A stretch of 64,000 bases of DNA. It comes from Providencia stuartii. Lineage in GTDB: Bacteria > Pseudomonadota > Gammaproteobacteria > Enterobacterales > Enterobacteriaceae. The stretch spans positions 62,001-126,000 of the forward strand of contig UGUC01000002.1 of assembly GCA_900455155.1 (NCBI GenBank), in the 5' to 3' direction. The translations under genes and the position numbers were made by a program. This document shows, in pieces, positions 1 to 64,000 of the stretch (positions are counted from its first letter, which is position 1; each line of letters begins with the position of its first letter). The notes under the pieces are model-generated. The model searched no databases. It saw only the letters and a program-made list of their open reading frames with translations, and was not told where the DNA came from.

Positions 1-139
1 ATGCGCTATTTGGTTTTGCTGGCATTTCTTCACACCAGATGCACATTCCGTTTATTGATTTAGTTACTGGCTGGCGATTTGATAATGCGGCTTGAATTCT
101 TAATTCGTTGAGTTCGTTTGCTGAGTCGATAATATCCAT
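1..139 (-). CDS. TraR/DksA-type zinc-finger protein, partial
   Basis: Only the first 46 residues are in the window; the gene runs off position 1. It begins MDIIDSANELNELR and reaches a first Cys pair (CIWCEE), which suits the small phage TraR/DksA C4 zinc-finger family that contacts RNA polymerase through its secondary channel. The ATG at 137-139 lies 7 bases after the methyltransferase stop, so it is the last visible gene of the leftward early operon. The second Cys pair is outside the window, so the family call rests on the N-terminal half only. Confidence 0.6.
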   Translation of the reverse strand, partial: MDIIDSANELNELRIQAALSNRQPVTKSINGMCIWCEEMPAKPNSA

Positions 140-146
140 AATTCAC

Positions 147-692
147 CTATGCTATTTTCCATTCGTTTAATATTTGATTGCCGATATTTATTAACTCATC
201 TCTATCGACAGTGCTAATTATCTTTCGTGGTTTAATGTATGGTCGCCATATTAAAAGCATTGACCCTTTATTATTTCCGTTAACTGGTTTATTTGTGCCA
301 GCGTTAATAAATGAAATTCGACCTCCTGTGATTAATCTCACTTCATCAACAGTTTCCAATGCAGAATTAAACCAGCCGACAGAAGTATCAGCAGGAACCA
401 ACATAACTATAGGCTGCAATTGTTTTTTACATTGTTCAGCGGCCTTATTAACCCAAGGCTGAATTTCACTGTACGGGGGATTCACCCAAATAGCCCCGTA
501 ACTTTCCCAATCGCAATTTAACGAGTCGTCTTTTTCGGTGAGGTAATGAGAACAGAGAGCGTTATTTTTATCGGCTGCGGCATCTAAATAAAAACCGAAT
601 TCAGCGTCCAATGCTGTAAATAAAGGTAGGGGAGTTTGCCATCTATCACGCAATTCCTTTTGTGTGTGGCTACCTCCGTAGTCAGCCTTCAT
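147..692 (-). CDS. dam: Phage DNA N-6-adenine methyltransferase
   Basis: About 181 residues of the phage Dam-type family (PF05869), which methylates adenine N6 using S-adenosylmethionine. The catalytic NPPY motif sits in WVNPPYSEIQPW, and the N-terminal WQTPLPLFTALDAEFGF block is typical of the family. The ATG at 690-692 has a GGAG box just upstream and overlaps the end of the ninX-like gene; an ATG 9 bases further upstream is in frame but has a poorer ribosome site. Phage copies commonly modify the genome against host restriction; that role is inferred from the family. No specificity domain is visible, so the target sequence cannot be read from the protein. Confidence 0.88.
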   Translation of the reverse strand: MKADYGGSHTQKELRDRWQTPLPLFTALDAEFGFYLDAAADKNNALCSHYLTEKDDSLNCDWESYGAIWVNPPYSEIQPWVNKAAEQCKKQLQPIVMLVPADTSVGWFNSALETVDEVRLITGGRISFINAGTNKPVNGNNKGSMLLIWRPYIKPRKIISTVDRDELINIGNQILNEWKIA

Positions 693-1020
693 TCTCCGCA
701 TCCTTCATTAGTAGAAATAATTCCATAGCCTTGCGATAAAAATTATCGTTGTAGTTTTCCAACCCACTCCACACGCTTAACTCTGGGTATTTAGCACAGC
801 TAACGTCCCACGCTATTCCATCATGAGTTATAGATATGAGGCTATCTTTGATAATCGGCATTGCATCGGCTGGATTGTTGCATGGGTTGAATTCACGCCA
901 CTGCTCTTTATTGCTCATCCTTGTAACCACGCCGTACCTTGTGACTTCGTACGCCAGTCCTGATTTTTCAGCAACCTTTTTATTAATCTCGAAATCAGAT
1001 AGTCCGGTGTATTTATTCAT
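682..1020 (-). CDS. ninX: NinX-like phage protein (DUF2591)
   Basis: 112 residues. The opening LSDFEINKKVAE and the central FNPCNNPADAMPII are signatures of the phage NinX/DUF2591 family. Function is unknown; the family occurs in the nin or early regions of lambdoid phages. Here it sits in the leftward operon instead of the nin region. Its start overlaps the upstream 53-residue gene by 8 bases and its end overlaps the methyltransferase start, which suggests translational coupling. Confidence 0.85.
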   Translation of the reverse strand: MNKYTGLSDFEINKKVAEKSGLAYEVTRYGVVTRMSNKEQWREFNPCNNPADAMPIIKDSLISITHDGIAWDVSCAKYPELSVWSGLENYNDNFYRKAMELFLLMKDAENEG

Positions 1021-1174
1021 TGATTAACTCCAGCATTTTCTCATTGTACCAATTTCGGTTATCCCACCAATCGTGCACTAAGTAGGGCGCGTAAAGTCCT
1101 TCTCGAACTAATTCAATAACCCCAATTTTTTCATACCCCTTGACTTTAACCTTATCGCCGACTTTAAATTTCAT
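1013..1174 (-). CDS. Small phage protein, SH3-like fold predicted
   Basis: 53 residues, starting MKFKVGDKVKVKGYEKIGVI. The short basic beta-strand pattern (GDKVKVKG...GVIELV) resembles small KOW/SH3-type barrels found in phage early regions. It overlaps the upstream gene by an ATGA junction and the downstream ninX-like gene by 8 bases, so both neighbours support it as real. No function can be assigned. Confidence 0.55.
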   Translation of the reverse strand: MKFKVGDKVKVKGYEKIGVIELVREGLYAPYLVHDWWDNRNWYNEKMLELINE

Positions 1175-1320
1175 CGCCACACCTCCCCACAAACTACCTC
1201 AACATCCCGCACCTGCATTATTTGCATAGCACGGCTCTCGCATTCTTGCTGTGTGTACAATGTATCGGTTACAGGCGTAACATGTCCCTGCCAAATTAAT
1301 AACAGTACAAATAGCTTCAT
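1171..1320 (-). CDS. Small phage protein with hydrophobic N-terminus
   Basis: 49 residues beginning MKLFVLLLIWQGHVTP, a short hydrophobic stretch that could be a signal peptide or membrane anchor, followed by a hydrophilic part with two Cys (QQECESRA...VVCGEVWR). Its TGA overlaps the ATG of the 53-residue gene (ATGA). Hypothetical protein; the coupling to both neighbours is the main support. Confidence 0.5.
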   Translation of the reverse strand: MKLFVLLLIWQGHVTPVTDTLYTQQECESRAMQIMQVRDVEVVCGEVWR

Positions 1321-1326
1321 TATTAT

Positions 1327-1593
1327 TTAATCCAATCGATATAGTGGGATATTAGTTTCTGTTTTTTCTGGTTGAATAAATGATTTTTGTTTTCTACGAA
1401 GAAGAAGTCCAGAAACAGGAGTTATATAACCAACAGGCTCTAAGTTATTAATTAAACTCTCGCGCGATGCTTGCCATGCTGATAACTGACGCTGGTGCAT
1501 TCTCGTTATCGAAATCATACCTAACCCATTCCGCTTCATTTCTTCTTTCTGTGGTGCAAACCACTCTTCAAATTGCTGCCTTGATTTATCCAT
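1327..1593 (-). CDS. Hypothetical phage early protein
   Basis: 88 residues, MDKSRQQFEEWFAPQKEEM. The opening (short acidic run, then FEEWF) recurs in many small early-region proteins of enterobacterial phages, usually annotated as hypothetical. It is rich in Gln/Arg in the middle (MHQRQLSAWQASRESL). It ends six bases before the next gene, in the same leftward operon. No function is known. Confidence 0.6.
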   Translation of the reverse strand: MDKSRQQFEEWFAPQKEEMKRNGLGMISITRMHQRQLSAWQASRESLINNLEPVGYITPVSGLLLRRKQKSFIQPEKTETNIPLYRLD

Positions 1594-1615
1594 GCTTACT
1601 CCTGAATTTTAGGTA

Positions 1616-1638
1616 TAAAAAACCCTGCTAGTGCAGGG
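1616..1638 (-). terminator. Rho-independent terminator of the 206-residue membrane-protein gene
   Basis: Read on the minus strand, a CCCTGC stem, a 4-base loop, GCAGGG and a run of seven T. The stem overlaps the stop codon of the gene ending at 1628. Confidence 0.65.
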
Positions 1639-2248
1639 TGGTTTTTATTTTATCAATCAAAATCGAGATATTGCCTAGGCTAATCCTACATAGAGCTGCA
1701 TTTTTATAAATTACGTTATCAGAGAGTAACCAAAGACTAAGTTCTTCATTGTATCTCATAATATCCAACATCATGGAATATATAGCTTCAAAGTATTTGC
1801 TATTTGTACTTATTGCCAAGCCTAGTAAATTCTCAATGCTGGATAGTTCGATTCTTTTTAGATAATGATTTCTAGAGCGCATATTTTCATTAACGCTTGT
1901 TATTAGAAATATATCTCCATTGTTTTTACTTGTTATATTTACTAAATTTCTTTTTTCTAATTTAGAAAAAACATTTTCCGCATGATTTAATTCATTTTTA
2001 ACTCTTTCGCACTCGGAAATAATCATCTTTAGAATTGATTTCTCTACTTCGCTTGCTAATTTTTTTGCATCGTTCCTCTGCCAAAAATAAACACCTATAG
2101 TTGCAAAAATACTAAATGCAGAGGTAAAACTAAAAAATGTACCCAACTTATTATTGTCATCAATGTTCCAATAAAAGAAAATTGTGTAAGTTATAGCAAA
2201 AAAAATAGCAACTCCCAAAGCTATGTATAACAACCAACTTCTCTTCAT
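1628..2248 (-). CDS. Hypothetical membrane protein of the prophage
   Basis: 206 residues. Two hydrophobic helices are visible near the N-terminus (about residues 5-27, and 38-56 ending in YFWQRNDAKK), followed by a long polar, helical cytoplasmic part. This gene is more AT-rich than its neighbours and has its own terminator, so it looks like a cargo (moron) gene inserted in the leftward operon. A small two-helix anchor with a cytoplasmic helical domain would suit a superinfection or host-interaction factor, but there is no direct evidence of function. Confidence 0.6.
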   Translation of the reverse strand: MKRSWLLYIALGVAIFFAITYTIFFYWNIDDNNKLGTFFSFTSAFSIFATIGVYFWQRNDAKKLASEVEKSILKMIISECERVKNELNHAENVFSKLEKRNLVNITSKNNGDIFLITSVNENMRSRNHYLKRIELSSIENLLGLAISTNSKYFEAIYSMMLDIMRYNEELSLWLLSDNVIYKNAALCRISLGNISILIDKIKTTLH

Positions 2249-2319
2249 AACCCCCCCCCTTATTTAAAGCAGGAATCATACTCACATCCATGTGACTAAT
2301 CCACCGTCAAATCTCTTCC

Positions 2320-2811
2320 TTAACTCACATTTTTGAACTCAATCACCCAAACCCATTCGTTATTTATCCAGCTATCAATTCCGTATATATCCATCCATAC
2401 TTGAGCGAACCACGAACGAGAAAAGTCAGGGAAACCATATTCACGCGACACAATATCAATAGACAGGTGGCTTGGTGGCGAACCTTCTTTCATAGCGTCT
2501 TGCTGCGATATCTCCTGTACTTGCTGAATCCAAACATCAGTAATTTCAATTCTCCCTTTGATAGTACCGTCTTTGTCTGCAATGTTAATGATGTCGCCAA
2601 TTTGTCCGTATGGGCAATTATTGGCTAGAGTGTGACCCGGTACAGCTGGCATTGATTTGCTATTCTTCCCCCATCCTGCACCGTAGACCTCCCACCAATT
2701 GCCATTCAATACAGGCTGTACTTTCATCGGCCTGCGTGTCTGCGTTTTTCTACCATCCATGACAGCCGCTAACATTGCATCGTTAAACTTGATTCTGTCT
2801 TTCATATTCAT
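2320..2811 (-). CDS. ASCH-domain-like phage protein
   Basis: 163 residues. The start IKFNDAMLAAVMDGRKTQTRRP carries the GRKTQTRRP motif typical of ASCH-like phage proteins (PUA-like beta-barrel, predicted to bind RNA or modified nucleosides). The C-terminal WVWVIEFK closes the barrel. Such genes are common in the early operons of enterobacterial phages; the biochemical role is not established. It lies downstream of SSB and two small genes in the same direction. Confidence 0.7.
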   Translation of the reverse strand: MNMKDRIKFNDAMLAAVMDGRKTQTRRPMKVQPVLNGNWWEVYGAGWGKNSKSMPAVPGHTLANNCPYGQIGDIINIADKDGTIKGRIEITDVWIQQVQEISQQDAMKEGSPPSHLSIDIVSREYGFPDFSRSWFAQVWMDIYGIDSWINNEWVWVIEFKNVS

Positions 2812-2854
2812 CCCTCTTATTGCATCTATTTAATCGCTAGGATTAAAACGTTTC

Positions 2855-2971
2855 ATGGCAAATACCTATTTACCTTCTACACTTAAGCCGAAAGAGCAGT
2901 TACAAGCTGTGCAACTTTCGCCGACCTCCCTGTGTCGGCATTTTTTTATTCATTGCATCCCTGCGAATTAA
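2855..2971 (+). CDS. Short antisense ORF with its own terminator
   Basis: 38 codons on the strand opposite to the early operon (MANTYLPSTLKPKEQ...SLCRHFFIHC). The stop is at 2969-2971. The second half of the ORF contains a strong plus-strand terminator (2920-2947), which is odd for a coding gene and could mean the product is an RNA. No clear ribosome-binding site is seen. Weak call. Confidence 0.25.
   Translation: MANTYLPSTLKPKEQLQAVQLSPTSLCRHFFIHCIPAN
2920..2947 (+). terminator. Plus-strand intrinsic terminator
   Basis: Perfect GCCGAC/GTCGGC stem with an 8-base loop, then A and seven T. It faces against the leftward operon, so it ends some rightward transcript that starts between 2811 and 2920. 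Confidence 0.6.
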
Positions 2972-2972
2972 A

Positions 2973-3137
2973 TTATTCCGTTGGGTCTACTAGCTCATAC
3001 GCATCATTAACGTGGTCTTGCTCTACTGCATAATAAGTACCGCTTCCATCAAATTCACATTCTTCACAGTTGCGGTATATATCAGTGATGGCTTGTTTTA
3101 ACTTTGCGTTTTCTTCTTGTAACTGTTCAATAATCAT
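2973..3137 (-). CDS. Hypothetical small phage protein
   Basis: 54 residues from the ATG at 3135-3137, chosen because an AGGAGA box lies 6 bases upstream; a longer frame to 3230 would overlap the preceding gene by 53 bases. The N-terminal half (MIIEQLQEENAKLKQAITDI) is a short coiled coil, followed by CEECEF, a possible metal-binding Cys pair. Function unknown. Confidence 0.5.
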   Translation of the reverse strand: MIIEQLQEENAKLKQAITDIYRNCEECEFDGSGTYYAVEQDHVNDAYELVDPTE

Positions 3138-3177
3138 ATCTATCTCCTGTTTGCATCCTTGCAAGTATTCCCTGTAA

Positions 3178-3381
3178 TTAATCGTCGCTTGGGTTATCCC
3201 ATTCGATATAAGCGCAATCTTCAGCCTCAACTACAACATGACCTGTGTTATCACACCCGCAGCATTCAACCTTATCGTAATTAAACACCTTCTCATGATT
3301 TCCTTCCGTGTGAATAATTACTTTATTGGAATGGCAAATTTCGCATAGATTAAATGCATCAATCTCAATTGGCTTTTTCAT
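3178..3381 (-). CDS. Small zinc-binding phage protein
   Basis: 67 residues with two Cys clusters (CEICHSNK and ECCGCDNTG) that form a plausible C4 zinc ribbon. It follows ssb by 15 bases. It resembles the size and layout of Lar-like restriction-alleviation proteins, but the Lar core is not clearly present, so I leave it as hypothetical. Confidence 0.55.
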   Translation of the reverse strand: MKKPIEIDAFNLCEICHSNKVIIHTEGNHEKVFNYDKVECCGCDNTGHVVVEAEDCAYIEWDNPSDD

Positions 3382-3396
3382 GGTTATATCCTTTGT

Positions 3397-3936
3397 TTAA
3401 ATCACATAAATAGCGTGGCGTGGGTAGGGGAGTCCGATAGGGGCAAAGGGGATATCGTCAATCCATTCCCCGTCTGGATTTTTCTTGCTCCAATCTGCGG
3501 GCTGCGCTTGCTGTGGCTGCTGAGGCTGTCGCGCTGGTTGCTGAGGCTGACCCCAACCACCTTGACCTTGTGATGCTGCATCACCGCCACGACCACCTAA
3601 CATCTGCATGGATCCGCCGATATTTACCACCACTTCCGTTGTGTATCTGTCTTGACCGCTTTGGTCAGTCCATTTTCTGGTTTGCAAAGAACCTTCGACG
3701 TATATCTGGCTTCCTTTTTTCAGATATTCGCCTGCAACTTCAGCTAATTTCCCGAAAATTACCACGCGATACCACTCAGTTTTTTCCTTCATCTCACCAG
3801 TTTGCTTATCACGCCACGATTCCGATGTGGCTAGTGCGAGATTCGCTACTGCGCCACCATTTGGCATGTACCGAATTTCAGGGTCTTGACCTAGGTGACC
3901 AATGAGGATTACTTTATTTACTCCGCGACTAGCCAT
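3397..3936 (-). CDS. ssb: Single-stranded DNA-binding protein
   Basis: 179 residues. The OB-fold domain (about 1-112) is close to the enterobacterial SSB, with [32 protein letters not shown] and [12 protein letters not shown] Gly/Gln/Pro linker follows, then WIDDIPF. In the host protein DDIPF is the extreme C-terminus and binds partner enzymes; here it is followed by 15 more residues ([15 protein letters not shown]). It overlaps recT by 8 bases, and recE, recT and ssb form one recombination cluster. Confidence 0.93.
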
Positions 3937-4732
3937 TGGTTCCTACCTCCTCAAACTCGCCTTCAAATACTGAGGCGTTTTCCTGATCGATATTAGCCTC
4001 TGCTTTTTCATCAAGAATTACCGCTTTCTGCATTTCGATAGAGACTGGCAGATATTTAAATAAGCGACGGATAACGGTTTTCTTCGCCATTTCTTCCCAG
4101 TGAGAGACCCATGGCCCATTTTGACCAGCCTTGCTTGATGCTCTGACTTTCTCAATTTGGTTATGCGTCATAACTTCAAACTGGACACCGCCATCTTTCA
4201 GCCTTGCGACAGCGTAAACGTGTGTAATTGGTGAGTCCTCATTTTCACCCGGTACGTGCGTTAAGTTTTCATTCAGTCCATACTCAAAGTGGAAACTATC
4301 ACCTTGCCTTACCGTTCTGGCTGAAATGCTGATTATTTGATTTGAGCGACGGGCTAGATCAATCATTCCTCGGTAGCCAATGATTAACTGCACATTTGAT
4401 TGTCCCGACTTGGATTTTCCATTTCCAAACGGGAGCAGGTATGCATGACCAAGTGCGTTACCTGGTTCTAATCCTAATTGCGAACACTGCACAACTGCGC
4501 CGATAAAACTTTGCATATCACAGTTGGCTAATTCTGGTGTTTTTCTTATTTCCGTTGACACTATTCGGATCATTCTATCCGGCGTCATGTGACGAGGAAG
4601 GGCGGCTGCTAGCTGAGCTTTCATACTTGGTTTATTGATACACTCAACCAACAACTGATCTTTGGTTTTTTCTTTTTCCTTTGTACCTTGTGTTTTTTGT
4701 AAGTCAGCTTGAGCTAATGGTGGGTTACTCAT
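3929..4732 (-). CDS. recT: RecT single-strand annealing protein
   Basis: 267 residues, very close to Rac-prophage RecT along its length: [89 protein letters not shown]. RecT coats single-stranded DNA and anneals complementary strands, working with the RecE 5'-3' exonuclease. It overlaps recE by 8 bases and ssb by 8 bases, as expected for a co-translated recombination module. Confidence 0.95.
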
Positions 4733-5544
4733 TCCTTAATTCCTTAGCCCAATAGGGCAGTGATAGTGTGCGTATGCCTGCCCATTCATCCGTTTTTAGG
4801 CATTCTGCATACGTTCTTAAATTTTGTTTGTAGGTTGTTCGACCAATATCTTTTGCTTGTTGGTCTAAATTGAAAACTCTAACGGGGTATCTACCGCAGT
4901 CGATAGTCGTGCTAACAACGAGAAAGACAAAAACAGGGGATTCGCCTGTTAATGATTTATATCCATCAGAATAAAAAGAGTCCTGTACGTGATACCGATA
5001 CTCGTACATGGAGCGATCGAACCGCTGAATATCGGCTGAGCTTTTTACATCAACAATCCAATGATGCTCTTGAATGAGTTTATCTGGCCTGCAACGACAA
5101 AGAATGTCCGTATCCTTGTCTTTCCAATAGATGCTGCTTTCAGCGATTCCTTTCGCCTCCAAGCACCATCGAGCTATTGGGTGAGCCATTGTGCTATCTT
5201 TCATGAGTGATAACTTCCTGTTATCTTCATTGGTAATTGGTGTGATATTTTCCTTTTCACACATTTCAAGAAATTCTTTTTCTTGCTCTTTCCCTGCATT
5301 GGTTCTACGATTTACTTCTGGTGCAATCCTAAATCTTTTTTGAAATTCATCCAGGCTCCAGCAATAAGCAATGCAAAGCCGTGCCAAAATCTAGAGCCTT
5401 TGTTTTTTCTTTATCTACTGGCGCATCCCTATGCCATATAAAATCAGCCGGAGATTCATTTATTAGGTCCAACTGTGATTTACTTATACCTAATCCATTA
5501 TGGTAGTCCTCATTTGATATGTTGTAATAAATTCCCTCTTTCAC
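4725..5544 (-). CDS. recE: RecE-type exonuclease (exonuclease VIII C-terminal domain), frame interrupted
   Basis: Two overlapping frames together make a full RecE nuclease domain: [17 protein letters not shown]...ALHCLLLEP, then [21 protein letters not shown]...RCRPDKLI...WIVDVKSS...[11 protein letters not shown]. The break is one surplus base at the CC at 5351-5352, and removing it gives the family sequence LLLEPDEF. PD-(D/E)XK residues are visible in RPDKL and VDVKSS. About 272 residues, so this is the stand-alone nuclease domain, without the long N-terminal part of Rac RecE. Likely a sequencing insertion; if real, the exonuclease would be inactive. Confidence 0.85.
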
Positions 5545-5762
5545 ATCATTCGAGCCTCTTTCATTAGTGATTTAATAAACTCACTTGCCCGATCCTGAGC
5601 TTCATCATATTCACTGTCAGTCCATTTATCAGTGAGTGTGCTTCCTAGCATTTCCATAAGTTCGTGAGCTTGTTCTGCTATGTATGCGCTTTGTGCATCC
5701 TGCCATGCTGCATTTTCTAATCGACGCTCTTCCTGAGCATCTCTCATTGCATATGCATTCAC
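5541..5762 (-). CDS. Hypothetical phage protein
   Basis: 73 residues, Ala/Glu/Gln-rich and predicted helical throughout ([20 protein letters not shown]). It overlaps the recE start by 4 bases (ATGA) and the upstream gene by 4 bases. Its place directly before recE is where lambda carries gam/kil-like genes, but no sequence similarity to Gam is visible. Function unknown. Confidence 0.6.
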
Positions 5763-6031
5763 GCCGCCTCCTTGCTATTAGCCTTGATGTGTTCGACAAT
5801 CCATTGCCCATCACCAGCCGCGATTGCTTCATCAATAAACCCAGCAAGCTGCCCATTTTCCTTAATGTTTTCGTAGCGTTCTTTTTCCGTGAACTGTAGT
5901 TTGCTTATAATTGTTCCGTAATCACCGTCTATGCGCTTGATGTCATTTCCGTTGACACAAGTAATAATTGTTCCTGATGAGGAGTGGTCGCATCCAAAAG
6001 TTGACAATAAAAGCTGTATGCATTTATTCAC
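5759..6031 (-). CDS. Hypothetical phage protein
   Basis: 90 residues, reading from a GTG at 6029-6031 that follows a GGGAGG box. Cys-containing N-terminal half (LLLSTFGCDHSSSGTIITCVNGNDI), then an acidic helical part (FIDEAIAAGDGQWIVEHI). It overlaps both neighbours by a few bases. No known family recognised. Confidence 0.6.
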   Translation of the reverse strand: MNKCIQLLLSTFGCDHSSSGTIITCVNGNDIKRIDGDYGTIISKLQFTEKERYENIKENGQLAGFIDEAIAAGDGQWIVEHIKANSKEAA

Positions 6032-6156
6032 TTAGACCTCCCGTAACTCGCTTTGAGAAATTCCATTGCTAACCACCAAACATCATCACAACGTTGGCTT
6101 ATAGCAATTCGCGCCTGTGCCTGAGCCAGACGTAGAAAATGTTTATCGATTTGCAT
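6028..6156 (-). CDS. Small hypothetical phage protein
   Basis: 42 residues (MQIDKHFLRLAQAQARIAIS...). The TGA overlaps the GTG start of the following gene, and the 23-residue ORF upstream ends three bases before it. Predicted amphipathic helix with several Trp. Supported mainly by tight coupling. Confidence 0.45.
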   Translation of the reverse strand: MQIDKHFLRLAQAQARIAISQRCDDVWWLAMEFLKASYGRSK

Positions 6157-6159
6157 GAT

Positions 6160-6231
6160 TTATCTCGTCAATAGAGGTAATAGAATTGCAGTCATAATGA
6201 TTAATGCTGCGTAGTAATAGTTATCGCCCAT
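6160..6231 (-). CDS. Very small predicted membrane peptide
   Basis: 23 residues, MGDNYYYAALIIMTAILLPL, almost wholly one hydrophobic helix. A GAGG box is 8 bases before the ATG. Such membrane microproteins are frequent in phage early operons and usually missed. Function unknown. Confidence 0.4.
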   Translation of the reverse strand: MGDNYYYAALIIMTAILLPLLTR

Positions 6232-6281
6232 GTGATTACCTCACATAGTTATTTAAAGTGTTCTGGTGTTGGTGCGGTGGG

Positions 6282-6542
6282 TTAGATTCCGAGGGATTTT
6301 GCTAGCTCAATAGCTTTAAGTAAGCCGCCTCGTTTTACGCTTCGCTTGTGCTGATATTTATTTGTTGTTGGGTAAAATAGAACTTTACCTTTCTTTGTTT
6401 GAAAATGAATAGTTCCACTTGAATCTCTGGTGTACGGAATATCTATATCCTTTAGTTTCTCCGTGTTATTTTTAAGTCGCTCTAGTTTCCGCTCTTTTAT
6501 CATTTCCTTGTATGCGCGAAAATCATCTCCTACATCACCCAT
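6282..6542 (-). CDS. Hypothetical basic phage protein
   Basis: 86 residues, Lys-rich (MIKERKLERLKNNTEKLKDI) with a beta-rich centre (SGTIHFQTKKGKVLFYPTT) and a C-terminal helix (GGLLKAIELAKSLGI). The charge suggests nucleic-acid binding. It is separated from neighbours by 50-80 bases on each side. No family recognised. Confidence 0.55.
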   Translation of the reverse strand: MGDVGDDFRAYKEMIKERKLERLKNNTEKLKDIDIPYTRDSSGTIHFQTKKGKVLFYPTTNKYQHKRSVKRGGLLKAIELAKSLGI

Positions 6543-6623
6543 AATTAATTCCTTATGTGCGTATTCCTCACTATTAATAGCGTTATGAATGATTAAGTGG
6601 CGAGTTACTGCTGACCGAGGGCT

Positions 6624-6848
6624 TTAGAGTTTTGCTACAACTTCGTCATAATCTACTTCAAAGTCTTTGCAGGTTTCTTTCAAGTCGTTAAAGTTAATTG
6701 CGTGATTTAAGGCGCTAACTTCATCCTGAGTTAGTTGTTCATCTCGGTAGTCATTAAATCCAACTGATAACAATTTGCCGCCTAATATTTCCGTTCCTGC
6801 ATTAACAGACGGCTCCTTGCCATCTTCATACTCAACTACGAATGTCAT
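6624..6848 (-). CDS. Hypothetical phage protein
   Basis: 74 residues from the ATG at 6846-6848 (MTFVVEYEDGKEP); a GTG three codons upstream follows a G-rich box and is also possible. Acidic, probably a small alpha/beta protein. It overlaps the upstream gene by about 17 bases. Function unknown. Confidence 0.5.
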   Translation of the reverse strand: MTFVVEYEDGKEPSVNAGTEILGGKLLSVGFNDYRDEQLTQDEVSALNHAINFNDLKETCKDFEVDYDEVVAKL

Positions 6849-7065
6849 TTTTCCCACATATCACCCCCCTAGCCTTTAACATTGCATCTGCCATTTGGTA
6901 AGCATCATGAGCTAAATCATCAAAGTCATATCCACAGTTAGGGTTAGATTTAGCAGCTTGCATAAATTTGGCAGCGAAATAGTCTCGCAACGTCATGCCT
7001 GCGGTAGTGCCATGCAATTCTGTTGCTGGAACTGGAAAAGCCGCTCCACCTGTTTTATCTGTCAT
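6832..7065 (-). CDS. Conserved phage hypothetical protein
   Basis: 77 residues. The pattern TGGAAFPVPATE...GMTLRDYFAAKFMQA is a familiar signature of small enterobacterial phage proteins of unknown role. It overlaps the upstream gene by 11 bases. Soluble, with two predicted helices (DYFAAKFMQAA and DDLAHDAYQMADAML). Confidence 0.65.
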   Translation of the reverse strand: MTDKTGGAAFPVPATELHGTTAGMTLRDYFAAKFMQAAKSNPNCGYDFDDLAHDAYQMADAMLKARGVICGKNDIRS

Positions 7066-7285
7066 GCGTTACCTCTGTCATAGTAGAATTATTAATAAAC
7101 TCTCTTCTATCCAGCAACTCCTGATACTCATCAATCCTGCCTGTTGAGTGATAAAAGCACTCTTCACTACAATGACATGAATTTTCAGCGCATGGGTTCT
7201 CGCTATAATCAACATCAAAAATGAATGCTTTATCTTGTTCGCCTAATTCTTTGTTGCAGGAAAAGCACAAATACTTATCTGTCAT
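7055..7285 (-). CDS. Small Cys-rich phage protein
   Basis: 76 residues from the ATG at 7283-7285, selected because GGAGGG lies immediately upstream; a longer frame begins 12 codons earlier. Four Cys groups (CFSC, NPC, SCHC, EEC) suggest a treble-clef or zinc-ribbon fold. First gene of the block downstream of the GhoS-like gene; function unknown. Confidence 0.55.
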   Translation of the reverse strand: MTDKYLCFSCNKELGEQDKAFIFDVDYSENPCAENSCHCSEECFYHSTGRIDEYQELLDRREFINNSTMTEVTHDR

Positions 7286-7501
7286 ACTCCCTCCGTTATT
7301 AACTAATTCAACTGTTTCCAAAATGGAAATAGTTGCTCTATCTCCTATCTATTAATCAACTCACCACAGCCCACAGAATGGACTGTAATTAGTTAACTGT
7401 GCCTGCTTTTAACCACGTCAGGCGAGGTGGTTCCTTACTTTCCACAGTCAAGGAAAATTGATATATTGGTTATTCCACAGTCAAAATAAGGAATGTTTTT
7501 A

Positions 7502-7790
7502 ATGACACAATATGCAGTTAGAGTTGAGCTATATAATGCAGATTATGACGACTATGATGATTTGCATAAAAAAAATGAGTGGGATATTAATGAATAGGTA
7601 TGTCACGTATGGAGATGGCAGTAAACGCGACCTACCTAACGGAACTTATGTTGGCAACAGTCACTTAACTACAGAGCAATTAAGAGATGAAGTCAGGAGA
7701 ATATCCAAACCTTTATCTTTAACAAAGGATGCGTCTGTCATTGTGTTTGCTATCAGTGACTGGGCTGCATTTTTATATCAATCTAAATAG
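7502..7790 (+). CDS. GhoS-like protein (DUF2622), frame interrupted
   Basis: The first 31 codons (MTQYAVRVELYNADYDDYDDLHKK) and a second frame (GDGSKRDLPNGTYVGNSHLTTEQLRDEVRRI...) join into a 95-residue protein if one A is removed from the A8 run at 7568-7575. The whole matches phage relatives of GhoS, an endoribonuclease antitoxin with a ferredoxin-like fold. It is encoded on the plus strand inside the leftward operon, so it needs its own promoter. No GhoT-type membrane toxin gene is seen next to it, so an antitoxin role is not supported by context. Confidence 0.6.
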
Positions 7791-7935
7791 TCGTTCCTGA
7801 GCCTAATTCAGGCTCACCTGTAGGTAAGCTGGCTTGTCTGTTATTGATTAACTTCACAACCAGCTTTATTGCTTCTTGTCGTGAAATACCTTCATTTTCT
7901 GCTACTGTATTGATTAAACTTTCTAACTCTTCCAA
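7783..7935 (-). CDS. Small hypothetical phage protein, TTG start
   Basis: 50 residues reading from TTG at 7933-7935 with AGGAGA 7 bases upstream (LEELESLINTVAENEGISRQEAIKLVVKLIN). The helical pattern resembles short ribbon-helix-helix or dimerisation helices. It overlaps the 3' end of the GhoS-like gene convergently by 8 bases. Confidence 0.45.
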   Translation of the reverse strand: MEELESLINTVAENEGISRQEAIKLVVKLINNRQASLPTGEPELGSGTTI

Positions 7936-8004
7936 TTGCGTATCTCCTATTTAACGTGCCGTAACACTTCCATCATTCATAATCGGCTTGCGTAGCCGTG
8001 GGCT

Positions 8005-8277
8005 TTATCTCGCCGTCACCCCGAACTCACTGCTCGGCTGTTTTGTTTTAACTCCTGAAAATATTGCTACATTAGGTAAGCAACAGTTGTCTCCACTTGG
8101 ATAATGCTTTGTTGGTTTGAGAGAGAGAACAGGGCGTTCTTTCTTCTCAACTCCAAATATCGAATCCCAAATTTCTTCCACTGAGCGACTTCTCATAGCT
8201 ATCTTTCGAGCCAAAAACTCGCCTTGCTTTCTGCGTCTGCGAATTTTTGAGTTCTCTTTGAAAATTATTGTTGCCAT
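8005..8277 (-). CDS. N: N-type transcription antitermination protein
   Basis: 90 residues. An arginine-rich RNA-binding stretch (SKIRRRRKQGEFLARK, about 9-25) is followed by VEEIWDSIFG, and the C-terminus ends ...CCLPNVAIFSG...FGVTAR. This matches the plan of P22 N/gp24 (arginine motif, IIDSIFG, LLPGVALY...ITAR). N binds boxB RNA and NusA to make RNA polymerase pass early terminators. It is the first gene after pL and the nutL hairpin, exactly the lambda position. Confidence 0.85.
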   Translation of the reverse strand: MATIIFKENSKIRRRRKQGEFLARKIAMRSRSVEEIWDSIFGVEKKERPVLSLKPTKHYPSGDNCCLPNVAIFSGVKTKQPSSEFGVTAR

Positions 8278-8392
8278 ATTTGCCTCCTAAGTGATCTTTG
8301 GTGGTGATGCCGGATGCCTCCGGTAGCTGTCTTTCGCCAACAAGGCGACTGCTTGTCTTTTCGACCATCACCCCAAAAACCACTCAGTGGTT

Positions 8393-8434
8393 GCTCTGAA
8401 AATTTATTCTGAGCGTTCCTAATTGTTAAAGAAC
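8393..8434 (-). promoter_or_regulatory. nutL site (boxA plus boxB hairpin)
   Basis: On the minus strand, boxA GTTCTTTAACAA (8423-8434) precedes a 22-base hairpin (8393-8414) with arms GCTCAGAA and TTCAGAGC around a TAAATT loop. The same loop and arms occur at nutR, with one compensating base-pair change. It lies between pL and N. Confidence 0.75.
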
Positions 8435-8476
8435 TAAATCCGTTTACCTTTGGCTCCTTGCCTTCGATGAGTTAAA

Positions 8477-8517
8477 TGTATACGAATCGTAGATGATTGT
8501 AAATACAAAATGTAGAC
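8477..8517. promoter_or_regulatory. Left operator region (OL)
   Basis: A TGTATAC core at 8477-8483 and a near copy TGTAGAC at 8511-8517, 34 bases apart, the same spacing as between two of the right operator sites. The second overlaps the -10 of pL, so repressor or Cro binding would block it. Confidence 0.6.
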
Positions 8518-8539
8518 TTTATTTGTGCTATAGTGTCAA
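8511..8539 (-). promoter_or_regulatory. pL early leftward promoter
   Basis: On the minus strand a perfect -35 TTGACA (8534-8539), a 17-base spacer and -10 TCTACA (8511-8516). It drives N and the leftward operon. Confidence 0.7.
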
Positions 8540-8652
8540 CTATTTGTATTTACAGGCAATTTATTTTCAAAAAAATCTCAGATTGGAATGCAGATCACTT
8601 CTTTGGAGGGGAGAGGACACAAAAAAGCCCTCGCGGGGAGGGCTGATGAAGG

Positions 8653-9408
8653 TTATGCTGCTAGCTTAGATATCCACTTATCTCTTTTTGCGAAAGGTAA
8701 AACATGGCTTATTTCATTAAACAAAAGAGATAGCTGTTGCATTTGGTCGCCGATTGATTCGCTATCAACAACAACATATCGATTATTTAATGTGGTATTT
8801 GCATTTTTTAGGTCAATTAGTTTACCAAGTAGAGAATATGCGCTATTCCAACTTCCACCTTGTTTTACGCTAGATGTAAAAAGATACTTTGGTTCTTCGG
8901 TATTAACTGTTACTGGAATGACTATGTTATGTCCGCTCATTCCTAATACATTAGACCTCAATGAAATCCTATCTTTTAAGCTGGAGTGATATAAATAATC
9001 TATAACTTCACTTTCAAATCTTTCAACTCTGACCGATTGATGCCAGTCAATAGATAAAGCGGAGGCTAATATTCCTGCTCTGATTACATTGGAGGTGGCT
9101 GATCCAATCGTATCTTCTGTTGCCCAGCTAATAATTTCACCTCTATCGTTGAGTTCTGCGCCTTGATAACTTATAAAACTGCGTATTTCATCAATTCTTT
9201 TTTTTGTAAGTGAAATACCCCTTGCTTCCATATTCATTAATGCATCGCATCTGTCACTTACAAGATATTTACCATTAATTTCTTTTACGAAAGCACCAAC
9301 ATGTTCCCCATCATCACAGAAAGTGAATGGGCTAATAATTCTTAGTAATTCAGCACCTATAGGGTGGCATTCAAAACCAAGATTAGATATGACTGTTGAG
9401 CACATCAT
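8653..9408 (-). CDS. DUF1828/DUF1829-domain protein
   Basis: 251 residues. The N-terminal part (FTFCDDGEHVGAFVKEINGKYLVSDRC, about 28-55) is the DUF1828 signature; the C-terminal half fits DUF1829. Function unknown; the family occurs in phages and mobile elements. It overlaps the upstream gene 9405-9965 by an ATGA junction, so the two are co-translated. They lie between the repressor and pL, where lambda carries rexAB, which hints at a prophage-expressed exclusion or toxin-type role (inference). Confidence 0.7.
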   Translation of the reverse strand: MMCSTVISNLGFECHPIGAELLRIISPFTFCDDGEHVGAFVKEINGKYLVSDRCDALMNMEARGISLTKKRIDEIRSFISYQGAELNDRGEIISWATEDTIGSATSNVIRAGILASALSIDWHQSVRVERFESEVIDYLYHSSLKDRISLRSNVLGMSGHNIVIPVTVNTEEPKYLFTSSVKQGGSWNSAYSLLGKLIDLKNANTTLNNRYVVVDSESIGDQMQQLSLLFNEISHVLPFAKRDKWISKLAA

Positions 9409-9965
9409 AATGGCAATCCTATTTGTCCAGATATATCTTCTAAAGGTATAGGGAGTTCACCTGCACATTTTATATTTAAATGATTACAAAAAAACCGCCA
9501 AAACCCTCTAATATCATCTGATTTTATAGTTTCTTTAATTGGGAATCCTATTGGATTATAGCGTCCAGCCTCTTCATAATAAACATGGTAGTGGGCACCT
9601 ACAATATAATTTACAAAGTCAGGATGATCTACTTTATATCTGTTTGTATGCGCATCAAATGGATAACTATCAACTGCAAATATCCTTTTTTTATTATAAA
9701 GCGCTACGATGTTTATCTTTGGGAACACCTCATCGCCATCTTGTTTTGGTTCATGATCAGGTTTCCATTGGATTAAAATAGTTAATCCTTGCACTGGTAT
9801 TCCATCTTTGTCTAATGGCAAAATATTCATTTGAAGCCATAAAAGCGGTCTGTTTGGAGGCGGTTTTTCCGTCCAACTAACACCTGAGAAATCGATGTAC
9901 TTTTCACAGTATAGAACATTGTCAACTTCTACTTGGCTAGGTTGATAATCAGTACACTTTGCCAC
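9405..9965 (-). CDS. Hypothetical partner of the DUF1828 protein
   Basis: 186 residues, soluble, rich in aromatic residues (GVSWTEKPPPNRPLLWLQMNI, VGAHYHVYYEEAGRYNPIGFP). No catalytic motif is obvious. Joined to the DUF1828 gene by a 4-base overlap and expressed from the immunity region on the repressor strand. I do not recognise a named family with certainty. Confidence 0.6.
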   Translation of the reverse strand: MAKCTDYQPSQVEVDNVLYCEKYIDFSGVSWTEKPPPNRPLLWLQMNILPLDKDGIPVQGLTILIQWKPDHEPKQDGDEVFPKINIVALYNKKRIFAVDSYPFDAHTNRYKVDHPDFVNYIVGAHYHVYYEEAGRYNPIGFPIKETIKSDDIRGFWRFFCNHLNIKCAGELPIPLEDISGQIGLPL

Positions 9966-10015
9966 TATTAGTCATCCGTTAATATTTAATTAGAACCACA
10001 CCCTAAAACGCGTCG

Positions 10016-10357
10016 TCATCCAAAGAAGCAGCCACGGGCATCATCTTCAACGAGCCTAATGGCGTCAGAAAAACTGCCTAGCATTATTTCATCGTAGTTG
10101 TGCCAGTTGCTGTCTTTATCAATCCAAAACAGAGACCAAGAGCTGTTAGATTTGTCATGTGTAATTTTTGCTATCGGCTCTTGAGCTTGCCCGTCACTCC
10201 AAGTAAGGCGTCTTACTTCAAATATGACAACGGAGTCATCTTCAATGCTATAGCTTAAATCCAGCTCATCCCTTAGGTGTTCAGCAGGTCGGCGCTTTTC
10301 CATGAAAAACTCCATACACCGCTTAATGTTAGCTATCTCAATGTCGTTAAATGCCAT
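10016..10357 (-). CDS. DUF3024-family protein
   Basis: 113 residues. The pattern RRPAEHLRDELDLSYSIEDDSVVIFEVRRLTW...WSLFWIDKDSNWHNY...VVEDDARGCFFG-like ending matches the DUF3024 family, whose members are small proteins of unknown function often near mobile elements. It lies in the same leftward transcript as the repressor, so it should be made in the lysogen. Confidence 0.7.
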   Translation of the reverse strand: MAFNDIEIANIKRCMEFFMEKRRPAEHLRDELDLSYSIEDDSVVIFEVRRLTWSDGQAQEPIAKITHDKSNSSWSLFWIDKDSNWHNYDEIMLGSFSDAIRLVEDDARGCFFG

Positions 10358-10365
10358 GCATTCTC

Positions 10366-10518
10366 CTAAAACGTGTCGTCAGGCCGTCCAAAAATCATCT
10401 CGTAGAGTTGGAATATGGCATCATCATCAAAATCAAACCATACCAGCATTGCAATCACGGATAGTGCTGCGGTTATTTCTACCTTGTGCTGCTTGATACA
10501 ACCCCATAATTTTTTCAT
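10366..10518 (-). CDS. Small membrane protein coupled to the repressor gene
   Basis: 50 residues, [20 protein letters not shown]..., with one hydrophobic helix (about 15-27) and an acidic C-terminal part ending GRPDDTF. Its ATG overlaps the repressor TGA (ATGA), so it is translated with the repressor in the lysogen. The ending is nearly the same as that of the repressor (WPDDTFI), which suggests a local duplication. Confidence 0.5.
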
Positions 10519-11171
10519 ATGAACGTATCGTCAGGCCATTGTGACTTGATTACCTTGCCTATGATTGTGCAGTTACCGTTAATAGGGATCAGGTCATAGC
10601 GTGGGTTTAATGGCTCTAGATACTCAACCCCACCCTCTCTAATCAATCGTTTGAATGTGAACTCATCGTTCATCATGCGAGCTATACAGAAGTCACCAAA
10701 GTTAACATCCTGCTCAGGGTCAACAAGTATCAGCATACCTTCTGGGAAGCTAGGACGACCACCTTGAGGGGCTGTCATTGAGTGACCTTCAACCTCTAAC
10801 CAGAATGCGCTATCACTTGCCTTCTTGGCTGTTGGTATCCATGTGATGGCATCTTTCTCTGTATATGAATTGCTGTTTTCGGTAAATGATCCAGCCTGTA
10901 CTTTAGAAAGTAATGGGTATTCATAGGTTGGTTCAACCCTACTAATCGACTCTTCATCAATGCTAATAGTGCCATCTTGATTTATGGTCGGGTTATTGAC
11001 TCCAACATATGCAAGTATCCCAGCTATTTCACTAAATGCTGGCTCTCTCTTTCCTGTCATCCAATGCCCAACGGCACCTTTCGATACTGAAAAATGCTCA
11101 GCCAGATGATCGTATGTAATGCCCTTATCTTTCATGAGGGACTTGGCTAGTTCATACCATTTCATTTTCAT
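10515..11171 (-). CDS. cI: CI/C2-type prophage repressor, LexA-like self-cleaving
   Basis: 218 residues from the ATG at 11169-11171 ([13 protein letters not shown]); a longer frame to 11213 runs back over the operators and is unlikely. N-terminal helix-turn-helix (about 5-55, [27 protein letters not shown]). C-terminal S24 peptidase domain with an Ala-Gly cleavage site in VQAGSF, the Ser in GHSM and the Lys in FTFKRL. It should be cleaved with RecA help on DNA damage, inducing the prophage. Divergent from cro across three operator sites. Confidence 0.93.
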
Positions 11172-11188
11172 AACCCAATAATACGATA

Positions 11189-11256
11189 TGTATACATAAA
11201 TGTGGACAGACAATATGTATACTTTTATGTTGAAATTGCGGATACTTTATGTATAC
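11189..11256. promoter_or_regulatory. Right operator region (OR1-3)
   Basis: Three copies of the ATGTATAC core (TGTATAC at 11189-11195, 11216-11222, 11250-11256) between the divergent repressor and cro genes. The third lies on the pR -10. The numbering order is not assigned. Confidence 0.75.
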
Positions 11257-11257
11257 T
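11230..11257 (+). promoter_or_regulatory. pR early rightward promoter
   Basis: TTGAAA (11230-11235), a 16-base spacer and TATACT (11252-11257), 28 bases before the cro ATG. The -10 overlaps an operator core. Confidence 0.6.
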
Positions 11258-11284
11258 TTTGTGATGAACAATAAGGAGGTTCAG

Positions 11285-11494
11285 ATGAATTACATAAGCC
11301 GATATAGAAAAAAGCTTGGGCTTACACAGACAGATTTAGCTAAAGAGCTAGGCTGCACAAAAGGAAACATTAGCCATTATGAAAATGGCAGACGTAAAGC
11401 AGACCTTGAAGTATGCAGGAAGCTAGTTAGATTTTTTAACAATAACGGGATTAACGTCACTATCGATGACATTTTCCCACCAAAAGCAGCATAA
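11285..11494 (+). CDS. cro: Cro-type repressor
   Basis: 69 residues from the ATG at 11285, chosen for the AAGGAGG box 7 bases upstream. One helix-turn-helix of the XRE/Cro type (LGLTQTDLAKELGCTKGNISHYENGRRK). First gene after pR; it should compete with the repressor for the operator sites and favour lytic growth. A start 12 codons upstream exists but lies within the operator. Confidence 0.85.
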   Translation: MNYISRYRKKLGLTQTDLAKELGCTKGNISHYENGRRKADLEVCRKLVRFFNNNGINVTIDDIFPPKAA

Positions 11495-11503
11495 ACACTA
11501 CCC

Positions 11504-11547
11504 CGCTCTTTAACATCGCTAGACCGCTCAGAGTAAATTCTCAGAGC
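11504..11547 (+). promoter_or_regulatory. nutR site (boxA plus boxB hairpin)
   Basis: boxA CGCTCTTTAACA (11504-11515), then a 22-base hairpin (11526-11547) with arms GCTCAGAG and CTCAGAGC around TAAATT. It differs from nutL by a paired G/C for A/T swap that keeps the stem. Confidence 0.78.
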
Positions 11548-11606
11548 AAACCAAACTCACTGGATCGTGAGTCACGGACTAACTGTATCTAAAAGGACTA
11601 TAGATT

Positions 11607-11954
11607 ATGGAAAATGCAAAAAATATCAAAGTAGAGTGCTCATCAAACGAATTGATGACGTTTTACATTCAACAAATGTATTCAGTCGGTAATAACGGAC
11701 TCGCTAAGGCGCTAGGAATACACCCATCAAAATCCAGTCGAGATAAAGCCAGAATATTCGATTTAGCTTGCCAGTTGGTGAGTAAGTTCGGATTGCCGCC
11801 TGATTCGGTAAACATCAGTGATAAGCCAACGAAAGTTGTTCTTGAAGGTGATTATGCAGAAAGGGTTATTCAAGCTCTTGAAGGGAAGGGAAAGGTTAAA
11901 AGAAAAGCCCCAACCACGGCGAATGATGAGGCTCAAATCAATTTGGATATTTAA
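11607..11954 (+). CDS. cII: CII-like transcriptional activator
   Basis: 115 residues, the gene after cro and nutR. The central VGNNGLAKALGIHPSKSSRDKARIFDLACQLVSKFG is a helix-turn-helix of CII type and the tail ends ...EAQINLDI, like the QIQMEF ending of lambda CII. CII would activate the repressor-establishment promoter. Longer than lambda CII (97 residues) because of the N-terminal extension and an added linker. Confidence 0.7.
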   Translation: MENAKNIKVECSSNELMTFYIQQMYSVGNNGLAKALGIHPSKSSRDKARIFDLACQLVSKFGLPPDSVNISDKPTKVVLEGDYAERVIQALEGKGKVKRKAPTTANDEAQINLDI

Positions 11955-12044
11955 CGATCAAAACAACTGTATCAACAACCAGTAATGGTGACAAGGGAAA
12001 TTTATGGTTTCCCTTTTTTGATACAACAACCCAATGAGGTAATT

Positions 12045-12512
12045 ATGAACCAAATAACTACTTTAGTAAACAGTGGTGAATTAACCATGACTAGCTTAGA
12101 AATATCTGAACTAGTCGAATCAAGGCATGACAAGGTTAAACAATCAATCGAAAGACTGTCAGAAAGAGGGGTAATAACTTTACCCCCAATGGGGGAAAAG
12201 CCCACAGCAGGCAGGCCGAGCACTTTTTACATTTTTTCAGGCGAAAAAGGAAAGCGCGATAGCATTATTGTTGTCGCTCAATTATCACCAGAGTTTACAG
12301 CGCGATTAGTTGATCGCTGGCAAGAACTTGAATCTCAAAAATCCCTCATTCCTCAAACGCTGCCAGAAGCTTTACGTCTGGCGGCAGACTTAGCAGAACA
12401 GAAACAAATAGTTGAACAGAAATTAGCAATTGCAGCGCCTAAAGCTGAATTTGTTGATCGGTACGTTCAAGCTACTGGCTTACTGGCTAGAGAGCAATTG
12501 GAGGCAGCATGA
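12045..12512 (+). CDS. Rha-family phage regulatory protein
   Basis: 155 residues from the ATG at 12045 (MNQITTLVNSGELTM), preceded by a GAGG box; an upstream in-frame start would add 20 residues. N-terminal Rha domain (MTSLEISELVESRHDKVKQSIERLSERGVI...STFYIF). The rest (LPEALRLAADLAEQKQIVEQKLA...FVDRYVQATGLLA) is the start of a KilAC/ANT-type domain, which then stops early. Rha proteins affect lysogenic development in IHF-deficient hosts. The C-terminal domain seems cut where the HNH gene begins. Confidence 0.75.
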   Translation: MNQITTLVNSGELTMTSLEISELVESRHDKVKQSIERLSERGVITLPPMGEKPTAGRPSTFYIFSGEKGKRDSIIVVAQLSPEFTARLVDRWQELESQKSLIPQTLPEALRLAADLAEQKQIVEQKLAIAAPKAEFVDRYVQATGLLAREQLEAA

Positions 12513-12859
12513 GCAGAGGAATAGGAATCACTAAAAAGGAACTTACACACGGTAAGTTTGGATGTAAGTGCGCTTACTGCGGCATATCGATATCAATGAT
12601 TGATATGCACATTGACCATATAAACCCCAAGAAACTAGGCGGAAAAAGCGACATAAAGAACTTAAATCCTTCCTGCCAGAAATGCAACACAACCAAAGGA
12701 GGGAAGAGCTTAGAGGATTACAGGCTTCATATGAGAATAAAAAAATCTAAATTCTCTGGGGTTATTAACGCATCACAATGGCGCGAACTAAGTTGCCTAG
12801 GAGTTGATATTCCACTTCCGACACATTCGTTTTATTTCGAGGAAAACAGTAATGAGTAG
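12509..12859 (+). CDS. HNH endonuclease
   Basis: 116 residues. CAYCG, then HIDHINPKKLGGKSDIKNLNPSC and QKCN form a standard zinc-stapled HNH motif with two CxxC pairs. The start overlaps the Rha stop (ATGA). Its place inside the replication operon, right where the Rha/ANT gene is cut short, is suggestive of a homing-type insertion, although phages also keep HNH genes as packaging or host-takeover factors. Confidence 0.75.
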   Translation: MSRGIGITKKELTHGKFGCKCAYCGISISMIDMHIDHINPKKLGGKSDIKNLNPSCQKCNTTKGGKSLEDYRLHMRIKKSKFSGVINASQWRELSCLGVDIPLPTHSFYFEENSNE

Positions 12860-13556
12860 AGCAGCTACTGATTGGGCGTGGAGCCTAGACCTAAAAGCAC
12901 CTCAAAAAATATTGATTTTATCTTTGGCGGATAGGGCTGATGAATATCACTGTTGTTACCCAAGCATACAGAGGTTAGTAAAGGACACTGGGCTAGATAA
13001 AAAGACCATTAGCAAATGGATAAACCTAATGATTGAAGATGGCTTGATATCAGACACAGGCGAAAGAAAAGGGCCAACAAAAAGAGTAAGAGTTTTGCGT
13101 TTAAATATTGATGCTGAATACACCCAAAAACGGGATGATACCGAAAAAGGGAATATACCCAAAAACGGGTCTTTGAATGCACCCAAAAACGGGTCTTTGA
13201 ATGTACCCAAAAACGGGTCACAGAATCAGTCACTAGAAACAAACAATGAACCAAAGAAAAAGGGATTTGATGCGAAGAAGGAATCTATCCCTGATTGGTT
13301 GGATCGTGAAATTTGGTTCAACTGGATTGATTACAGGAATGAAATTAAAAAACCTCTCAAAACTAAAAAGACCTTTGAGTTACAGGTTAAATTTTTACTG
13401 CAATGTCTCGAAGAAGGTTATTCGCCTGAAGAAATAATTAATCAATCCATAACTAATGGCTGGCAAGGGCTGTTTAAACCTAAAAATAACCATCAGGCAA
13501 TAACATCACAGCAGGGTAGCTGGAACACGCCGGAGGCATGGAGGGATTTCATTTGA
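12852..13556 (+). CDS. Replication initiation protein, O-like
   Basis: 234 residues from the ATG at 12852 (MSRAATDWAW). N-terminal winged helix (about 15-85: HCCYPSIQRLVKDTGLDKKTISKWINLMIEDGLI). The middle holds peptide repeats PKNGSLN encoded by DNA iterons (13122-13218), as in lambda O, where the origin lies inside the gene and O binds it. The C-terminal half would recruit the P-like helicase loader encoded next. Overlaps the HNH gene by 8 bases and P by 19. Confidence 0.8.
   Translation: MSRAATDWAWSLDLKAPQKILILSLADRADEYHCCYPSIQRLVKDTGLDKKTISKWINLMIEDGLISDTGERKGPTKRVRVLRLNIDAEYTQKRDDTEKGNIPKNGSLNAPKNGSLNVPKNGSQNQSLETNNEPKKKGFDAKKESIPDWLDREIWFNWIDYRNEIKKPLKTKKTFELQVKFLLQCLEEGYSPEEIINQSITNGWQGLFKPKNNHQAITSQQGSWNTPEAWRDFI
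13122..13218 (+). repeat. Replication origin iterons inside the O-like gene
   Basis: Four copies of ACCCAAAAACGGG(T) at 13122, 13157, 13181 and 13205, plus a degenerate copy near 13140. Each has outer arms ACCC/GGGT. The last three are spaced exactly 24 bases. The layout matches lambda ori. Confidence 0.75.
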
Positions 13557-14239
13557 AAACCAATTTAATGGCGGTAATTAATAATCGTGATGCGGGCGCT
13601 TTAGCCAGAATGTCACAGGGAGATATCACAAAAAAAGTAGTCAATTCAAACGCTGAAAAGATGGTTGATTCACTATTCAAAAGTTTAAAGCAACTCTTTC
13701 CTGCGTCAGTCAGTACCGTTTTTAAAAACCCAAGTGACGAAATGGACGCTAAGAGACAATGGATCGCCGCCTTTGCTGAAAATGGAATTACTACCAGAGA
13801 GCAGCTTCAAAACGGTATGCGACATGCAAGGGCAAGTGATAACCCTTTCTGGCCTGCTGTTGGTCAATTTATCAAGTGGTGCAAGGAAGAAGATTATGTA
13901 GCTCTTGGTTTGCCTGACGAGGATCAGCTTTACGAACTCTATCGAGAATACTGCAAAATGCGCGGCTGGCGTAAAATGAAATGGCCATCAAACGCTTGCT
14001 ACTGGATGGTTACCAAAATTTACTCTGAGATGCGAAGTAAAAGCCTAACGGATAGCGAGGTTAAAAAGCTTTGCGCCAAAGAGTTACGGAGCATGACTGC
14101 AAGAATCAAAGCAGGTGAAACTATTCCAGCGCCAGTTAAACAAATACCTCAGTTACACATTCCAACCAGCAAAGAAAAATCATTAGAACACCTTGCTTCA
14201 ATTAGAAAGAAATTGAATCTTAACCCTAAATCTATTTAA
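13538..14239 (+). CDS. P: Replication protein P (helicase loader)
   Basis: 233 residues. [53 protein letters not shown] and [19 protein letters not shown] follow the lambda P sequence closely. P hands the host DnaB helicase to the O-origin complex. The ATG at 13538 is used here; a TTG at 13553 overlapping the O stop and preceded by GGAGG is an alternative that would remove five residues. Confidence 0.88.
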
Positions 14240-14249
14240 GGAAATAAAC

Positions 14250-15158
14250 ATGAACTTTTTCAAAAATGCGATTGTGTATCGTATAACTCGTGACATTCAA
14301 ATTTCAGCAGATGAACTTGAAGCGCAATTAAAAAATCTTAAATTTTCACCCTGTGGAAGTCAGGACATGATGAAAGCTGGTTGGACTAATCCAATTAAAA
14401 CAGGTGAAGCATTAACTCATTCAGTGGGTAATCAAATACTCATTGTTGCCAAGCGTGAAGAAAAAATATTACCGTCTGATGTTATCAAAAAAGAGCTGCA
14501 AGCCAAGGTTGATAAGCTGGAAGCCGACCAAGGGCGTAGGCTGAAAAAGACCGAGAAAGACAGCTTGAAAGACGAAGTTATTCACACATTGCTACCTCGA
14601 GCTTTTAGCAAGGAATCTGTAGTCAGAATTTGGATTGATAACGACAATCAAAGAATCATTGTCGATGCAAGTAGTGCAAAACGAGCCGAAGATACACTAG
14701 CACTACTGAGAAAAACGTTAGGTTCATTACCAGTAGTTCCACTTTCCATGGAAACACCAATCGAACTGACTCTCACTGAATGGTTACGTGATGGAACGAT
14801 CCCTAAAGGGTTTAATTTTACCGATGAGGCGGAACTTAAAGCAATTTTAGAAGAAGGTGGCATTGCCAGATTCAAGAAGCAAGATTTAGTTTCTGACGAA
14901 ATAGCCTCACACATTGAAGCAGGTAAATTAGTAACGAAATTATCTCTAGATTGGAATGAAACAATTCAATTTACCTTGTGCGACGATGGATCACTTAAAA
15001 AAATCAAGTTCTCAGATGTGCTAAAAGAGCAAAACGATGATATCGACAGAGAAGATATCGCCCAGCGATTTGATGCAGATTTTGCTCTGTTTACAGGTGA
15101 AATGACGCGACTAATCGACTCGCTCATTGACTCACTTGGCGGTGAAGCAAGTTGTTAA
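14250..15158 (+). CDS. rdgC: Recombination-associated protein RdgC
   Basis: 302 residues, the size of host RdgC. The start [57 protein letters not shown] and [16 protein letters not shown] are family hallmarks. RdgC is a ring-forming DNA-binding protein that restrains RecA filaments. Carriage by a phage beside the O/P replication genes may shield replicating phage DNA or temper RecA action; this is inferred. Confidence 0.92.
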
Positions 15159-15183
15159 CACACCAAATCATAAGGACTTCTAG

Positions 15184-15330
15184 ATGAACATAGACAAGCG
15201 AGTTATGTGTTACCGATGTCTACACATCTACAATTTACTAGATGCAAAATTAATCAAAAATAAGCGACTTACTCACACCAAAGACAAGTGTTGCCCTAAG
15301 TGTGAATGCAAAGTTTATTTTTCAGAATGA
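15184..15330 (+). CDS. Small zinc-ribbon protein
   Basis: 48 residues with CYRC and CCPKCEC pairs, fitting a C4 zinc ribbon. It follows rdgC by 25 bases and precedes another zinc-ribbon gene in the nin region. Role unknown. Confidence 0.5.
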   Translation: MNIDKRVMCYRCLHIYNLLDAKLIKNKRLTHTKDKCCPKCECKVYFSE

Positions 15331-15340
15331 GGATTTATAG

Positions 15341-15589
15341 ATGAAAAAATGCGAATCAAACGGAACAAAATACGCAAGCTATCTGTGTGACTTTATGCGC
15401 AAATCGGTAAAGACAAAATCGCCACACGGTAAGACTAGAGGGATATTTAAATACTCGGCCATCGACACATGGACTGGAGATAGTCTTGGTGAAGCAGTTT
15501 ATTACGATGAAGGGAATGGAAATAGAACGCATTTAAACTTCTGTCCGTTCTGTGGTGGCAAGTTACATAGCGTAGATATCGGTGATTAA
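15341..15589 (+). CDS. Hypothetical zinc-ribbon phage protein
   Basis: 82 residues. Conserved-looking C-terminal FCPFCGGKL, a single treble-clef Cys pair, with an N-terminal CESNG and LCDF that could supply the other ligands. RBS-like GAGGA precedes the ATG. Sits in the nin region among small genes; function unknown. Confidence 0.55.
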   Translation: MKKCESNGTKYASYLCDFMRKSVKTKSPHGKTRGIFKYSAIDTWTGDSLGEAVYYDEGNGNRTHLNFCPFCGGKLHSVDIGD

Positions 15590-15604
15590 GCGAGGTATTG
15601 AGTG

Positions 15605-15841
15605 ATGAAATGGTATCAGGAGGCACTCGTCAGGGTATTTAGTAGCAACATTCTTACATTTCTATTTCAATTCATTGCTTGGGGTTCGGTATCGGTTTTA
15701 ATCGCGATAGATAAATTAGGTGAGTTTAATTTTCATGTTTATCTCGGGGCATTACCAATAGTGATTATTCAGGCGTTAGTGATGACCTATCTAATCAGGT
15801 TGGTGTTTAAGTTTTGCACCAAGAATATCAATATTAATTAG
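15605..15841 (+). CDS. Small two-helix membrane protein
   Basis: 78 residues from the ATG at 15605 (MKWYQEALVRVFSS). Two hydrophobic segments (about 15-35 and 46-69). The preceding GTG could also start. Position between nin-region genes; no homology recognised. Confidence 0.5.
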   Translation: MKWYQEALVRVFSSNILTFLFQFIAWGSVSVLIAIDKLGEFNFHVYLGALPIVIIQALVMTYLIRLVFKFCTKNININ

Positions 15842-15852
15842 AGGGTTGAGTG

Positions 15853-15906
15853 ATGAAAGGAACAACGTTAACTGAGCTAATCCCATCAATGCCAGAGGGT
15901 GAATGA
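15853..15906 (+). CDS. 17-codon ORF in the nin region
   Basis: MKGTTLTELIPSMPEGE. The TGA overlaps the ATG of the next 30-codon ORF (ATGATG). Listed because of this coupling; it may only be a translated linker. Confidence 0.25.
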   Translation: MKGTTLTELIPSMPEGE

Positions 15907-15998
15907 TGAACGAGCGCAAATTAAGACTTGAGACTGTGAAAATTTGGCAAGAGCTAATTTTACAAGCTAAGCGAAAATACCAATGGTGGGAGTTGTAG
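15906..15998 (+). CDS. 30-residue ORF in the nin region
   Basis: MNERKLRLETVKIWQELILQ..., a basic amphipathic helix ending KYQWWEL. GAGGG lies upstream. It fills the only space between the membrane protein and the 94-residue gene, so it is probably translated; function unknown. Confidence 0.35.
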   Translation: MNERKLRLETVKIWQELILQAKRKYQWWEL

Positions 15999-16022
15999 CA
16001 GCATGGAACAGGAGAGCTAACA

Positions 16023-16307
16023 GTGAGTGATAAGCTGCCAGATGAAATTTTAAAAACGCTAGCCACTGAGCCAATGTTTATCGAAGTGGTAGAACGCTGT
16101 TTAGATGAAAGTGAGTTAGTTAGTAATTTTAGCCGTATCTATGGCGTTGATTTGCCAAGAAAGCCAACCTCACCACTAATTGCAATGGTCGACGAAGCGA
16201 CAGGATTTAGAGAGCATCAATTTAATGAGTTCTTTACAGCTTTTATCCCGTTTGTTTATCGGTGTGTTTGGTTGCCACTTTACAGCGAAGGAAAACTGGG
16301 AGGCTAA
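16023..16307 (+). CDS. Conserved nin-region hypothetical protein
   Basis: 94 residues from a GTG at 16023. MSDKLPDEILKTLATEPMFIEVVER...MVDEATGFREHQFNEFFTAFIPFVYRCVW is a recognisable conserved phage protein of unknown role. It ends one base before the TTG start proposed for ninB. Confidence 0.6.
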   Translation: MSDKLPDEILKTLATEPMFIEVVERCLDESELVSNFSRIYGVDLPRKPTSPLIAMVDEATGFREHQFNEFFTAFIPFVYRCVWLPLYSEGKLGG

Positions 16308-16308
16308 C

Positions 16309-16752
16309 TTGGAAGCAGATTTTCTCTTCCACGAATCAACCAAAAATACCGCATGGCAACACCTCAAAGAAGTTCTAGCAACAAACCAACCACACCGAAT
16401 CATCATTAAGCCTTGGAAGTCCACACGCTCACTATCTCAGAATGCAACTTTCCATATGTGGTGTGGAGAGATAAGCAAGTATCTGTGTAAAAACAAAGCT
16501 AATTTCACGCCTGAAGCTGTCAAGGACATGTTAAAGCACACATTTCTAGGCTACGAGGTGGTAGAGATGATAGACGCTACTACACAGGATATAGAGCGCG
16601 TCAGGACACTACGAAAAACATCAAAGTTAGATACAGGTGAAATGTTCCACTTCATGGAGCAGGTTGAGTGTTGGGCGGCGGGTATAGGTTGTCTCGTGAC
16701 GATACCGAAAGAATCACAGTACATGAAACTCAAGGAGCAGCAAGAGAGATGA
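16309..16752 (+). CDS. ninB: NinB recombination protein
   Basis: 147 residues from the TTG at 16309, preceded by GGGAGG; the in-frame ATGs further upstream lie well inside the preceding gene. RIIIKPWKSTRSLSQNATFHMWCGEIS matches the NinB core (VTIQERNRSLDQNRKLWACLGDVS in lambda). NinB (Orf) is a single-strand DNA-binding accessory that can replace RecFOR functions. It works beside RusA and RecET genes found in this phage. Confidence 0.82.
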   Translation: MEADFLFHESTKNTAWQHLKEVLATNQPHRIIIKPWKSTRSLSQNATFHMWCGEISKYLCKNKANFTPEAVKDMLKHTFLGYEVVEMIDATTQDIERVRTLRKTSKLDTGEMFHFMEQVECWAAGIGCLVTIPKESQYMKLKEQQER

Positions 16753-17204
16753 CTAAATTGATAGACGAAAAGACACTTGTTGATGTTGGTCTGTTAAGAG
16801 AATGGAACGGGAGATGGAAATTTAAATTTTCGATTGATGGAAAATTTAAGTTTGCAAACAGCAAGCAGTCCGCAATTGAGCGTGCGTCTGAAGCTTATGT
16901 GAAAGCTCCAAAAGAAGCACTTTTCACTAAAGATGAGCGCTTCAGAGAACATGAGCGTGAATTCATAGAAAAAATGGATAAAAAGTATGGGTGTTGCTCA
17001 AATAGCGAGATAGAGCGACTTATTCATAACGCATCTGCAAAATCCGCAAACAATAGAGCATCGTCAAGCAGGGAGTTTAACAGCAATGGAGGCAGGAGAT
17101 CAGGTGCGGCTGTTAGTTCAGAGGCAGCGCGTACATTTGCTGATGAAAAGATGAGTCTTGAGCGATACCTTGAGTATCGAGTCAGCGCGAGCATAACTTC
17201 ATAA
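16749..17204 (+). CDS. Hypothetical nin-region protein
   Basis: 151 residues from the ATG at 16749, overlapping the ninB stop (ATGA). Charged, with a long helical middle (RFREHEREFIEKMDKKYG) and a Ser/Asn/Gly-rich disordered stretch (NNRASSSREFNSNGG). The first half (DVGLLREWNGRWKFKFSIDGKFKFANSKQSAI) is beta-rich. No family recognised. Confidence 0.5.
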   Translation: MTKLIDEKTLVDVGLLREWNGRWKFKFSIDGKFKFANSKQSAIERASEAYVKAPKEALFTKDERFREHEREFIEKMDKKYGCCSNSEIERLIHNASAKSANNRASSSREFNSNGGRRSGAAVSSEAARTFADEKMSLERYLEYRVSASITS

Positions 17205-17217
17205 GAATGAGTGTATT

Positions 17218-17415
17218 ATGAAAGAACCCCACATATACAGGCTTCTCACTTACGAAGAAGCAGAAAGACTTTGTGAGCATTACAAGCGACAAGGTTATTC
17301 CCCAGTCAAAATGCTCAATATTAACCCGAAATATTTCGACGTATCAGTCAATCTACCAACCCAAAAATGGCTCAAGCCAACACCGCGAACAATGATTAAT
17401 AGGATGTGGAGATGA
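17218..17415 (+). CDS. Hypothetical nin-region protein
   Basis: 65 residues, HIYRLLTYEEAERLCEHYKRQGYSPVKML..., ending basic. It overlaps the next gene by ATGA. Compact alpha/beta pattern; no family recognised. Confidence 0.5.
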   Translation: MKEPHIYRLLTYEEAERLCEHYKRQGYSPVKMLNINPKYFDVSVNLPTQKWLKPTPRTMINRMWR

Positions 17416-17624
17416 AAAACGAAGCAGAAGCGTTTATGAGCGCATTAACAACACTCAAGCTATGTTGGGCTATCCATAAGTCCAATGAAGCCGTCAGGAA
17501 GTGTGCAGGGCTATTAAAGCGCAAATTTAAAGAGCACTTAGCGTATGAAGCAATGCGGAAGATTGAAGGTAGTAGTAACCCGATGTTGGTTATCACACTT
17601 GCAGAGTGGGAGCTAGAGAAATGA
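17412..17624 (+). CDS. Hypothetical nin-region protein
   Basis: 70 residues from the ATG at 17412 with GGAG just upstream, predicted all-helical (NEAEAFMSALTTLKLCWAIH). ATGA overlaps on both sides place it in the same translational chain as the nuclease gene that follows. Confidence 0.5.
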   Translation: MKNEAEAFMSALTTLKLCWAIHKSNEAVRKCAGLLKRKFKEHLAYEAMRKIEGSSNPMLVITLAEWELEK

Positions 17625-17905
17625 CAAGTATCTACCGCTCAAAAAAATGGCTCAAAGCCGTAGCTCAAATCGAATGTTGTGTCTTGTGTGGTCGCTATGG
17701 CACTCAGGTAGCACATAGAAACGAAGATAAGGGGATGGGGCTTAAGGTTGACGATAGCCTCACAGCAGCATTATGTCAGCACTGCCATCATGAGATTGAT
17801 AACGGCAGCAAGTTGAGTCGAATTGAAAGACGTCAACTGATGGATAGGGCGATTGTTTTAACACTTAGGGAGCTAACCAGAGGGGGATTGATAGAACCAT
17901 CATGA
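17621..17905 (+). CDS. YbcO-like phage nuclease (DUF1364)
   Basis: 94 residues from the ATG at 17621 (MTSIYRSKKWLKAVA). CVLCGRYG, then QVAHRNEDKGMGLK and CQHCHHEIDNG are the metal-binding and catalytic pieces of the DUF1364/YbcO DNase family, an HNH-like fold. Located directly before rusA as in lambdoid nin regions, so a role in processing recombination or replication intermediates is likely. Confidence 0.75.
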   Translation: MTSIYRSKKWLKAVAQIECCVLCGRYGTQVAHRNEDKGMGLKVDDSLTAALCQHCHHEIDNGSKLSRIERRQLMDRAIVLTLRELTRGGLIEPS

Positions 17906-18267
17906 AGCAATATCACCTCAAGTTGCCGTGGCCGCCTTCAGTAAATACGTACTGGCGACACTGCAAAGGCAGGCACTATATATCATCAAAGGGTACAGGC
18001 TACCGAAAGCAAGTAACAGATTACATCAAGCAACATAACCTAGATATCAAAACCACCTCTCGCATCAAGATAATCATCACTGCAAACCCTCCAGACAAAC
18101 GCAAAAGAGACCTCGATAACTTGCCTAAAGCTGTTTTCGATTCGCTTACTCACGCCAACTTTTGGGATGACGACGAGCAGATAGATGATTTTCGAATTAA
18201 ACGCGGCGAGAGGGTTAAAGGCGGCTCACTGGATATCATGATATGGGAGATAGATGATGCAGGCTGA
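17902..18267 (+). CDS. rusA: RusA Holliday-junction endonuclease
   Basis: 121 residues. LPWPPSVNTYWRHCKGRHYISSKG at the start and KRDLDNLPKAVFDSLTHANFWDDDEQIDD in the middle carry the conserved Asp cluster of RusA. It resolves Holliday junctions and can produce packageable linear DNA from branched replication products. Overlaps its neighbours at both ends. Confidence 0.92.
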   Translation: MKQYHLKLPWPPSVNTYWRHCKGRHYISSKGTGYRKQVTDYIKQHNLDIKTTSRIKIIITANPPDKRKRDLDNLPKAVFDSLTHANFWDDDEQIDDFRIKRGERVKGGSLDIMIWEIDDAG

Positions 18268-18484
18268 GATAACAACCATTCCAGAATTACTCATCAAAGC
18301 CAGAGGAAATCAAACCAAGGTAGCTGGCTGGATAAGCGCATCGCGAAATACAGTAAGGAAGTACGCATTCGACGTAAAGGCAGAAAAGCACATCATTGTA
18401 AATGGGCAGCTTATGGTTATACATCGCGGTGGAATCGGCGGAGCGATAAAAGGAAAGAGTGAAGTATTGCAGGGGGTGAGATGA
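18257..18484 (+). CDS. ninH: NinH-like protein
   Basis: 75 residues from the second ATG (18257). IPELLIKARGNQTKVAGWISASRNTVRKYAFDVKAEKHIIVNGQLMVIHRG matches lambda NinH, a small Fis-like helix-turn-helix protein of unclear role. Directly before Q, as in lambda. Confidence 0.82.
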   Translation: MQAEITTIPELLIKARGNQTKVAGWISASRNTVRKYAFDVKAEKHIIVNGQLMVIHRGGIGGAIKGKSEVLQGVR

Positions 18485-18984
18485 ACTACATCGGAGAGAA
18501 AGAACTTACAAAGGAGCAATTCGACTGGCTTAATGGATGGCTTGAATTGTGGGGCGCTTGGGTTCACTCAGGCCGAGTAGACATGAGGAAAATTAACATC
18601 ATATACAAATTCATGCAATCAGTTGACCCAAGCAAAAATCTAACACGGCCGATGTGTAATGACGATGACGGAATGTTGATTTCTCAGGTCATAGATTCTG
18701 TCATCGCCATTGACAAGCAGGCTTACAAGATATTGATAAGTTACTACGTGTACGGCGCGTCAAAGCTTTCGATAGCATCTTACTACCATAACAATGCAAA
18801 ACCTCGCAAAATGAACACAAGGTCAGGAGGAAAAGTAAAGGTTCCATCATTGCGAACATGTCGAAGAGAGGTTGACGAAAAGCTGAAAGCTTGTCAGTGG
18901 TTATTATACGAACCTCTACGAAATGCAATGAACGGTCGCAAACGTGTAGCTAAAGTTAGAAAAATAACTGAACTTTGCTATTGA
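18481..18984 (+). CDS. Q: Late antiterminator Q (DUF1133 type)
   Basis: 167 residues. VIAIDKQAYKILISYYVYGASKLSIASYYH and VPSLRTCRREVDEKLKACQWLLYEPL resemble the DUF1133 class of Q proteins (phage 82/21 type). Q loads on RNA polymerase paused just after the late promoter and lets it read through the terminator. The late promoter begins inside the last codons of this gene and the terminator follows 50 bases later. Confidence 0.82.
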   Translation: MNYIGEKELTKEQFDWLNGWLELWGAWVHSGRVDMRKINIIYKFMQSVDPSKNLTRPMCNDDDGMLISQVIDSVIAIDKQAYKILISYYVYGASKLSIASYYHNNAKPRKMNTRSGGKVKVPSLRTCRREVDEKLKACQWLLYEPLRNAMNGRKRVAKVRKITELCY

Positions 18985-19009
18985 CAGAAATGGCCAAATG
19001 GACAATACT
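18981..19009 (+). promoter_or_regulatory. Late promoter pR'
   Basis: TTGACA (18981-18986), exactly 17 bases, then AATACT (19004-19009). It lies at the Q stop codon and directs lysis, head and tail genes. Confidence 0.78.
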
Positions 19010-19061
19010 TATCAGGTAAGCTGCCTTAATTGTTCTTAGGTTGGCTTAACCAGATTAATAG

Positions 19062-19085
19062 AGCCTCACTTCGGTGGGGCTTTTT
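19062..19085 (+). terminator. tR' late terminator overcome by Q
   Basis: AGCCTCAC, TTCG loop, GTGGGGCT, then five T. About 50 bases after the late promoter start, the usual Q-controlled terminator position. Confidence 0.75.
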
Positions 19086-19127
19086 GCATTGCAAGGGTTT
19101 ATATGCTTGATGAATTCGAGTGAGCAT

Positions 19128-19158
19128 AAAAAAGCCACCAACTTTTTAGGATGGTGGC
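19128..19158 (-). terminator. Minus-strand terminator in the late leader
   Basis: GCCACCA/TGGTGGC stem; on the minus strand it is followed by a run of T. It would stop a leftward transcript that starts between here and about 19.4 kb. That 300-base stretch holds a 15-base direct repeat (TGATGTTCTATTTAT, two copies) but no gene I can support. Confidence 0.45.
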
Positions 19159-19368
19159 AAAAGATTGCAAATCATGTTTATAGCTAAACCAAAAAAAAAC
19201 TCTTGGTCGTCTTTTATTTTAACCAACCAATTTAAAAAAAGAAACAGGCTTTATCTGATGTTCTATTTATTGATGTTCTATTTATAACTGGTTAATATTG
19301 TTCCGATGCCGGAATTCCGGTGTCGCCAATTAAAGCTGTAAGGATTGCTTACAAGTTCACATTTAACA

Positions 19369-19390
19369 GGTCGCCTAGTGCGGCCTTTTT
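19369..19390 (+). terminator. Second terminator in the late leader
   Basis: GGTCGC, 5-base loop, GCGGCC (one U-G pair), then TTTTT. Read by the late transcript before the lysis genes. Confidence 0.55.
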
Positions 19391-19474
19391 CGTATACAGC
19401 CGCCACAGACTCAGCTTCTAATCTTTACCCTCACTAAAGAGCTGTGCGCGGCTTTCTATTTAAGAGAGGTAGTT

Positions 19475-19690
19475 ATGAGCAATCAAAATGAAGGTGAATT
19501 TTTAGGCGTTATTGTCACTAATGGTAATTTAAGCCTAGAAGAACGAGTAACAGCATTAGAGCTTGCATCACATCAACAAGGCGAGGTTATCTCCACCTTA
19601 AGCGATAGAATGGGTAAATCGCCAGAAGGTGGAGATGATGTTATTTTTGTAGATAAATTAACAGCACCTCCAATGAAGCTCCGTTCTTAG
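19475..19690 (+). CDS. Hypothetical late-leader protein
   Basis: 71 residues, MSNQNEGEFLGVIVTNGNLSL..., a probable short coiled coil (LEERVTALELASHQQGEVISTL) in the middle. GAGAGG precedes the ATG. First gene of the late operon; no family recognised. Confidence 0.55.
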   Translation: MSNQNEGEFLGVIVTNGNLSLEERVTALELASHQQGEVISTLSDRMGKSPEGGDDVIFVDKLTAPPMKLRS

Positions 19691-19693
19691 TAA

Positions 19694-19936
19694 TTACAAT
19701 TGAACAAACTTACCTTGTTCTTGAGCATTCCCTTTTAATTGCTCAGCAAGGAATTTTAGTTTTTCTTTTACGCTATCATCAAACCCTTGATGGTCAGCCA
19801 TTGCCACAATTAAATCGGCGAGCATAACTGCATTATCACGTGGAATTACACATCCGAGATATCCGAATGCAATTCGAAGTGCTGCAACTTCATCTTGTAT
19901 TTCTCTAAGTGTTTTATCTTTTTCAGTAATCGTCAT
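19694..19936 (-). CDS. Antisense cargo gene in the lysis region
   Basis: 80 residues from the ATG at 19934-19936 with GAGG 8 bases upstream (MTITEKDKTLREIQDEVAAL). Opposite strand to the whole late operon, so probably expressed from the lysogen (moron). The helical pattern ALRIAFGYLGCV...MLADLIVAMA is faintly like the anti-adaptor IraP; this is a weak resemblance only. Confidence 0.55.
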   Translation of the reverse strand: MTITEKDKTLREIQDEVAALRIAFGYLGCVIPRDNAVMLADLIVAMADHQGFDDSVKEKLKFLAEQLKGNAQEQGKFVQL

Positions 19937-20094
19937 AAAAGTCCTCACACCGAAGTTAATCAGCCATCGCTTCGGTAAGTTACATAGGGCTGAACATTTA
20001 ACTTATCTCAAATGCTGATTAAATTCATTAATCCAAATCCGGTCATCTAATGGTGGCTTTCTATTAACCAATTCCTCCAGTAAAGGGGGTGAGT

Positions 20095-20412
20095 ATGGAT
20101 CATATGAAAGAAAACCCCGAGTTCTGGGATAACGTATTTCAAATTATTGCTGCTCATAAGGAGCAAGGTATTAGCGCATCACTAGCAACAGGCATGGCGA
20201 TTCTACGCGGCAAGTACAACGGCGGCGGTTGGAAGAAGACGCTATTTGATGGCGCTATGTGTGCACTATTTGCATGGTTTGTAAAAGACCTTCTAACACT
20301 GCTTGGTCTTAACCATGAGTTGGCTTACCTAGCGAGTGTCTTCATTGGGTATGTCGGCGTGGATGGTCTGAGTAAAATTATTAAAGGCAGGGCGGGGGTG
20401 AACAATGACTAA
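20095..20412 (+). CDS. Lambda S-type holin
   Basis: 105 residues from the ATG at 20095. AHKEQGISASLATGMAILRGKYNGG and LASVFIGYVGVDGLSKIIKG match lambda S, with three hydrophobic segments (class I). GTG at 20089, ATG at 20095 and ATG at 20104 are all in frame; lambda S also uses two close starts to make holin and antiholin, so a dual start is plausible. The holin sets the time of lysis by opening the inner membrane. Overlaps the endolysin gene by 8 bases. Confidence 0.9.
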   Translation: MDHMKENPEFWDNVFQIIAAHKEQGISASLATGMAILRGKYNGGGWKKTLFDGAMCALFAWFVKDLLTLLGLNHELAYLASVFIGYVGVDGLSKIIKGRAGVNND

Positions 20413-20821
20413 GCAAGCGCGAGGCATTCGCAATAACAACCCTGGTAACATTGATTACAACAAAGCCAATAATTGGAAAGGGCAATTGCCGCATGACCCA
20501 AGTATTGAACCTCGCTTCTGTCGATTTGAAAGTCCTGCCTATGGTATTCGTGCATTGATGGCACTACTTCGTACCTACCAGCGTAAGTACGGGTTAAAAA
20601 CCGTATCAGGCCTGATTGACCGCTGGGCTCCGACGAATGAAAACAACACCCGAGCATATATTAACGGTGTAGCTAAAGAGTTGGGTGTATCGCCTACTGA
20701 TGTTATCAGTCTTTATGATAAGGCAACCACAATTAAACTGGCCAAGGCAATCATTCGTCATGAAAATGGCTCACAGCCATACGATGAGGCTACGTTCGAA
20801 AAGGCGTGGAGTTTGCTGTGA
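20405..20821 (+). CDS. Endolysin candidate (P5-like muramidase/transglycosylase)
   Basis: 138 residues. GIRNNNPGNIDY, RFCRFESPAYGIRALMALLRTYQRKYGLKTV and DRWAPTNENNTRAYI are the hallmarks of a phage family related to PRD1 P5/structural lysozyme-like proteins. It has no signal peptide, so it needs the holin. Its place between holin and Rz makes it the endolysin; the exact bond cut is not shown by the sequence. Confidence 0.8.
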   Translation: MTKQARGIRNNNPGNIDYNKANNWKGQLPHDPSIEPRFCRFESPAYGIRALMALLRTYQRKYGLKTVSGLIDRWAPTNENNTRAYINGVAKELGVSPTDVISLYDKATTIKLAKAIIRHENGSQPYDEATFEKAWSLL

Positions 20822-21198
20822 AAAGGCTTATAGCTTTAGCACCGTTTATTTGCTGGCTGTTGCTATTCATATTTGGCTTAATACTGACATATCAGATGGT
20901 CAAAGTGAGTAAAGAGAATGGAAAGCTCATTGAGCAATTATCAACAAGCCAGCTACTAAACCAAGTAACCCAATCAGCAATAACTCTTCACTATCAAGCA
21001 TCACTCGATAATATCAAAGCAAAGCAATTAGAGGACTCAGAACATGTCAAAGTTAAGACTGTTATCAAAACAGTACTCAAAGACAATGAGTGCGCTAATA
21101 CTGCTGTGCCTGACGATGTTGTTAGTGAGTTGCACAAGTACAAAAGAGGTATTGATTCCCGTTCAGTCTCCACCAATACCAGCACAGTTAACCGCTGA
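20818..21198 (+). CDS. Rz: Rz-like spanin, inner-membrane subunit
   Basis: 126 residues from a GTG at 20818 that overlaps the endolysin stop and follows GGAG. One N-terminal membrane helix (about 6-28), then a periplasmic helical domain. Joins with Rz1 to fuse inner and outer membranes in the last step of lysis. Confidence 0.8.
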   Translation: MKRLIALAPFICWLLLFIFGLILTYQMVKVSKENGKLIEQLSTSQLLNQVTQSAITLHYQASLDNIKAKQLEDSEHVKVKTVIKTVLKDNECANTAVPDDVVSELHKYKRGIDSRSVSTNTSTVNR

Positions 21199-21355
21199 TT
21201 GTCCTCAGCCTGATATTCCTGAAAAAGTGGACTGGGGCGACATGCCACAACTGCTAGTTGATGCGATGAATTCAATAGCAAAGTGCAATTTAGATAAGAA
21301 AGCCATTCGAGAGATTGAAGCAAATAGGTTAGGTGTTAAGAATGGCGACAGATAA
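21044..21355 (+). CDS. Rz1: Rz1-like spanin lipoprotein
   Basis: 103 residues in a different frame, starting inside Rz. Signal peptide with lipobox LLVSC (Cys about 30), then a Pro-rich region (VQSPPIPAQL) as in Rz1, and a longer C-terminal tail than lambda Rz1. Partly embedded in Rz, the usual overlapping arrangement. Confidence 0.82.
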   Translation: MSKLRLLSKQYSKTMSALILLCLTMLLVSCTSTKEVLIPVQSPPIPAQLTADCPQPDIPEKVDWGDMPQLLVDAMNSIAKCNLDKKAIREIEANRLGVKNGDR

Positions 21356-21694
21356 AGCTATGGCGTGTTCTGGATTTGCCTCCTGTAGGAATAAATAAAC
21401 TCCAGCAGCAGTAACAATCTTAAATAGTAGTTCAGTAACTCGTACCATGTAAATCTCCTTAGTTAAAGTAGCGATAGGGCGTAATTCCCTATATGGGCAC
21501 CTATTTTTAACTTGTTGATTTAATTTGGTATGTGTTTTGCTTTAGCAATGCGTGAAATTTGACAACAAAGAAATGCCCCAGATATCGAGGCAAAGTAGAG
21601 AATAATAGTTTATGAATGTAACGTCACTATACGTTAATCGTGAATAACCACAACATTAAAAAGGTAGTAATCTCAAGCAGATATTACAAATCTG

Positions 21695-21719
21695 AGCCTC
21701 GCAAAATAGCGGGCTTTTT
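21695..21719 (+). terminator. Terminator hairpin 1
   Basis: AGCCtCGC, AAAATA loop, GCGGGCT, TTTTT. It is followed by the 23-codon ORF. Same outer sequence as the hairpin at 21902. Confidence 0.6.
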
Positions 21720-21733
21720 AATGGAGAAATATC

Positions 21734-21805
21734 ATGGCAACGCAGGGTTTTGATAAGCCAGATCAATTCCGGGAAGAACTGGATAAAAGCATTCTGAAAG
21801 AATAA
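21734..21805 (+). CDS. 23-residue ORF
   Basis: MATQGFDKPDQFREELDKSI..., with GGAG 9 bases upstream. It starts right after a terminator, like a decayed or regulatory leftover. A minus-strand terminator overlaps its 3' side. Confidence 0.25.
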   Translation: MATQGFDKPDQFREELDKSILKE

Positions 21806-21901
21806 AAAAAGCCCACACACCGCGGGCTAAGTACATCTGTTGAACTAATGAATATCACATTAAATGTAGTTGACGCATTCAAAATATGCAAGCGAATAAT
21901 G

Positions 21902-21927
21902 AGCCTCTGAGAAATCAGGGGCTTTTT
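21902..21927 (+). terminator. Terminator hairpin 2
   Basis: AGCCTCTGA, GAAA loop, TCAGGGGCT, TTTTT: a 9-pair stem closed by a GNRA loop. The flanks (GAGCCTC...GGCTTTTTAATGG) repeat those of hairpin 1 while the inner stem differs. Confidence 0.65.
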
Positions 21928-22285
21928 AATGGCAAAAAAATAGCCCCTGGTGTTGAGGCTTGAAAAGGAAATAATCTTTGCTGTGTACATCTTAAGGACG
22001 GCACTAATTCTATACAGAGTTTATTCAATTAGTTACATGGTAGTTAAAAATAAGTTTGATTATGTAAATTTATTTATCTTCCAATGAATCAGAAGCTTTT
22101 TAATAGGTGTAATTATCCCACCATTTAAGGGGGTGATCGCTATCTTGACTGCTAGGAACAGACTAGAAGTTGCTTAGCAGAGTATCGCTAAGCTGCGAAC
22201 TTTACGCATTTCACCGCTCATTCACAGAGCAATTCTAAAACGTCGAATCCAATCACTTTGATATGAGCCTTCGAGGAAGTCAGTT

Positions 22286-22363
22286 ATGGCTGGCGAGCTT
22301 CGACGGGCTGATTTCCTATGTGAACGAGGGTTCATTTCAAATGAAGGTAATACGTATGAATAA
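22286..22363 (+). CDS. 25-residue ORF coupled to the KilA-N gene
   Basis: MAGELRRADFLCERGFISNE..., with GAGGAAG before the ATG. Its stop overlaps the KilA-N ATG (ATGAATAA), so it may act as a translated leader. No homology recognised. Confidence 0.35.
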   Translation: MAGELRRADFLCERGFISNEGNTYE

Positions 22364-23123
22364 TATTATTCCTCTCGAATATGATGGGCACCCTGTGCGT
22401 TTTAATAACGACGGATGGATCAATGCTACCGATATAGCAGCTAAATTTGGGAAAGTGCCCAATGAGTGGGTCAGGCTTCCTGAAACAATAGCCTATATTC
22501 AAGCACTTGAAGGTAGATACGGGAAAATCCCGTATGTAAAAACTAGCAAAGCTAGGAAAGATAGGGGTGGCGGAACATGGCTGCACCCAAAACTAGCAGT
22601 GCGTTTCGCTCGCTGGCTGTCCGTTGATTTTGAAATATGGTGTGATGAACAAATTGATGCTCTTATCCGTGGTAATATGCCAGTTTATAATGATGAGAGA
22701 ATCAATGCGATATTCTTACTTGATAAGCCAACATCATGGGAGAAGCGCTTTCAACAACCTTTCTATCAAGCATTAAGCCGAATGTCTGGTTTGCCTTATT
22801 CTGGTCATGTTGGTGGTTGTCCATCGCTATTCGGGATGATAACAGCTAAGTGGGTATACCAAGCCGTGTTGCCTGATTCTGTTTATGAAGAAGCTAAGCA
22901 GATGGCAAAGGACAGTAAAGATAAAATACACCAATACCTAAAACCAGAAGCTTTACAACTGGTGCAGGATCAATTAGTTGCTGTCACTACTTTAGCTAAC
23001 GGTTGCATTGACTATAAAGACTTTGAAGCTAGATGTGTTCAGGCTTTTGGTAAGTCAGGAATGCAAGGGCTTCTAGTTTTTCCAAGTCATCAACAGTCAT
23101 CACACTCTGCAACATTACAATAG
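22356..23123 (+). CDS. KilA-N domain protein with P63C-like C-terminus
   Basis: 255 residues from the ATG at 22356 (MNNIIPLEYDGHPVRF), preceded by GAAGG; longer frames read back into the leader. KilA-N DNA-binding domain (about 1-105: VRFNNDGWINATDIAAKFGK...WLHPKLAVRFARWLSVDFEIWCDEQI). The second half (WEKRFQQPFYQALSRMSGLPYSG...KWVYQAVLPDSVYEEAK) fits the P63C domain. Probably a phage regulator or antirepressor; its role here is unknown. Confidence 0.8.
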   Translation: MNNIIPLEYDGHPVRFNNDGWINATDIAAKFGKVPNEWVRLPETIAYIQALEGRYGKIPYVKTSKARKDRGGGTWLHPKLAVRFARWLSVDFEIWCDEQIDALIRGNMPVYNDERINAIFLLDKPTSWEKRFQQPFYQALSRMSGLPYSGHVGGCPSLFGMITAKWVYQAVLPDSVYEEAKQMAKDSKDKIHQYLKPEALQLVQDQLVAVTTLANGCIDYKDFEARCVQAFGKSGMQGLLVFPSHQQSSHSATLQ

Positions 23124-23153
23124 GCTCTAGTGGCCTTTTTTATTGGGTGGAAT

Positions 23154-23294
23154 ATGAAAACAGGAACACTGCATTACAAAATGACACTGCGCCGTTATAT
23201 GCACCCAGTGTTTATTATTGGAGCTTTGATTCACAGCACTTGGTTAATGAAGCTCTGTTTTAAGAAAGAAATTGTGTTTGAAGAAATTTTATAA
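23154..23294 (+). CDS. Small phage membrane protein
   Basis: 46 residues, MKTGTLHYKMTLRRYMHPVF..., one hydrophobic segment (VFIIGALIHSTWLMKLC) with a basic end. Lies between KilA-N and the terminase genes. Plausible but without known function. Confidence 0.45.
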   Translation: MKTGTLHYKMTLRRYMHPVFIIGALIHSTWLMKLCFKKEIVFEEIL

Positions 23295-23423
23295 AATTCT
23301 ACAAACGTCATTCATAGAGTGGCGTTGATAGAGTTTTTATATAGGTTTTTGTTACTGGTGGTCTCGGGATTTACGAGGCATATATGAAAACAGCCAGTGG
23401 ATTGTTCTAATTGAGGTTAATTA

Positions 23424-23826
23424 ATGGCGACTAAAACAAAAATGGGTCGCCCAAGTAAATTTGCAGAGAGTTTAGTTAAAGCAAAAGAATACTTAATGGG
23501 CGGATATGAAACGGTTGGTGATGTTGTACCAAGTGTGGCTGGTCTAGCCTGTTATTTAGGCGTTAGCCGGTCAACGGTTCAGCAATATGCCAAAGAAAAT
23601 GAAGACTTTTCGGGCACGTTAGAAGCTATAAAAACGTTACAGGAAAATAGACTGATAAATAAAGGCCTGATTGGTGAGTTTAATCCAACGATAACCAAGC
23701 TAATGCTGGCCAATCATGGTTACAGTGAGAAGCAGGAAGTGGATCACAAATCCTCTGATAGCTCAATGTCACCAAACAAAAATAGTTCTGGTTGCTGGGG
23801 GTAGCAATGACGGTAGCGAGGATTGA
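23424..23826 (+). CDS. Terminase small subunit, frame interrupted near the end
   Basis: About 133 residues. Helix-turn-helix (PSVAGLACYLGVSRSTVQQYAKENEDF) then TKLMLANHGYSEKQEVDHKS. As given, the frame ends SPNKNSSGCWG at 23804; removing one A from the A5 run at 23778-23782 restores SPNKIVLVAGGSNDGSED, the usual tail of this family. It recognises the packaging site and feeds DNA to the large subunit, whose start it overlaps. Confidence 0.85.
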
Positions 23827-25048
23827 AATTCCACCTAAACTGGTTCCAGTTTTCGAGAACGAAGGTGTGCGATACCGTGGCGCATATGGTGGGCGTGGCT
23901 CCGCAAAGACGAGAACATTCGCATTAATGACAGCTATCCGTGGCTATATGGCTGCAATGAATGGTCAATCTGGGGTGATACTTTGCGCTCGTGAGTACAT
24001 GAACTCACTTGAAGAATCCTCGATGGAAGAAGTTAAACAAGCTATCAGGTCTGTGCCTTGGCTAAGTGATTTCTACGAGCTTGGCGAGAAATACATTCGC
24101 ACTAAGTGCCGCTCAGTTAGCTATGTTTTCGCAGGGTTGCGACATAACTTAGATAGCATCAAATCCAAGGCGAGAATATTAATCGCATGGGTTGATGAGG
24201 CTGAATCAGTATCAGAAATCGCATGGACAAAACTTGCTCCTACGGTTCGTGAAGCTGGCTCTGAAATATGGGTGACATGGAACCCTGAGAAAGATGGCAG
24301 CGCAACAGACAAGCGCTTTAGAAAGGAGCCACCCGATAACGCAATTATTGTCGAGATGAACTACGATGATAACCCATGGTTCCCGTCAGTGCTTGAAGAA
24401 GAACGCTTGAGCGACCAATCCCGCCTAGACCCGAACACATACGCATGGATATGGGAAGGCGCTTATCTTGAAAACTCTGATAAGCAGGTGTTAGCGAATA
24501 AATACGTTGTTAAATCGTTCCCTGATGACCTGTGGAAGAACGCAGATAGGTTGCTTTTCGGTGCCGACTTTGGTTTTGCTAAAGACCCTAACACGCTTAT
24601 TCGCATGTTTATCTTAGATGACTGCCTGTACATCGAGCGCGAGGCTTACGGTGTAGGCGTTGAACTTGACCACATGCCAGCTTTTTACGATGAAATACCC
24701 GAAGCTCGTAAGTGGCCTATCAAAGCCGATTCAGCGCGTCCGGAAACAATCAGTTATCTGAAGCGACAGGGATTTAATATTTCAGCCGCTAAAAAGTGGC
24801 AGGGCAGCGTAGAAGATGGCATCACATACTTGCGTGGTTTCAAGCAAATTATCATTCATCCTCGCTGTAAAGAAACAGCAAAAGAAGCCCGCCTCTACTC
24901 ATACAAAACAGACCGCATCACTGGTGAAGTGCTTCCCGTCATTGAGGATGCGTATAACCACTGTTGGGATGCGGTTAGGTATGGGCTTGATGGGTATATC
25001 ACGCAGACGCAAGGGTTTAAGCGGCGTAGAATCGCTGGCATGATTTGA
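23807..25048 (+). CDS. Terminase large subunit
   Basis: 413 residues from the ATG at 23807 (MTVARIEIPP). PBSX/Terminase_3 type: Walker A GGRGSAKT, Walker B ILIAWVDEAE, and a C-terminal RNase H-like nuclease starting FGADFGFAKDPN, with further acids near IKADSARPE and EDAYNHCWDAVRYG. ATP-driven motor that packages DNA into the prohead and cuts the concatemer. Confidence 0.95.
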   Translation: MTVARIEIPPKLVPVFENEGVRYRGAYGGRGSAKTRTFALMTAIRGYMAAMNGQSGVILCAREYMNSLEESSMEEVKQAIRSVPWLSDFYELGEKYIRTKCRSVSYVFAGLRHNLDSIKSKARILIAWVDEAESVSEIAWTKLAPTVREAGSEIWVTWNPEKDGSATDKRFRKEPPDNAIIVEMNYDDNPWFPSVLEEERLSDQSRLDPNTYAWIWEGAYLENSDKQVLANKYVVKSFPDDLWKNADRLLFGADFGFAKDPNTLIRMFILDDCLYIEREAYGVGVELDHMPAFYDEIPEARKWPIKADSARPETISYLKRQGFNISAAKKWQGSVEDGITYLRGFKQIIIHPRCKETAKEARLYSYKTDRITGEVLPVIEDAYNHCWDAVRYGLDGYITQTQGFKRRRIAGMI

Positions 25049-25057
25049 GGACAGAAA

Positions 25058-26425
25058 ATGGCTGTTACAGACAAACACCCGCAATACTTGGCGGCTAAAA
25101 AAAGCTGGCAGATTATGCAAGACGCAATTGCTGGCGAAGAGAAAATAAAGGAGTCGGGGGAAACCTATTTACCCAAATCGGCGGGCATGGTTGAGGCTGA
25201 AAGGCTAGGAGATAGCGGGAAGAAAATATACGCTGGCTATGTAAACAGAGCGCAATATCCATTGTGGGTGCAAGATTCTCTCAGGACGATGATAGGGTTG
25301 GTTTCTAAGCTGAATCCTGAAATCAGAATACCAAACAAACAGTTGCAGGGGGTGGAGGAGAACGCAACTAGCGATGGGTTTGGGTTAAAGCAGCTTTTCA
25401 TTCGTGTGGTGCGTAATCTTCTTGTGTATGGGCGCTGTGGTTTGCTCATCGACGTTGATAAGGATGGGGTTCCTTATTTCGCATTGTATGACGCACTTTC
25501 AATTACAAATTGGAAAGAAAATAGTGTTGGCGGGCGAAAAGACCTAAACCTTGTTGTGTTAGAAGAGCAATTTAACAACAGTGAAGATAAGTTCGGGCAT
25601 GATACAAAAACGGTTTATCGCGTGCTAGAGCTGGTGAATGGCAAGCTGGTTATAAGCCTTCACGATGGCGACTCTATAGATGACAGGACGCCCAGCTTAG
25701 GCAAAGACTTGCTTAATTTTATCCCGTTCATCTTCTGTGGGACAACAGATAACACCTCCGAGGTTGGCTCAGTTCCATTACTTACTATGGCAAAGGCGGC
25801 TTTAAAGTCATATCAGCTAAGTGCGGATTATTATCAATCGCTTCATCATACTGCACACCCTCAGCCTTGGGTCTCGGGTTTAGGCGATGGCGATCATATA
25901 ACTATCACAGGCGTGATGGCTGCGTGGGATTTACCGAAGGACGCGCAATGTGGGTATTTGGAAATTACTGGTGTTGGCATCGATAAGACCAAGGCTGAGA
26001 TGGACGCGCAAAAAAATGCTGCATTAGAGGCCGGTGCCAAGGTTATTGACACTAAAGCTCAGGAGTCAGGGGAAGCTAGGCGCGCAAGACAAAATGACCA
26101 ACATGCTAGCTTGCATAGTATGGTGATGTGCGCGGCGGAAGCAGTCGAGCAAGGCTTGAAGTGTATGGCGATATGGCTCAATTTTAATCCCGATGACTAT
26201 GCATTTACTGTAAAACCAGATTTCAATAATGCTACTTATGATATCGATTTGACAAGACAGCTTTATGAAGGTGCTCTTGCAGGTAAAATATCATTCCAAA
26301 CTTACTGGGAGTACATTGGTACAGGCAAGTTGCCAGACATTGACTATAAAGAGGAGTTATTAAGGGTTGAAGCTGAAAATGATGGCACTGTGACTGAGGT
26401 GATTTATGAGCGGACAGGGGCTTAA
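25058..26425 (+). CDS. Portal protein (DUF4055)
   Basis: 455 residues. MVEAERLGDSGKKIYAGYVNRAQYP, VVRNLLVYGRCGLLIDVDKDG and the C-terminal ALAGKISFQTYWEYIGTGKLPD fit the DUF4055 portal family. It forms the twelve-subunit ring at the head vertex for DNA entry and tail attachment. It follows the large terminase by 9 bases and overlaps the MuF-like gene by 20. Confidence 0.9.
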   Translation: MAVTDKHPQYLAAKKSWQIMQDAIAGEEKIKESGETYLPKSAGMVEAERLGDSGKKIYAGYVNRAQYPLWVQDSLRTMIGLVSKLNPEIRIPNKQLQGVEENATSDGFGLKQLFIRVVRNLLVYGRCGLLIDVDKDGVPYFALYDALSITNWKENSVGGRKDLNLVVLEEQFNNSEDKFGHDTKTVYRVLELVNGKLVISLHDGDSIDDRTPSLGKDLLNFIPFIFCGTTDNTSEVGSVPLLTMAKAALKSYQLSADYYQSLHHTAHPQPWVSGLGDGDHITITGVMAAWDLPKDAQCGYLEITGVGIDKTKAEMDAQKNAALEAGAKVIDTKAQESGEARRARQNDQHASLHSMVMCAAEAVEQGLKCMAIWLNFNPDDYAFTVKPDFNNATYDIDLTRQLYEGALAGKISFQTYWEYIGTGKLPDIDYKEELLRVEAENDGTVTEVIYERTGA

Positions 26426-27515
26426 TTTAGCGTTTTTTAACGCAATCACTCGACATCAAGCTTACCTATATCGCGCATCATCTCACAACGTTAACGAAAT
26501 ACTCAGAGCTTTTAATGTCGTTTCTGGCGATATGCTCAATCAGTTGCGAAATTACCTAGAAAACCTCAGCGAGTCTGAGCTTGTTGCTTTAAGTGGTGGT
26601 AAGTATACGACGTTGGAATTGCGGAAAATTCGCGATTTAATTAAGAGCTGGCGAGACTCAGTGCATGAAGAGGTTAGGCAGAGTGTGTCAACAGGCGCGG
26701 TCACATTGTCAGCTTATGAAGCGGCCTATACAGCATCACTGGCAGGTGAGCAACTAACTAAATCGATATCAGGCGAAAGGCTTTATTCCAAAGCTAAAAA
26801 TATCCCCATGTCTGGCGGCGCTCTAGTCGATGAGCTTTTTTCGAAAATCGCAGATGACACAAAACAACGTGTTGAATATGCAATACGTAGCGGAATAACC
26901 AACGGAGATACGACTCAGCAGATTGTACAGCGTATTAAAGGCACTAAGCGGCTCAACTATCAAGATGGAATATTAAACGTGACAAGGAGCGCTATAGAGC
27001 GTGATGTGCGAACAATACGAAGTCATGTAAGTAACCAGGTGGTTGAAGATACTTTTATTCAACTCGGCTACGATTACCTAAAAGTAGTTGCAACGCTGGA
27101 TGGCAGAACGAGTAAATTGTGCGCCTCTAAAGATGGAGAGGTTTATCATAAAAGTGATTCGTTTTCTCGCCCACCGTATCACCCTAACTGCCGCACTATT
27201 TTGGTTGGCTGTGATAAGGATGGGAACTTAATTGGGAGGCGTCCATTCGTAGCAGATACAAGGCCAGTCAGTAGAATACCCAAAGATGAGCGAGATGGCA
27301 TTATTGGTCAAGTGAACTCTAATACTAATTATTCATCGTGGTTCAGCAGCCAATCACCTAGCTTTCAAAGAGAGTGGTTAGGGAAAAGTCGCTATGAGCT
27401 TTACAAAAAAGGCGGCTACGATATTGATAGGTTTATTGACCCACAAGGCAAGATGTATACACTCAATCAGTTAAAATTATTAGATAAGCAGACGTTCGAG
27501 GAACTTGGTTTGTAG
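26406..27515 (+). CDS. MuF-like head morphogenesis protein
   Basis: 369 residues. The block GDTTQQIVQRIKGTKRL...IERDVRTIRSHVSNQVV, then ATLDGRTSKLCASKDGEVYHK and PPYHPNCRTILVG is the Mu gpF domain. It is a minor capsid protein carried in the head, often next to the portal. The C-terminus has a short added domain (YELYKKGGYDIDRFIDPQGKMYTLNQL). Confidence 0.88.
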   Translation: MSGQGLNLAFFNAITRHQAYLYRASSHNVNEILRAFNVVSGDMLNQLRNYLENLSESELVALSGGKYTTLELRKIRDLIKSWRDSVHEEVRQSVSTGAVTLSAYEAAYTASLAGEQLTKSISGERLYSKAKNIPMSGGALVDELFSKIADDTKQRVEYAIRSGITNGDTTQQIVQRIKGTKRLNYQDGILNVTRSAIERDVRTIRSHVSNQVVEDTFIQLGYDYLKVVATLDGRTSKLCASKDGEVYHKSDSFSRPPYHPNCRTILVGCDKDGNLIGRRPFVADTRPVSRIPKDERDGIIGQVNSNTNYSSWFSSQSPSFQREWLGKSRYELYKKGGYDIDRFIDPQGKMYTLNQLKLLDKQTFEELGL

Positions 27516-27659
27516 GTTGACTTTAGTGTGAGGGACGTTATTATAGCGAGGCTATGAATATGCTTAAAGGCACTATTGAGATAACCAAAGGTTAGAAAAT
27601 AGGGTTTCATGCATCCCTTTTGAGTAAAAAATATTAATAAATCTGATTTAATGCTGATC

Positions 27660-27728
27660 GCGACTTTTTACATATAAATCCTAATTGGGTGATTGTATGT
27701 TTAAGTCGCTTTTTTTTATTTTAAATAT
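27660..27728 (+). terminator. Long-loop terminator or attenuator before the scaffold gene
   Basis: GCGACTT (27660-27666) pairs with AAGTCGC (27713-27719), followed by nine T. The loop is long (46 bases), so it may act as an attenuator between the packaging and head genes. The 366-base space before the scaffold gene has only this, a 13-codon ORF, and the next hairpin. Confidence 0.5.
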
Positions 27729-27788
27729 CTAATCAGGAAGTCATCTGGCACTAACCTCAGCGTTGCTAGACGGCTACCATTAACACAA

Positions 27789-27813
27789 AGACTCCTAACG
27801 GGGTCTTTTTTTA
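27789..27813 (+). terminator. Intrinsic terminator just before the scaffold gene
   Basis: AAGACTCC, TAAC loop, GGGGTCTT, then TTTTT. It would lower readthrough into the scaffold and capsid genes unless Q-modified polymerase reads it. Confidence 0.6.
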
Positions 27814-27881
27814 TGTCTAAATTCGGCTTAGGGCTGGTTAATCACAACGCGCAAGGCGCATTCAATCCCAAGGGGAATCAC

Positions 27882-28604
27882 ATGGAAATTGATTTAAGTC
27901 ATCCAGAAATTCAAGCGGCTATTAAAGCCGCTGTTGATGAGCAAGTAGAAGGACTCAAAGCTAAGCGCGATGAGTTGCTAGGTGCAAATAAAGATCTGAA
28001 ATCCGAGCTAGAAATGCTCAAGGGGCAGCTGGACGGGGTAGATCTGAAAGCAGTTAAAGAGTTGTTAGCGAAGGCCACTATGGATGAGGAGTCTAGATTA
28101 ATTGCCGAAGGCAAATTAGATGAAGTCATTCAAAAGCGTACTGAGCGCTTACGTGATGACTATGACAGCAAGTTGGCTGCTGAAAAGGAACGAGCTGATA
28201 GGGCTGAGAATTACGCGAATAAGTTTCGTCAATCCGTGGTTCGCAGTCACATTATGCAAGCGGCAGTCGAAAGCGGTGTTCTGAAAGAAGCGACAGGCGA
28301 CATTGCATTCTTGGCTCAATCTCAGTTTACCCTCGATGATAATGGTAATGCCGTGGCACTTGACGAACATGGAGAAGTGATCATCGGCAAGGATGGTAAA
28401 ACACCATTAACACCTAAAGAGTGGGTAGAGACTATTCGCGAAACCAAGCCGTACTTCTGGCCTGTGGCTCAAGGCTCTGGTGCTCAAGGCTCTGGCTATT
28501 CAGGCGGTAAAAAATGGGATGACTACACAGAAGCTGAGCGGGCAAGTTTGGCGCGTACAAACCCCGATGCTTTTAAACAATTACAGAAAACACAAGGGAA
28601 ATAA
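27882..28604 (+). CDS. Capsid scaffolding protein
   Basis: 240 residues from the ATG at 27882 (MEIDLSHPEIQAAI), with AAGGGG upstream; an upstream ATG at 27813 overlaps the terminator and is less likely. Long coiled-coil middle (KAKRDELLGANKDLKSELEMLKGQ...YDSKLAAEKERADRAENYANKF) and a Gly-rich hinge before the C-terminus. This size, position and composition fit an internal scaffold for the capsid encoded 4 bases later. Confidence 0.8.
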   Translation: MEIDLSHPEIQAAIKAAVDEQVEGLKAKRDELLGANKDLKSELEMLKGQLDGVDLKAVKELLAKATMDEESRLIAEGKLDEVIQKRTERLRDDYDSKLAAEKERADRAENYANKFRQSVVRSHIMQAAVESGVLKEATGDIAFLAQSQFTLDDNGNAVALDEHGEVIIGKDGKTPLTPKEWVETIRETKPYFWPVAQGSGAQGSGYSGGKKWDDYTEAERASLARTNPDAFKQLQKTQGK

Positions 28605-28607
28605 TAT

Positions 28608-29600
28608 ATGGCAACAACGCAATTAAGTGATGTTTTTATTGGTGAATATTATCAGGCTATTGAGCCAGTTAACTCACCGGAAAAGACGGCTGTTTATCAG
28701 TCGGGGATAGTGACGCGAAATGCCGCACTTGATGCAATCGCGAGTAATGGTCAAGGAACAGCAGAAATTAACTACTGGAATGATCTTGATGCCGATGAGG
28801 CGCCTAATGTATCAACAGATAACCCAGACCAGAAAGGTAAAGTTGGGAAGGCGACACAAAGCACAATGCAAGCTCGCACGATGTATCTTAACAAGGGGTA
28901 TGGGGTTGCTGATTTAACAGCAGAACTGGCAAATAGCGAACCTATGCAACATATCCGAAATCGATTTGGTAAGTATTGGGAGCGTCAGTGGCAGCGCTAT
29001 TTACTGAGTGCAGCGCGAGGGGTCATTGCATCAAATATTGCTAATGATAACGGTGACATGGTGATTGATGCTGGAGCGACAATCTCAGCGTCTGCTTTCC
29101 AAGATGCGGCCTATACAGCAGGTGATATGGCCGATCAGTTTTCAGCGATGGGGGTGCACTCCGCTGTAATGAATCAGATGGTGAAGCAAAACCTCATTGA
29201 GTATCTCAAGGACTCTGAGGGGCGCATTATTTTACCTACATATCTGGGGCGTCCTATTTTTATGGATGACGGCTTGACTTATGGCAAGGGGCAGTATCTG
29301 TCACTCATCTTTGGAGCAGGAGCTTTTGGGTATGGCGAAGGTGCGCCATCAACACCGGTTGAATTACAGCGCTTGCCGGATGGCGGCAATGGTGCAGGTG
29401 CGGAGGTGCTATGGGAGCGTAAAACATACATCCTTCATCCAGCCGGCCACTCTTGGGTTGGCGGCAAAAGCATCAATGAATCTCCAACTTACACCGACTA
29501 CGCTAATCCTGCAAATTGGGTTCGCGTATTTGACCGTAAATTAGTGCCCTTTGCCGCGGTTATCAGTGGCTCAGAAACAGGCGGAACTGAGGGGGAGTAA
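28608..29600 (+). CDS. Major capsid protein
   Basis: 330 residues, phage coat protein with HK97-like fold by family. MATTQLSDVFIGEYYQAIEPVNSPEKTAVYQSGIV, YGVADLTAELANSEPMQHIRNRFGKYWERQW, YLGRPIFMDDGLTYGKGQYLSLIFG and AGHSWVGGKSINESPTYTD are typical of siphophage coat proteins. It directly follows the scaffold and precedes head-completion genes. Confidence 0.92.
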   Translation: MATTQLSDVFIGEYYQAIEPVNSPEKTAVYQSGIVTRNAALDAIASNGQGTAEINYWNDLDADEAPNVSTDNPDQKGKVGKATQSTMQARTMYLNKGYGVADLTAELANSEPMQHIRNRFGKYWERQWQRYLLSAARGVIASNIANDNGDMVIDAGATISASAFQDAAYTAGDMADQFSAMGVHSAVMNQMVKQNLIEYLKDSEGRIILPTYLGRPIFMDDGLTYGKGQYLSLIFGAGAFGYGEGAPSTPVELQRLPDGGNGAGAEVLWERKTYILHPAGHSWVGGKSINESPTYTDYANPANWVRVFDRKLVPFAAVISGSETGGTEGE

Positions 29601-29638
29601 TATTACGCAGGGCTTAGGTCCTGCTTTTAGAGGTGGAT

Positions 29639-29920
29639 ATGAAAGTAATTTATACTAAAGAGGTCGGGCGGGAAGACGGTATCTGTTATCGCAGTCAGTT
29701 TTTGGGCGTTATCCATAGTGCTACAGAAGTCGTCATCGACGGTGATTTTGATGATGCTGTGAAAGCCTACACTAACGCTGGTGTTAAGGTTTCATTTGTA
29801 AAGCAAGATGACCTCTCAAGTAAGACTGCTGATGAACTCAAAGATCTTCTTGCTGAAAAAGGCATTGAGTTCAATGCTAAGGCAAAAAAGGCTGATTTAC
29901 TCGCACTTCTTCAGGAGTAG
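29639..29920 (+). CDS. HeH/LEM-domain phage protein
   Basis: 93 residues from the ATG at 29639, preceded by GAGG. C-terminal helix-extended-helix motif (LSSKTADELKDLLAEKGIEFNAKAKKADLLALLQE, about 59-93), a DNA- or protein-binding LEM-like fold seen in genes between capsid and connector. The N-terminal part may cap or decorate the head. Confidence 0.75.
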   Translation: MKVIYTKEVGREDGICYRSQFLGVIHSATEVVIDGDFDDAVKAYTNAGVKVSFVKQDDLSSKTADELKDLLAEKGIEFNAKAKKADLLALLQE

Positions 29921-29925
29921 TAATC

Positions 29926-30310
29926 ATGAGCTTTATCACTGAACAGGAAGTGGCGCACGCGCTAGGCGACATTTGGAGCAATCAATCGGAAAAGCGATAA
30001 AGCCCGTTTGTTGTCGCAGAGTGAGGCGTATTTAATCGCAAGAAACGTCAGGCCTTATGATGACGCTGATGATGTGCCAGCGCCATTAAAGCTTGCGTCA
30101 TATGAAATCATTAAAGGGGTCATCAATAAACAACTGTACCAAGGCCAATCTCAGGAGCTTAAGGCTAAAACGGTCAAAGGTGGGTCGGTCGAGGTAAGTA
30201 AAACCTATCAAGATGGCAGTTATGAACTGAATGCGACAGAGCAATACATCCAAGACTTAATAAAGCCCTACTCAAAGCGCTGCAGCGTTGTTTTTTTGAA
30301 GAGGGTGTAA
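29926..30310 (+). CDS. Head-tail connector protein, frame interrupted
   Basis: The ATG at 29926 opens MSFITEQEVAHALGDIWSNQSEK; the frame then stops, while the next frame continues KARLLSQSEAYLIARNVRPYDD...PLKLASYEIIKGVINKQLY. Removing the C at 29995 joins them into about 127 residues. Helical, in the place of the gp6-type adaptor ring. The insertion is probably a sequencing error. Confidence 0.7.
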
Positions 30311-30311
30311 T

Positions 30312-30674
30312 ATGAGGTCAGAAATACAAAAAGAGCTAGCAGAGGCATTTGATAGCGATTTAGCTGATGCGGTAAAAACGTTTACTGGCTCGTATGTTAT
30401 CGAGGGTGATGATTGGGATCCGGTTACTGAAACGGGTAATGATATCACTGTCGAATATACAGGCCGTGGCATTTTGGATAATTACAATCTCAATTGTATT
30501 GATGGGGTGAATATCTTAAATAGTGACACACTGTTAATTGCTTTAGCAAATGAGGTCACAGATAAGCCTGATATTGACCATAAAATCACGATTGATGGCG
30601 TTAGCTACAAGGTTATTTCTGTTCAAGTCGATCCAGTGGGCGCTCACTATGACATTCAATTAAGGAGGTCTTAA
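30312..30674 (+). CDS. Head-closure/stopper-like protein
   Basis: 120 residues, beta-rich (TGSYVIEGDDWDPVTETGNDITVEYTGRGIL, KITIDGVSYKVISVQVDPVGAHYDIQLR). Composition, size and place between connector and neck genes fit a head-completion protein. It overlaps the next gene by 1 base. Confidence 0.7.
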   Translation: MRSEIQKELAEAFDSDLADAVKTFTGSYVIEGDDWDPVTETGNDITVEYTGRGILDNYNLNCIDGVNILNSDTLLIALANEVTDKPDIDHKITIDGVSYKVISVQVDPVGAHYDIQLRRS

Positions 30675-31060
30675 TGGCGAGATCTGGTTGGCGAACACCG
30701 CCTAATCTATTTTCTCAAATTGTCACTTCTGATGTTGGTCAGGAAATGAAACAGACAGCCGGAGCAATATTACAAGCAGTCGTGTTGGGATCTCCGGTAG
30801 ATAAAGGTGCATTTCGCGGCAACCATCGAGTCAGTGAAATGATACCCGATTATCAGTTTGACGAGAAAAAACAAGACAAATCGGGCAATGAAACGCTTAG
30901 TGTTGGGTTGGCAACAATAAGGAAATCAAGGCCGTTCACTGTTCTTTATATTCAAAACAATCTGCCATATTCCGTGGCTCTTGAGCAGGGGCACTCAGGG
31001 CAGGCGCCCAAAGGCGTGTATTCAGTAGCCTTTGAAACAGCATTGCGAAACAGACGATGA
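30674..31060 (+). CDS. HK97 gp10-like neck/tail-completion protein
   Basis: 128 residues. AILQAVVLGSPVDKGAFRGNHRVS and YIQNNLPYSVALEQGHSGQAPKGVYSVAFETAL are the conserved core (PVDTG..R..W and Y...LE.G.S.QAP.G) of the gp10/minor tail protein family at the head-tail joint. Confidence 0.82.
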   Translation: MARSGWRTPPNLFSQIVTSDVGQEMKQTAGAILQAVVLGSPVDKGAFRGNHRVSEMIPDYQFDEKKQDKSGNETLSVGLATIRKSRPFTVLYIQNNLPYSVALEQGHSGQAPKGVYSVAFETALRNRR

Positions 31061-31452
31061 CACTAACAGAAATCAGAAATGCTATCATTTCACGAATGAC
31101 AGCACAGACTGCTATTGCCAAAAAAGATGTAACATATCAAAACGATAAGCCATTTGACGCAGCCGGAAAGTCGATATGGGCAAGGCTTACTATCAAGCAT
31201 GGTCTATCAAGCGCACAAGAAATCGGAAGCGGGCCTATCGTTCATCGCACTGGTATAGCTTTCATTCAAATATTTGTACCACTTGGCACTGGCACTCTTC
31301 TCATCACACAAACCGCAGACAAGCTTAGAGAGCTATTCGAAAACCAAACAGATGGTCGATTGGATTACTTTTCAGTGTCTGCTGACGAGATTGGTGATGA
31401 GGGCCATGGCTGGTATCAGTTCAATCTATCAATTCCATTTCGAGCAATTTAA
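31057..31452 (+). CDS. Tail terminator (DUF4128)
   Basis: 131 residues. MTLTEIRNAIISRMTAQTAI, GIAFIQIFVPLGTGTLLITQTADKLRELFE and GWYQFNLSIPFRAI match the DUF4128 tail-terminator family that caps the tail tube. Overlaps the gp10-like gene by 4 bases (ATGA). Confidence 0.8.
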   Translation: MTLTEIRNAIISRMTAQTAIAKKDVTYQNDKPFDAAGKSIWARLTIKHGLSSAQEIGSGPIVHRTGIAFIQIFVPLGTGTLLITQTADKLRELFENQTDGRLDYFSVSADEIGDEGHGWYQFNLSIPFRAI

Positions 31453-31463
31453 AGGAGGCCTCT

Positions 31464-32399
31464 GTGAGTTCAGGAGCCAAGGTCATCACGGCCTTTATTC
31501 GTGAGACAACAACGGGTGTCACTCCGACAAGTGGCAAGTGGGATTTATTAACGCGCACAAGTTACGGCGTAAAACCCACACAAAATACGTCTGATAATGA
31601 CGAGATAGGCGGGTCACGTATGGCTCAGGGTAAGTCTCTCACAACAGTAGATGTGGGTGGCGATGTTGGTGCCAAGTTCCGCTATGGTCAACACGATGCC
31701 TTTTTGGCGTCCTGTTTTGGTGCTGAGTGGGTAAATAATAAGTTAACAATGGGTAATGAGCGGATCACTTTCTCATTAGCAACATTTGCTGCTGACATTG
31801 GGGTCGCGTCAATTGCTCGCGGTTGTCAAGTGGGGGCTATGCAACTCGAAACGCCAGCGGATGGTGACGTAACAGTGACTGTGACGTTTTCTGGCTTAGA
31901 CTTTGAGTCGAAGGGTGACGGTACTAAATATCACACAGATACAGTTGATAATGCAGGTAAATTGCGGTACAGCTTCAAAGAAGTCACTAACCTTAAACTG
32001 AATGGTATTCAAGGCGGTAATGGATTCTGTGTTGATTCATTTAGTTTGAACTTTGACAACAATATGCAAGTTCAGCGCTGTATTGGCACTGGAACGCCAT
32101 TTGCGGGGGCTAATATCCCAACCACATTTACTCCATCCGGAAGCATCACGCTCTCTTGGTCTAAAGCCGCTTGGGAGATTTGGAAGAAAACTTTAACTGG
32201 TGAAACCATCCCGTTTGAGTTCACTTTGCAAAATGCGGAAGGGGGTTATACGTTTTTATTCCCAGCTGTACAGGTTGACGGTGATTGGCCGGATGGTGGC
32301 AATACGGACATTATTCAGGTTCAACTTAATATCACAGCAGCAGATACCCCACCTACAATTACACGTATTCCGCCTGTGACCAATGGCGATGAAGAGTAA
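31464..32399 (+). CDS. Major tail tube protein
   Basis: 311 residues from a GTG at 31464 after AGGAGG. TGVTPTSGKWDLLTRTSYGVKPTQNTSDNDEIGGSR is typical of the siphophage tail-tube family with phage_tail_tube/immunoglobulin-like topology, and VDSFSLNFDNNMQVQRCIGTGTPFAGANIPT continues it. It follows the tail terminator and precedes the assembly chaperones. Confidence 0.88.
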   Translation: MSSGAKVITAFIRETTTGVTPTSGKWDLLTRTSYGVKPTQNTSDNDEIGGSRMAQGKSLTTVDVGGDVGAKFRYGQHDAFLASCFGAEWVNNKLTMGNERITFSLATFAADIGVASIARGCQVGAMQLETPADGDVTVTVTFSGLDFESKGDGTKYHTDTVDNAGKLRYSFKEVTNLKLNGIQGGNGFCVDSFSLNFDNNMQVQRCIGTGTPFAGANIPTTFTPSGSITLSWSKAAWEIWKKTLTGETIPFEFTLQNAEGGYTFLFPAVQVDGDWPDGGNTDIIQVQLNITAADTPPTITRIPPVTNGDEE

Positions 32400-32453
32400 C
32401 TATCTACTATCTAGCCCGTTAATTCGGGCTTTTTATTACACCAAGGTAAATCA

Positions 32454-32888
32454 ATGTTTATTTTGAACAAAGAACAGAAAATTGAAAGAACAAAATGGAT
32501 TGAGCCAGCAGAAGGCTTGAAGTTGCTTGTTGGTTCCGCTAATGACAGTAAATATCAAAGCGTAAGTGCAACCGCATACAGACACATCGAGCGGTTGGAC
32601 AGCAAGATGAAAGTGGGGACGTCTGATTTTGATATATCAAAAATAGACACATCTCAACCACTTGATGAACTACTGATGTTCACAGTGGCGCAATATTTAC
32701 TGAAAGATTGGCAGGGTGTTGGCGAGTTGAACGCAAAAGGCGAGCAGGTTGCGATTGAGTACACGCCTGAGCGAGGAACTAGATTATTAAAGCAGTGCCC
32801 AGACATATACTGGAAAGTTATCGATGCGGCAGTGGAACTCAGTAAAGAAGAGTCTGAACAGATCGATGAAACAATAAAAAAGTCATAG
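32454..32888 (+). CDS. Tail assembly chaperone, G-like product
   Basis: 144 residues, acidic, ending EESEQIDETIKKS. It sits between tail tube and (after the insertion) the tape measure, the place of lambda G. The 3' end carries the slippery sequence AAAAAAG at 32876-32882 in exact phase (A AAA AAG), where a -1 shift enters the T-like frame. Most ribosomes should make this short form. Confidence 0.82.
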   Translation: MFILNKEQKIERTKWIEPAEGLKLLVGSANDSKYQSVSATAYRHIERLDSKMKVGTSDFDISKIDTSQPLDELLMFTVAQYLLKDWQGVGELNAKGEQVAIEYTPERGTRLLKQCPDIYWKVIDAAVELSKEESEQIDETIKKS

Positions 32889-33220
32889 AAGCTCAAAAGT
32901 GGCTAACAGAGTTCGGCGGAGAGAGGAGCGAAAAAGCAAAGTGGAAGAGAAAGCAATTAGGACTTCCGGATATTCCTGCGCCCGATTTCGACGGCGTCAC
33001 TAACGAGCTCTTGATGGCTTACAGCATCATTTGTCGCAGCAGACGATATGCTGGAATGGACGCTTATCCTCTGCCGATATCACTTACTGATATAGATCAA
33101 TATCTAGCATCAAGACCAACAGCGCTAAGTCGACGAGAGTTTGACGCTGCCATTTTTGCGCTTGATGATAATTTCCGAGCTGAGTGGATGAAAGAGCAGG
33201 AGCGGAAAGATAAAAAGTAG
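32454..33220 (+). CDS. Tail assembly chaperone, GT-like fusion by -1 frameshift
   Basis: Shift at AAAAAAG (32876-32882) then VIEAQKWLTEFGGERSEKAKWKRKQLGLPDIPAPD...MMAYSIICRSRRYAGM, ending at 33220: about 255 residues. The T-like part (112 residues) has no start codon or ribosome site of its own before 33011, so it is made only as the fusion, as in lambda. The two forms recruit the tape measure and guide tail tube assembly. Confidence 0.8.
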
Positions 33221-33246
33221 GGCATCCGTGCCCTTTGTTGTTTTTT
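33220..33246 (+). terminator. Terminator after the tail chaperone genes
   Basis: GGGCA, TCCG loop, TGCCC, then TTTGTTGTTTTTT. It separates the conserved tail operon from the accessory block. Confidence 0.6.
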
Positions 33247-33301
33247 GAAAGCGGTAATTTCAATCTTGCCGAAGATAGCCGAATAACTAAAAGAATATCT
33301 C

Positions 33302-33345
33302 TTGAGCCCCCTAAAAAACAAGGTATACTGTTTTTATATACAGTT
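33302..33345 (+). promoter_or_regulatory. LexA-controlled promoter of the accessory cassette
   Basis: -35 TTGAGC (33302-33307), 16-base spacer, -10 TATACT (33324-33329). A LexA box TACTGTTTTTATATACAGTT (33326-33345), CTG-N10-CAG, overlaps the -10. It agrees with the E. coli umuDC box read on the other strand. A poorer second box (GTG-N10-CAG) is at 33388-33403. Confidence 0.75.
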
Positions 33346-33463
33346 ATTCTTGTGTGGTTACTTTTATAGCTTGTGTAAATAAAACCAGTGTTTTTATTTA
33401 CAGATGTATAATATTTATTAATTTAATAAAATAATCCAAATTTTCTATATGGATGGAATAAAA

Positions 33464-34334
33464 ATGGCATCTGGTGAGCAAATTATAAACATAGTCTATG
33501 ATGGTGAAGCATTAAAAGATCACAAAATGGATATACTTTTCTTTGCTGAAAGTTTACAAGGATTAGGTAACGCCATTTATGAAGCGAACACTATTTTAAA
33601 TGGTAAAAGCGAATTTTATGTTGATGTTGATGCAAGGCTAATAGCTGGGTCTTTTGGTTTTAAGTTATCGATAAAAAGAGGCACAGAAAGCACAAAAGAT
33701 GTTTTAAAAATCATTGGGCTAAATACAGCTAATCTTATAGTTGGCGAGAAAACGGTAATCGATGTACTGCAAAGACTAAAGGGAAGAAAAGTCGATATCA
33801 TAGAAAAAAATAGCACCACTGGTGATGTTAAGTTGCTTGTTGATGGTGAAGAGATTGAGTGCTCTTCAGACGTAGAAAAAATTGTAAGCTCACCTAGCAT
33901 ACGTAAAGCTATAGATTCATTCATACATAAACCTTTGCTGCATCCTGGTGTCAATAGTTTTGAGGTTAGCGAAGGTAAAACAAAAAAAAACAACACCTGA
34001 CTTAAAAATAACTAAAGATGAAGCTGAAAGCTTTAAATCACCGAAAACTATCTTTGAGACAGAAAAAAGTGAAGAAGATATTGAGACCACTCTTACTTTC
34101 GTATCTGCAAATATTCAGAAGAAATCAGGATGGAATGTAATAATTAATGACGAACCATACCAAGTTAAAATGGACGATGATGAGTTCATTTTAAAATTAA
34201 CTCAGCCTGATGCTCCGAGTATTTTTGGTGAGCTATTTGTTGTTAAGATGAAGAAAATAACAATATCAGACTCAGTAAGTAAGAGATCAAGCTATGTTGT
34301 TCAAAAGGTTGGAAGGCAATTAGGTAAGAAGTAA
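33464..34334 (+). CDS. Uncharacterised SOS-cassette protein, frame interrupted
   Basis: About 289 residues when one A is removed from the A9 run at 33982-33990, which joins ...SFEVSEGKTKK to TPDLKITKDEAESFK. Starts MASGEQIINIVYDGEALKDHKMDILFFAESLQGLGNAIYEANTILNG; the pattern (I.YDG.AL..H.MD.....SL.GLG..I.EAN..LNG) recurs in uncharacterised bacterial and phage proteins. Two-domain layout: the first about 170 residues, then a beta-rich C-terminal domain (SGWNVIINDEPYQVKMDDDEFILKL). First gene after a LexA-box promoter, so probably made after DNA damage. Confidence 0.6.
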
Positions 34335-34356
34335 TTGCAAGCTTTAGGGGTTAACC

Positions 34357-34608
34357 ATGCAAGATAGCATTATTGGAATAATTGGAATTATGTTGATGGC
34401 TCCAGCCATACTTTATTCCATCAGGTTGATTCTAAGAATTTTAATTTACTTTATTTTCAGTAAAGAGAAGGTGACAATCACTTACCATGACGAAAATGGA
34501 GCAACACAAGAGAAAGTGATTTACTTGAAAAGAGATGATGAGTTCCTATCTCTTATTGATGATATAGCTGAAAAAAAATCTCATGGAAATATAACTCATG
34601 GGAAATGA
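34357..34608 (+). CDS. Small membrane protein of the SOS cassette
   Basis: 83 residues. Two hydrophobic segments near the N-terminus (about 3-20 and 24-36: IIGIIGIMLMAPAILYS and LILRILIYFIF), then a cytoplasmic-looking polar domain (EKVTITYHDENGATQEKVIYLKRDDE). It follows the first cassette gene by 22 bases and overlaps the third by 11. Confidence 0.6.
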   Translation: MQDSIIGIIGIMLMAPAILYSIRLILRILIYFIFSKEKVTITYHDENGATQEKVIYLKRDDEFLSLIDDIAEKKSHGNITHGK

Positions 34609-35015
34609 ATTAACTGGATCCGGTAATAAAGTTGTAGGTGTCGCAGGCGGAGGTGGAGCAGGAGTTTTTTTTAATACACCTGATAGGCCCCCTAGACATT
34701 AGCCAAGATCTTAAAGATATCTTCATTGCATGTATACCATTTGTTTCTGTTTTTCTCAGTGAGCTGTTCACTTTTATAACGGCATTAATATCTTTAGATC
34801 CTCAGAAGTTAAGGTTTAAGTTATGGTTAAAACTGAAAAAACGTAAGTTACGTAACGGAATGAAAGATAAGAGTATCTGCAAAGAATTAAGAGATAAAGC
34901 AAAAGATAGATATAATATCTGTGTTGGCATTGAGATGGGGATTTATAAAATAGAAGATTATTGGAAAATAGCTGCTGACACACCAGAAAAAAAAGAAGCA
35001 AAAGAAACCTCATAA
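34598..35015 (+). CDS. Gly-rich membrane protein of the SOS cassette, frame interrupted
   Basis: ATG at 34598 inside the end of the previous gene: MGNELTGSGNKVVGVAGGGGAGVF, then, after removing one T from the T8 run at 34665-34672, LIHLIGPLDISQDLKDIFIACIPFVSVFLSELFTFITAL and a basic helical tail. About 138 residues, with one membrane segment around 50-70. Ends with a strong terminator. Function unknown; the cassette of one soluble and two membrane proteins suggests an effector acting at the membrane. Confidence 0.55.
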
Positions 35016-35019
35016 ACTA

Positions 35020-35041
35020 AACCCACTCCGGTGGGTTTTTT
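35020..35041 (+). terminator. Terminator of the SOS cassette
   Basis: ACCCAC, TCCG loop, GTGGGT, then TTTTT, 5 bases after the third gene stop. Confidence 0.75.
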
Positions 35042-35100
35042 ATTGCCTGAGTATCTCAAATTATTGATATTGTTTGATTGTTCTAAATTGGAATGAACGA

Positions 35101-35189
35101 CCTACAAAATAATTGTAGGTAACTACAAAAGTTTTGTAGTTTAAATATTGAGCGACTCCTAAAGAGTTTTACAAAAAAGTTGTAAAACT
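35101..35189. promoter_or_regulatory. Three stacked palindromes upstream of the YafO-like operon
   Basis: Palindrome 1 (35101-35119) CCTACAA/TTGTAGG; palindrome 2 (35121-35141), a perfect 10-base arm with core TACAA; palindrome 3 (35165-35189), a perfect 10-base arm AGTTTTACAA/TTGTAAAACT. Centres are 21 and 46 bases apart and all share TACAA...TTGTA. They look like operators for a dimeric regulator, possibly the antitoxin of the next operon. Confidence 0.6.
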
Positions 35190-35334
35190 TATCTTATGCA
35201 ACTTATTGATATTAATTAATTCCGGCGAATCGACGGATTGATAGCCCGTCCTTGGGATTGTGATGAATGTATGTGCTTTAGTTTGAAATGATGTATAATT
35301 TGTATGCACATTTGTATCTATGAGGCAATAAACT

Positions 35335-35931
35335 ATGATTTCTGAGGCTATTATGATGGCAATGCTATCAAGTCCAACAGATAAAAAAGATGTGGATTCA
35401 GGCTTGGCCAATTTGGCTATGTCTATAGCTACTATTGTCGATAAAAAGTCAAAAGGTGATGTATCGGCAGATGAAATTATGGATTTAATTGTTGATGGCA
35501 AGACCGTGCTAACGACCCTTGTAGCTTCAATCGATGAAGTAATAACTTTACTTGATGACCCAACAAAAGATGACATAAAAAAACATGCAGGTAATAACCC
35601 AGAAGATGTAATGCATGAGTTGGAGCGGGTGATTAAGCATGGTAATAATGCAGTTATGATGATTGAGGCAATGTATAGCATTGCTAAAACTACCAAGGCT
35701 TTTCATCCATTTGAAAGCATAGCTGATGGTTACTTTAAAGAAGTTATTCTTAAAATGTCTGCATTAAGAAACCATATGCAAGCAATATATCGACAATTTA
35801 ACCAACATATTAACCAGTTGCCTGCAATGGTAGAGGAAGATGGGTTTAGCGACGAGGATATAGCCTTATTTAATTCCTCAATTGCTGAATTTAATCGAGA
35901 TCTGCTTGCTGGTAACTTGCAATGCCAATAG
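35335..35931 (+). CDS. Helical protein, candidate antitoxin partner
   Basis: 198 residues, all-helical, acidic, starting MISEAIMMAMLSSPTDKKDVDSGL. No helix-turn-helix or ribbon-helix-helix is clear. A TATAAT box lies about 40 bases upstream. It overlaps the YafO-like gene by 10 bases. The family is unknown to me; context suggests it neutralises the toxin, but it is larger than YafN. Confidence 0.5.
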   Translation: MISEAIMMAMLSSPTDKKDVDSGLANLAMSIATIVDKKSKGDVSADEIMDLIVDGKTVLTTLVASIDEVITLLDDPTKDDIKKHAGNNPEDVMHELERVIKHGNNAVMMIEAMYSIAKTTKAFHPFESIADGYFKEVILKMSALRNHMQAIYRQFNQHINQLPAMVEEDGFSDEDIALFNSSIAEFNRDLLAGNLQCQ

Positions 35932-36332
35932 TCACAATCACACCAAAATATAAAGATAACAGTGTTTATCGGAAGTATGCGGCTAAGCTATCAGCAGCTC
36001 TTAATGGCTCATCCCTCTCTGGGTATGTGGGTAAATTTGCTGATTTTAGAAACAGCTCAATAGCGCGTCAGTCATTCATTGAAAAGGTTCATATAAGAAC
36101 GCCAAATGAAAAACCTTGGGATGGTGAAACTCGACAGGCTGTTAGAGTGAGCGATAACTTCTTGGTGTTTTGTAAGCACTGTATGTACGATGATTATTAC
36201 CAAATTCTGGCAATCATAACTCCTGATGCACATGCTCGTTCAGATGCGTTGCTTCCAATATTGGCAGATATGGCAGAAGCTCATTTTCATTCTTTATCAC
36301 CTAAAGAGTTAGCTGAATTAGAGCAATTCTAG
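35922..36332 (+). CDS. YafO-like toxin (ribosome-dependent mRNA interferase)
   Basis: 136 residues. EKVHIRTPNEKPWDGETRQAVRVSDNFLVFCKHCMYDDYYQILAIITPDAHARSD...MAEAHF aligns with YafO (VAHIHLANENNPFPPQLRQFSRTNDEAHLVYCQG...WLLIAILKPEPHKLARD...GKMAEAF). YafO cleaves mRNA with help from the ribosome. Second gene of an overlapping pair, but the upstream gene is not a YafN-type antitoxin. Confidence 0.65.
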   Translation: MPIVTITPKYKDNSVYRKYAAKLSAALNGSSLSGYVGKFADFRNSSIARQSFIEKVHIRTPNEKPWDGETRQAVRVSDNFLVFCKHCMYDDYYQILAIITPDAHARSDALLPILADMAEAHFHSLSPKELAELEQF

Positions 36333-36356
36333 TTAGCCCGTCCATGGGCTGGGTGG

Positions 36357-37040
36357 TTAGGGTTTTGGTTTATCTCTATTCACTGCCGCTTGTCGTGGGC
36401 CTTCTGGCAGCGAACCGAACATATTATCAACTTCTTTCGGTTCGGTGATGCCTTGCTGAACAATCATATTGATGAGCGTGAAAAGCTTAAATGAGACATC
36501 ATCAAAAATCACCATCGCTGATAGTGCCAGGGTGAACGGCATTGTTTCCAACAATACGGATTATGTCTGCTGATTTAATCAATTTTTTAGATATAAGCTC
36601 ATCTTTTGCCAATGTTGCTAAGTCATCATTGATATTTTTACCTTTACCTCCAAGATGAATACAAAGTTTTTGTAGGCCTAATCGAAGTAGTGCAACAGCC
36701 CCTCTAGGTGATTTTTGATAGATGTTAGCAGCCTCTAGATAGTCTTTTTTAACATCTTCAGGCATGTCTTCAGAAGGCGGGGCAATGCCTGTTGCATCAG
36801 GGTATATTATTGTTCCTGATGGATAGCTTTCTCCTATCTCATTAATGTAATTATTAGTCTTCATCCAAATGTGTGGTTGCTTACAAGAAGCACAAGTAAC
36901 ATGCCAAAAATCTGAGATATAACATCCGCCTTTTGGGCAATTGTAGAGTAATGACTCCCATATCATCTGTGAAAAAAGCACCACAATGAGGGCAAGTAAA
37001 AGACTCGCCTTTAAAATTCGGAGGTATTATTTTTAGACAT
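36357..37040 (-). CDS. DUF4145-domain protein, frame interrupted at three places
   Basis: Pieces: MSKIIPPNFKGESFTCPHCGAF, SQMIWESLLYNCPKGGCYISDFWHVTCASCKQPHIWM...GAVALLRLGLQKLC, and DDVSFKLFTLINMIVQQGITEPKEVDNMFGSLPEGPR. One surplus base each at 37030-37034 (T5), 36972-36977 (A6) and 36504-36508 (A5) restores a 226-residue protein. N-terminal zinc ribbon (CPHCG, CASCK), then the DUF4145 helical domain. The domain often occurs near restriction or defence genes. It follows the HTH regulator on the same strand. Confidence 0.7.
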
Positions 37041-37088
37041 CTTAAACATCCTTATTTATCAGTTTTTTGAGTATTTTTGTTGAACGTA

Positions 37089-37487
37089 TCAATCATCATC
37101 AATAATCCCACGCTCAACCATTTCTTGGTATAGCTTCAGCCGATCTATTACGACCTCGTTGAAAGACTTACCTGTTTCCTCGGCTTCTGCCATAAGTGCA
37201 TCATATACATCAGCAGGAAAATGAAACCAATGGTCAGTCTCTCCCTCAGCCTTTGGTGCATCTATGGAGAAATTAGTTTCATCCCCAGTCGCTAGCCACT
37301 CATATGGAACAGATAGCACTTCTGCAAGAGCTGCGATTGTCTTTGGGCGAGGTTTATTTACTCCAGATTCATATCTTGATATTTGAGCAGGGGCAATCCC
37401 TGTTAACTTAGCTACCCAATCTTGAGTGTAACCAAGCTCAGCTCGTCTTCTTGTTAACCTGCTAGCTAAAGTGTCATGATTTGTCAT
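37089..37487 (-). CDS. HTH regulator fused to a ribbon-helix-helix domain
   Basis: 132 residues. XRE helix-turn-helix at about 8-66 (LGYTQDWVAKLTGIAPAQISRYESGVNKPRPKTI), then a C-terminal Arc/Mnt-like domain (WFHFPADVYDALMAEAEETGKSFNEVVIDRLKLYQ, about 86-118). It is divergent from an operon with an antirepressor gene, so it probably represses it, as Mnt and Arc control ant in P22 immI. The fusion of two DNA-binding folds is unusual. Confidence 0.75.
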   Translation of the reverse strand: MTNHDTLASRLTRRRAELGYTQDWVAKLTGIAPAQISRYESGVNKPRPKTIAALAEVLSVPYEWLATGDETNFSIDAPKAEGETDHWFHFPADVYDALMAEAEETGKSFNEVVIDRLKLYQEMVERGIIDDD

Positions 37488-37505
37488 AAAATATCATCAA
37501 AAGTA

Positions 37506-37544
37506 TTGACCGTGATGTGAGTTCATGTGTATTATCCTACATGA
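37506..37544 (+). promoter_or_regulatory. Promoter/operator of the HNH-ant operon
   Basis: TTGACC (37506-37511), 18-base spacer, TATTAT (37530-37535). A palindrome with arms TCATGT/ACATGA (37523-37544) overlaps the -10, a likely site for the divergent HTH-RHH regulator. Confidence 0.6.
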
Positions 37545-37570
37545 CATTTCATGATATTTAAATACTAAAG

Positions 37571-38224
37571 ATGATGAAAAAGATAAAAACTATAGCTCAA
37601 ATAAAGGATATTGAGTTATTCAAAAAGAAAATGTTAGCTAAGGTTGAAAAGGATAATTCAACCAGTTGCTGGGTGTGGCGAGGAAGTAAAAATTATGATG
37701 GTTATGGTAATTTTTCTTTCGAAAGGCGTATATGGTCGGCACATAGGTCCATGTATGAACTATTTAACGCTCCGATAATTCCTGAGGAAAATAGCGGTAA
37801 GTGGTGGGTATTACACAAGTGTGACAATCCATCATGTGTTAATCCAGAACATTTGTATATTGGAAGTGCAAAGGATAATGCAAGAGATATGGCTGATAGA
37901 AACAGAATGCGATTAGGTTGCAGGCCACTATCTGAATCTTATGGAGTAAAAATAGACCCTCATAAGCGATATGGAACAGTGCATTATGAAATAAATGGCG
38001 AAATAAAGACACTAAAGGAATGGTCTGAATTATCAGGCATTAACATCAGTACGCTAGATCGTCGATTGCAGGATGGTTGGCCTGAAGAGGACTTATTCAA
38101 ACCGACTAATATTAATAACCGACACATTAACAGAAAAGGCTTTACGACTTATAAAAGGTTTTCTGGTGTGGCAGAGGTTGATAGTTATATAAAAAGCAAA
38201 GCCCCAACTATTTGCGGTAGCTAG
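37571..38224 (+). CDS. HNH endonuclease (homing type)
   Basis: 217 residues. CWVWRGSKNYDGYGNF...AHRSMYELFNAPI...WVLHKCDNPSCVNPEHLYIGSAKDNARDM is the HNH_3/AP2-like homing endonuclease pattern with two Cys ligands and the HLYIGS segment. The C-terminal part (YEINGEIKTLKEWSELSGINISTLDRRLQDGWPEEDLF) is a DNA-binding repeat. It is inserted between the promoter and the ant gene. Confidence 0.8.
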   Translation: MMKKIKTIAQIKDIELFKKKMLAKVEKDNSTSCWVWRGSKNYDGYGNFSFERRIWSAHRSMYELFNAPIIPEENSGKWWVLHKCDNPSCVNPEHLYIGSAKDNARDMADRNRMRLGCRPLSESYGVKIDPHKRYGTVHYEINGEIKTLKEWSELSGINISTLDRRLQDGWPEEDLFKPTNINNRHINRKGFTTYKRFSGVAEVDSYIKSKAPTICGS

Positions 38225-38260
38225 GGCTTCTAATTTGTCAGAAACTACGGAGTAACCGAC

Positions 38261-39056
38261 ATGACTAGTGTATCAACAATTAACGTACCTTTCCACGGCA
38301 ACAACCTGTATGTAGTAAATTTCAACGGCGAACCATATGTACCAATGAAGCCAATAGTTGAAGGTATGGGTCTTGCGTGGGGTGCTCAATTTATCAAAAT
38401 AAAACAACGCTTTGGGAAAGGTGTTTCGGAAATCGAAATACCTACAAAAACAGGCAACCAGAATATGATTTGCCTAGCTCTCCGTAAACTTGCTGGCTGG
38501 CTTCACACCATTAGCCCTAACAAAGTCAAACCAGAGATCCGCGATAAAGTAATCAAGTATCAAGAAGAGTGTGATGATGTACTTTACGAATATTGGACTA
38601 CTGGCGAAGTTAAGGCTAAGCCACGTAAACAAGCTAAACAAATCGCAGGTCGTATTACCTCAGAGCAGCAAGAAGCAATTAAGCAGCTTGTCTTAAATCG
38701 CGGTAAAGCATTACCAAAAGATAAGCAAGCAAAAGCAATGATAACTATGTGGTCGTCGTTAAAAAGTCACTTTGGTTGCACGTACAAAGAAATTGATAGC
38801 GATAAATTCACAGAGGCATTATCACTGGCTGCGCGTGTTCCACTTGAAGGTGAGTATTTGCCTAAGCAAGATAATTTACTTGTGGCAAAGTTCAATAAAC
38901 CCAAGGTTATCCATGGCGCTAGAAGGTGCTGTAATTCATATTAGAGCTGTGAATGGATACTGGAATAATGGGCTAAAAGATTCACTCAAGCAACTTGGCT
39001 ATCAGCACACAGGCTCAATGACTGAACACATGATAGATATTCTGTTTCCATCTTGA
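38261..39056 (+). CDS. ant: P22-type antirepressor, frame interrupted near the end
   Basis: N-terminal P22_AR_N domain (about 1-112: STINVPFHGNNLYVVNFNGEPYVPMKPIVEGMGL...ALRKLAGWLHTISPNKVKPEIRDKVIKYQEECDDVLYEYWTTGE). The frame ends at 38944 with HGARRCCNSY; removing one base at the CCC at 38900-38902 continues to ALEGAVIHIRAVNGYWNN...MIDILFPS, ending at 39056, about 264 residues. Ant blocks the prophage repressor. The end repair is less sure than the others. Confidence 0.75.
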
Positions 39057-39140
39057 TTGGGTAATTCATGAAATGAAAGGCGATAACTTAGATAAGATAC
39101 CAGCCTAATAAACAGGACAAGGATGTCCTTCAAGTATATG

Positions 39141-39160
39141 CCGCTTAGTTGCGGTTTTTT
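39141..39160 (+). terminator. Terminator after ant
   Basis: CCGC, TTAGTT loop, GCGG, TTTTTT. The same hairpin type is found after the J-like gene at 49987. Confidence 0.6.
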
Positions 39161-39223
39161 GCTTTGTTTTGCACACACCTAGGGCTATCATAAGGCAAAT
39201 TAATAATACAAATAGGTGATGGG

Positions 39224-39725
39224 ATGAAAAGAATATTAGCAGTGGCTGCGGTGGTTGCTTTGCTGGCAGCCTGCGACAGCAAACCAGATGCCCCGTTCGG
39301 CTTGAAGTGGGGGCAGAGCATGGAAAGTGTCGGCTTTATTAAAGATGGTGATTGTGAGAAGAAGCAAGACGAAACAGTTTTGTGTATTTGGTAATTCAAC
39401 GCCATTTAATGAGCAATCTAATGATAATGCATTAAAATTCAATGATGAAGGCCTTTTTAAGGTCATGTCTATCTCCATTGGAGGGTCGGCATACCAACCA
39501 GATTTTGAGGATTTCAAAAGCAAGCTAAAAAAAGAGGTCGATTTTTTAAATTCCATTGATTTTAACAAAGAGGCTCTAGCTGGTATTACTGAAAAATGCA
39601 ATATAGCAGATACTTGTGATGACATAGAAGTATCATCTAAAACTAGTAAAGGGAGTGCAGAGGTGGAAATATGGAGAAGCGCTCACGACGGAGACCATCA
39701 GCTAGTGGTCACTTTCAGTAAATAG
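39224..39725 (+). CDS. Prophage lipoprotein, frame interrupted
   Basis: Signal peptide and lipobox MKRILAVAAVVALLAAC, then DSKPDAPFGLKWGQSMESVGFIKDGDC; the second frame gives VFGNSTPFNEQSNDNALKFNDEGLFKVMSISIGG...HQLVVTFSK. Removing one base near the T4 run at 39378-39381 joins them into about 166 residues. Asp follows the Cys, the Lol-avoidance signal, so it should stay in the inner membrane. Small lipoproteins of this kind in prophages are often superinfection-exclusion factors; here this is only inference. Confidence 0.65.
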
Positions 39726-39909
39726 CTAACAAACAAATCAAATAAACCCTGCCAATCGGCGGGGTTTTTTTGTTCTAGGAGATAGGAACTATGATCATTC
39801 ATTCAGCATATGCACACCCTAAACGGGTTATTTGTCTGTGCTAATAGAGAAAGTGATTTTTGGGTGTTGCTCAGTCGCTCACTAGGTTGGGGGAGGTTCA
39901 CTAAGGCAA

Positions 39910-40423
39910 CTAGCGGAACATTTCAGCCAAATACTTTTGAATTAGTGGAAGTGCGCTCGGCAGAGCTAGAACCGCCTTCACCGTTAATTCATTCGTCAAA
40001 TGTGTTATGGCACTTGCCGGAAGCTCTCGAAGTTTTGCAATCAGTCCCTTCTTCTCATCTTCTGGAATATTTGAGGCAGAGATGATTGCTTCTAGCTGAG
40101 ACAGTGTGTCAGCGTGAATTTTGATGGTTTGAATGTTTAGGATGGCGCTTAATCCTCCATCATCCCTGAGAAAATCGATTCCCCTTACTAGTGATTCTTG
40201 TTTTGTAAGAGTTTATTTCGACATCTCCGCCAATATATGAATGAAATCCTGTTTCAATAAGATTATGACCAAGGAGATATTGAAGATTCGCAACTAGGTT
40301 ATTCATTGATCCAAACTTTTCAGCGAACTCATGTAAGCTTTGGTTGCTAGGGGTGTCAGGCGACAAATCATATAAGTGTTGTAAAAACTCTCGTTGCAAT
40401 GCTCTATCAAATTTATCAGTCAT
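39910..40423 (-). CDS. Hypothetical moron protein, frame interrupted
   Basis: MTDKFDRALQREFLQHLYDLSP...SYKTRITSKG, then, after removing one base of the C4 run at 40181-40184, IDFLRDDGGLSAILNIQTIKIHADTLSQLEAIISASNIPEDEKKGLIAKLRELPASAITHLTNELTVKAVLAL. About 170 residues with a winged-helix-like N-terminal half and a C-terminal helical segment. Opposite strand to the tail genes, just before the tape measure, so a lysogenic cargo gene. Family function unknown. Confidence 0.6.
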
Positions 40424-40573
40424 TGTGTAGCTCGTCTTGGTTAAGGATAGTTAACTATAAGTCTACCGAATTGAATTAGAAATGCTGATATTTGACCAGT
40501 AATCAGAATGTTATTTTTTAGCTAAAGGCCTCGTCGCATTTGACGGGGCTTTCTTTTTTTAAAGGAAAGGAAA

Positions 40574-43500
40574 ATGTCTGAACAATCTTCAAGACTTGTC
40601 ATTATCTTAGATAGCTCGGGTGCTCAAAGAAACTCAGAAAGCTTAGCTGATGCCCTAAATCGCTTGACAGCTCAAGGCGAACGCGCGACAGGGGCAACAG
40701 ACAACCTAGGCTTTTCATTCAAGCGCCTTGCAGCATCGGCAGCAGGTGCGCTATCTATCGGTGCCAGTTATAAAAATAGCCGACGATTGGGGGCAAGTTG
40801 CAGCACGAATTAAAATGGCTCTCAAGTCAGTAGAAGGCGATATCAAGAATTACGCAGATATCCAAGAGCGTTTTTTGGAGATAAGTAACCGTAACGGTAA
40901 GAATATTGAAGATGTTCAGTTGCTCTATATCGGCGCTGCAACATCAATGCAAGAACTTGGGTATAACACTACACAGACTATTGATTACATTGAATCTTTA
41001 TCATCTGCAATGACTGCCAACGCGTCAAGTGCTAATGAAGTCATGTCGATGCAAAACGCGCTAAATAAAGCGATGGTCGCAGGGAAAGTCGCTGGTGAAA
41101 ACTGGAATTCAATTATGAATGCCACGCCAACCCTGCTGGGCGACATCGCTAGACAGCTAGAAAAGCAAAATGGTGGGATTAAAGTAACCGAAGCTCAAGT
41201 TAAAAAAATGGCGGCAGAGGGTAAGATCTCGTTTAAGCTATTTGCCGATGCAGTGATGGCAGCAAAAGACGCCAATAATGCGCTAGCTGATTCAATGGAT
41301 AACACCGTTGCAGATGGCTTTAACAGGGTAATAAACTCCGCTAAAGCTTATTATGGTGAGCTAAACCAAAGTCTCGGCATCACTCGCTCGATGTCTGCTG
41401 GGTTGGCTGTATTGAGTGATAATTTTAGTGCCGTTTCAACAGTAATCACTAGCATTGTAGGGATAGGCGTTGCCCGCTATTTTGGCAATATGGCAACTTC
41501 AATGAAGAATGCTGCTAAAGAAACGATAAATCAGACTCGGACTGCAAAAGAAAACGCAAAAGCTCAGCTGGATGTGGCAACTCAAGAACAGAGGAGGGCT
41601 GCCGCGGCAGTGAGGAATGCTCAGTTAGACAGAGCGAGACTACAGAATGACATCAACAGGAATGCCAGAACTCGCCAAAGCGCATTGTTATCGGCCGAGT
41701 ACACAGCAGCACTCTCGCGAGAAAGAGCGGCAAAACTTGCGTTAGTACAGGCTAACAATGCTGTTGCAGCATCACAAGAGCGACTCAATACTATTACATC
41801 GATTGGATCTAGAGTAACGGGAATGCTACAAGGTGGTCTTGCGTTGCTTGGCGGCCCCGTGGGCTTAACGATGCTTGTTGCTGGTGGTATGTATATGTTT
41901 GCTCAAAGTATGGAGCAAGCAAAACGGGATGCAATAGAGTTATCCAGAGGGTTAGATGGTTTAGTTGATAAGCTCAAGGAAATGACACGAGAGCAAAAAC
42001 TGGTAAAAATAGGAGAGATTGAAGACGCCATCCCTAAACTAGAGGCCGCACAAAGACAAGCAAGGATAGAGCTTGTTGATGGGCGCTATGAAAGGGAGCT
42101 TAGAAAAAGCAAAAAAGCTCTTGATGAAGCAATAGTTGGGACAAAAGAGCATACATTTGCACTGAAGAAGTTTGAGGAGGCCTCCAAAAATTACGAAGTG
42201 GCTCTAGGAAAAAAAAGCTCAGGCGGAGGCGGATTTAAGTAGAGCGAAAAACACTTCTGCTTTAATCCAAGCAGACCTAAACGGCAAGCTGCTGCAAGGT
42301 GCGGATTTGCTAACCGCGCACACTCGTTCAGTGCTACCAAATGGTGCTGAAGCATTTAAAAGCTTTGGTCTTAATGTGAATGCAGCAGCTAATGCGCTGG
42401 GCAAATTTAACTCTGCCTACTTGACGTTAAGTTTTACCGAAGGTGGTGCAAAATTAAAGCAGCAGCTTGAGCGCGATATAGAACTTGCATCATTAACAGG
42501 TGAAGCCAAAGCAAGAAAGCAAGCGGAGTATATGGCAAGGGATGCTGGAGAAACTGCCCCCGAGAATATCCTAAAACTCCAAGACTTAGCGGCGCAAAGA
42601 TATAGAGAGGAAGAGCGTCAACGCAAGCTGCTTAACTCTCAAAACAAGACTTATACAGAATCCGCAGCACAAAAAAGGCTATCTAGTCTTCTGGAACAAA
42701 ACGCAGCACTTAAGCTTCAAAGTGAAATTGGCGATAAACTTGGCGCACAGCAACTAGCGTTGGTTAAGTGGAACCAAGAAATCGCAGAAATTGAGAAAAA
42801 TAAAGCAAAAGGAAAACGACTAACGGATGACCAAAAATCACTATTAGCCAATAAAGCGTTGATTACGGCTGAGTTAGAACGTGCCGCTGAATACGAAAAA
42901 ATCATCCAGCGCAAGGAAGCCGAAGTCAAAATTGCTGCATACAACAAGCAACTAATGGAGGAAACGGCTCAGGCGCAACGCGCTTATGATATGGAGCTGA
43001 AAGGCGCTGGCATGGGGAATTTAGCTCGAGGCAGGCTGCAGGAGGAATTAAGGCTCAAAGAGGAGTATCTGAAGAAAGAAGAGGAGTTGACCAAGCAATT
43101 CAATGACAAATCAACTGGCATCACGCAAGAGATGTATGATGCAGAAACACAAGTCATCAGAAATGAGCTTGATAAGCGTTTAGTCATGATGCGTGTTCAT
43201 CAAGCTAATATTGATGGCCTGCGGGTTAATTGGCAAAACGGGATTAAAGAGGGGCTTATAAATTATGTTGACAACGCTCGTAACTATAGTCAGCAAGCGG
43301 AAGGATTCATCACAGGGTCGCTGCAAAACATCACGGATGGCTCGGCTAGTGCGCTTACTGACATCGTAACCAACTCGAAAAGTGCGTTTGATGCGATTAG
43401 CGACTTTTTCGGTGATTTAGCGAAATCTATTATCAATGATTTAATCCGAATCGCGATACAGGCACAGATTACTAATGCGATATCAGGGCTGTTTCCAGTA

Positions 43501-44005
43501 GGAGATTCCAAGTCTGTTTTTGATGCAGGCATTAAAGGGTTGGGGTTGTTTAGCGCGGGTGGTTATACAGGCAGGGGCGGTAAATATGATCCGGCTGGTA
43601 TAGTGCATAAAGATGAGTTTGTTTTCAATAAAGAAGCGACTAATCGCATAGGTAAGGAAAAACCTGTACGATTTAATGAATACAGGAGAGATGCCAAACT
43701 ATCAATCAAACTCTGATTCTTATGCCATGAAATACCTTCATCCTGCTAACCAAACCAATAATACCATCAATAATTCCAATGTTAGTAATACAGCTGAACA
43801 CACTGAAAACTCTCAGTCTACAGTTGTCATTCATCAAGCAATAACGCAAACAATTACCGTTACTGGTAATGGTGATAAGGCGCTAATTCAGGCTATGCAG
43901 CAAGCGGCATCTGTCGGTGCAAAAAGAGGTGCTGATGAGGCTGTAGCCAGAATTCAACGTGATTTTGCTACTAATGGAAATACGAGAAAATTATTAGAGA
44001 AATAA
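40574..44005 (+). CDS. Tape measure protein, frame interrupted at three places
   Basis: About 1142 residues after repair. MSEQSSRLVIILDSSGAQRNSESLADALNRL opens a lambda H-like protein; then KIADDWGQVAARIKMAL, the tape-measure domain NIEDVQLLYIGAATSMQELG...AGENWNSIMNATPTLLGDIARQL, membrane-like segments (IGVARYFGNM; GGPVGLTMLVAGGMYMF), long coiled coils, and a C-terminal GGYTGRGGKYDPAGIVHKDEFVFNKEATNRIGKENLYDLMN. One surplus base each at 40772-40776, 42209-42216 and 43658-43662. It sets tail length and passes into the host membrane on infection. Confidence 0.85.
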
Positions 44006-44008
44006 ATT

Positions 44009-44605
44009 ATGTCTATTATCGAATGGCCTTTGGGTATTAACCCTAGCGAGATGTCGTGGCGATTAATTAGTAACAGTAAAACCTTCACCTCAGTATTCAC
44101 AGGTAGCTCTCAAACAGTTCGTTTTCCCGGCAGTAAATGGCATTGTTCACTCAACTTCACAAATCTAACGGATGATGAGTCAAGAGAGCTTGAGGCTCTT
44201 ATGGCTTCGCTGGATGGTGAGAGTGGGCGAGTTAAGATATCGCACTGGGCACGGAAAGGCGTTGCTAATATGGGAACGCCTTTAGTAAACGCCCCCAATC
44301 AAACGGGGAGGTATCTGCAAACGAAAGGATGGAAGCCTAACACTGACGTACTGAGAAAAGGTGATTATCTCACTGTTAATAATGAGCTAAAAATGGTGAC
44401 CGAGAATATTAAAAGTGATGCAAGTGGGAATGCTGTTATTGCTATTTCCCCCATGCTTAGATATTCGCCAGCTCTCAATGATAAAGTGGAAGTTGCCAAA
44501 CCTTATGGGATATTTAAGCCAGTAGACAATGAGCAAGGGGATTTTCAATTTCACCCTTACTTGTTATCGGATGTTTCACTCGAATTTGAAGAGGCGCTTT
44601 ACTAA
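44009..44605 (+). CDS. Distal/minor tail protein
   Basis: 198 residues, MSIIEWPLGINPSEMSWRLISNSKTF...FTGSSQTVRFPGSKW, ending FQFHPYLLSDVSLEFEEALY. Beta-rich, directly after the tape measure, in the place of lambda gpM/L-type tail-tip proteins. The typical ending LSDVSLEFEEAL belongs to a known siphophage minor-tail family of unnamed function. Confidence 0.75.
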   Translation: MSIIEWPLGINPSEMSWRLISNSKTFTSVFTGSSQTVRFPGSKWHCSLNFTNLTDDESRELEALMASLDGESGRVKISHWARKGVANMGTPLVNAPNQTGRYLQTKGWKPNTDVLRKGDYLTVNNELKMVTENIKSDASGNAVIAISPMLRYSPALNDKVEVAKPYGIFKPVDNEQGDFQFHPYLLSDVSLEFEEALY

Positions 44606-45190
44606 TGATTTATCATCCCTTTTCAGATGGAATGATCAAAGCAATTAATGATGGTTGCTATTTGGTTTTTGCTGCAAAACTTGATTTGAATTCAGGCGTG
44701 ACACGTGTTCACACAGGTACGGGCAACCTCATTATAGCTGGTGAGGTGTATCAAGGTGTTGGGCAATTTGGTTCGGTCGAGGCGGTCAAGGAAGCGCTAA
44801 CCACAAGCCCAACGCAACTGCTTCTATCGCTGAGTGGGTTTGATTCGACGTTAGTTGGCGAGGTGCTCAACGAGCGCAGTCGTGGTCGTGATGTTCGACT
44901 CATGCTTGTAGCGATTGATGATAGCAGTGGGCAGCCGATTTTAGCGGATGTCATTTTTGCAGGGCAGATAGCAAATCTAAGCGTTTCCACGGGAGATGAA
45001 AACGCAATAGGCTTAACAGTATCAAAACAGATTTGAGCGCTGGTCATTGGGTCTTCCAGACCGCTTCACAGATGAATCTTGGTCTAAGCGGCATAATGGT
45101 GACCGCATATTCCGATATGTCGCTCAAATGGCAGAACGCTCGATTTATTGGGGCAGTAAAAAGGATGCGCCAGCCTTCATTTACAAATAA
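44605..45190 (+). CDS. Tail-tip protein (DUF1833), frame interrupted
   Basis: First frame MIYHPFSDGMIKAINDGCYLVFAAKLDLNSG...DENAIGLTVS; removing one A at the A4 run at 45024-45027 continues NRFERWSLGLPDRFTDESWSKRHNGDRIFRYVAQMAERSIYWGSKKDAPAF, about 194 residues. The ending GDRIFRYVAQMAERSIYWG is the DUF1833 signature. It overlaps the previous gene by 1 base. Confidence 0.85.
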
Positions 45191-45256
45191 GCACTAAAAC
45201 TAATTCGCACGCAAGGCCTCTTAACTGAGGATTTTTTTACATTTGGAGGTAAGTAA

Positions 45257-45658
45257 ATGCGACATCCTCAATGGACCATACAATTACCTGAAACCTTAAG
45301 GGCGGCAATGAGTCGCCCTTTTTCATGGGGGGAGCATGACTGCTGTTTGTTTGCGGCTGATTGCGCGCTTGCTGTATGTGGTATCGATATTGCTGAAAAA
45401 GTTCGTGGTCGCTATAAGACAAAATCAGGGGCTATGCGAGTCTTAAAGTCGGAATTTGGTGATTTAGAGTCGGGCCTATCAAGTTTCTTTATCGAAATCG
45501 AACCAGACAAAGCCACAAGGGGTGACATTGTTATGTTTCATGGTGATGAGGGGAAAAACTCTTGGGGTGCTTTGGGCTGGCAAGGTGTGGTCTGTCACTG
45601 AAAACGGGGTATTACCTGTTAACCATCAACCAATCAAGGCATGGAGGGTCGAGTAGAT
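45257..45658 (+). CDS. Tail-tip NlpC/P60-like protein (DUF6950), frame interrupted
   Basis: First frame MRHPQWTIQLPETLRAAMSRPFSWGEHDCCLFAADCALAVCGIDI...ATRGDIVMFHGDEGK; removing one A at 45554-45558 (A5) continues TLGVLWAGKVWSVTENGVLPVNHQPIKAWRVE. About 133 residues. HDCCLFAAD carries the expected active Cys of a small NlpC-like peptidase or a degenerate relative. It sits before the J-like gene, as lambda K does. It overlaps that gene by 2 bases. Confidence 0.8.
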
Positions 45659-48600
45659 GGGTAAAGTTGTTTCAAATATCGTTTCGACGGGTTTGATGAT
45701 TGCTGGGGCGATCATGGGCGGCCCTGCTGGCTGGGCTGTTATTGCGGCTGGCATGGCAACACAGTTTGCTGGCTCAATGATATTCAAAGACAAGGTGCCG
45801 TCAGGTTATCGAGACCAGTCAGAGCGCAAGCAGATGCTTCGTTCATCAAAAGCACCAGAGACCATCATTGTCGGTAAAACAGTGTGTTCAGGGCTGCTCT
45901 TTTTTGCCGAAGAAGAAAAGGGTGACCAAACAGAAAACGAACGCTTATTTATGGCACTAGCCATTGCAGCACATAAAGTAGACCGCATTGGCAAGATTTG
46001 GCTGAACGACGATTTGATTAGTGAATTCGGCGATAAAGCGGATTATGAGTTTCACAATAGCCGCACGGATTGTGACCCCTACATGTTAAAAAATGCCCCG
46101 TCATGGAAGGAAGACATGATAGGGGATGGCTTAGCGTGGTTACGTTTAACACTTAAATACGATGCTGAGAAATTTCCATACGGCGTACCAAACGTCAAAG
46201 TCGAAGTGTGGGGGAAGCAAATCTATGACCCGCGCACTGGTAAAACCGTGTGGAGTAATAACGGCGCGTTGGTTATTCTCGATTACTATCGTAGCTATTT
46301 AAGTGTGCCTGATTCCGACATTGATTTTGATGCATTCAAAATTGCTGCTGATTTATGTGATGAGCCTGTAATGACCCCAGAGGGTAATACGGAGCCTCGC
46401 TATACAATTAATGGCGCTTATGAGCTTTCCGAATCGCCAGCATCAGTGCTTGACCACATGCACAAATGCATAGCTGCTGAGCCAACCTATGTGGCTGGAA
46501 AGCACGGTATCTTGATGCAAGCGTACAATGGGCCTGCTGTATTGCGTATCGAGCCAAATCAAATCATTGATACAGTCAATATCACACCAGAACTAGGGTT
46601 ACGTGATGCAACCAATGCGATTTACGGTACGTTTGTCGATGCAGAGCAACAATATATTCAAACAGACTTTGAGCCTGTTATTGTTGAAGAGTGGGTTGAA
46701 GAAGACGGATTAGAGATAAAAGAGAACATTGACTATCGTTTTATTGTTAGCCCGTATCAAGCCGCAAGAGTCACAAACTTGTATCTACGTAAAAAACGTG
46801 CCGGTCGTCGTATTCAGTTAAAGATGAATATGGATGGTTATGCATATAGACCGGGGGATGTTGGCTTGCTGAACTTGCCCCATATCGGTATACAGAACTT
46901 TGAGTGCCGCGTGGCTGAGTGGAAGTTTCATCCGCAAGAAGGGGTCGAGTTACTGCTCGAAGAGGATGGACCACATATCTATGAAGACATCATTGGTAAG
47001 CCTTTTGTGCGCCCGCCATTTACGGTTTTACCGACTGGCGGTGTCGCTCCACCACTAAACCTAACTTTTGTGCCAACAAATATTGGTGAAGTGGTTCAAG
47101 GCTATCTGAGTTGGCAGTCAGCTGCTGCCGATGTTCGCTATAACACAGTGAATATTCTTGAAAATGGCAAGGTTATCCAGTCGATTCAAGTGCCGCAAGA
47201 TAGAGTTGATTTATCTGGGCTTGTGCGCGGCTCTTATCGTGCCGAAGTTCGCTCTATCAATGCGGCGGGCGCAATGTCTGCCCCTGCTATTGTTGACTTT
47301 GATATTCAAGCCCCGCCTAAACCCGTGAGTGTTGAAATGGTTGGCGGCATGTTCTCATTGACCTGTATTCCGCATGGCGGAGAAACCGCCCAACATGGCT
47401 ATACGTTTGAATTCTGGTTCAGCGACAAAAAACTGGCCAGTACGAATGACGTCGAAGTCACCACAAAAGCCAACCGACAAGGTCAGGGGCAATTTTGGAC
47501 TAAGGATAACTTAAAGGCGGGTACAGATTATTGGTTTTATGTTCGTACTGTTAACAGCTATGGAAAATCGCAATTTGTCGAAGCTGTGGGTCAAGCTAGT
47601 GGAACGCCAAAGGATATGGTTGACGAGCTGGGCGACACCTTCCTCACCAATGAAGCTGGAAAGCAGATGCAAGAGCAAATCGACTTTAGCAAAGAAGCGA
47701 TTGCAGAGCTTGAGCTGGACACGATTGATGTGAAGCAGAAAGTTGTCAGCATTGATAGAGATGTTGAAGCGGTCAACGAAGCGGTGATGATGAACACTCA
47801 GTTCACGACGGAAGTTCATTTCAGCTTGAAAGAAGAGGTTGCTGATAGAAAAGCTGAGATATTCCGCATTGAGCAAGTGCAAGTCACTGACAGAGAAGCG
47901 GCGGCGCGCTGGCAAGAGAAAATCAGTGCTGAAGTAAGCTATAACGCCGCTGAAATTCTCAATATCAAAGATACTCAAACGAGCTATGAGAAAGCAACGG
48001 CGCAGCAAATTAGTCAAGTAAAAGCTGATGTCGATGGTGTTAAATCACGCGTCACAACAGTCGAAACAGCAACCGCCGATTTAAAGCAATCACAAGCGAA
48101 GTTTGAACAATCAACTACAGCTGAATTCGGCGAGATGCGCGGCTATATCACGCACTTTGAGACGTCATTGTCAAATGTGGAACTTGCAGTTTCAGAAGCG
48201 ATTATGCAGACGACAGCTCAAGTTAACCAACATAGCTCTGAGTTGCTGCAGTCGAAAGCGGACGTCAAGCGTATTGCGAATGCAACAGCGACGAACGAAA
48301 AAGCAACAGCCGAGCTTGCAGAGAGCGTGAAAGCGCACTACGAAGATTCGCAAGCTGAATTCGTGGATGTGCGTAAATCAATCGCAGAGCAAGACAAAGC
48401 ACACTCTGAGCGCACAGAGCAAGTACGCGCAGAACTCGGGAAAGACATCAACTCGAACAAAGAGGAGTTATCGAAAGTTAGTGCCGCTGTCACGACGAAC
48501 ACAAAAGCGATAGCGAAAACGGATGAGACTGTCACGGAGCTTCAGCAACTTCAAACATCCCAGTTTAATGACAACAGTTCATCCATTGCGAATGTGCAAC

Positions 48601-49967
48601 ACACGCAAGCGAATGCCGATAGCACCCACGCTGAAAGCACATTGCAACTTGCAGTTCAGCAGAATCAGCAAGGCACTGAGATTTTGCGTGCTAAAGCTTC
48701 TATCCGTGAAACTAACAAAATTGTTGCTGATAACGATAAAGCTTATGCGCAGAAGTTCACGCAAATTGATGCTCAACTCGGTGAGAACGGCGCTCGTTTT
48801 ACGCGAGTAGAAGAAGCGCTGGCAGATACTCAGCAATCAGTTGCAAAAAGCCATGAGCAGCTCAACGCGAAGTTTGATAGCAGGATTAACACCGTTCAAG
48901 CTCAAATTGACACGCAGAAAGAAGCGATTGCGAAGCAAGACCAAGCGATTGCTAAAGTTAACACAGATTTATCTACTCGAATCGGTCAAGCAGAGTCGTC
49001 AATCAGTGATAACAAGCAGTCAATCAGCGACAACGAGCAAGCTTTGGCGGATTTCAGTCAGTTGACGAGAGCTGAGTTTGACAATCAGCAGGCAGCGATT
49101 GAGCAACGTGGGCAAACCATTTTTGACCACAACGGCAATGGCTCTGCTATCTACACAATTAAGACCGGCATCAACTGGAACAATCAATATTACGATGCGA
49201 AATTCATGATGGGAGCGGAAGTAAGAAACGGCAAGGTGGTCACACAAATCGGCTTTAGCGCCGATACGTTCGGCATTTTCAATCCATCCAGCGGCAAGTT
49301 AGAGCCAGTTTTCTTTGTTGAAAATGGGCAGGTGTTTATCAATGAAGCGTTTATTAATCAAGCGACAATTGAAAAGCTGTTAATTGGTTCGACTATCAAA
49401 TCCAAAAATTGGGATCCTTCAGCTAAAAAAGGTCTCATGCTGGATTTTGAAAACGGGAAGCTGATTGCAAATGACGCTGAAATAACCGGGAAGATTTATG
49501 CAACTGATGGTGAGTTTAATGGAACTGTTTATGTTGAAAAGTTAATTGGCGATAATGCGGTAGCAGCAACTTACAAGTATGCCACCAAAGAAGAAACCCA
49601 TGGTAGTAAATATGACCAAGTCATTGAGTCAAAGATCATTTATACAGGGGGAATGCCGTATGATGTTGATTTATTAATGCCAACGATGCAGTTTGAGTCA
49701 ACAGGGTCTTATTCAGACGCAATTATCGATGCCTATGTTCAAATCATTATTGATGGGGTAACACATACACCGCAAACAACAAAGATGATAAATGGAAGGT
49801 CATGGAAATTAGTTTGCTCATTCTACGCAACAATACCAGCTAGCAAAAAAGACGTTGTCGTTACAGTTAGATACACCACATATCATGCAGGGAAGTGTAC
49901 GACTAAGATACTGCCAGCAATGGTTATTGCCTGCAAACATAACTCATCATCATTTAAAATCAGTTAA
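45657..49967 (+). CDS. J-like host-specificity tail protein
   Basis: 1436 residues, uninterrupted. N-terminal tail-hub part (MGKVVSNIVSTGLMIAGAIMGG, then KAPETIIVGKTVCSGLLFFAEEE), fibronectin-like domains about 470-640, a very long coiled coil about 650-1165 (repeats of the type VTTNTKAIAKTDETVTELQQLQ), the DUF1983 domain (QTIFDHNGNGSAIYTIKTGINW) and a unique C-terminal tip. The coiled coil is much longer than in lambda J. The tip domain should bind the host receptor. Confidence 0.9.
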   Translation: MGKVVSNIVSTGLMIAGAIMGGPAGWAVIAAGMATQFAGSMIFKDKVPSGYRDQSERKQMLRSSKAPETIIVGKTVCSGLLFFAEEEKGDQTENERLFMALAIAAHKVDRIGKIWLNDDLISEFGDKADYEFHNSRTDCDPYMLKNAPSWKEDMIGDGLAWLRLTLKYDAEKFPYGVPNVKVEVWGKQIYDPRTGKTVWSNNGALVILDYYRSYLSVPDSDIDFDAFKIAADLCDEPVMTPEGNTEPRYTINGAYELSESPASVLDHMHKCIAAEPTYVAGKHGILMQAYNGPAVLRIEPNQIIDTVNITPELGLRDATNAIYGTFVDAEQQYIQTDFEPVIVEEWVEEDGLEIKENIDYRFIVSPYQAARVTNLYLRKKRAGRRIQLKMNMDGYAYRPGDVGLLNLPHIGIQNFECRVAEWKFHPQEGVELLLEEDGPHIYEDIIGKPFVRPPFTVLPTGGVAPPLNLTFVPTNIGEVVQGYLSWQSAAADVRYNTVNILENGKVIQSIQVPQDRVDLSGLVRGSYRAEVRSINAAGAMSAPAIVDFDIQAPPKPVSVEMVGGMFSLTCIPHGGETAQHGYTFEFWFSDKKLASTNDVEVTTKANRQGQGQFWTKDNLKAGTDYWFYVRTVNSYGKSQFVEAVGQASGTPKDMVDELGDTFLTNEAGKQMQEQIDFSKEAIAELELDTIDVKQKVVSIDRDVEAVNEAVMMNTQFTTEVHFSLKEEVADRKAEIFRIEQVQVTDREAAARWQEKISAEVSYNAAEILNIKDTQTSYEKATAQQISQVKADVDGVKSRVTTVETATADLKQSQAKFEQSTTAEFGEMRGYITHFETSLSNVELAVSEAIMQTTAQVNQHSSELLQSKADVKRIANATATNEKATAELAESVKAHYEDSQAEFVDVRKSIAEQDKAHSERTEQVRAELGKDINSNKEELSKVSAAVTTNTKAIAKTDETVTELQQLQTSQFNDNSSSIANVQHTQANADSTHAESTLQLAVQQNQQGTEILRAKASIRETNKIVADNDKAYAQKFTQIDAQLGENGARFTRVEEALADTQQSVAKSHEQLNAKFDSRINTVQAQIDTQKEAIAKQDQAIAKVNTDLSTRIGQAESSISDNKQSISDNEQALADFSQLTRAEFDNQQAAIEQRGQTIFDHNGNGSAIYTIKTGINWNNQYYDAKFMMGAEVRNGKVVTQIGFSADTFGIFNPSSGKLEPVFFVENGQVFINEAFINQATIEKLLIGSTIKSKNWDPSAKKGLMLDFENGKLIANDAEITGKIYATDGEFNGTVYVEKLIGDNAVAATYKYATKEETHGSKYDQVIESKIIYTGGMPYDVDLLMPTMQFESTGSYSDAIIDAYVQIIIDGVTHTPQTTKMINGRSWKLVCSFYATIPASKKDVVVTVRYTTYHAGKCTTKILPAMVIACKHNSSSFKIS

Positions 49968-49986
49968 AAGTCTATCACATAAACAA

Positions 49987-50007
49987 GCCGCTTAATTGCG
50001 GTTTTTT
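49987..50007 (+). terminator. Terminator after the J-like gene
   Basis: CCGC, TTAATT loop, GCGG, then seven T. Confidence 0.6.
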
Positions 50008-50031
50008 TGTATCTAAATTTCGGAGAATATT

Positions 50032-51372
50032 ATGTACAACGTAGGAACAGTCACAACGACAGCAAACAGCACAAAACTAATTGGAGTGGGCACTAAGTGG
50101 AAAGAGAATATTAATCTTGTACTTCCAATGCAGATGATACAGATTCAAATCGGCAACACTGTTCATAACAACAGCATTCACTCAATACAGTCGAACACAG
50201 AACTAACATTAAACTTTCCAATCCCGACAGCACAAACTGGTGCTAAATACGTTATTTTCACAACAACAATGGATTCAATTTCAGCAGCAGCAAACGCGAT
50301 TGTTGCAATGAATTCATCTAACGTACAGTTCAGTGATATACAGAATCGCATAATGACGGAGTCGGGAGTTATTGATGTCAAACTCCCTGATGGCACTGTG
50401 AGAAAAACACGCACAGAAGCAGAGCGGGATAAGCTGCTAGATGGGAAGTTTGATAAAGCGGGTGGAACTATTACTGGTGATGTGACTTTCAGTAAGAACG
50501 CAATTAAGTCGACTAAAGGGACGCATACCTTGCCTGATAAATCCGGCACGCTAATGCAAGTTGGTGATTATGGCTTTGGCTCATTAGAAGCTACTAAAGC
50601 TACAAATTCACAACTCATGTCATCATCACAATCTCAGTTCTTTAAACTGGGCGGGGGCGTTGGTGACGATGAGTTTGTAAATCACGGGGTTGGGCTATTA
50701 ATTTCATACTCGGCATCAATTCGCGGTGGGTTGTTCATAAATGACTCAAATGGTGATTTGACCGTGTGGCGTTCGCGTGCAGATAAGGAAGACGGACGGA
50801 TTAGAAAAAATAAAGTTTATACAGATGGAAACACAACCAAAGACTCCAACGGCAACTTAAAAGCAGCATCCCCGATTGTGAAAGTATTTGCTGATCACAT
50901 CGAGACTAACGATGAGTCTGAAGGCGTTGAGATGGAGCACCTTGGTGTCGGTCATTACCTGATTAAAGGCGTTGTCGGTTTTAACTCGGACGGTGCATGG
51001 GGTATCAATAACGGCTTTGTCATTCCTCAAGACCATAACGGTAAAAACATGGTGCTTATTGATTACAAGGTGAGACCTGATGGTGATATTGAAGTTTTTG
51101 TTTTCCATCAACAGAACGCTGACCTACCGGAGCGTTTTCAGAACAAGCGCATTAAGTACATAGATAAAGACGGCAACCCTGTTTACTACGAAAACTATGA
51201 GCCGTGTGACGTTCCTGAATCGCGCTGGATAGATATGCGTGTCGAAATGCCAGTGAACTCCATCTACAATCTCAAAAAAGCAGAAGCCGAGCGATTGGCG
51301 AAAGAGGAGGCGGAGAGGCAAGCGGAGGAGGAGGCTAAGAACGCCGAAATTGAAGCCGAGGAAGACATCTAA
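50032..51372 (+). CDS. Tail fibre protein
   Basis: 446 residues. N-terminal beta-rich domain (MYNVGTVTTTANSTKLIGVGTKWKENI), a middle with phage-fibre repeats (GKFDKAGGTITGDVTFSKNAIKSTKGTHTL), a late domain (GAWGINNGFVIPQDHNGKNMVLIDYKVRPDGDIEVFVFHQQN) and a highly charged end (AERLAKEEAERQAEEEAKNAEIEAEED). Last rightward late gene of the phage. Binds host surface or joins the tail tip (family inference). Confidence 0.85.
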   Translation: MYNVGTVTTTANSTKLIGVGTKWKENINLVLPMQMIQIQIGNTVHNNSIHSIQSNTELTLNFPIPTAQTGAKYVIFTTTMDSISAAANAIVAMNSSNVQFSDIQNRIMTESGVIDVKLPDGTVRKTRTEAERDKLLDGKFDKAGGTITGDVTFSKNAIKSTKGTHTLPDKSGTLMQVGDYGFGSLEATKATNSQLMSSSQSQFFKLGGGVGDDEFVNHGVGLLISYSASIRGGLFINDSNGDLTVWRSRADKEDGRIRKNKVYTDGNTTKDSNGNLKAASPIVKVFADHIETNDESEGVEMEHLGVGHYLIKGVVGFNSDGAWGINNGFVIPQDHNGKNMVLIDYKVRPDGDIEVFVFHQQNADLPERFQNKRIKYIDKDGNPVYYENYEPCDVPESRWIDMRVEMPVNSIYNLKKAEAERLAKEEAERQAEEEAKNAEIEAEEDI

Positions 51373-51503
51373 TCTTCTTTGCTGTATACCCCGCGGAAAT
51401 CTCTTACTCACTGAGTTAGATTTGCGAGATTGTGCATGATTATTCTACTTTCTTGCGTGTGATTTATCAGCAGAACTGCTTAGATAACTTTCTATGAGCT
51501 CAA

Positions 51504-51704
51504 TTACTGGAGCTCTTTTGGTTGCTCTATCTGGCAGTACAAAGATGAATTAGAAAGTAAGAGTATAAACTCATTGATCGAAATAGCCTTGTCATCTATC
51601 TCTGTTTTATAGAAAACATAGATACGTGATTGTTCAGTGTGAGACGGCTCTCTATTTTCATTGATGCAAGTAAGTGCGAGTAAGATAAGTTGCGTACTGG
51701 TCAT
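51504..51704 (-). CDS. Hypothetical small protein near the right prophage end
   Basis: 66 residues, MTSTQLILLALTCINENREPSHTEQSRIY..., GGAGGG 4 bases before the ATG. The hydrophobic start is short, so it may be a soluble dimerising helix. Minus-strand cargo after the tail fibre; similar short genes end many prophages. Function unknown. Confidence 0.5.
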   Translation of the reverse strand: MTSTQLILLALTCINENREPSHTEQSRIYVFYKTEIDDKAISINEFILLLSNSSLYCQIEQPKELQ

Positions 51705-51823
51705 AAACCCTCCAATAAAGTCTGGAGTTAATTATAAGCAGTCAGACAATGGCGCGATATCAATATTGGTCGTAATGTTATCAGATATCACTGTGACGAA
51801 CTGTGCCGCAAAAAATGAGAGGG

Positions 51824-51847
51824 GAGGGGTTAATTACCCCTCTTTTT
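51824..51847 (+). terminator. Terminator near the right prophage end
   Basis: GAGGGGT, TAATT loop, ACCCCTC, then TTTTT. Probably ends the late transcript. The rest of 51705-52029 shows no gene I can support. Confidence 0.6.
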
Positions 51848-52029
51848 CGTTCGAAATGAAGGGGTAACTTATTGATTCATTTAGAATGAAATGTAGTGTT
51901 TTTGTAGCATGAAAAATGAACTGATAATAAATTAAGCTATTGATATTTAATGCTTTTTGTTGCTTTGGTAACCTAATGGACTGATATGAGTAATCAAGTA
52001 ACTCTCCTTTATCCCAAAGGGATCTTGAT

Positions 52030-52157
52030 ATACTCGCCATACTTCAAGTTACGGCGTCATTGACTCAGTTTACTTTCGCACCATTGGCATCGTTATTTCT
52101 GCCTTGCTACGACTGGTCTACCGGTCGCCTTGCTGTACCTCGAACTATTTAGAGTAT
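52030..52157. repeat. 128-bp palindromic intergenic repeat
   Basis: Ends ATACTC and GAGTAT form imperfect inverted arms of about 26 bases (CTTCAAGTT... on the left, ...GAACTATTTAGAGTAT on the right). It resembles a short palindromic repeat common between genes in Yersinia, Serratia, Photorhabdus and Providencia. It lies between the prophage and queF. Confidence 0.55.
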
Positions 52158-52215
52158 ATAAAATTATATCAATTAACTTAATTAAGGTGCTTATTGCCGT
52201 GCTAAACGTCCTATT

Positions 52216-53038
52216 TCAGGCGTAAAATTGGGTATTACTACGCCATGGATTGATATCAAGACCACCACGGCGCGTATAGCGTGCGTAAACACTGAGTTGT
52301 TCAGGCTTACACAGTTGTGTTATATCATTAAAAATACGTTCGACGCATTGTTCATGGAATTCGTTATGATGACGGAAAGAGACCAAATAGCGCAGCAGTG
52401 CTTCACGGTTGATCTTCGGGCCACGATAACGAATTTGTACTGACCCCCCAATCGGGTTGGTTAGTAATCAAACAATTCGACTTTAATAAATGGCTAACTA
52501 GTGTTTCTTCTACGTTTTCATTTTCCGTGCTATTTGCGAGATAATCACGACTAAATTCATATTGATTGATCTCGATATCCTGTTCATCAATACAAATCCC
52601 TTCAAATTGGCAAATCGCTTGCTGTGAAAACTCATCAAGTTTATGGAGTGTAACGCTAACTTTTCCATTAGCACAATTGCTTAAGTCGTTTTGCAAAACA
52701 CTTCGCACATTTTCCCATGAATCATAGCGAGTTTGGTTAAAACTATTTAGGTAGAGTTTAAAACTTTTTGATTCGATCAAGTTTTCACTTTGTGCATCGA
52801 CATGGACTGAACCAATAGCGACTTGCGGAACACCTTTCTTGTTGAGCCAAGATAGCTCGTATAAGGTCCAAATATCAGCCCCATGAAACGGTAGGTTATC
52901 AGCGTGAATATCTAACGGATCTCTATTTAAGCTGCGCGGAACGGCTTGGAGTAGCCTTGGGTCATATTGATCATAATATGCCGTTTTTTTTCCTAGTGTG
53001 AGATTATCCAAAGCAGGGTTATTTTGATAGTGTGACAT
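52216..53038 (-). CDS. queF: NADPH-dependent 7-cyano-7-deazaguanine reductase QueF, frame interrupted
   Basis: Reduces preQ0 to preQ1 in queuosine synthesis. Full frame after removing one base from the C6 run at 52444-52449: 273 residues, ending ...[16 protein letters not shown]. Long (bimodular) QueF with [46 protein letters not shown], the active-site Cys region [14 protein letters not shown], and [11 protein letters not shown]. As written the protein stops after QPDWG. Divergent from syd across 155 bases. Confidence 0.9.
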
Positions 53039-53193
53039 AGTGATCCTTAAACTTCATGTACTAAAAGCACGCGATACCATAAAACGGCTGAAAATGAGAG
53101 CAATTCATTCATCGGTTAACTTCTGTCATAATATCATTTATTAATGATATTGCCGCCATTTCAGTTCACTCAATCTAAAGTTATTAAATCATT

Positions 53194-53755
53194 ATGAATA
53201 CAACCGTTTCTGAAGCGCTTACTCAATTTACTCAACAATATGTGACCAAATGGAAGGAGCAAACAGGTCTATCGCCTGCTTCCTGTGACCTATATGGCAT
53301 TCCGTCTCCTTGTGTCATTCGGACGGGGGGAAAATTGGGTTTATTGGGAGCCACAAGCCTTCCCAATAGCAGATAAAAACTTAAATAAAGTAGCGACAGC
53401 ATTGGATATTGAATTACAGCCGATGATCCATCCTTTTTATACCACTCAGCTTGCGGGGGATATGAAGGCTCAATTTGAAGGTCATCTATTGAATTTGGTT
53501 CAAGTGTGGAGCGAAGAGGATTTTATCCGTTTGCAAGAAAATTTAATTGGTCATCTAGTTACCCAAAAGCGTTTAAAACTATCACCAACATTATTTATAG
53601 CAACATTAGAATCTGATTTAGAAATGATTTCGTTATGTAATTTAACGGGAGAAATTATTTTAGAAAAATTTGGTAGTAAGGAAAAACGCGTGTTAGCGCC
53701 TAATCTTATCCATTTTATTCAAGAGTTAACCCCAGTAGTAGAACCGCTTGAGTAA
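53194..53755 (+). CDS. syd: Syd protein, frame interrupted
   Basis: Syd binds the SecY translocon from the cytoplasm. MNTTVSEALTQFTQQYVTKWKEQ...GIPSPCVIRTG joins ENWVYWEPQAFPI...FYTTQLAGDMKAQFEGH...RLQENLIGHLVTQKRLKLSPTLFIATLESD after removing one G of the G6 run at 53325-53330. About 186 residues, the family size. Next to queF, as in E. coli. Confidence 0.88.
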
Positions 53756-54011
53756 GATATTGCTGATGGAAGCTGTAGGAAATAGCTTACAAATCAATTA
53801 AGAAATAAACCTTAATTTTCTTAATTTATCTAAGTGAGCATTATTTAACATTTAATTTCATGTAGTTACTATCAATCTCTTAAATTGAAGGTTTAAGGCT
53901 GTTTTTAAGTTTATTGCACTAGGTTGTTTCATTAGTGTTTTTAATACATTCTTAAACGACTGAATGAGGGAGCAGTGAGTTTGCTGCTTTATCAGTAAAC
54001 AGAGGTCATGG

Positions 54012-54101
54012 ATGGCAAAGTGGCGCATGTCGCTGACTTTAATCTGTTTATTAGCGACAGGATGTCGAACGGCAGGAGGTCGTTTTTGCAGGATGCTTTA
54101 A
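54012..54101 (+). CDS. Possible small lipoprotein
   Basis: 29 residues, MAKWRMSLTLICLLATGCRT..., a signal with lipobox LLATGC and AGAGG upstream. The tail (AGGRFCRML) may be altered by a base in the T5 run near 54083. Otherwise 53756-54160 holds no gene, only the terminator below. Weak call. Confidence 0.3.
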   Translation: MAKWRMSLTLICLLATGCRTAGGRFCRML

Positions 54102-54123
54102 CACCCTTTAAAACATGAGATAA

Positions 54124-54160
54124 GCCAGTCAACCCTCTTGTTGGCTGGCTTCTTTTTCAC
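54124..54160. terminator. Bidirectional terminator between syd and the VirK-like gene
   Basis: AGCCAGTCAAC pairs with GTTGGCTGGCT, with T-rich sequence after (TTCTTTTT) and opposite. Confidence 0.6.
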
Positions 54161-55075
54161 TTAGTGTTGCGTTCGTGTCTTTTGATGTGGGTCGGTAGAA
54201 TATTGCGTTAATGCGTTTAACACACTTTGATACATGGCTTCTCTTAAGGCCTCACGCTTACGGAACGCAGAGCGGTGTTGGCTTTTGACCGATTCGATAT
54301 CACGAACAGGCTCTGTTAAAGGCAAGTGATACCAGCCATCCGCGGAAACCGTACCATTACACTCTTGCCAAAAATTATCGTAGCTTGATTTCAAATGTTG
54401 GCGTTTAATATGGCAATGGTTTGAAATACCCATAATAGATGTACAGTGGAAAAAAGCGGCAACCGCATAAATAGACGACATCAATAAATTTTTAGGTCGC
54501 ATCCCATGCATTTGCTTCGTAATGGACTTCACTTGTTCGGTACTTTGTTCAGTAGCAGGCCCCTGTAAAGAACAGATATAAAGTTGGCCCTCAGTACCAA
54601 ACGAAAAGCTCATTAAATAGATATCATCCCCTGTTTCGTTTAGCAGGTGTAAGGTGAGGTCACCTTCGCGTGGATATTGGGAGTAAACAAGCCTTAATTG
54701 CGCATAATCTCCCGATTTTAATTCGATATCTGCAACTTTTAACCCTTGGCGATCAATAGAAAACATTGCTTTGATAGCATCCGTCGAAAATGTTTTTTCG
54801 ATGAGTTCTAGGGTGTGACTCGCGGTGAGTAATTTTTGTTTTCCGTTCCACTCGCGATGCAAATACTTATTTAAGGGGCGTTCAGCAAAATCAGGAATAT
54901 TATTTAATTCCTTAGACATGCGGGCACTGGTGTAGCTTTCACACATGGATTGAAATTGCTGATAAGGTTTAGACGGGAGTTTGGCAATACGGACTTGTCG
55001 TTTTAAATGGTCATAGCTGTTGTTAATAGACTGCCAAAATTTATTTTGTTTACGCCACTGCTTTAATAATCCCAT
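54161..55075 (-). CDS. VirK/YbjX family protein (DUF535)
   Basis: 304 residues. SLQGPATEQSTEQVKSITKQMHGMRPKNLLMSSIYAVAAFFHCTSIMGISNHCHIKRQ is the conserved core of DUF535; VirK and YbjX act in envelope remodelling and resistance to host peptides, with no known enzyme activity. Single gene, followed by a strong terminator. Confidence 0.85.
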   Translation of the reverse strand: MGLLKQWRKQNKFWQSINNSYDHLKRQVRIAKLPSKPYQQFQSMCESYTSARMSKELNNIPDFAERPLNKYLHREWNGKQKLLTASHTLELIEKTFSTDAIKAMFSIDRQGLKVADIELKSGDYAQLRLVYSQYPREGDLTLHLLNETGDDIYLMSFSFGTEGQLYICSLQGPATEQSTEQVKSITKQMHGMRPKNLLMSSIYAVAAFFHCTSIMGISNHCHIKRQHLKSSYDNFWQECNGTVSADGWYHLPLTEPVRDIESVKSQHRSAFRKREALREAMYQSVLNALTQYSTDPHQKTRTQH

Positions 55076-55334
55076 ATATAAACCATACTTGATTGTTGAG
55101 TGTTTTTTATTCAGTAAAGTGAAAAGCGTCTGATATTACTCTTATTAACTACAACAAAAGGTAAATAAACTTTAAATAAACTTATAAAAGCGCTTGCGGC
55201 AAGATGGGTTACGTGAAAGTAACTAGGATTTTGTGTGGAAAATTATTTTGGTTGTTCTACACCCCATATTTACGACAGAATTAATGAAGGATATGCCGTA
55301 TATTTTGAATCAAGTTTATTAAGTAGGTTTTTAT

Positions 55335-55671
55335 ATGAATATTGAACAGCGCATCATGGAAAAGCTTCGTCATATTGAAGAGGAAATGAGAGCGAAGGCA
55401 CTTTGGCGTGAATTACCACCTAGCCCTGAAGCTTTTGAAAGTACAGAGCCTTTTTCAATTGATACGATGGAAGCAACAGAGTGGTTACAATGGGTACTTA
55501 TCCCTCGTTTACAAGCACTCATTGAGCAAGGCGCTGTTTTACCCGGAGCTTTTTGCTATAGCCCCTTATTTTGAAGAAGTTTATAAGAATGATGAGGAAG
55601 GGCAATATCATTTATTGTTGATTCACCTTCGTGAATTAGATGATTTTTTCAGTACTCAGTTGGGTAGGTAG
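55335..55671 (+). CDS. yqcC: YqcC family protein, frame interrupted
   Basis: DUF446-type small protein. MNIEQRIMEKLRHIEEEMRAKALWREL...PFSIDTMEATEWLQWVLIPRLQALIEQGAVLPGAF, then AIAPYFEEVYKNDEEGQYHLLLIHLRELDDFF after removing one T of the T5 run at 55550-55554. About 111 residues. Followed by truC after 7 bases, as in E. coli. Confidence 0.85.
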
Positions 55672-55678
55672 CTCATTG

Positions 55679-56437
55679 ATGTTAGAGATTATTTATCAAG
55701 ATGAGTATATGGTTGCTGTTAATAAGCCTGCCGGTATGTTGGTGCATCGCAGCTGGTTAGACAGCAAGGAAACTGTGTTTGTTATGCAAACATTACGAGA
55801 CCAAATTGGTCAATTTGTTTATCCAATCCATCGTCTTGATAGGCCAACATCGGGTGTGTTGTTGTTTGCACTATCCAGTGATGTGGCGAGGCAATTAGCG
55901 GCGCAGTTTGAATCTCATCAAATAGAAAAAATCTACCATGCGGTGGTTCGTGGCTATGTTGAAGCGCCTCAAACCATTGATTATCCATTACTTGAGCAGT
56001 TGGACAAAATTGCGGATAAACATGCGACCAGAGAGCCAGCATTGCAAGAGTGTGTTACACATTGCCAGCCAATCGCTCAAGTTGAGTGCTCAGTCGCAAT
56101 TGGGCGTTATCCAACATCTCGGTTTAGTTTACTAGAATTGAAACCAGAAACAGGGCGCAAACATCAGTTACGACGTCATATGTCGCACATTCGTCATCCC
56201 ATTATTGGCGATAGTAAACACGGTGATTTACGTCAAAACCGCGGTGTAAGCCAACATTTTGCCGTTTCACGGCTAATGTTGCATGCCAGCCAGCTAGTAT
56301 TAGATCATCCCATTTCAGGGGAGCGTATCTCTCTGATTGCACAATGGGATGAGTCATGGTTGTCATTGGTAAATCAGTTTGGGTGGCAGCATATCGCCAG
56401 CAAATTGGGGATGGGAGAATTCAATTCATCACTGTAG
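55679..56437 (+). CDS. truC: tRNA pseudouridine(65) synthase TruC
   Basis: 252 residues from the ATG at 55679 (MLEIIYQDEYMVAVNKPAGMLVHRS). Catalytic Asp in HRLDRPTSGVLLFALS. LKPETGRKHQLRRHMSHIRHPIIGDSKHGD follows. Makes pseudouridine 65 in tRNA-Ile and tRNA-Asp. The ATG was preferred over an upstream start lying in yqcC. Confidence 0.93.
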   Translation: MLEIIYQDEYMVAVNKPAGMLVHRSWLDSKETVFVMQTLRDQIGQFVYPIHRLDRPTSGVLLFALSSDVARQLAAQFESHQIEKIYHAVVRGYVEAPQTIDYPLLEQLDKIADKHATREPALQECVTHCQPIAQVECSVAIGRYPTSRFSLLELKPETGRKHQLRRHMSHIRHPIIGDSKHGDLRQNRGVSQHFAVSRLMLHASQLVLDHPISGERISLIAQWDESWLSLVNQFGWQHIASKLGMGEFNSSL

Positions 56438-56458
56438 TTGGGTCAATAGGAGGTGTTC

Positions 56459-56911
56459 GTGTCAAAAATTGGTATTTTTGTGGGAACAGTTTATGGTAAT
56501 TCCTTAGCGGTGGCTGAATCTGCTCAGGAAATATTGGAGCAACTCGGCCATGAGGTCACGATTTTTGATGAGCCAATGCTCAGTGACTGGCAGCAATATA
56601 ATGCGGGTGAAGGGGTCGCCTTAGTCATCACTTCCTCCACAGGGCAAGGGGATTTACCCGATACGATTGCTCCACTATTTTATGAAATTCAAGATGTTGT
56701 TGGTTATCAACCTGAATTACGTTACGGGTTAATCGCTTTAGGTGATAGCAGCTACGAAAATTTTTGTGGGGCAGGAAAGCGTTTTGATGAGTTATTAACT
56801 GAACAGTCGGGAACACGGATTGGTGAGGTTTTGTTCATTGACGCGATAGAAGAAGATGTACCCGAAGAATATGCGAAGCCTTGGATACAATCTTGGGGTG
56901 AGCAACTGTAA
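56459..56911 (+). CDS. yqcA: Flavodoxin YqcA
   Basis: 150 residues from a GTG at 56459 after AGGAGG. FMN-binding loops: [25 protein letters not shown] and [18 protein letters not shown]. Short-chain MioC-type flavodoxin that transfers single electrons. Same transcription unit as truC (21 bases apart). Confidence 0.9.
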
Positions 56912-56972
56912 ATTACTGCACCGTGAATAGGATTCTCGGTGCAGTAAAGAAAATAAGAGCGGTATTTTAAAA

Positions 56973-57359
56973 CTATTTACGGGTTAATTTTTCAAGGTCA
57001 GCTTCAATTTCAGCGATTTTGTTTGAGACCACATGCTCAAGATGACGTAGGTCATCCAAAATTTTGTGTTTCAAATCAATATCACTTGTATCGTTTTGGC
57101 AAATTTGGTCTAGTTCTTCAATAGCGTAACGTAGGTTGGAGTTGATCTCATTAATTTCTTTGAAATTATTGCTACCATCTGCCGCGGCTACAGTTTTGCG
57201 TTGGCGTGGATATTTAAATTTTACACTTTTCGCAAAGAATTCCCCTTTATCTTTGCGAAAATAGATTTTTAAAATATCGTTATTTGCTTCTTGGCGTAGC
57301 GTATAACGGTCAATATCTTGAGGGTTGCTAATACCTAAACTTTTTAGATTATCGTACAT
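56973..57359 (-). CDS. yaeH: YaeH (DUF3461) protein
   Basis: 128 residues from the ATG at 57357-57359 ([23 protein letters not shown]); the longer frame before it is not family sequence. [19 protein letters not shown] and [28 protein letters not shown] match E. coli YaeH. Function unknown; small soluble protein, single gene next to dapD as in enterics. The 330 bases to dapD show no gene. Confidence 0.92.
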
Positions 57360-57690
57360 GTTGTTCACCGAGTTATAGGAAACCGAAATTTGTAGAGGCA
57401 CAGAGCCGTTAGCATATGCCAGCAGAAACAGTATTATTCTATTTTTGGCAGGAATTAAAAACACGCGCATTAAAGCGAATAACACTTAGCGATGCTATTA
57501 ATCTGTGTTTTAAAAAGGCAAAAAATAAAATCATACAGTTTATATTCTCGAAAGCCCGACAATAGCTAAACTTATATATTATGCGCGAAATGAGGAAATT
57601 GACAAACCCCTCATCATAAGAAAAAGAGGTCTATCATTTTTAGATTGGGTAGAGAACGTGTTTTATCTCTAGCCGAGCGAGGATGTGGGA

Positions 57691-58515
57691 TTAGTCAATG
57701 CTTCTTAATAGCTCATTAATACCGACTTTTCCACGGGTTTTGTCATCGACCTTTTTAACAATCACGGCACAATAAAGGCTGTAGCTACCGTCTTTCGATG
57801 GCAGATTACCCGATACAACCACAGAGCCCGCTGGCACACGTCCATAGTGGATCTCACCAGTTTCGCGGTCATAAATTTTTGTGCTTTGACCAATATAAAC
57901 CCCCATTGAAATGACAGACCCTTCTTCAATAATAACGCCTTCAACAATTTCTGAACGGGCGCCAATAAAGCAGTTGTCTTCAATGATGGTTGGGTTAGCT
58001 TGTAGTGGTTCAAGTACGCCACCAATACCAACTCCGCCGGATAAATGCACATTTTTACCGATTTGGGCACAAGAGCCTACCGTCGCCCATGTGTCTACCA
58101 TGGTGCCTTCATCAATATAAGCACCAATGTTGACATAAGAAGGCATCAAAACACTGTTTTTAGCGATATATGCCCCTTGGCGAACAGCAGCGGGTGGAAC
58201 AACACGGAAGCCTTCGCGTTCAAAGCGAGCCTGATCGTAATCCGCAAATTTCATGGGGACTTTATCAAAATAACGGCTTTCAGCCCCTTCGATTACCTGA
58301 TTATCGTGAATGCGGAAGGAGAGTAATACTGCTTTTTTCAACCATTGATGTGTTACCCAAACCCCTGAAATTTTTTCAGCAACACGCAGTTTACCACTAT
58401 CAAGTAGGGCAATGGTTTCTGTCACCGCTTGGCGAACGGCGGGGGTCACTGTGGATGGTGTGATAGCCGCTCTATCTTCAAATGCTTGTTCAATGATGGC
58501 TTGTAATTGCTGCAT
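57691..58515 (-). CDS. dapD: Tetrahydrodipicolinate N-succinyltransferase DapD
   Basis: 274 residues. Adds succinyl to tetrahydrodipicolinate in lysine and diaminopimelate synthesis. N-terminal helical domain, then the left-handed beta-helix of hexapeptide repeats ([39 protein letters not shown]). C-terminal [12 protein letters not shown]. Uninterrupted. Followed by glnD upstream in the same direction (48 bases), as in E. coli. Confidence 0.95.
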
Positions 58516-58563
58516 TGATTAATTTTCCCCTTTAAGGACCAGTAATAATATTGCTTATAAAAC

Positions 58564-61203
58564 CTAACATTTATCCTTCGAGTTGAGGGTTTCTGTCAAC
58601 CTTTCTGATAACTCTTGTTGCATTTTTTTATCGAGCGCTTTGTGATTTTTATCTGCAAGGACGAAAAAATCTTCCACTTTCTCGCCAATTGTGGTGATCC
58701 GTGCACCATGTAACGAGATTTCCATCTGAGCGAGCACATGCCCAACCCGTGCTAATAACCCCGGTTGATCGAGAGCAAAGAGCTCCATATAGCTACGGCG
58801 CTCATTGGTTGAGCGTAAAAAATTCACTTTGGTAGGAACGGTAAAATGGCGTAGTTTTGACGGTAGGGTGCGAGCCTGAGGAAGTGAGATCGCAGGTTGT
58901 TGTACCGCGTGTAGCAGGCTATGGCGGATCTGTTCATATCTATCTTTTGATAATGGCGTGCCATTCGGTTCTAACACCACAAAGGTATCCATTGCCATGT
59001 TGTCTTTGTTGGTGAAAATCTGTGCACTGTGGATACTCAGGTTGCGCCTATCAAGCTCCCCAGCCACGGCCGCAAATAAGTGTGGCTTATCGGGGCACCA
59101 AATAAAAATTTCGGTTCCACCGTGTTTTGGCTGTGTGCTGATCAACACGAGAGGCTGCTCAAGATCATGTTTTAATAGGTTACAGGCATGCCAAGCTAAT
59201 TGAGAAGGCGTGTGACGCAAAAAATAGTCTGCATGACAGCGAGACCATAATTGGTTTAATTTTTCTTCATTGATTGAAGATTGGCGTAATAACGCTAACG
59301 CTTGGTGGCGATGATGGCGGATACGTTCTCGTAAATCAGGAGTACTTTGCATTCCTTGGTTGAGTTGATGTTCAGTAGATAAAAACAGTTCTCGAATTAG
59401 GCTCTGCTTCCAACTATTCCAAAGCGTACTGTTAGTTGCACAAATATCGGCAACAGTTAAACACATCAAATAGTTTAGCCGCGTCACTGTTTTGACCTCA
59501 AGGGCAAATTGTTTGATGACATCGGGGTCTTGAATGTCGCGACGTTGTGCCGTAACTGACATTAATAAATGGCTTTTTACTAACCAAGAGGCTAACTCAG
59601 CTTCCTTGAGCGGCAAATCATGTTGCAGAGCAAACTCATACACAAATTCAGCCCCTAAATCAGAATGATCTCCCGAACGCCCTTTCGCAATATCGTGGAA
59701 TAATGCGGCAAGCCTTAATGTTTCTGGATGCAACAGCTTAGGGTAAACGCTAACACAGAGTGGATGGTCGCGGCGATTTTCTTCATGAGTAAAGCTATCT
59801 ATTTTTTGTAGCACTCGGATGGTGTGCTCATCGACCGTATACGCATGAAAAAGGTCAAACTGCATCTGACCAACGATATTGCTCCAATAAGGGGTATAAG
59901 CACTTAATACACTGTGCAGATGCATGGGAACGAAAGCCCCTTTAATGGCTCTAGGGTGACGTAATATTTTGATAAAAAGCCGCCTAGCTTCAGGGAGTTC
60001 GCATAAAGGAGTAGTTAAATTACGTCGCGCAAAGCGCAGTTGGCGCAAGGTCGTTGAGTAGATCCCCGTGATATTGGGGTATCGAGCCATTAAATAGAAC
60101 ATTTTTAAAATGGCGGCGGGTTGCTTAACGAACAGCATATCATCAATAACATCGATTAATGGCCCCCGCAACTGAAATTGTTCATCTAGTGGACGAGGTT
60201 TTTCATCAGGATTGAGAGTAAGAATAGCGTCATCAAACAGTTGTAATAACATCTGATTGAGTTCACGAACGCGACGTGTCACACGATAAAAATCCTTCAT
60301 CATCAGTTCAACGGGCTGGTTTTTTTCCCCTTGGTAGCCGAGTAAGCGAGCGACACTAAATTGGCGATCAAATAAAAGGCGATTGTCATAGCGTTTGACA
60401 ACTAAGTGCAAAGCGAAGCGGATTTTCCATAAAAAAGTGAGACACTCTTTTAGCTCTTTGCGCTCTTCTTCAGTAAGAAAACCAAACCCGACCATTTCAT
60501 CGACGGTGGTGGCTCCAAAGTGCCGCCGAACGACCCAAAGTAGCGTATGGATATCGCGTAACCCTCCAGGGCTACTTTTTATATCTGGCTCTAAGTTATA
60601 GCTAGTACTGTGATAGCGATGATGGCGATCTTGCTGCTCTTCGAGTTTTGCGGCAAAAAAGGTTGCTGAAGGCCAAAAACTATCACTAAAAATGGTTTTT
60701 TGTAAGCGTAAGAATAGGGCGATATCACCACAAATTAGGCGCGATTCAATAAGGTTTGTCGCAACGGTTAAATCGGCGATACCCGCATCAATACACTCTT
60801 GCAATGAGCGAACACTATGGCCGATATCAAATTTAAGATCCCACAATAGAGTAATAAACTGGCCTATTTTTGAGGCTATCTGTTCAGAAAGAGGCTCTGC
60901 ACTTAACACTAAAATATCAATGTCTGATAAGGGATGCAGCTCATGTCGCCCGTATCCACCTACAGCAATTAAAGACATATTGGGTTGTCGGTCAAATTGA
61001 TACTCTTTCCATAAACGCGTGAGTAGGGCATCTAAGTAATCACTGCGCGCATGGACTAAATCAATCACGGACTCGTTTTGCTTGAATGCGGCTTCTAAGT
61101 GGTTATGGAAAGATTCGACATGCTGCTTGAGGCGAAGCAGTTCGAGGTCAGAAGATTGAAATAAAGTGGGTGATAAAAACGCTACAGAGGATGGTGTCAT
61201 CAT
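58564..61203 (-). CDS. glnD: Uridylyltransferase/uridylyl-removing enzyme GlnD
   Basis: 879 residues from the ATG at 61201-61203; a start ten codons upstream is less likely. Nucleotidyltransferase motif [17 protein letters not shown] near the N-terminus, HD domain with [17 protein letters not shown], and two C-terminal ACT domains ([45 protein letters not shown]). Senses glutamine and modifies PII (GlnB/GlnK). Uninterrupted. Confidence 0.95.
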
Positions 61204-61388
61204 TATCTTTCCGCATCGATAGGCTGAACACAATAGTGAACAGCTTACTGGGGATTTTCATGGATGAACAGCCGCAAATTAAATTATTTCGAGTAAAAAA
61301 AGAGAAGGGAAACCTTAAGTATGCGGCATGTTACGAAAGTTGTTTCCTCTAACAGGTAACATGCCACATAAGAGCCGCGTGCTAAAAA

Positions 61389-62186
61389 TTAATCGTTAAC
61401 CAGCACCGCTGAGATATATGGCTCTTCTTCTTTACGTAATGTCATGATTTCACACCCGTTGTCGGTGACAACTAGCGTATGCTCATATTGAGCCGACCAG
61501 CTTCTATCTTTGGTTTTTACGGTCCAACCATCATTCATAGTACGGATGCGGTAATCACCGACGTTGACCATCGGTTCGATAGTAAAAGCCATGCCTTTTT
61601 GTAATACAACACCGCTGTCATCGGCATCATAATGAAGGACTTGTGGCTCTTCATGGAAACCTTCACCGATACCATGACCACAATATTCACGTACAACAGA
61701 GAAGTCATGTTTCTCGACAAATTGTTGAATCGCTTTGCCCAAGGTGCGTAGGCGGATACCCGGTTTTACCATACGTAACGCTAAATAGAGGCTCTCTTGG
61801 GTAATATGGCACAGGCGTTCGCCTTGGATGGTTGGCTTACCAACAATGAACATTTTTGAGGTATCGCCATGAAAACCCTCTTTAATCACGGTAACATCGA
61901 TATTCACAACGTCGCCGTCTTTTAGAATCTTATCATCACTAGGGATACCATGGCAGATAACATCATTGACTGAAATACAGACTGATTTAGGGAAGCCATG
62001 ATAATTTAAGCAAGCAGGTATCGCTTGTTGTACATCGACAATGTGCTGATGACAAATGCGATCCAACTCCCCCGTGCTAACGCCCGGTTTTACATGGGGA
62101 GCAATAATTTCTAACACTTCGGCTGCTAAACGACCAGCAACGCGCATTTTCTGAATATCTTCTTCAGTTTTGATAATAATAGCCAT
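61389..62186 (-). CDS. map: Methionine aminopeptidase
   Basis: 265 residues, type I. Metal-binding residues in VVNIDVTVIKEGFHGDTSKMF (two Asp), the His in GHGIGEGFHEEPQVLHY and Glu in FTIEPMVNVG and YEHTLVVT. Removes the initiator Met from new proteins. Divergent from rpsB, as in E. coli. Uninterrupted. Confidence 0.95.
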   Translation of the reverse strand: MAIIIKTEEDIQKMRVAGRLAAEVLEIIAPHVKPGVSTGELDRICHQHIVDVQQAIPACLNYHGFPKSVCISVNDVICHGIPSDDKILKDGDVVNIDVTVIKEGFHGDTSKMFIVGKPTIQGERLCHITQESLYLALRMVKPGIRLRTLGKAIQQFVEKHDFSVVREYCGHGIGEGFHEEPQVLHYDADDSGVVLQKGMAFTIEPMVNVGDYRIRTMNDGWTVKTKDRSWSAQYEHTLVVTDNGCEIMTLRKEEEPYISAVLVND

Positions 62187-62608
62187 GAATTCAGTCCATT
62201 TATGTCAGTAACGACTCTGTGACATAGTTTGTATGAAAAGGGTTTAATAGATGAGCGATAGCACCATCTATATCAACATGATGATGTTTATGGTATCAGC
62301 CACTGCATTTTCTGCCAACTAGGCATTGATGCTTCTTAGCCTTTAGAGTGAAATATCAGGCTGGAATGTACGCCATTAAATAAAAGGTATTGAGAGCAAA
62401 TACACTTTTGGTCTGATATTATGGATAGTGAAACACGAGTATTTGTCGTTGAAGATTTTTTTATCAAATAATAAAAAGAAAAAACGCTATCCATACGCCG
62501 TGTATAAAACGCTCAATGATGCTTACCAAGGCGATTTCGCCTCGTTTTAATGAAGAGATTCAAGCCATTTGATGGTGTTTTTTCACCCCCGTAAAAAAAC
62601 AACAAAAG

Positions 62609-62638
62609 TTGGCTTATTGATCCATTTTATGGTATAAA
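62609..62638 (+). promoter_or_regulatory. Promoter of rpsB-tsf
   Basis: TTGGCT (62609-62614), 18-base spacer, TATAAA (62633-62638), followed by a GC-rich discriminator (GCGCGCCGGCG), typical of stringently controlled ribosomal promoters. Confidence 0.6.
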
Positions 62639-62739
62639 GCGCGCCGGCGATCCACATTATCTCTTCGAAAAAATCGTTTTGCTACCCTGTTAAAGCGTAT
62701 TCGATTGGCATTATGGATTAGCGAAAACTAAACTCAATT

Positions 62740-62862
62740 GTGTATAACACACACGGGTCGACACATGCACCGGGGTGCTCTTATGCGTTTTAGCGCAGCT
62801 TTGGAGTCGGTGTTATGGGATCCGTGGAGGCATAACCCCAATTACTTAAAATACAGAGGTAT
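62740..62862 (+). promoter_or_regulatory. rpsB leader RNA (S2 autoregulatory region)
   Basis: The long untranslated region before rpsB includes a hairpin with GTTATG/CATAAC arms ending 30 bases before the ATG, like the S2-binding leader of gammaproteobacteria. The E. coli tff (t44) RNA maps to the same place. I did not fold it fully. Confidence 0.5.
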
Positions 62863-62865
62863 TAA

Positions 62866-63592
<727 letters not shown>

Positions 63593-63645
63593 TAAGGCCT
63601 GCTCTAATAAAGAGCCCTTATAAACCAGGTATTGCTATATGGTTA

Positions 63646-63672
63646 GAAGGGGGCCTATATGGCCCCTTTTAT
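63646..63672 (+). terminator. Attenuator hairpin between rpsB and tsf
   Basis: AAGGGGGCC, short loop, GGCCCCTT then TTATC. E. coli has a similar partial terminator here that lowers tsf relative to rpsB. Confidence 0.6.
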
Positions 63673-63735
63673 CTATCTGAATCAGAATGACCCTTGTAGG
63701 GAGCCCCCTACGAGGTATATCGAGGAATAAATCAC

Positions 63736-64000
63736 ATGTCTGGAATTACCGCTGCATTGGTAAAAGAACTGCGCGAACGTACTGGCGCAGGTATGATGGA
63801 ATGTAAAAAAGCACTAGTTGAAGCTAATGGTGATATCGAATTAGCAATCGACAACATGCGTAAATCAGGTCAAGCTAAAGCTGCTAAGAAAGCAGGCCGT
63901 GTTGCTGCTGAAGGTGTTATCCTTGCAGAAGTTTTTGCTGATGGCAAAAGCGGTGCTCTGATCGAACTGAACTGTGAAACTGACTTCGTTGCTAAAGATG
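63736..64000 (+). CDS. tsf: Elongation factor Ts, partial
   Basis: First 88 codons, cut by the window end. [45 protein letters not shown], the N-terminal UBA domain of EF-Ts, then [32 protein letters not shown]-Ts exchanges GDP for GTP on EF-Tu. Downstream of rpsB in the standard operon. Confidence 0.95.

Follow-up and report, generated by a model that had tools for sequence, protein, structure and literature searches.

A probable variant of the P22-type immI region, with an HTH–ribbon-helix-helix regulator and a sar-like antisense RNA gene, in a Providencia stuartii prophage

Features of the locus

The cassette considered here is located in the window, by which we mean the whole analysed stretch of 64,000 nucleotides. 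It lies inside a prophage, between tail genes (tail tube at 31464-32399, tape measure from 40574). In the list of open reading frames, 37089-37487 on the minus strand is divergent from two rightward frames, 37571-38224 and 38261-38944. The features discussed below are the following, where HTH stands for helix-turn-helix and RHH for ribbon-helix-helix.

37089..37487, minus strand: regulator of 132 aa, with HTH_3 at residues 13-65 and a predicted C-terminal RHH domain at about 83-125; at the position of mnt in P22
37489..37501, no strand: upstream arm, AAATATCATCAAA, of an inverted repeat with distant arms on either side of the promoter; candidate operator
37506..37535, plus strand: candidate promoter of the HNH-ant operon, TTGACC-18-TATTAT, 10/12 matches, with a like region in relatives
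37523..37544, no strand: palindrome TCATGT (37523-37528) / ACATGA (37539-37544), flanking the -10
37547..37559, no strand: downstream arm, TTTCATGATATTT, partner of 37489..37501 in the distant inverted repeat; candidate operator
37571..38224, plus strand: HNH_3 nuclease-like ORF, 217 aa, whose last codons overlap the sar-like gene
38186..38262, minus strand: sar-like antisense RNA gene, 77 nt, covering both the ribosome site and the start codon of ant; overlaps the last HNH codons
38198..38230, minus strand: predicted sar-like terminator hairpin of 13 pairs with tail GCTTTTTATA, from terminator score and covariation
38222..38233, plus strand: TAG and TAA in the shared frame, parting HNH from ant; the frame is open in fused relatives
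38261..38944, plus strand: ant, 227 aa as read; P22_AR_N at E 1.1e-41, phrog_524/245
38267..38295, minus strand: candidate Psar, with -10 TACACT at 38267-38272 (ant codons 3-4) and -35 TGGAAA at 38290-38295
10515-11213, elsewhere in the same prophage: S24 repressor by Pfam; candidate Ant target

A megablast search against phages gave no match to 36000-40000.

The regulator

The HTH domain of the regulator is readily recognized by Pfam (HTH_3, E 1.1e-13, 51.4 bits against a curated cut-off of 23). Regulators of this type are found beyond this prophage, with relatives in 43 IMG/VR loci, some of which are mutual copies. An alignment of 33 proteins was made from the window's regulator and 32 of these relatives, leaving out ten identical or nearly identical copies as well as the protein of locus L087, which has a doubled HTH. 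HTH_3 is found in all 33.

The RHH domain is less visible at this level. Taken singly, the window's regulator has no Pfam RHH match at E<=0.1, and the PHROGs profiles give a weak Arc-like match to phrog_6506 (residues 88-119, E 9.6e-4). Among the 33 aligned proteins, Pfam at E<=0.01, with overlaps not counted, reports Arc (PF03869) in 2, RHH_1 in 3, DUF6290 in 3 and CopG_antitoxin in 2, the best Arc match being at 5e-13. With so few matches, the RHH domain of most members becomes visible just through alignment, profile or fold. When 12 of the C-terminal domains, the window's included, were compared with 12 Mnt/Arc proteins of P22 and other phages using hhalign, the result was a probability of 96.2% with E 2.6e-9.

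We have also considered the predicted structure. The AlphaFold model has C-terminal helices at residues 92-105 and 109-125 (block pLDDT ca 89-94), and DSSP leaves the RHH strand unassigned in the monomer. Searching the PDB with the full regulator model gave lists filled by HTH proteins, and the C-terminal domain was therefore folded alone. The first PDB match found for it by Foldseek is P22 Arc (1par), with CdbA, AmrZ and CopG close behind; the top 16 rows have E of 0.12-0.66, weak values that are usual at 40-50 residues, and probabilities of 0.80-0.99. VIA-align against RHH domains yields Z of about 6 and up to 6.6, which is modest by the tool's own note (Z<8). The PPR proteins obtained by phmmer of the regulator against the PDB match via residues 115-131 only and were set aside.

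On these grounds, an XRE HTH and an RHH fold are predicted to be present in one chain. Such a fusion had been proposed in a preliminary description of this DNA, with structure prediction as the check set beforehand. The HTH_3 match bears out the first half and hhalign, AlphaFold, Foldseek and VIA-align the second, and the C-terminal domain does fold as RHH in the predictions, with which hhalign agrees. The same description set the two folds of this chain against the separate Mnt and Arc of P22. The two folds can be retained but not a union of Mnt and Arc in one chain, as the regulator is at the place of Mnt and the HNH gene at that of Arc.

Promoter and candidate operator

Promoter-like sites are not commoner in a scan of the region than in shuffles (3 versus a mean of 6.6), and the support for the candidate promoter is thus the likeness of its -35/-10 region in relatives. 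The palindrome at the -10, pointed out in the preliminary description, is real, but alone it is weak evidence: in alignments by eye it is whole in L047, which has the same DNA there, and in L033 only, and its left arm is not retained in L048, L050, L056, L057 and L003. As an operator it was rejected, since it is whole in just these two close relatives.

The distant inverted repeat that flanks the promoter was compared with shuffled sequences. Its arms are complementary at 12 of 13 positions, and none of 40 shuffles of this part of the window was as good; for the same arms in L047 the count is 1 of 40, and for similar paired arms in L048, L050, L056, L057 and L003 it is 0 of 40 each. The distant arms of L049, L052 and L053 are not better than shuffles (11-17 of 40), nor do such arms stand out in most loci that have no HNH gene (3 to 35 of 40). 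One of the latter, L065, does have arms that no shuffle out of 40 equals, at a low score.

The sar-like antisense RNA gene

At a relaxed threshold, the Rfam family RF00262 (sar) is found in the window at 38262-38194(-) with 20.6 bits and E 0.59, the gathering score being 43, and RefA9, another antisense family, is equally weak at the same place (22.6 bits, E 1.7). The P1-type c4 antisense RNA is absent from the two Rfam matches at E<=5 in 37000-39200. Since the RF00262 score is under the gathering score, we call the RNA sar-like and not curated sar.

A covariance model, called R1, was built from 16 sequences with the window excluded, and it models hairpin II only. Its alignment (A7) was taken from a larger one (A6) of 23 rows, 16 of which were used; left out were the window, L003, L033, L047, L044, L054 and L055. 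In the 64-kb window R1 finds 38262-38186(-) with 56.3 bits and E 3.7e-11, and the next match is the same place on the opposite strand with E 0.21. In the 4.46-Mb genome the window site is found with E 2.6e-9, with no other site among the best 150 of 902 candidates.

Single-sequence folding, which is the source for hairpin I, gives both P22 hairpins for the sar-like RNA, at −26.9 kcal/mol and z −4.4, whereas the opposite (sense) strand is without such a fold (−14.2 kcal/mol, z −0.65). A 14-pair stem was scored in 28 matches from 27 sources: 97.4% of its cells are paired, compared to at most 49.7% in slid controls, and 8 of the 14 pairs are changed on both sides. As the stem was aligned by fitting to the model, structure is favoured in this count. 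On the sar strand there are 74 G.U cells versus 4 A.C cells. Since a G.U pair on this strand corresponds to A.C on the opposite one, these counts indicate that it is the antisense strand that is kept, and the G.U pairing points to selection on it.

The candidate Psar of the window has the same offset as the annotated P22 Psar, with 4/6 matches in each hexamer. At the -10 offset, at least 4/6 of the hexamer is matched in 24 of 27 loci, compared to 13 of 27 for the second-best offset, although the conservation of the -10 at ant codons 3-4 is partly due to the shared descent of the ant starts. The -35 is poor, with 4/6 in the window and 3/6 in P22. These data argue for a sar gene at the sequence level, and we infer its antisense action from the likeness to P22 sar.

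The HNH gene, ant and their shared frame

The HNH ORF matches HNH_3 (PF13392) with E 1.7e-7 and 31.2 bits, the cut-off being 24.8, and by eye the HNH motif is conserved in seven of seven aligned proteins. That ant is of the P22 type, as had been suggested, is confirmed by its P22_AR_N and phrog_524/245 matches, and the protein is 35.7% identical to P22 Ant. Pfam gives no P22_AR_C match in the window's Ant, nor in that of L047 or L077. Compared to the relative G016, the C-terminal tail of ant is spread over three frames; the stretch 38850-39056 has no phage match and is covered by G016, which is of the same genus. As the tail is frame-broken, Ant may be inactive here.

The two stops that part HNH from ant are less likely to be errors, since the leader TTCTAATTTG, with its TAA, is found also in L058, L059 and L060. 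The frame is uninterrupted in the closest relatives. L032/L047, which are one contig, have a fused ORF of 606 aa, L033/L034 (Morganella morganii) one of 537 aa, and Klebsiella phage ST101-KPC2phi6.1 and L050 one of 543 aa; further ones are present in L048, L056 and L063. Both domains are detected by Pfam in L047, L050, L056 and L063, while L033 and L048 were judged from sequence. The preliminary description had an HNH nuclease inserted before ant. The location is correct, but a simple insertion does not agree with one ORF shared with the antirepressor in six distinct relatives.

R1 has a match inside each of the six distinct fused ORFs (38.9 to 57.6 bits), none of which is in the model. Of their stem cells 97.6% are paired, with at most 53.8% in slid controls, and 7 of the 14 pairs are changed on both sides. 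The stem is thus kept in these ORFs although the stretch is coding. Further pair types in the six are not above shuffles (17 versus 16.8). At the 5' end of the sar-like RNA all six have, by eye, an in-frame ATG with a purine-rich stretch before it. As a tentative proposal, which we regard as somewhat less likely than not, a fused ORF would give both an HNH-antirepressor, from the first start, and a free antirepressor, from the internal start under sar. The RNA would silence the free form only, with ribosomes coming from HNH passing through, and the antisense RNA would set the ratio of the two products of a single transcript. The prophage of the window would then be a recombinant of the fused kind, cut in two by stops inside sar.

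Mosaicism and distribution

Separate HNH genes are present in L003, L049 and L052-L054, and there is no HNH in L058-L061, L068 and L077. In the latter loci the sar hairpin is only ca 100-120 bases from the regulator start, which is too little for an Arc gene (ca 160 bases), and with HNH also lacking, the regulator and sar can be a complete control set.

From 36957 to 38246 the window and L047 are 93.6% identical. Compared in 40-base steps from 37901, the window matches L047 at 0.88-1.00 as far as 38210, at 0.85 in 38201-38240, and at 0.45-0.75 over 38231-38660. L077, which is without HNH, has 0.85 at 38201-38240 and is closer than L047 downstream until ca 38650. The window thus reads as a mosaic with its joint within sar. 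Behind the sar-like RNA, antirepressors with P22_AR_N, Bro-N and KilA-N are all found. As part of the best explanation of the locus, the sar gene appears to be a conserved joint at which the upstream parts (Arc, HNH or nothing) and the downstream antirepressor types were exchanged.

Among the 43 loci with regulator relatives, R1 matches at E<=1e-5 in 25, eight of which are members of the model and several near-identical copies. The other 18 have no match at this threshold, L052-L054 reaching only E 0.004-0.02. The RF00262 gathering score is reached in 7 of 14 loci (11 around ant relatives, including P22, plus L003, L004 and L033) and in 2 of 20 loci of a wider set. In the genus, R1 at E<=0.001 matches in 7 of 24 genomes. 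In the bacterial family, with R1 as the only model applied, there are at E<=1e-5 at least 47 matches in at least 37 of 392 genomes, and most of the classified ones are of the P22 type.

Thirty-seven genome loci (L093-L129), drawn from the R1 searches of the family, the genus and the window's own genome, were classed by their neighbours with a home-made HMM screen at E<=1e-3. The P22 arrangement, in which the promoter lies between an Mnt-like and a separate Arc-like RHH protein, accounts for 27 of the 37. A divergent RHH protein only is found in 3, HTH with HNH in 2 (the window and G027), HTH alone in 1 (G050), and an S24 repressor with RHH in 1 (L121), and 3 are unclassed. With 3 of the 37 loci, the HTH-RHH form is a minority. 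L121 was rejected as a further case of this regulator, since Pfam shows an S24 CI-type repressor there.

Interpretation and proposed mechanism

Taken as a whole, the best explanation, which we consider probable, is that the cassette is a variant P22-type immI region made up of a divergent HTH-RHH regulator, HNH, a sar-like antisense RNA and ant. The assignment of the region as immI-like had been made before and is upheld by the synteny with P22, the sar-like RNA and the P22-family ant, but the strongest immI signature, the sar antisense gene, had been missed. By sequence, a single predicted DNA-binding protein of two folds is at Mnt's place and a nuclease gene at Arc's, and the sar-like gene is retained over the ant start.

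By its position, the regulator probably takes the place and role of Mnt. Like Mnt in P22, the HTH-RHH protein would act in the lysogen as repressor of the operon promoter (37506-37535). The operon mRNA would carry HNH and ant, with HNH occupying Arc's place. A short antisense RNA would start from the promoter in the first ant codons and end at the hairpin at 38198-38230, and, judging from its conservation, it would act as P22 sar does, blocking the translation of ant by pairing with its ribosome site and start codon. Upon failure of repression, by superinfection or induction, Ant would be made, and it would be expected to inactivate a repressor of the CI/C2 type, the candidate being the S24 repressor at 10515-11213. 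As HNH is fused to the antirepressor in relatives, we propose that the two are coupled, and we think that HNH is a domesticated nuclease coupled to ant.

Several alternatives to parts of this picture have to be weighed. The HNH could instead be a selfish homing endonuclease that invaded immI and was fused to ant by chance, with control exerted by the regulator and sar alone. This is a serious competitor, if not the option we prefer. It agrees with the zf-His_Me_endon (homing endonuclease) matches that accompany HNH_3 in the protein, weaker and under the curated cut-off, with the many free-standing phage HNH relatives (1137 phage records), with the HNH-less loci listed above, with the rarity of HNH in the genomes (2 of 295) and with L057, where, as read from the sequence, most of HNH seems to be lost. 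What suggests a shared function is that, next to regulators of the same type, HNH keeps its place and direction even among distant phages, with identity as low as 48%, and that in six distinct ORFs its reading frame runs on into the antirepressor. A little less credence is due to the view that the RHH domain serves dimerisation only and that the HTH alone reads DNA, making the protein an ordinary short XRE repressor. The DNA contacts of Arc, which we take to be Q9, N11 and R13 in the RHH strand, are aligned by hhalign to D, W and H in the window's protein; since the Arc-type contact residues are not kept, this RHH domain may or may not bind DNA. Across relatives, moreover, the C-terminal domain diverges far more than the HTH. 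Against this view, Pfam finds Arc in 2 of the 33 proteins, L061 has 'PQINVRLP...KRSVNSEI' at the same chain position, and helix B of the window's protein starts with 'GKSFNE', similar to 'GRSVNSE' of Arc.

Two other explanations concern the state of the locus and the hairpin. The cassette in this lysogen might be a decaying remnant in which the hairpin and the regulator survive and Ant is non-functional, but we regard this as rather unlikely. It is true that frames are broken in the ant tail, in the neighbouring DUF4145 gene (a single ORF in L032) and in the tape measure gene (split into at least two ORFs, probably three), and with several prophage genes in this condition the activity here is uncertain. 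The breaks may be due either to decay or to sequencing error, and so many breaks at short distances could equally come from indel errors in the assembly, which is 94.1% complete and has 4 contigs. The regulator and the core of HNH are intact, as are the stem of the sar-like RNA and the N-terminal domain of Ant. Finally, the hairpin at 38198-38230, which scores as a terminator on the minus strand, could be a plain terminator for leftward transcription with no antisense control. This is very improbable, because the conservation extends beyond the terminator stem to the 77-nt element as a whole, to the hairpin I that covers the start codon and to the -10 located in codons 3-4 of ant, and because P22 has sar at this very site, for which antisense action has been reported.

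If the variant immI reading is correct, it bears on a textbook switch, since P22 immI combines two RHH repressors with an early-described antisense RNA. The sar part would be the hardest one to lose, being retained while both protein repressors were swapped, even inside an ORF. Sar-like control would be extended to Bro-N and KilA-N antirepressors, and the fused ORFs would make it possible to see, in a natural setting, if an internal start can be controlled by an antisense RNA while the longer protein is still made. R1, in turn, is a covariance model that reports sar-like genes across the bacterial family. In the open-licence PMC literature we found no description of an HTH/RHH fusion, an HNH/antirepressor fusion or sar beyond the mnt-arc type, an absence that is weak evidence.

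Comparison with known systems

P22 immI is reported to be a region where Mnt represses arc and ant, sar binds the ant mRNA, Arc also represses, and Ant complexes C2 (PMC11016777, PMC2629481). The same region in P22-like phages is referred to as the 'ant moron', in rapid flux and in some cases without arc (PMC2629481). The present cassette fits this picture and extends it.

The order in P22 is mnt(-), arc(+), sar(-, 15021-15090) and ant(+, 15091), and the sar-like gene of the window, 38262-38186(-), has the same place and length. Shared with P22 immI are the divergent repressor gene, the promoter, the small gene, sar over the ant start, an Ant of the P22 family and the location among late genes. 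Unlike in P22, an HTH-RHH protein is at the place of the separate divergent Mnt, HNH is at the place of Arc, with no RHH match at E<=1e-3 in the window's locus (L093), and HNH and ant are in one frame. Compared to RF00262 sar, the position, orientation, length and two hairpins are the same, the second being the terminator, but the sequence has diverged. The C-terminal domain resembles P22 Arc and Mnt in predicted fold and profile, but it is joined to an XRE HTH and its strand contact residues differ.

Two further phages are close to the window in different respects. The immI of Salmonella phage vB_SosS_Oslo is likewise located between tail genes and the tape measure gene and has a sar-like match, which is a member of R1, but its Arc-like proteins are separate and it has no HNH. 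Klebsiella phage ST101-KPC2phi6.1 (MK448231.1) has an HTH-RHH regulator, HNH, an antirepressor and a sar-like RNA next to the tape measure gene, the last match being taken from L050, whose 543-aa protein is 100% identical to that of MK448231.1. Unlike in the window, HNH and antirepressor are there one protein of 543 aa, annotated as a hypothetical protein, with Bro-N in place of P22_AR_N.

Variant cassettes in related loci

Among the loci compared with the cassette of the window, L057 seems to have lost most of the HNH gene (at about 2120–2240), while the initial HNH codons still appear to be present beside the promoter. Here the start of the regulator and the beginning of the match to the sar-like antisense RNA lie about 210 bases apart.

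Reading of the ORFs in six further loci (L067, L075, L076, L078, L079 and L087) shows an HTH regulator of the window-regulator family opposite a separate, short, putative Arc-like ORF, which precedes antirepressors of other types. No sar-like match was found at the ant leader of these six at E≤0.01. As judged from sequence, the HTH-RHH protein would possibly take the place of Mnt in them, with Arc retained. Second sar-like matches, apart from the main cassette, were observed in L059 (5102–5177, minus strand, 38.0 bits) and L074 (937–1016, minus strand, 33.4 bits).

Surroundings of the cassette

The reading frame is broken in three genes of the prophage, which could reflect either decay or assembly indels:

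36502–37044, DUF4145 gene neighbouring the cassette
38850–39100, tail of ant
40574–43716, tape measure gene, in at least two ORFs, probably three

A YafO-type toxin domain is found at 35922–36332 (Pfam, E 3.9e-19), with an uncharacterised ORF immediately upstream (35335–35931), and the two are a possible toxin-antitoxin pair adjoining the cassette. At 33449–34000, a match (E 2.4e-36) was obtained to the NCBIfam family of LAPAL motif putative phage structural protein. Besides ant, the same prophage carries two more antirepressor-like genes:

11985–12512, pRha-like, scoring slightly under the Pfam cut-off
22263–23123, with KilA-N and P63C domains (Pfam)

At the far end of the window, the region containing a t44 RNA (62730–62836, 74.9 bits) and, a short way downstream, an ORF (63011–63592) that we take to resemble ribosomal protein S2 is probably host DNA outside the prophage.

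Antirepressor genes on plasmid records

An antirepressor gene is also present in NZ_CP086015.1 (5207 bp) and NZ_CP148432.1 (4452 bp), both filed as plasmids. In the former, an HTH regulator adjoins it, and the pair resembles a minimal immI cassette lying outside a phage.
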